Made by a program: the position numbers and the translations under genes. Positions 1-14,786 of a stretch of 14,786 bases of DNA are shown here, piece after piece. Below the pieces are notes generated by a model. The model saw nothing but the letters and a program-made list of their open reading frames with translations, did no database searches and was not told the origin of the DNA. Origin of the DNA: Elusimicrobia bacterium HGW-Elusimicrobia-2 (lineage in GTDB: Bacteria; CG03); contig PHAM01000047.1 of the NCBI GenBank assembly GCA_002841685.1, forward strand, positions 1 to 14,786. The letters run 5' to 3'. The first letter of the stretch is position 1, and the number at the start of each line of letters is the position of its first letter.

Positions 1-77
1 GAGCCTTTTCAGTCTCCCCCCGACGAGCGCCTGTTTGCGCGACCCCCAAAATCCGCTTGTTTTCGCTGTTTTTTTCG

Positions 78-323
78 CTATTTTGGCGAACTTGGGCTAG
101 TCTCTTGTGCCGAGAGTGTTATGGGTGTCATCTGATAACTGAGGATAGTTTTCTGAACCAATTCTAAACCAACCATTTCTTCATGTAGATTTGATTTGTT
201 TTCCAAGAGATGAACCTTGAGCTCAGAGTTGACTAAACTTTTGCCTTTGCCAGAAACCGTCCCAACTGTACGAAGTATCTTGCCTCCAAACATTTGTGAT
301 TTAAACCAATTAAGCAAACCCAT
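78..323 (-). CDS. Small hypothetical protein, 81 aa
   Basis: I do not recognise this protein and assign no function. It reads MGLLNWFKSQMFGGK at the N-terminus, has a Gly/Ser/Lys-rich stretch near residues 20-30, and ends in a Ser/Pro-rich tail (ETSPSSPK). No signal peptide, membrane helix or catalytic motif is visible. Two things support it as a real gene. A strong ribosome binding site, AAAGGAG, lies 5 bases before the ATG. A well-formed promoter (TTGGAA, 17 bp, TATAAT) lies 35-63 bases upstream. It is the only gene of this window on the minus strand and is divergent from the SemiSWEET gene. It is AT-richer than the operons to its right, so it could be accessory DNA. The low-complexity C-terminus falls where composition becomes GC-rich, so the protein might be truncated there, but this cannot be decided from the sequence alone. 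Confidence 0.6.
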   Translation of the reverse strand: MGLLNWFKSQMFGGKILRTVGTVSGKGKSLVNSELKVHLLENKSNLHEEMVGLELVQKTILSYQMTPITLSAQETSPSSPK

Positions 324-357
324 AATGTCTCCTTTTATCTTTGCCGTATAAAATATT

Positions 358-386
358 ATTATACGTATATACCAACTTTATTCCAA
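358..386 (-). promoter_or_regulatory. Sigma-70 type promoter of the 81-aa gene
   Basis: On the minus strand, -35 TTGGAA (381-386) and a perfect -10 TATAAT (358-363) are separated by 17 bp. A 10-bp perfect palindrome, TATACGTATA (360-369), overlaps the -10 element and could be a repressor site. The predicted start lies about 25-30 bases before the ATG at 323, leaving room for the AAAGGAG ribosome binding site. No transcription data support it. Confidence 0.5.
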
Positions 387-501
387 AGTCTGAACCAAAA
401 ATGACAGCCTAATTCATAGTATAAATGTGTATACATCTATTGAACTATGCAAGTATAATCGTGATTTTCTAAGTCAAACATTCTTACAAATAGAGTGGCT
501 T

Positions 502-530
502 TTGTGCCTGAGTTGTTTTATTGATATAAA
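502..530 (+). promoter_or_regulatory. Weak promoter candidate for the SemiSWEET gene
   Basis: -35 TTGTGC (3 of 6 consensus bases) and -10 TATAAA (5 of 6) are separated by 17 bp. Transcription would start near 537, giving a 5' leader of about 20 bases that just includes the AAGGAG ribosome binding site. An isolated TATAAT at 454-459 has no -35 partner and is less likely. Confidence 0.3.
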
Positions 531-556
531 TAGTGACATATAAAGGAGCTAAAATT

Positions 557-835
557 ATGATGACAGTAATTATTGGGGCATTGGCGGGGATCTTGTGTAC
601 AGTATCATTCCTGCCTCAGGTTATAAAAATTTACAAAACTAAAAGGGTACAGGATATTTCCCTGCTGACATTTTCTGTTTTCACAACAGGAGTTTTCCTC
701 TGGTTTGTCTATGGGCTTTTGATCGGAGATATCCCGGTTATTATTACAAACGCGCTGATTTTCTTTCTGGCTCTCATAATTGTGGTTATGAAAATAAAAT
801 ATAGCGAAAAGAAAGGGACGGGGTCTGTTCATTAA
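557..835 (+). CDS. SemiSWEET (PQ-loop/MtN3) sugar transporter
   Basis: This is a 92-aa membrane protein with three predicted helices (about residues 4-23, 38-57 and 59-78), the size and topology of bacterial SemiSWEETs. These dimerise in the inner membrane to give a passive sugar uniporter. The PQ motif is in FLPQVIKIYKTK (Pro20-Gln21). The Trp49 and Asn65 positions fit the substrate-pocket Trp and Asn known for the family. The reading frame is open from a GTG at 533. I prefer the ATG at 557 because AAGGAG (543-548) lies 8 bases before it and the family begins directly with helix 1; a second ATG follows at 560. The tail after helix 3 is basic (KKIKYSEKK-like), as expected for a cytoplasmic end. 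It stands alone, 65 bp before rfaE1. The substrate cannot be told from the sequence. Confidence 0.85.
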   Translation: MMTVIIGALAGILCTVSFLPQVIKIYKTKRVQDISLLTFSVFTTGVFLWFVYGLLIGDIPVIITNALIFFLALIIVVMKIKYSEKKGTGSVH

Positions 836-862
836 CTTATTGTAACTTTTGCTTTTTTGCCA

Positions 863-891
863 TTTACTATTCAGCCTATATTTTTTATCAT
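863..891 (+). promoter_or_regulatory. Candidate promoter of the rfaE1-kds operon
   Basis: -35 TTTACT (863-868, 4 of 6) and -10 TATCAT (886-891, 5 of 6) are separated by 17 bp. Transcription would begin near 898, only about 3 bases before the ATG at 901. This fits the absence of any ribosome binding site there and would make a near-leaderless mRNA. An alternative pair, TTGTAA (840-845) and TACTAT (865-870), has a 19-bp spacer. Confidence 0.35.
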
Positions 892-900
892 TAACGAAAT

Positions 901-1836
901 ATGCTGAAACTCGATAATTTTAAAAAGAAACGGATACTGGTCGTAGGCGACATCATACTCGACAGATTCATAACAGGAGATGTCCACCGCATATCGCCCG
1001 AGGCACCGGTGCCGGTGCTCAAAGAATCCATAGAATCTTTCAAAGCCGGAGGGGCCGCTAATGTGGCCGTGAATCTCGCGGAACTCGGCGTACAAACTTT
1101 TATGTGCGGAGCCGTGGGCGATGATTATTACGGAAACTTCAGTATCAGCCACCTGGTGGATTACGGGATAACAACATCCGCGGTAACAAGCGTGGCCGGA
1201 TACCGGACGACTATCAAGACAAGGATCATCGCTCAAAAACAGCAGATGATAAGAGTGGACAGGGAAGATCCTCTTAAAGACCAGAGCGCTGATATCATCA
1301 AGTCAATAAAAAAAATGCTTGATAAAATGGATGCGGTGATCATAGCTGATTACGGCAAAGGACTCATAACAAAAAAACTTCTGGCATATCTTATACCCGC
1401 GGCCAATAAACTGGGCAAGATAATAACGGTTGACCCGCAGACTGAACATTTTATGAGTTACAAAAAAGTCACCTGCCTCACCCCCAACCATAACGAAGCC
1501 GCCGCCGCCAGCGGCATGAAAACAGAAACGGACGGGGATGTCAAAACAACCGGCTTATCCATATTAAAGAAACTGGGGTCAAAGAGCCTGATCATAACAA
1601 GAGGGGAAAAAGGGATGGCTGTCTTTGAAAAAGGCAAATGCACTCTTATACAAACCCAGGCGCGTGAAGTTTTTGATGTGACAGGCGCCGGAGATACGGT
1701 TATAGCGGTGCTGACCGCCGCATTGTGTTCGGGAATGACACTTCTCGAAAGCGCGAAACTCGCGAATAAGGCCGCCGCTATAGTTGTCGGGAAATCCGGC
1801 ACCGCGACAGTCTCACAAGAGGAACTTGAAAAATGA
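901..1836 (+). CDS. rfaE1: D-glycero-beta-D-manno-heptose-7-phosphate kinase (HldE N-domain type)
   Basis: A cytoplasmic PfkB-family sugar kinase of 311 aa that phosphorylates heptose-7-phosphate at C1 in ADP-heptose synthesis for the lipopolysaccharide inner core. The family-specific N-terminus is clear: GDIILDRFITGDVHRISPEAP (residues 16-36) matches the HldE kinase signature with its SPEAPVPV element. PfkB motif 1 is GGAANVAVNLAELG (50-63). Motif 2, DVTGAGDT (259-266), carries the catalytic Asp265. The adenylyltransferase domain of two-domain HldE is absent, so this is the single-domain form and needs a separate partner. It is first in an operon with kdsB, kdsA and kdsD and overlaps kdsB by ATGA. 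An in-frame stop at 892 makes the ATG at 901 the first possible start, yet no ribosome binding site precedes it. A related sugar kinase specificity cannot be fully excluded. Confidence 0.85.
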   Translation: MLKLDNFKKKRILVVGDIILDRFITGDVHRISPEAPVPVLKESIESFKAGGAANVAVNLAELGVQTFMCGAVGDDYYGNFSISHLVDYGITTSAVTSVAGYRTTIKTRIIAQKQQMIRVDREDPLKDQSADIIKSIKKMLDKMDAVIIADYGKGLITKKLLAYLIPAANKLGKIITVDPQTEHFMSYKKVTCLTPNHNEAAAASGMKTETDGDVKTTGLSILKKLGSKSLIITRGEKGMAVFEKGKCTLIQTQAREVFDVTGAGDTVIAVLTAALCSGMTLLESAKLANKAAAIVVGKSGTATVSQEELEK

Positions 1837-2534
1837 AGGCCGCCGGCGTCATTCCCGCGCGCTGGGCTTCAACGCGTTTCCCCGGAAAGCCCATGGCGAA
1901 AATACTGGGCAAAACAATGATACAGCGGGTCTGGGAACAGGCCTCAAAAGCAAAAACTCTGGATAAAATAATCATCGCTACGGATGATCTCAGGATTGCG
2001 GATGAGGCCGCGAACTTCGGCGCGGAAGTGCGACTGACCGGAGAGGCGTCCTGCGGCACCGGCAGAATACGTGATATCGCCCGGAAACTCGAATGCGAAA
2101 TAGTCGTAAATATACAGGGTGACGAACCTCTGATAAACCCCTCCCACATAGACAAACTGGTGAAGGCATTCAGCGACAGGATCGTGGGCGTGGCCACGCT
2201 CAGCACGGACATCAATGAAAAAGAATATCTCTCGCGAAACTGCGTAAAAGTGGTGAGCGATAAAAACGGCAACGCTCTTTATTTTTCCAGAGCCCCCATA
2301 CCCTACGGCTCGTCCAAGCCGGCAAAAAAACACATAGGCATATATGCCTACAGGAAAAAAATACTCCTTGATTCGGCGAAATTCAAAAGCCGTCTTGCCG
2401 AAGCCGAGGACCTGGAGCAGTTGAATCTTCTGGAAAACGGCATAGGCATAAGGGTGATTGATGTGAAATACCGCGGAATTGCCGTGGATACGCCATCGGA
2501 TATAAAAAAAGTGATCAGGAGGCTCAAATCATGA
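1833..2534 (+). CDS. kdsB: 3-deoxy-manno-octulosonate cytidylyltransferase (CMP-Kdo synthetase)
   Basis: Activates Kdo with CTP to CMP-Kdo and pyrophosphate, the sugar donor for lipid A glycosylation, in the cytoplasm. At 233 aa it is slightly short of the usual ~245-250. Diagnostic motifs in order: the nucleotide loop IPARWASTRFPGKPM (residues 7-21), NIQGDEPLI (93-101, with Asp97 at the Mg-binding position), HIGIYAYR (167-174), EDLEQLNLLENG (192-203) and GIAVDTPSD (215-223, with Asp219 as the second acidic ligand). One oddity is the usual SGT(D/E)R motif, which reads CGTGR here (residues 74-78), so the acidic residue is lost. Start and stop both lie in ATGA overlaps with rfaE1 and kdsA, indicating translational coupling; AGAGGA lies 9 bases before the start. 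The assignment is secure. Confidence 0.93.
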   Translation: MKAAGVIPARWASTRFPGKPMAKILGKTMIQRVWEQASKAKTLDKIIIATDDLRIADEAANFGAEVRLTGEASCGTGRIRDIARKLECEIVVNIQGDEPLINPSHIDKLVKAFSDRIVGVATLSTDINEKEYLSRNCVKVVSDKNGNALYFSRAPIPYGSSKPAKKHIGIYAYRKKILLDSAKFKSRLAEAEDLEQLNLLENGIGIRVIDVKYRGIAVDTPSDIKKVIRRLKS

Positions 2535-3337
2535 GCGTAAAAAAAGTGCGGGCCGGATCTGTGACGATAGGAAAAAGCCTGAGCATCATAGCGGGCGTGT
2601 GTTCCATAGAAAACCGCAAGCAGGTTTTTGACAGCGCCGAGGCCCTGGTGAAAATCTGCGCGAAGCACAAAGTGCCTCTCATCTTTAAGGCGTCTTTTGA
2701 CAAAGCCAACCGCATGCAGGGCTCTTCATGGCGCGGCCCGGGAATGAAAAAAGGCCTTGAGATCATCGCGGAAACAAAAAAACGCTTCGGCTTTCCCGTG
2801 CTCACTGATGTGCACTGCGTCAGCCAGGTGGCTCCGGCATCCGAAATAGCCGACATCCTTCAGATACCCGCCTTTTTGTGCAGGCAGACGGATCTCATAA
2901 CCGCGGTGGCCGGAGCGGGAAAACCCGTGAGCATAAAAAAGGGCCAGTTCCTCGCTCCCGACGATATGAAATTCCTCATAAAAAAAGCGGAAGAAGCGGG
3001 AAGCAGAAATATAATCCTCATAGAGAGGGGCAGCAGTTTCGGCTACAACAACCTCGTGGTGGATTTCCGCTCCATACCTATAATGAAAAAAAGCGGCTAT
3101 CCTGTGATCTTTGATGCCACGCACAGCGTTCAGCTCCCCGGAGCGGGAGGCGGCCGGACATCGGGGAAAAAAGAATTCTGCCTGCCTCTTTCAAGAGCCG
3201 CCGTAGCCGTCGGAGCCGACGGCATATACGCGGAAGTGCATCCCCACCCCGCCGCCGCCAAATCGGACAGGGGCTCGGTCATGAGTTTTGACGAATTCGA
3301 CAAACTGGTCACGGCAGTAAAGGAGATCTCCGGATGA
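2531..3337 (+). CDS. kdsA: Kdo-8-phosphate synthase, metal-dependent class
   Basis: Condenses phosphoenolpyruvate with D-arabinose-5-phosphate to Kdo-8-phosphate. It is a 268-aa TIM-barrel enzyme of the DAHP synthase class I family. Conserved blocks are FKASFDKANR (52-61), PAFLCRQTDL (113-122), KKGQFLAP (136-143), FGYNNLVVDFRS (170-181) and FDATHSVQLPG (194-204). It carries Cys24 in AGVCSIENR, where the E. coli enzyme has Asn, together with His198, Glu235 and Asp246. That is the metal-ligand set of the Aquifex-type, metal-dependent enzyme. AGGAGG lies 8 bases before the ATG, which overlaps the kdsB stop. Its substrate is the product of the next gene, kdsD. The residue reading is direct; metal dependence follows from family knowledge and has not been tested for this protein. 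Confidence 0.95.
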   Translation: MSVKKVRAGSVTIGKSLSIIAGVCSIENRKQVFDSAEALVKICAKHKVPLIFKASFDKANRMQGSSWRGPGMKKGLEIIAETKKRFGFPVLTDVHCVSQVAPASEIADILQIPAFLCRQTDLITAVAGAGKPVSIKKGQFLAPDDMKFLIKKAEEAGSRNIILIERGSSFGYNNLVVDFRSIPIMKKSGYPVIFDATHSVQLPGAGGGRTSGKKEFCLPLSRAAVAVGADGIYAEVHPHPAAAKSDRGSVMSFDEFDKLVTAVKEISG

Positions 3338-4308
3338 AGGTGAAATTAAGAACAGTTAAAGAAATTCTCTCAATAGAAAAAAGGGCCATAGAGGAAAATA
3401 TCAATCCCGCCTTTGTTTCCGCGATACAGAAAAGCGTCAATCTGCTCTTCAAAAGGAAGACCGGAAAAATAGCGGTCATGGGCCTCGGCAAATCCGGCCT
3501 TGTGGCGAAGAAAATCGCCGCGACCCTTTCTTCCACCGGCAATCCGGCTTTTTTCATACATCCCGGAGAGGCCGCGCACGGAGACATAGGCATGCTCAAC
3601 AAAGGCGACAGCATAATAGCCCTGTCATTCTCGGGGGAAATAATGGAACTGGCCAGCCTCCTGCCTCTTATCAAAAAACTCAGAATACCCATAATATCCA
3701 TAACCGCGAGGCCCGAATCGGCTCTCGGAAAAATAGCCGACTGCCTCATTCCCATCAAAGCTTCAAAACAGGCCTGCCCCTTTAATCACGCCCCCACATC
3801 GTCAACAACGGTGATGATGGTGACAGGCGACGCGATAGCGATAACGCTCATGCAGAAAAAAAAGCTGCAGGCGCGGGACCTGGCGCTCCTTCATCCGGGC
3901 GGCGTGCTGGGGAAAAAACTCTCCATGCAGGTGAGGGACATAATGCGCAAAGGCAAAGAGAGCCCCGAACTTAAAAAGGGTAGCTCCGTTAAAAAAGCTC
4001 TTTTTGAGATGACGCGCTCAAGGCTCGGCGCCGTGAGCATCATAGACAAAAACAGAAAACTCGCCGGATTTTTTACCGATGGGGATCTGCGGCGGCTCAT
4101 GCAGGAAAAGCCGGATGTGCTGAACGAAAAAATAGAAAATGTCATGACAAAAAAACCCTTTACTGTGCTGGACACAACCCCGGCCTGGAAAGTCGCCGAA
4201 ATTATGAACAGGCGCAATTTTGACAATATTCCTGTTGTTGATAAGTCCGGAAAGCTTGCCGGGATAATTGATGAAAGGGATCTTCTGCGCGAAGGCCTTG
4301 CCGGCTGA
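3334..4308 (+). CDS. kdsD: D-arabinose-5-phosphate isomerase (KpsF/GutQ family)
   Basis: Interconverts D-ribulose-5-phosphate and D-arabinose-5-phosphate, the first committed step to Kdo. At 324 aa it has the full family length: a SIS domain (about 40-185) followed by two CBS domains (about 203-265 and 270-324). SIS signatures are MGLGKSG (49-55), STGNPAFFIHPGEAAHGD (67-84), APTSSTT (153-159) and HPGG (187-190). Mapped on E. coli KdsD, whose catalytic positions are Lys59, Glu111, Glu152 and His193, this protein has Lys53, Glu105 and His187, but Gln146 in KQACP in place of Glu152. The usual SNSG motif is SFSG (98-101). Both changes are clear in the codons. It starts in an ATGA overlap with kdsA, 8 bases after AAAGGAG, and ends the operon; no terminator hairpin follows. 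The CBS pair suggests ligand regulation. Confidence 0.9.
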   Translation: MKVKLRTVKEILSIEKRAIEENINPAFVSAIQKSVNLLFKRKTGKIAVMGLGKSGLVAKKIAATLSSTGNPAFFIHPGEAAHGDIGMLNKGDSIIALSFSGEIMELASLLPLIKKLRIPIISITARPESALGKIADCLIPIKASKQACPFNHAPTSSTTVMMVTGDAIAITLMQKKKLQARDLALLHPGGVLGKKLSMQVRDIMRKGKESPELKKGSSVKKALFEMTRSRLGAVSIIDKNRKLAGFFTDGDLRRLMQEKPDVLNEKIENVMTKKPFTVLDTTPAWKVAEIMNRRNFDNIPVVDKSGKLAGIIDERDLLREGLAG

Positions 4309-4355
4309 GTTAAAAATCCCTGATTTCTGATTTGACGACGGAAGCATCAAAGAGC

Positions 4356-4384
4356 TTGACAAAAATTCTTTCTTAATATACAAT
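4356..4384 (+). promoter_or_regulatory. Sigma-70 promoter of dnaA
   Basis: A perfect -35 TTGACA (4356-4361), a 17-bp spacer and a -10 TACAAT (4379-4384, 5 of 6) make the best promoter in the window. Transcription should start near 4391, giving an 80-base leader that contains the 11-bp DnaA-box-like array. DnaA bound there could block the polymerase, a plausible autoregulatory layout. Confidence 0.75.
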
Positions 4385-4417
4385 TGTTTCTTAATGGCCT
4401 GAGCAGCCAAAAACCGC

Positions 4418-4461
4418 TTGTTGATAAGATGTTAATAACTTGTTGGAAAATTGTTAATAAG
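4418..4461 (+). repeat. Four contiguous 11-bp DnaA-box-like repeats (candidate origin iterons)
   Basis: Units at 4418-4428 (TTGTTGATAAG), 4429-4439 (ATGTTAATAAC), 4440-4450 (TTGTTGGAAAA, degenerate) and 4451-4461 (TTGTTAATAAG) follow each other without gaps. The core TGTTNATAA is one base from the DnaA box TGTGNATAA. All units point the same way, with 9-mer cores 2 bp apart. Same-orientation weak boxes at 2-bp spacing are known from the E. coli origin, where DnaA-ATP fills them cooperatively. The repeats are read directly; DnaA binding is inferred. Confidence 0.7.
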
Positions 4462-4471
4462 GGCTGAAATT

Positions 4472-4480
4472 TGTGGATAA
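4472..4480 (-). promoter_or_regulatory. Perfect DnaA box overlapping the dnaA start codon
   Basis: TGTGGATAA here is the reverse complement of TTATCCACA, the strongest known DnaA box. The dnaA GTG start (4473-4475) lies inside it. It is in the same orientation as the four-unit array, 20 bases after the start of the last unit. It suggests direct negative feedback of DnaA on its own gene and may also belong to the origin. Confidence 0.8.
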
Positions 4481-5810
4481 TTTTGAAATCGTATGGAAGA
4501 AAATCGTTAATAATCTCCGTTTAGAGATTACAGACGAGACTTATAAACTCTGGCTGGAACCGGCTATACCCACGAGCCTGGAGAACGACAAGTTAAGCGT
4601 AAAGGTCCCCAACAAATTTTTTGTCCGCTGGCTCAGCGAGCACTACTGCGAGAGGATAGACAACATCCTCAAGTCATCCGATCCCTGCCTGAAGGTGGAA
4701 TTTTATACGGACAAAGTGGAAAACAAAGTGGAGCCGGATTCCGTTGAGGCCCGCGAACTCAATGAAACGCTCTTTCTTCCGAAGAAGTTCGTTTCCAAAT
4801 ATTCTTTTGATAATTTCGTTATAGGGCAGTCCAATCATTTCGCCCACGCGGCGAGTCTGGCCATAACAAAAAATCCGGGGAACACCTACAACCCGCTGTT
4901 TCTTTACGGCGGCGTGGGCTTAGGGAAAACACATCTGCTCAACGCCATAGGTATAGAGATCAAAAAGCATTTTCCGGCGTTCAACATAATCTATGTCACA
5001 TCAGAGAAATTCACCAATGACCTGATAGAATATCTGAAGAACAACCGCATCGCCGAATTCCGCATCAAATACCGGAATGTGGACCTTCTCCTTATAGATG
5101 ACATACAGTTCCTCACCGGAAAAGAAATGATCCAGCAGGAATTCTTTCACACCTTCAACGCTCTCTACGACAGAAGAAAGCAGATCGTCCTTTCAAGCGA
5201 TTCAAGCCCCAAAGACATGGGTTCGCTGGAAGAGAGGCTGCGCTCACGCTTCCAGTGGGGGGTCGTGGCGGACATACAGCCGCCCGATCTTGAAACGAGA
5301 GTGGCGATAATCAAGAAGAAAATAGAGGCCGAGAAGATAAGCATTCCCGACGACGTTCTTTATTACATCGCCTCAAACATAAAAAACAACATACGCACAC
5401 TTGAGGGCGCCATCCTTTCCATAGCCGCTTATTCGTCCCTGACCGAAACGAGCATAACAATAGAGAAGGCCAAGGAATATCTGAAAACCGTAATAACGGA
5501 AAGCGACATAGAGAAAGACATAGGCCTTGATACCATCCAGTCGGTCGTGAGCAACAATTTTAATTTGAGCGTGGCGGATCTTAAAGGTAAAAAAAGAACA
5601 GAATCGGTGGTTTTTCCGCGGCAGATAGCGATGTATCTTTCGAGGATATTAACAAGCTACTCCACCACGGAGATCGGGGAATTTTACGGCGGGAGAGACC
5701 ATTCCACCGTCCTGCACGCCGGAAATAAAATAAAAAATAAAATAACGAAAGACCCTTATTTCGCGGCATTGTTAAACAAAATCACCAAGCAGGTAAAAGA
5801 AAGTGCATAA
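4473..5810 (+). CDS. dnaA: Chromosomal replication initiator DnaA
   Basis: Binds DnaA boxes, oligomerises with ATP and melts the origin. At 445 aa it is of usual length. Domain I covers about residues 1-80 (partner binding, with KLWLEP and FVRWLSEHY), followed by a short linker to about 108. The AAA+ core (109-335) has Walker A GGVGLGKT (146-153), Walker B LLLIDD (205-210), sensor 1 SSD (241-243), the arginine finger region LEERLRSRF (252-260) and sensor 2 Arg308 in NIRTLEG. Domain IV (about 350-445) ends with the DNA-recognition signature GGRDHSTVLHA (406-416). The start is GTG, supported by AAGGG 9 bases before it and by alignment of MDNFEIVWKKI to DnaA N-termini. The start codon sits inside a DnaA box, and the gene has its own strong promoter. 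A 198-bp spacer with further box-like sites separates it from dnaN. Confidence 0.98.
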   Translation: MDNFEIVWKKIVNNLRLEITDETYKLWLEPAIPTSLENDKLSVKVPNKFFVRWLSEHYCERIDNILKSSDPCLKVEFYTDKVENKVEPDSVEARELNETLFLPKKFVSKYSFDNFVIGQSNHFAHAASLAITKNPGNTYNPLFLYGGVGLGKTHLLNAIGIEIKKHFPAFNIIYVTSEKFTNDLIEYLKNNRIAEFRIKYRNVDLLLIDDIQFLTGKEMIQQEFFHTFNALYDRRKQIVLSSDSSPKDMGSLEERLRSRFQWGVVADIQPPDLETRVAIIKKKIEAEKISIPDDVLYYIASNIKNNIRTLEGAILSIAAYSSLTETSITIEKAKEYLKTVITESDIEKDIGLDTIQSVVSNNFNLSVADLKGKKRTESVVFPRQIAMYLSRILTSYSTTEIGEFYGGRDHSTVLHAGNKIKNKITKDPYFAALLNKITKQVKESA

Positions 5811-6008
5811 CTTGATATTTTTGAATTTTGCAGGGGAAAGGGGCAGGGCGGTTGAAAGTTGTCTACAGGTTATCAGTGTGAGCTTAAACGCGAAAAAGCC
5901 TGTAACACATGGCATTTTGGAAAGGGGCCGGGGCGTTATGAACATATGCACAGGCCATAATACTAATACGACTAACTTTTTTAAAGAAGAGAAAGAAAAG
6001 GGGGAAAA
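5811..6008. other. dnaA-dnaN spacer, candidate second half of oriC
   Basis: This non-coding spacer holds two adjacent DnaA-box-like sites in the same orientation, TTATGAACA (5936-5944) and ATATGCACA (5944-5952), each one base from TTATNCACA. A short GGCC follows, then an AT-rich triplet-like tract with TAATAC twice (from 5958 to about 5976), T6A3 and a polypurine run that supplies the dnaN ribosome binding site. Two G-rich imperfect direct repeats lie at 5825-5853 and 5914-5937. TACAGG (5864-5869) and CCTGTA (5899-5904) form an inverted repeat. Box cluster, short GC segment and AT-rich triplets resemble the unwinding region of Bacillus-type origins. Origin function is inferred. Confidence 0.55.
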
Positions 6009-7126
6009 ATGAAATTTACATGCAGCAAAGGTGAACTATTCAAACATCTGCAAACAGCCCTTCTCTGTCTGAGCCCGAAAACTATGCTTCCGTATCTTAG
6101 TTTTCTTCAGATGGAAACAGGCGATGACTCGGTGACAATAACTTCCACGGATCTGGAAGTGTCCACCAGGATCAAGTTCAAAGCGGATGTCAAAAAGAAG
6201 GGCAAATCGCTTATACACGGTGATCTGTTCGGCGCTCTTATGAGAGTGCAGGAAGAGAAGGACATAATCATTGAAGAAGGAAAAGACAGCATCAACATAA
6301 AATGCGGCAATTTCAAAGCTGATGTGGCTAAAGGCAACCTGCAGGATTATCCCCAGATTCCAGAGGCGCCGGCGTCTTCGGAAAAAGCCGTCACGATTTC
6401 CGCATTCCATCTGTCGGAAATGTTGGCCAAGACGATGTTCTCGGCCTCTCGCGACGAGGTGCGGTATGTGCTGTGCTCGGTATATTTTGAAATAGCCAAA
6501 GGCGCGTTCACTGTTGTGGCCACCGACGGCAAGCGCCTTGCCACGACATGGCAAAAAGCGGAAATGTCAAAAGACATGAAAGTCTCGGCCATCGTCCCGG
6601 CGAAAACGGTGAACATACTTCAGAAGGTGCTCTCAAACTGCAGTGAGAAAGAAGAGGTGAAGATAATCGTGGATGACAGCGGGATCTTTTTTATCACGGA
6701 GAACATAACAATGAGTTCGCGGCTGATAGACGGCACCTATCCGGATTATAAAAATGTTATCCCCAAAACTGTCAAGATAAAAGCGGAAGCCGACAAGGAA
6801 GAGATATTGAACGCCACGGTGCGCGCGGCCAGTATATATCATTCCGGCATCTCATCGCCGAATTCTTCCGTCAAGTACCAGGTGTCCAAAAACAAGCTGA
6901 ACATATCGGCGGCTTCCCAGGGATTCGGCGAGAGCGAAGAGGATATAGATGTGGATTCAACCGCCGGTTCTATCAACATAGCCTTCAATCCGGGTTTTAT
7001 AATAGACATCTTCAAGCATCTTAACGATAAGAAAGTGGTGATGGAATTCTCGGATTCGCTCAACGCTGTTGTCGTGAAATCGAAGGAAGACCCGAATTAT
7101 GTGGCCCTTGTGATGCCGATGAGGTC

Positions 7127-7130
<4 letters not shown>
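6009..7130 (+). CDS. dnaN: DNA polymerase III beta sliding clamp
   Basis: Forms the dimeric ring that tethers the replicative polymerase and other partners to DNA. It is 373 aa, the usual length, with three clamp domains (about 1-120, 121-245 and 246-373). Recognisable clamp features are TSTDLEVSTRI near residue 45, DVAKGNLQDYPQIP at about 108-121, ATDGKRLA (about 174-181), SSRLIDGTYPDYKNVIP (about 240-256) and the C-terminal YVALVMPMRS, equivalent to the E. coli end VVMPMRL. The ATG is preceded by AAAAGGGGG at good spacing, within a long polypurine stretch. It follows the candidate origin spacer after dnaA, and its stop overlaps the dciA start by ATGA. recF, which often follows dnaN, is not present here. 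Confidence 0.97.
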
Positions 7131-9789
<2,659 letters not shown>

Positions 9790-9803
9790 AAAAAGGGGCG
9801 GAT

Positions 9804-12302
9804 ATGGCAAAAGATACTAAACCAGGCGTGGAAGAAAAAAAAGTTGGCACTCAGACACAGGACATTTCAAAAGTGCTGGTGAGAAACGTGGAAAACGAGA
9901 TGGTCACTTCCTACATCAATTACTCTATGAGTGTCATAGTGGGAAGGGCTCTTCCGGATGTGCGGGACGGACTCAAACCCGTGCACAGGAGAATCCTTTA
10001 TTCTATGAAAGAACTCGGCCTTTCTTACAACAAAACTTTCAAAAAAGCGGCCAGAATAGTCGGTGAATGTCTGGGTAAATATCATCCGCACGGAGACCTT
10101 TCCGTTTATGACGCTATCATAAGAATGGCGCAGCACTTCTCACTGCGCTATCCGCTTGTCAGGGGACAGGGCAATGTGGGCTCAATAGACGGAGACCCGC
10201 CCGCGGCCATGAGATATGTGGAAGCCAAGCTTGAGAGGATAGCGGATGAGATGCTCAAAGACCTGGACAAAGGCACGGTTGATTTCACGGACAATTTTGA
10301 CTCCACACTCCAGGAGCCGGTGGTTATGCCCTCGAATTTCCCGAATCTTCTTGTGAACGGCTCGGAAGGAATCGCCGTGGGCATGGCCACAAAAATCCCC
10401 CCGCACAATCTGAGCGAAGTGGTGGACGCGACTATCGCTTTGATAGATAATCCCGAGCTTGATGACGCTAAACTCTTCAAACTCATCCCGGCTCCCGATT
10501 TTCCAACGGCGGCTATCATCACAAACCGCAGCGGGATCCAGCAGGCTTATAAAACCGGAAGGGGCTCTTTTAAAATAAAGGCCCGCGCGGAAATAGAACA
10601 GGTCAAAGGTGGCAGGGAGATAATAGTGATAACCGAACTGCCCTATCAGGTGAACAAGGCCAGGCTGATAGAAAACATAGCCATTCTTGTCAGGGAAAAG
10701 AAAATAACAGGCATCACGAACCTCAGGGACGAATCCGATAAGGACGGTGTACGCGTGGTTGTGGATGTTTCCAGAGACGCCGTCGGGGGAGTTGTGCTGA
10801 ATCAGCTTTTCAAGCACACGCAGCTGTCGGTCAGCTTCGGCATAATACTTCTGTCGCTGGTCAACAATGTGCCGAAGGTGCTGAGCCTCCGGCAGATGCT
10901 CGGATATTACATAGATCACAGGATTGACGTTATCACAAGGCGCACCAAATTCGATCTTGCCAAGGCCGAAGCGCGCGCACACATTCTTGAGGGCCTGAGG
11001 ATAGCCCTTGAAAACCTAGACAAGATCATAAAGACGATCAAGGAGTCGGATAACCCCGCTGCCGCCAAAGACGCTCTCGTCAAAAATTTCAAAATGAGCG
11101 AGCTGCAGGCGTCTGCCATCCTAGAGATGAAACTGCATCAGCTCACCGGCCTTGAAAGGATCAAGGTGGAGGAAGAGTATATCGAAAAGATCAAGCTCAT
11201 AGAGAAGCTGAAAAAGATCCTTGCTGACACCGGAGAAATCCTCGCCATAATCAAGGAGGATCTTGAAGAGGTGAGAAAAAAATACGGCGATAAGCGTTTA
11301 ACGGAAATATCCGACGAAGACACGGATATAGAAGACGAGGATCTCATAAGCGACACAGAGGTGGCGCTGACGATAACCCATCAGGGTTATATCAAGAGGG
11401 TGCCGCTCTCCACCTGGCGCGTTCAGGGCCGCGGCGGCAAGGGCGTGAATTCGATGAAGACAAAAGATGAGGATTATCTGGAGCATCTTTTTGTCACCTC
11501 AAATCTCGCTACCTTTCTGGTGTTCACAAATTTGGGCAAGCTCTACTGGCTGAAGGTGTGGAAAATACCCGAGGCGAACAGAACATCCCAGGGCAAGGCC
11601 CTCGTTAATTTCCTGGCATTCAAGACAGCGAGCGAAAAGTTCAATTCGTTCTGCCAGATAAGAAATCTTTCTGATGCCTGCGGAACACTTCTGATGGTGT
11701 CCGAAAAAGGCCTTATCAAAAAAACACCGGTTGCCGCATACAGCCACCCGCGCTCTTCGGGCATCATAGCCATCAACCTGAAAGAGGGCGATAAACTCGT
11801 GAAAGTGCTTCCGGCCGAGGCGAAATCAGAAGTTGTCATAGCCACGAAGCTGGGCAAAGCCATAAGATTTTCCGAAACAACCGTCCGGTCGGTCGGGCGC
11901 AGCGCCTCCGGCGTGCGGGGAATAAGGCTCGGCGCGGGAGACAGCGTTGTCGGGATGATCGTCCAGGAACCCTCTTCCAAAGAGTCGGTTCTTGTCATAT
12001 CCGAAAAAGGATACGGTAAAAGAACGGATATCCTGGCTTACAGAAAACAGAGCCGCGGCGGAAAGGGCGTGATCAACATGAAAATAAACGACAAAACGGG
12101 GCCGGTTGTCTCGATCTTCTCATGCAGTATCGATGACGAGATCATGATAATAACAACCGGCGGCGTCACCATAAGGCAGAAGGTGAAAGACATCAGGCAG
12201 ATCGGCAGGGCGACCTCGGGCGTGAGGCTCATCAAACTGGGCGAGGGAGACAGGGTGGCCTCCGCCGGCAAGATAATTTCCGATGAGGAAATCGCCGTAT
12301 GA
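9804..12302 (+). CDS. gyrA: DNA gyrase subunit A
   Basis: DNA-cleaving subunit of gyrase, 832 aa. The winged-helix domain carries the catalytic Tyr138 in AAMRYVE. The quinolone region is [11 protein letters not shown] (95-105): the position of E. coli Ser83 is Leu99, and Asp98 and Asp103 correspond to Asp82 and Asp87. A tower and coiled coil (about 380-495) carry an [19 protein letters not shown] block (433-451). The C-terminal beta-pinwheel (about 515-832) contains QGRGGKG (541-547) at the GyrA-box position, with Gly where the consensus Q(R/K)RGG(K/R)G has a basic residue, and a second box-like QSRGGKG (749-755). The box marks gyrase rather than topoisomerase IV, as does pairing with gyrB 14 bases upstream. 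AAGGGG lies 5 bases before the ATG. The first 20 residues are a charged, divergent extension. It overlaps serS by ATGA. Confidence 0.96.
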
Positions 12303-13510
12303 TAAACATTCAGCTGTTGAGGGAAGCTCCGGAGCTTTTTAAAAAGCGTCTGGGCGTGCGCTGCAAGGCAGAATTGCTCGAGAAGATCCTTCTGGTTGAC
12401 GGGCAAAGGCGCGAAATCCTCAAAGGTGTAGAGGATCTCAGGGCCAAACAGAAAAAAGTCACTTCTCCGGATGAGGGCCGACAGGTCAAGGCCGCGAGAA
12501 AAGAACAGGAGGATGTTCTCAAAAAACTCGACGCTGAGTTTCAGGCCATGATCGATATGGTGCCGAATCTTTCGGATGAGGATGTGCCGAGCGGATACGC
12601 GGAAAACAACAGGGTTGTAAAAAACATAGGAGAGCCGGCGAAAAAAGACGGCCCGCCGCACTGGGAAATAGTCAAGCTCCTTGATATAGTTGATTTTGAA
12701 ACGGCCTCGGAAATCACCGCTTCCTTCTGGCCACTGCTTAAAGGCGACGGCGTAAGACTGGAAATGGCGCTCATCAACTTTTTTCTGGACGAGAACGACA
12801 AAGCCGGCTTTACTCCGGTCATGGTGCCGGCCCTGGTTTCGGCCCGCAGCGCTTACGGAACGGGACAGCTCCCCAAGTTTGAAGACGATCTTTATAAAGT
12901 CGCTGAAGACAATCTCTATCTCATCCCTACCGGAGAGGTGCCGGCGGGAAATCTTTTCAGGAACAAAATCATGGATAGCGCAAAACTCCCCCTCAAGATT
13001 CAGATACCCAGCGCGTGTTTCAGGCGCGAGGCCGGTTCATGGGGCAAGCTGGGGAAGGGGCTCATAAGGAATCATCAGTTTAACAAGGTGGAGATCTTTG
13101 AGTTTGTAAAACCCGAAACCTCCGAAAAAACCCTTGACGAAATGGCGGAAAGGGTTTCTTCGCTTTTGCGGAAACTGGGCCTGGTCCACAGGATAGTTCT
13201 TCTTGCCGCAGGGGACATGGGTTTTTCGGCGGCCAAAACATACGACATAGAAGTGTGGATGAAGGGCATGGGCGACTGGCTCGAGGTTTCGTCCTGTTCC
13301 AACTGCCGTGATTTTCAGTCCCGCCGGACGGGGACAAGATTCAAAAATGACTCAGGCAAAACAGAGTTCGTTCACACCCTCAACGGCTCGGCTCTGGCGG
13401 TGGGCAGGATCTTCGCGGCCGTATGCGAAAATTTCTGGGATGGGAAAGGCTCCGTCATACTCCCTGATTGTTTAAAACAGTACATAGGCAAAAACAGTAT
13501 AGAAAGATGA
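12299..13510 (+). CDS. serS: Seryl-tRNA synthetase
   Basis: Class II synthetase charging tRNA-Ser with serine. It is 403 aa, a little below the usual ~420-430. The N-terminal coiled-coil arm (about 25-95) binds the long variable arm of tRNA-Ser. The catalytic core has [11 protein letters not shown] (motif 1 region, 148-158), [14 protein letters not shown] (186-199), the serine-binding TGE (211-213) where TAE or TSE is usual, motif 2 FRREAG with [12 protein letters not shown] (241-246 and 254-265), [16 protein letters not shown] (305-320), [13 protein letters not shown] (331-343) and motif 3 [10 protein letters not shown] (361-370). The motif 2 loop is unusual: WGKLGK replaces the common AGRDTR. 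ATGA overlap with gyrA and GAGGAA 9 bases before the start suggest co-translation. All main catalytic residues appear present, so it should be active. Confidence 0.95.
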
Positions 13511-13528
13511 AACAGCGAAGGGGGCGGA

Positions 13529-14299
13529 ATGCTTGATGAAATTGTCATATCGAGAAGTATCATAGAGTCGTACAGTAAAAAGTTTTTAAAAATTCTTGAT
13601 GTTGATGTTGCCGTGGTCGGCGCCGGGCCTTCCGGACTGGTGTGCGCCGCATATCTGGCAAAAAAAGGTTTTAAGATCGTTCTTTTTGAGAAAAAGTTTT
13701 CAATAGGCGGCGGTATGTGGGCCGGCGGCATGATGTTTAACGAAATAGTCGTTCAGGAACCGGCGAAAAAAATTCTGGATGATTTCGGCATAAAAAGCAG
13801 AAAGTACAAAAAGGGTTATTATCTTGTCGGTTCCGTAGAATGCGTTTGCGCGCTCGGACTTCAGGCGGCAAGAAACGGTGTGATTGTCATGAACGGTATT
13901 TTTGCCGAAGATGTTATGGTGAGGAAAAACAGAATCACCGGACTTGTCATCAACTGGTCTGCCGTTGATATGGGCGGGCTTCATGTCGATCCGCTGAGCA
14001 TACGGGCTAAAGCCGTGGTTGATGCCACAGGGCATCCCTGCGAGGTCGCGAAAATTGTAGCGGCAAAATCAGGAATGAAACTGAAGACAAAATCCGGCGG
14101 CGTTTTGGGAGAAAAATCCATGTGGGCGGAAGTGGCCGAAAATACGGTTGAAAAGAATACCATGGAAGTTGCCCCCGGATTTTTTGTTTGCGGAATGGCG
14201 GCAAATGCCGTGTGCGGTTCTCCCAGAATGGGGCCGGTTTTCGGTGGAATGCTTTTGTCCGGGCGGAAAGCCGCGGATATAATTGCCAAAAAATTGTAA
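13529..14299 (+). CDS. thi4: Thi4-family thiazole synthase, archaeal (sulfide-dependent) type
   Basis: Makes the thiazole half of thiamine from NAD and glycine. At 256 aa it matches archaeal and bacterial Thi4 and lacks the longer eukaryotic N-terminus. The Rossmann dinucleotide motif VVGAGPSG (29-36) is followed by the acidic LFEKK (52-56), the flavin/NAD-type GGGMWAGGMMF block (60-70), INWSAVDMGG (141-150), and a C-terminal CGMAANAVCGSPRMGPVFGGML (221-242). The decisive residue is His152 in GLHVDP. Yeast Thi4 has the sacrificial Cys205 there, while the Methanocaldococcus enzyme has His and takes sulfur from sulfide. This protein should therefore be catalytic rather than single-turnover, and suggests a sulfidic, anoxic habitat. 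GAAGGGGG precedes the ATG, 18 bases after serS. Related ribose-1,5-bisphosphate isomerases share the fold, but the motifs favour Thi4. Confidence 0.9.
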   Translation: MLDEIVISRSIIESYSKKFLKILDVDVAVVGAGPSGLVCAAYLAKKGFKIVLFEKKFSIGGGMWAGGMMFNEIVVQEPAKKILDDFGIKSRKYKKGYYLVGSVECVCALGLQAARNGVIVMNGIFAEDVMVRKNRITGLVINWSAVDMGGLHVDPLSIRAKAVVDATGHPCEVAKIVAAKSGMKLKTKSGGVLGEKSMWAEVAENTVEKNTMEVAPGFFVCGMAANAVCGSPRMGPVFGGMLLSGRKAADIIAKKL

Positions 14300-14312
14300 A
14301 ATATGGTAAAAT
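14283..14312 (+). promoter_or_regulatory. Extended -10 promoter giving a possibly leaderless mRNA
   Basis: -35 TTGCCA (14283-14288, 5 of 6), an 18-bp spacer, and -10 TAAAAT (14307-14312, 5 of 6) preceded by TGG (14304-14306), an extended -10. A start 7 bases after the -10 would be base 14319, the A of the next ATG. It lies within the last codons of thi4. Confidence 0.5.
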
Positions 14313-14318
14313 CTCAAT

Positions 14319-14624
14319 ATGGGTGCAAAAGGCTGGGAGATCAATAACAAAGTCAAAGGGACATTGACAAAGAACTGGGTCGATGTTCCTAACCTCTCTA
14401 TCAGCACCGTAAGGGATGTTGTCGTGATAAAAGGCGACCTTAAATTCAAAGGCGGCAAGGTGTCCACCGACAGCGAAACCGCTGTTATTGACGTTCTCAG
14501 AAAGATAGAGAGAGAGCTGCACCAGGGCGCGGATATAAAAACGATCAAATGGGAACTGACCCAGTGGGAGAAGCGCGGCGGAAAATGGTATAAGAAAAAA
14601 TTCAAGCATGAAAGCGGCGCTTAG
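14319..14624 (+). CDS. Small hypothetical protein, 101 aa, possibly BON-like
   Basis: I do not recognise this protein with confidence. It is mixed alpha/beta and basic. A strand-rich segment VPNLSISTVRDVVVIKGDLKF (about 23-43) is followed by a helix (SETAVIDVLRKIERELHQG, about 52-70), then a strand IKTIKWELTQWEK (73-85) and a Lys-rich tail. The pattern of a short strand with V-x-x-G after a predicted turn, then a helix, is reminiscent of the BON fold, but the similarity is weak. There is no signal peptide or membrane segment, so it should be cytoplasmic. No ribosome binding site precedes the ATG; an extended -10 element ends 6 bases before it, consistent with leaderless translation. It lies 19 bases after thi4 on the same strand. 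No terminator follows. Confidence 0.65.
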   Translation: MGAKGWEINNKVKGTLTKNWVDVPNLSISTVRDVVVIKGDLKFKGGKVSTDSETAVIDVLRKIERELHQGADIKTIKWELTQWEKRGGKWYKKKFKHESGA

Positions 14625-14688
14625 GCCGTAAATTCTCTCCTGTGGTGCGGCGCTATTATCAAAAACCGGAATTGCTTTGCGGAAATAC

Positions 14689-14786
14689 TGTTAGTTAAAA
14701 TTCAAAAGTGAACCATTTAAAAATCAAAAGTGAACACCTCAAAACCTCAAAAAAAGTTGATTCTCAAGTCCGTGTTCTTGGCTCTT
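14689..14786 (+). mobile_element. Possible IS21-family terminal region (partial)
   Basis: From TGTTAGTTAAAATTC (starting at 14689), two 18-bp direct repeats differing at one base lie 22 bp apart: 14696-14713 (TAAAATTCAAAAGTGAAC) and 14718-14735. A TGT terminus followed by repeated CAAAAGTGAAC-type units is typical of IS21-family ends as I remember them. An 8-bp tandem, ACCTCAAA, follows at 14736-14751. The window ends before any transposase would appear, so an intact element, a relic or an unrelated repeat cannot be told apart. Bases 14625-14688, between the small gene and this end, show nothing recognisable. Confidence 0.4.
14696..14735 (+). repeat. Two 18-bp direct repeats, 22-bp period
   Basis: Copies at 14696-14713 and 14718-14735 are identical except at their sixth base; the shared core TCAAAAGTGAAC (14702-14713 and 14724-14735) is exact. 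They are probably transposase-binding repeats of an insertion sequence end. Confidence 0.85.

Follow-up and report, generated by a model that had tools for sequence, protein, structure and literature searches.

An array of co-oriented DnaA boxes ahead of dnaA in an Elusimicrobia-type genome and the covariation of box base 6 with DnaA residue 435

Introduction

The initiator DnaA and the DnaA box are treated as nearly universal. In E. coli, the dnaA control region carries DnaA boxes which are located between two promoters. Beside the Bacillus-type oriC, a bipartite origin has been described for C. difficile (PMC7561715). The basal unwinding system consists of one or more DnaA boxes, a short spacer and at least three DnaA-trios (PMC8287927). 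With regard to sequence recognition, E. coli DnaA binds more poorly to boxes deviating from TTATNCACA (PMC5043019). P423 of E. coli DnaA is a base-contacting position (PMC5043019, PMC7561715), and residues 435 and 438-439 have been named as possible causes of clade-specific recognition, 435 not being linked to base 6 of the box (PMC5043019).

Here, we present a sequence analysis of the dnaA region in a 14,786-nucleotide stretch of DNA (the window), a contig of an Elusimicrobia-type metagenome-assembled genome with a gene order including kdsD (SIS and CBS domains), dnaA, dnaN, gyrB, gyrA and serS. Named relatives are Elusimicrobia bacterium CG03_land_8_20_14_0_80_50_18 and CG08_land_8_20_14_0_20_44_26. 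Two small ORFs of the window, 7127-7399 (90 aa) and 14319-14624 (101 aa), gave no Pfam match; the former separates dnaN from gyrB, a position often occupied by DUF721/DciA proteins. A Thi4-family thiazole synthase gene is located at 13529-14299, downstream of serS.

An array of 11-bp repeats precedes dnaA. We consider it likely that these repeats are co-oriented DnaA boxes on which DnaA loading would repress dnaA, that they would form the upstream half of a bipartite origin, and that their TTATNAACA spelling fits the recognition helix of the DnaA encoded beside them.

Results

Layout of the dnaA leader

The region around the dnaA start comprises the following features:

4356..4384, + strand: sigma-70-type dnaA promoter TTGACA-17-TACAAT (11/12 matches; TTGACA-17-TAnnnT in 7/7 family genomes)
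4419..4427, - strand: array unit 1, DnaA-box variant TTATCAACA (forward TGTTGATAA); position and orientation kept in the family, paired in tandem in further families of the phylum
4430..4438, - strand: array unit 2, TTATTAACA (forward TGTTAATAA), from sequence and comparison with relatives
4441..4449, - strand: array unit 3, degenerate TTTCCAACA (forward TGTTGGAAA), from sequence
4452..4460, - strand: array unit 4, TTATTAACA (forward TGTTAATAA), from sequence
4472..4480, - strand: consensus DnaA box TTATCCACA (forward TGTGGATAA) overlapping the GTG start codon, from sequence
4473..5810, + strand: dnaA (DnaA_N, Bac_DnaA and Bac_DnaA_C domains; aligned N-termini)

The transcription start of dnaA is expected near 4391. 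With the promoter at 4356-4384, the array therefore lies within the transcribed leader, in agreement with an initial annotation of this DNA which had sited it between a strong promoter and the dnaA start. The four 11-bp units span 4419-4460 between the sigma-70-type promoter and the GTG codon, all on one strand and at a pitch of 11 bp (about one helical turn); their coordinates bear out the single orientation and the 2-bp gaps between 9-mer cores that had been noted before. Judged as 9-mers with at most one to two mismatches, the units qualify as DnaA boxes, units 1, 2 and 4 differing from TTATNCACA at base 6 only and unit 3 being degenerate. The last bases of unit 4 overlap the probable Shine-Dalgarno sequence AAGGG (4459-4463).

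The repeat array proved to be real. None of 200,000 shuffles of the 88-nt leader gave three TGTTNATAA, and a TGTTNATAA pair at pitch 11 was likewise obtained in 0/200,000; the self-identity of the four units was 44/54 at pitch 11 versus 14-23 at all remaining pitches between 8 and 19. In pattern searches, the source of all genome background counts of box motifs, TGTTNATAA was found 101 times in the 1.78 Mb of the window's genome (about 1 per 18 kb), and pairs at most 30 bp apart solely at the dnaA leader array. The 11-bp pitch as such is a general property of bacterial DnaA-box clusters and not special to the window; same-strand boxes beside dnaA in other genomes show a spacing of mostly 11-12 bp, with lesser peaks near 22, 33 and 44.

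A perfect box had also been reported 9 bp past the last unit. The spacing was confirmed, and since the box contains the GTG start (4473) it does not lie upstream of the start codon. This box is broken in the congener G001 (TGTGGAAAT) and absent from other genera; not being conserved outside part of the genus, it was rejected as an anchor of the array. What conservation it shows is explicable by coding.

Conservation in family and phylum

Across the genomes of the window's family, whole-genome searches detected TGTTNATAA pairs at most 30 bp apart beside dnaA only. Tandems with exactly 2 bp between the cores are present in 6/7 family genomes and in 0/9 other genomes of the phylum; the seventh family genome (G006) has the same pairs spelled TGTTNGTAA, again beside dnaA only. 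An alignment of relatives, proposed earlier as a check, gave the predicted picture of persisting cores and drifting flanks. Within the genus, the promoter-array interval drifts while the unit cores stay, and the congener G003 has exactly one additional 11-bp unit. Unit 3 is altered in G003, and in G001 it has a 1-bp insertion. In the remaining genera of the family, two units are kept with unchanged orientation, at 13 to 41 bp past the -10 box. As unit 3 and the start-codon box lack conservation beyond the genus and unit 4 merges with the Shine-Dalgarno sequence, the core element is formed by units 1 and 2, to which the more distant conservation is limited. Tandem boxes at pitch 11 are also found in the dnaA leaders of other families of the phylum, namely TTATTAACA/TTATTCACA in G009, TTATTCACA/TTATTAACA in G011 and TTATTAACA/TTTTCCACA in G013, and similar ones in G010 and G012. 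By their computed identity, position and conservation, the repeats are real, conserved DnaA boxes, that is, predicted binding sites, between the dnaA promoter and the gene.

Unit 4 meets the Shine-Dalgarno sequence and the start codon lies within the perfect box, as would be expected if the array were a product of chance or an RNA leader element conserved for its translation signals only. We rate this as the least probable reading of all: units 1 and 2, far from both translation signals, are the most conserved, shuffling never reproduces the units, and the boxes in the dnaA-dnaN spacer have the opposite orientation. A search for an RNA leader element gave no Rfam family match.

A further box of the same spelling as unit 1 is located inside the upstream gene:

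4236..4244, - strand: DnaA box TTATCAACA (forward TGTTGATAA) in the 3' end of kdsD, identified by silent-site conservation

Its translation is Val-Val-Asp-Lys/Asn. We compared 61 four-fold degenerate codons whose residue is unchanged in five divergent genomes; the third base is invariant in no more than two of these codons, exactly the two Val codons of the box. Such silent-site invariance across genera points to selection on the DNA as well as on the protein. Another match in kdsD, TTATGAACA at 4202-4210, occurs in part of the genus only and was discarded as a coding coincidence.

The downstream module and the bipartite layout

Between dnaA and dnaN, the following features were recognized:

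5859..5878, + strand: degenerate pair of boxes at 11-bp pitch, TTGTCTACA-GG-TTATCAGTG (G004, G005 and G006 match better)
5936..5952, + strand: putative origin-unwinding boxes TTATGAACA and ATATGCACA at 8-bp pitch, from sequence and relatives
5953..5975, + strand: GC-rich spacer and DnaA-trios (TAA TAC TAA TAC GAC TAA), from sequence, with the layout of PMC8287927

Boxes, a short spacer and at least three trios are thus all found at 5936-5975, and comparable modules with TAN repeats are present in the other family genomes having a complete dnaA-dnaN spacer. The recurrence of the array variant in this spacer, part of the initial annotation, amounts to a single copy, TTATGAACA at 5936, in opposite orientation. 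An upstream box cluster, as in a bipartite origin, is present in the form of the leader array plus the kdsD box. DnaA-trios were not detected in the leader array, which is therefore not the unwinding site. Its earlier description as an origin module stands in a restricted sense: by its layout, the leader array is the predicted upstream half of a bipartite origin, with the unwinding element in the dnaA-dnaN spacer, downstream of dnaA. GC skew along the contig of just 14.8 kb stays close to zero up to about 4 kb and becomes positive to the right of this point.

A coordinated base-4 change in a sister genus

In a sister genus represented by one metagenome-assembled genome (G006; L049, G006:C36), 7/7 matching origin-region boxes have C instead of T at base 4. 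These are TTACTAACA in kdsD, TTACTAACA and TTACCAACA in the leader, two copies of TTACCAACA in the spacer, and ATACCAACA and ATACAAACA at the unwinding site. With the change of the kdsD box (forward TGTTAGTAA), the protein reads Val-Val-Ser-Asn at this site. Among 16 genomes of the phylum, TGTTNGTAA pairs at most 30 bp apart are confined to the two of G006, both at pitch 11. The motif is otherwise rare in G006, at 30 copies in 1.5 Mb or roughly half the number of its control. None of the other surveyed genomes had C4 in similar excess, the nearest having three C4 boxes to one T4.

DnaA of G006 differs from that of the family at several domain IV sites, with unique residues at 398, 423 and 443, including Thr -> Ile at the P423 equivalent:

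5667..5669, + strand: DnaA codon for Thr399, the counterpart of E. coli P423 (Ile in G006)

Since Ile is also found at this position in G039 and G186, which have ordinary T4 boxes, the P423 substitution alone is insufficient for the change in G006 and was rejected as its sole cause.

These changes bear on the nature of the repeats. Direct repeats of 11 bp look iteron-like and might belong to a plasmid-type Rep, an unrelated repressor or some other protein instead of DnaA. However, their core is one base off the DnaA consensus, their spelling is common to the trio-adjacent boxes and changes in step with them, and the tandem core occurs nowhere else in the genomes of the family. Furthermore, the adjacent gene is dnaA with all three domains, and none of the other scanned neighbours is a Rep. 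This renders recognition by another protein very improbable.

The array might instead be purely an operator of dnaA with no role in initiation; every family genome has it directly after the promoter, with no DnaA-trios adjacent. In G006, by contrast, leader, kdsD and unwinding boxes have the base-4 change in common; a shared DnaA specificity alone would have the same effect, and the pattern is therefore not decisive. A pure operator appears to us rather unlikely, and we prefer the reading in which the array would serve both the dnaA operator and the upstream origin half.

Residue 435 and base 6 of the box

The initial annotation had regarded the boxes as lineage-specific and weak. The first label is contradicted by TTATNAACA boxes beside dnaA in many phyla; the second, judged by the E. 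coli consensus, is not supported as written, while DnaA proteins with Ser435 go with A at base 6. The window's DnaA belongs to this group:

5703..5705, + strand: DnaA codon for Ser411, the counterpart of E. coli T435, covarying with box base 6 (cross-genome tests)

The measure was the fraction of TTATN[A/C]ACA boxes beside dnaA that have A at base 6. In the discovery set of 90 genomes outside the phylum, this fraction averaged 0.55 with Ser/Ala435 versus 0.21 with Thr435 (p=1.5e-5). Attention turned to residue 435 only after a first test of P423, and the discovery set is therefore exploratory; in its scan with AT adjustment, 435 was the top column, not significant after correction for 663 tests. 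For the held-out test, the prediction was written beforehand, and 76 new genomes, some sharing families with the discovery set, gave 0.53 versus 0.18 (one-sided test, p=4.6e-4; t=3.8 in the model including AT content). In the pooled 149 genomes outside the phylum, residue 435 gave the strongest signal among 844 tests of protein columns (p=8e-7). The link persisted in a phylogenetic model with Brownian evolution (t=4.1), with about 23 changes along the tree. The effect is also seen in the separate TTTTN[A/C]ACA boxes (p=0.004), and composition-matched control motifs, with few counts, showed no significant effect of 435. Two other candidate determinants of base 6 were dismissed: P423 had no effect with residue 435 and AT content included, and His/Tyr439 showed no association.

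Across bacteria, boxes with A in place of C at base 6 accompany DnaA proteins that have Ser/Ala, and not Thr, at position 435. As the window's DnaA has Ser there, its AACA boxes may be ordinary for their own protein and not weak, and low affinity cannot be assumed. We give even odds to a wider proposition, according to which residue 435 (Thr versus Ser/Ala) would set the base-6 preference (C versus A) across bacteria and the sister genus G006 would have switched base 4 of all its origin boxes with further DnaA changes, a natural specificity switching of a universal initiator.

Beside DnaA itself, most genomes of the phylum encode a second protein with a DnaA-type ATPase, of roughly 560-800 aa. 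The 745-aa protein at L002:1006-3243 (G000:C60) has a DnaA-type AAA+ domain and a zinc-ribbon-like CPNCG...CYSCG, and is devoid of DnaA_N and of a box-binding domain.

Discussion

In the proposed mechanism, DnaA molecules would sit next to one another on the TTATNAACA units at 11-bp spacing, close enough for contact between protomers. The array begins about 30 bp into the expected transcript, and a DnaA filament on it could therefore block the polymerase, which would repress dnaA and close a feedback loop; autorepression through the leader boxes is probable. Together with the kdsD box, the array would form the upstream half of the origin, and the strands would open at the oppositely oriented boxes and DnaA-trios of the dnaA-dnaN spacer. 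The TTATNAACA spelling would be matched to the recognition helix of the window's DnaA, with Ser at the position of E. coli T435. We infer looping and ATP dependence in the same way as DnaA binding and repression, and given the poorer binding of E. coli DnaA off TTATNCACA, occupancy of the leader boxes in vivo is uncertain.

A residue-to-base rule readable from sequence would allow better origin prediction in uncultured phyla and would make initiator-origin co-evolution directly testable with two point mutations. For a phylum with little origin work, the window offers a concrete origin map with a putative feedback operator, a hidden coding box and an unwinding element.

In comparison with known systems, the window resembles the Bacillus-type bipartite oriC in having box clusters on both sides of dnaA and boxes, a GC-rich gap and trios before dnaN. 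Its own features are the A6 spelling, the array in the transcribed leader, the extra kdsD box and the 8-bp pitch of the unwinding boxes. With the low-affinity arrays of E. coli oriC (C3-C2-I3-C1 and R5M-tau2-I1-I2), the array shares co-oriented off-consensus boxes 2-4 bp apart, a likeness by sequence only; in the window, all units but one have the same precise spelling, which fits the lineage's DnaA, and they are sited in the dnaA leader. DnaA boxes in the dnaA control region are also part of E. coli dnaA autoregulation, whereas those of the window lie downstream of a single strong promoter. The epsilonproteobacterial DnaA boxes likewise show a clade-specific preference, tentatively tied by the authors to residues 435 and 438-439 (PMC5043019). 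Their distinctive base is T at position 5 (PMC5043019), while that of the window is A at position 6, here accompanied by a cross-phylum test of residue 435.
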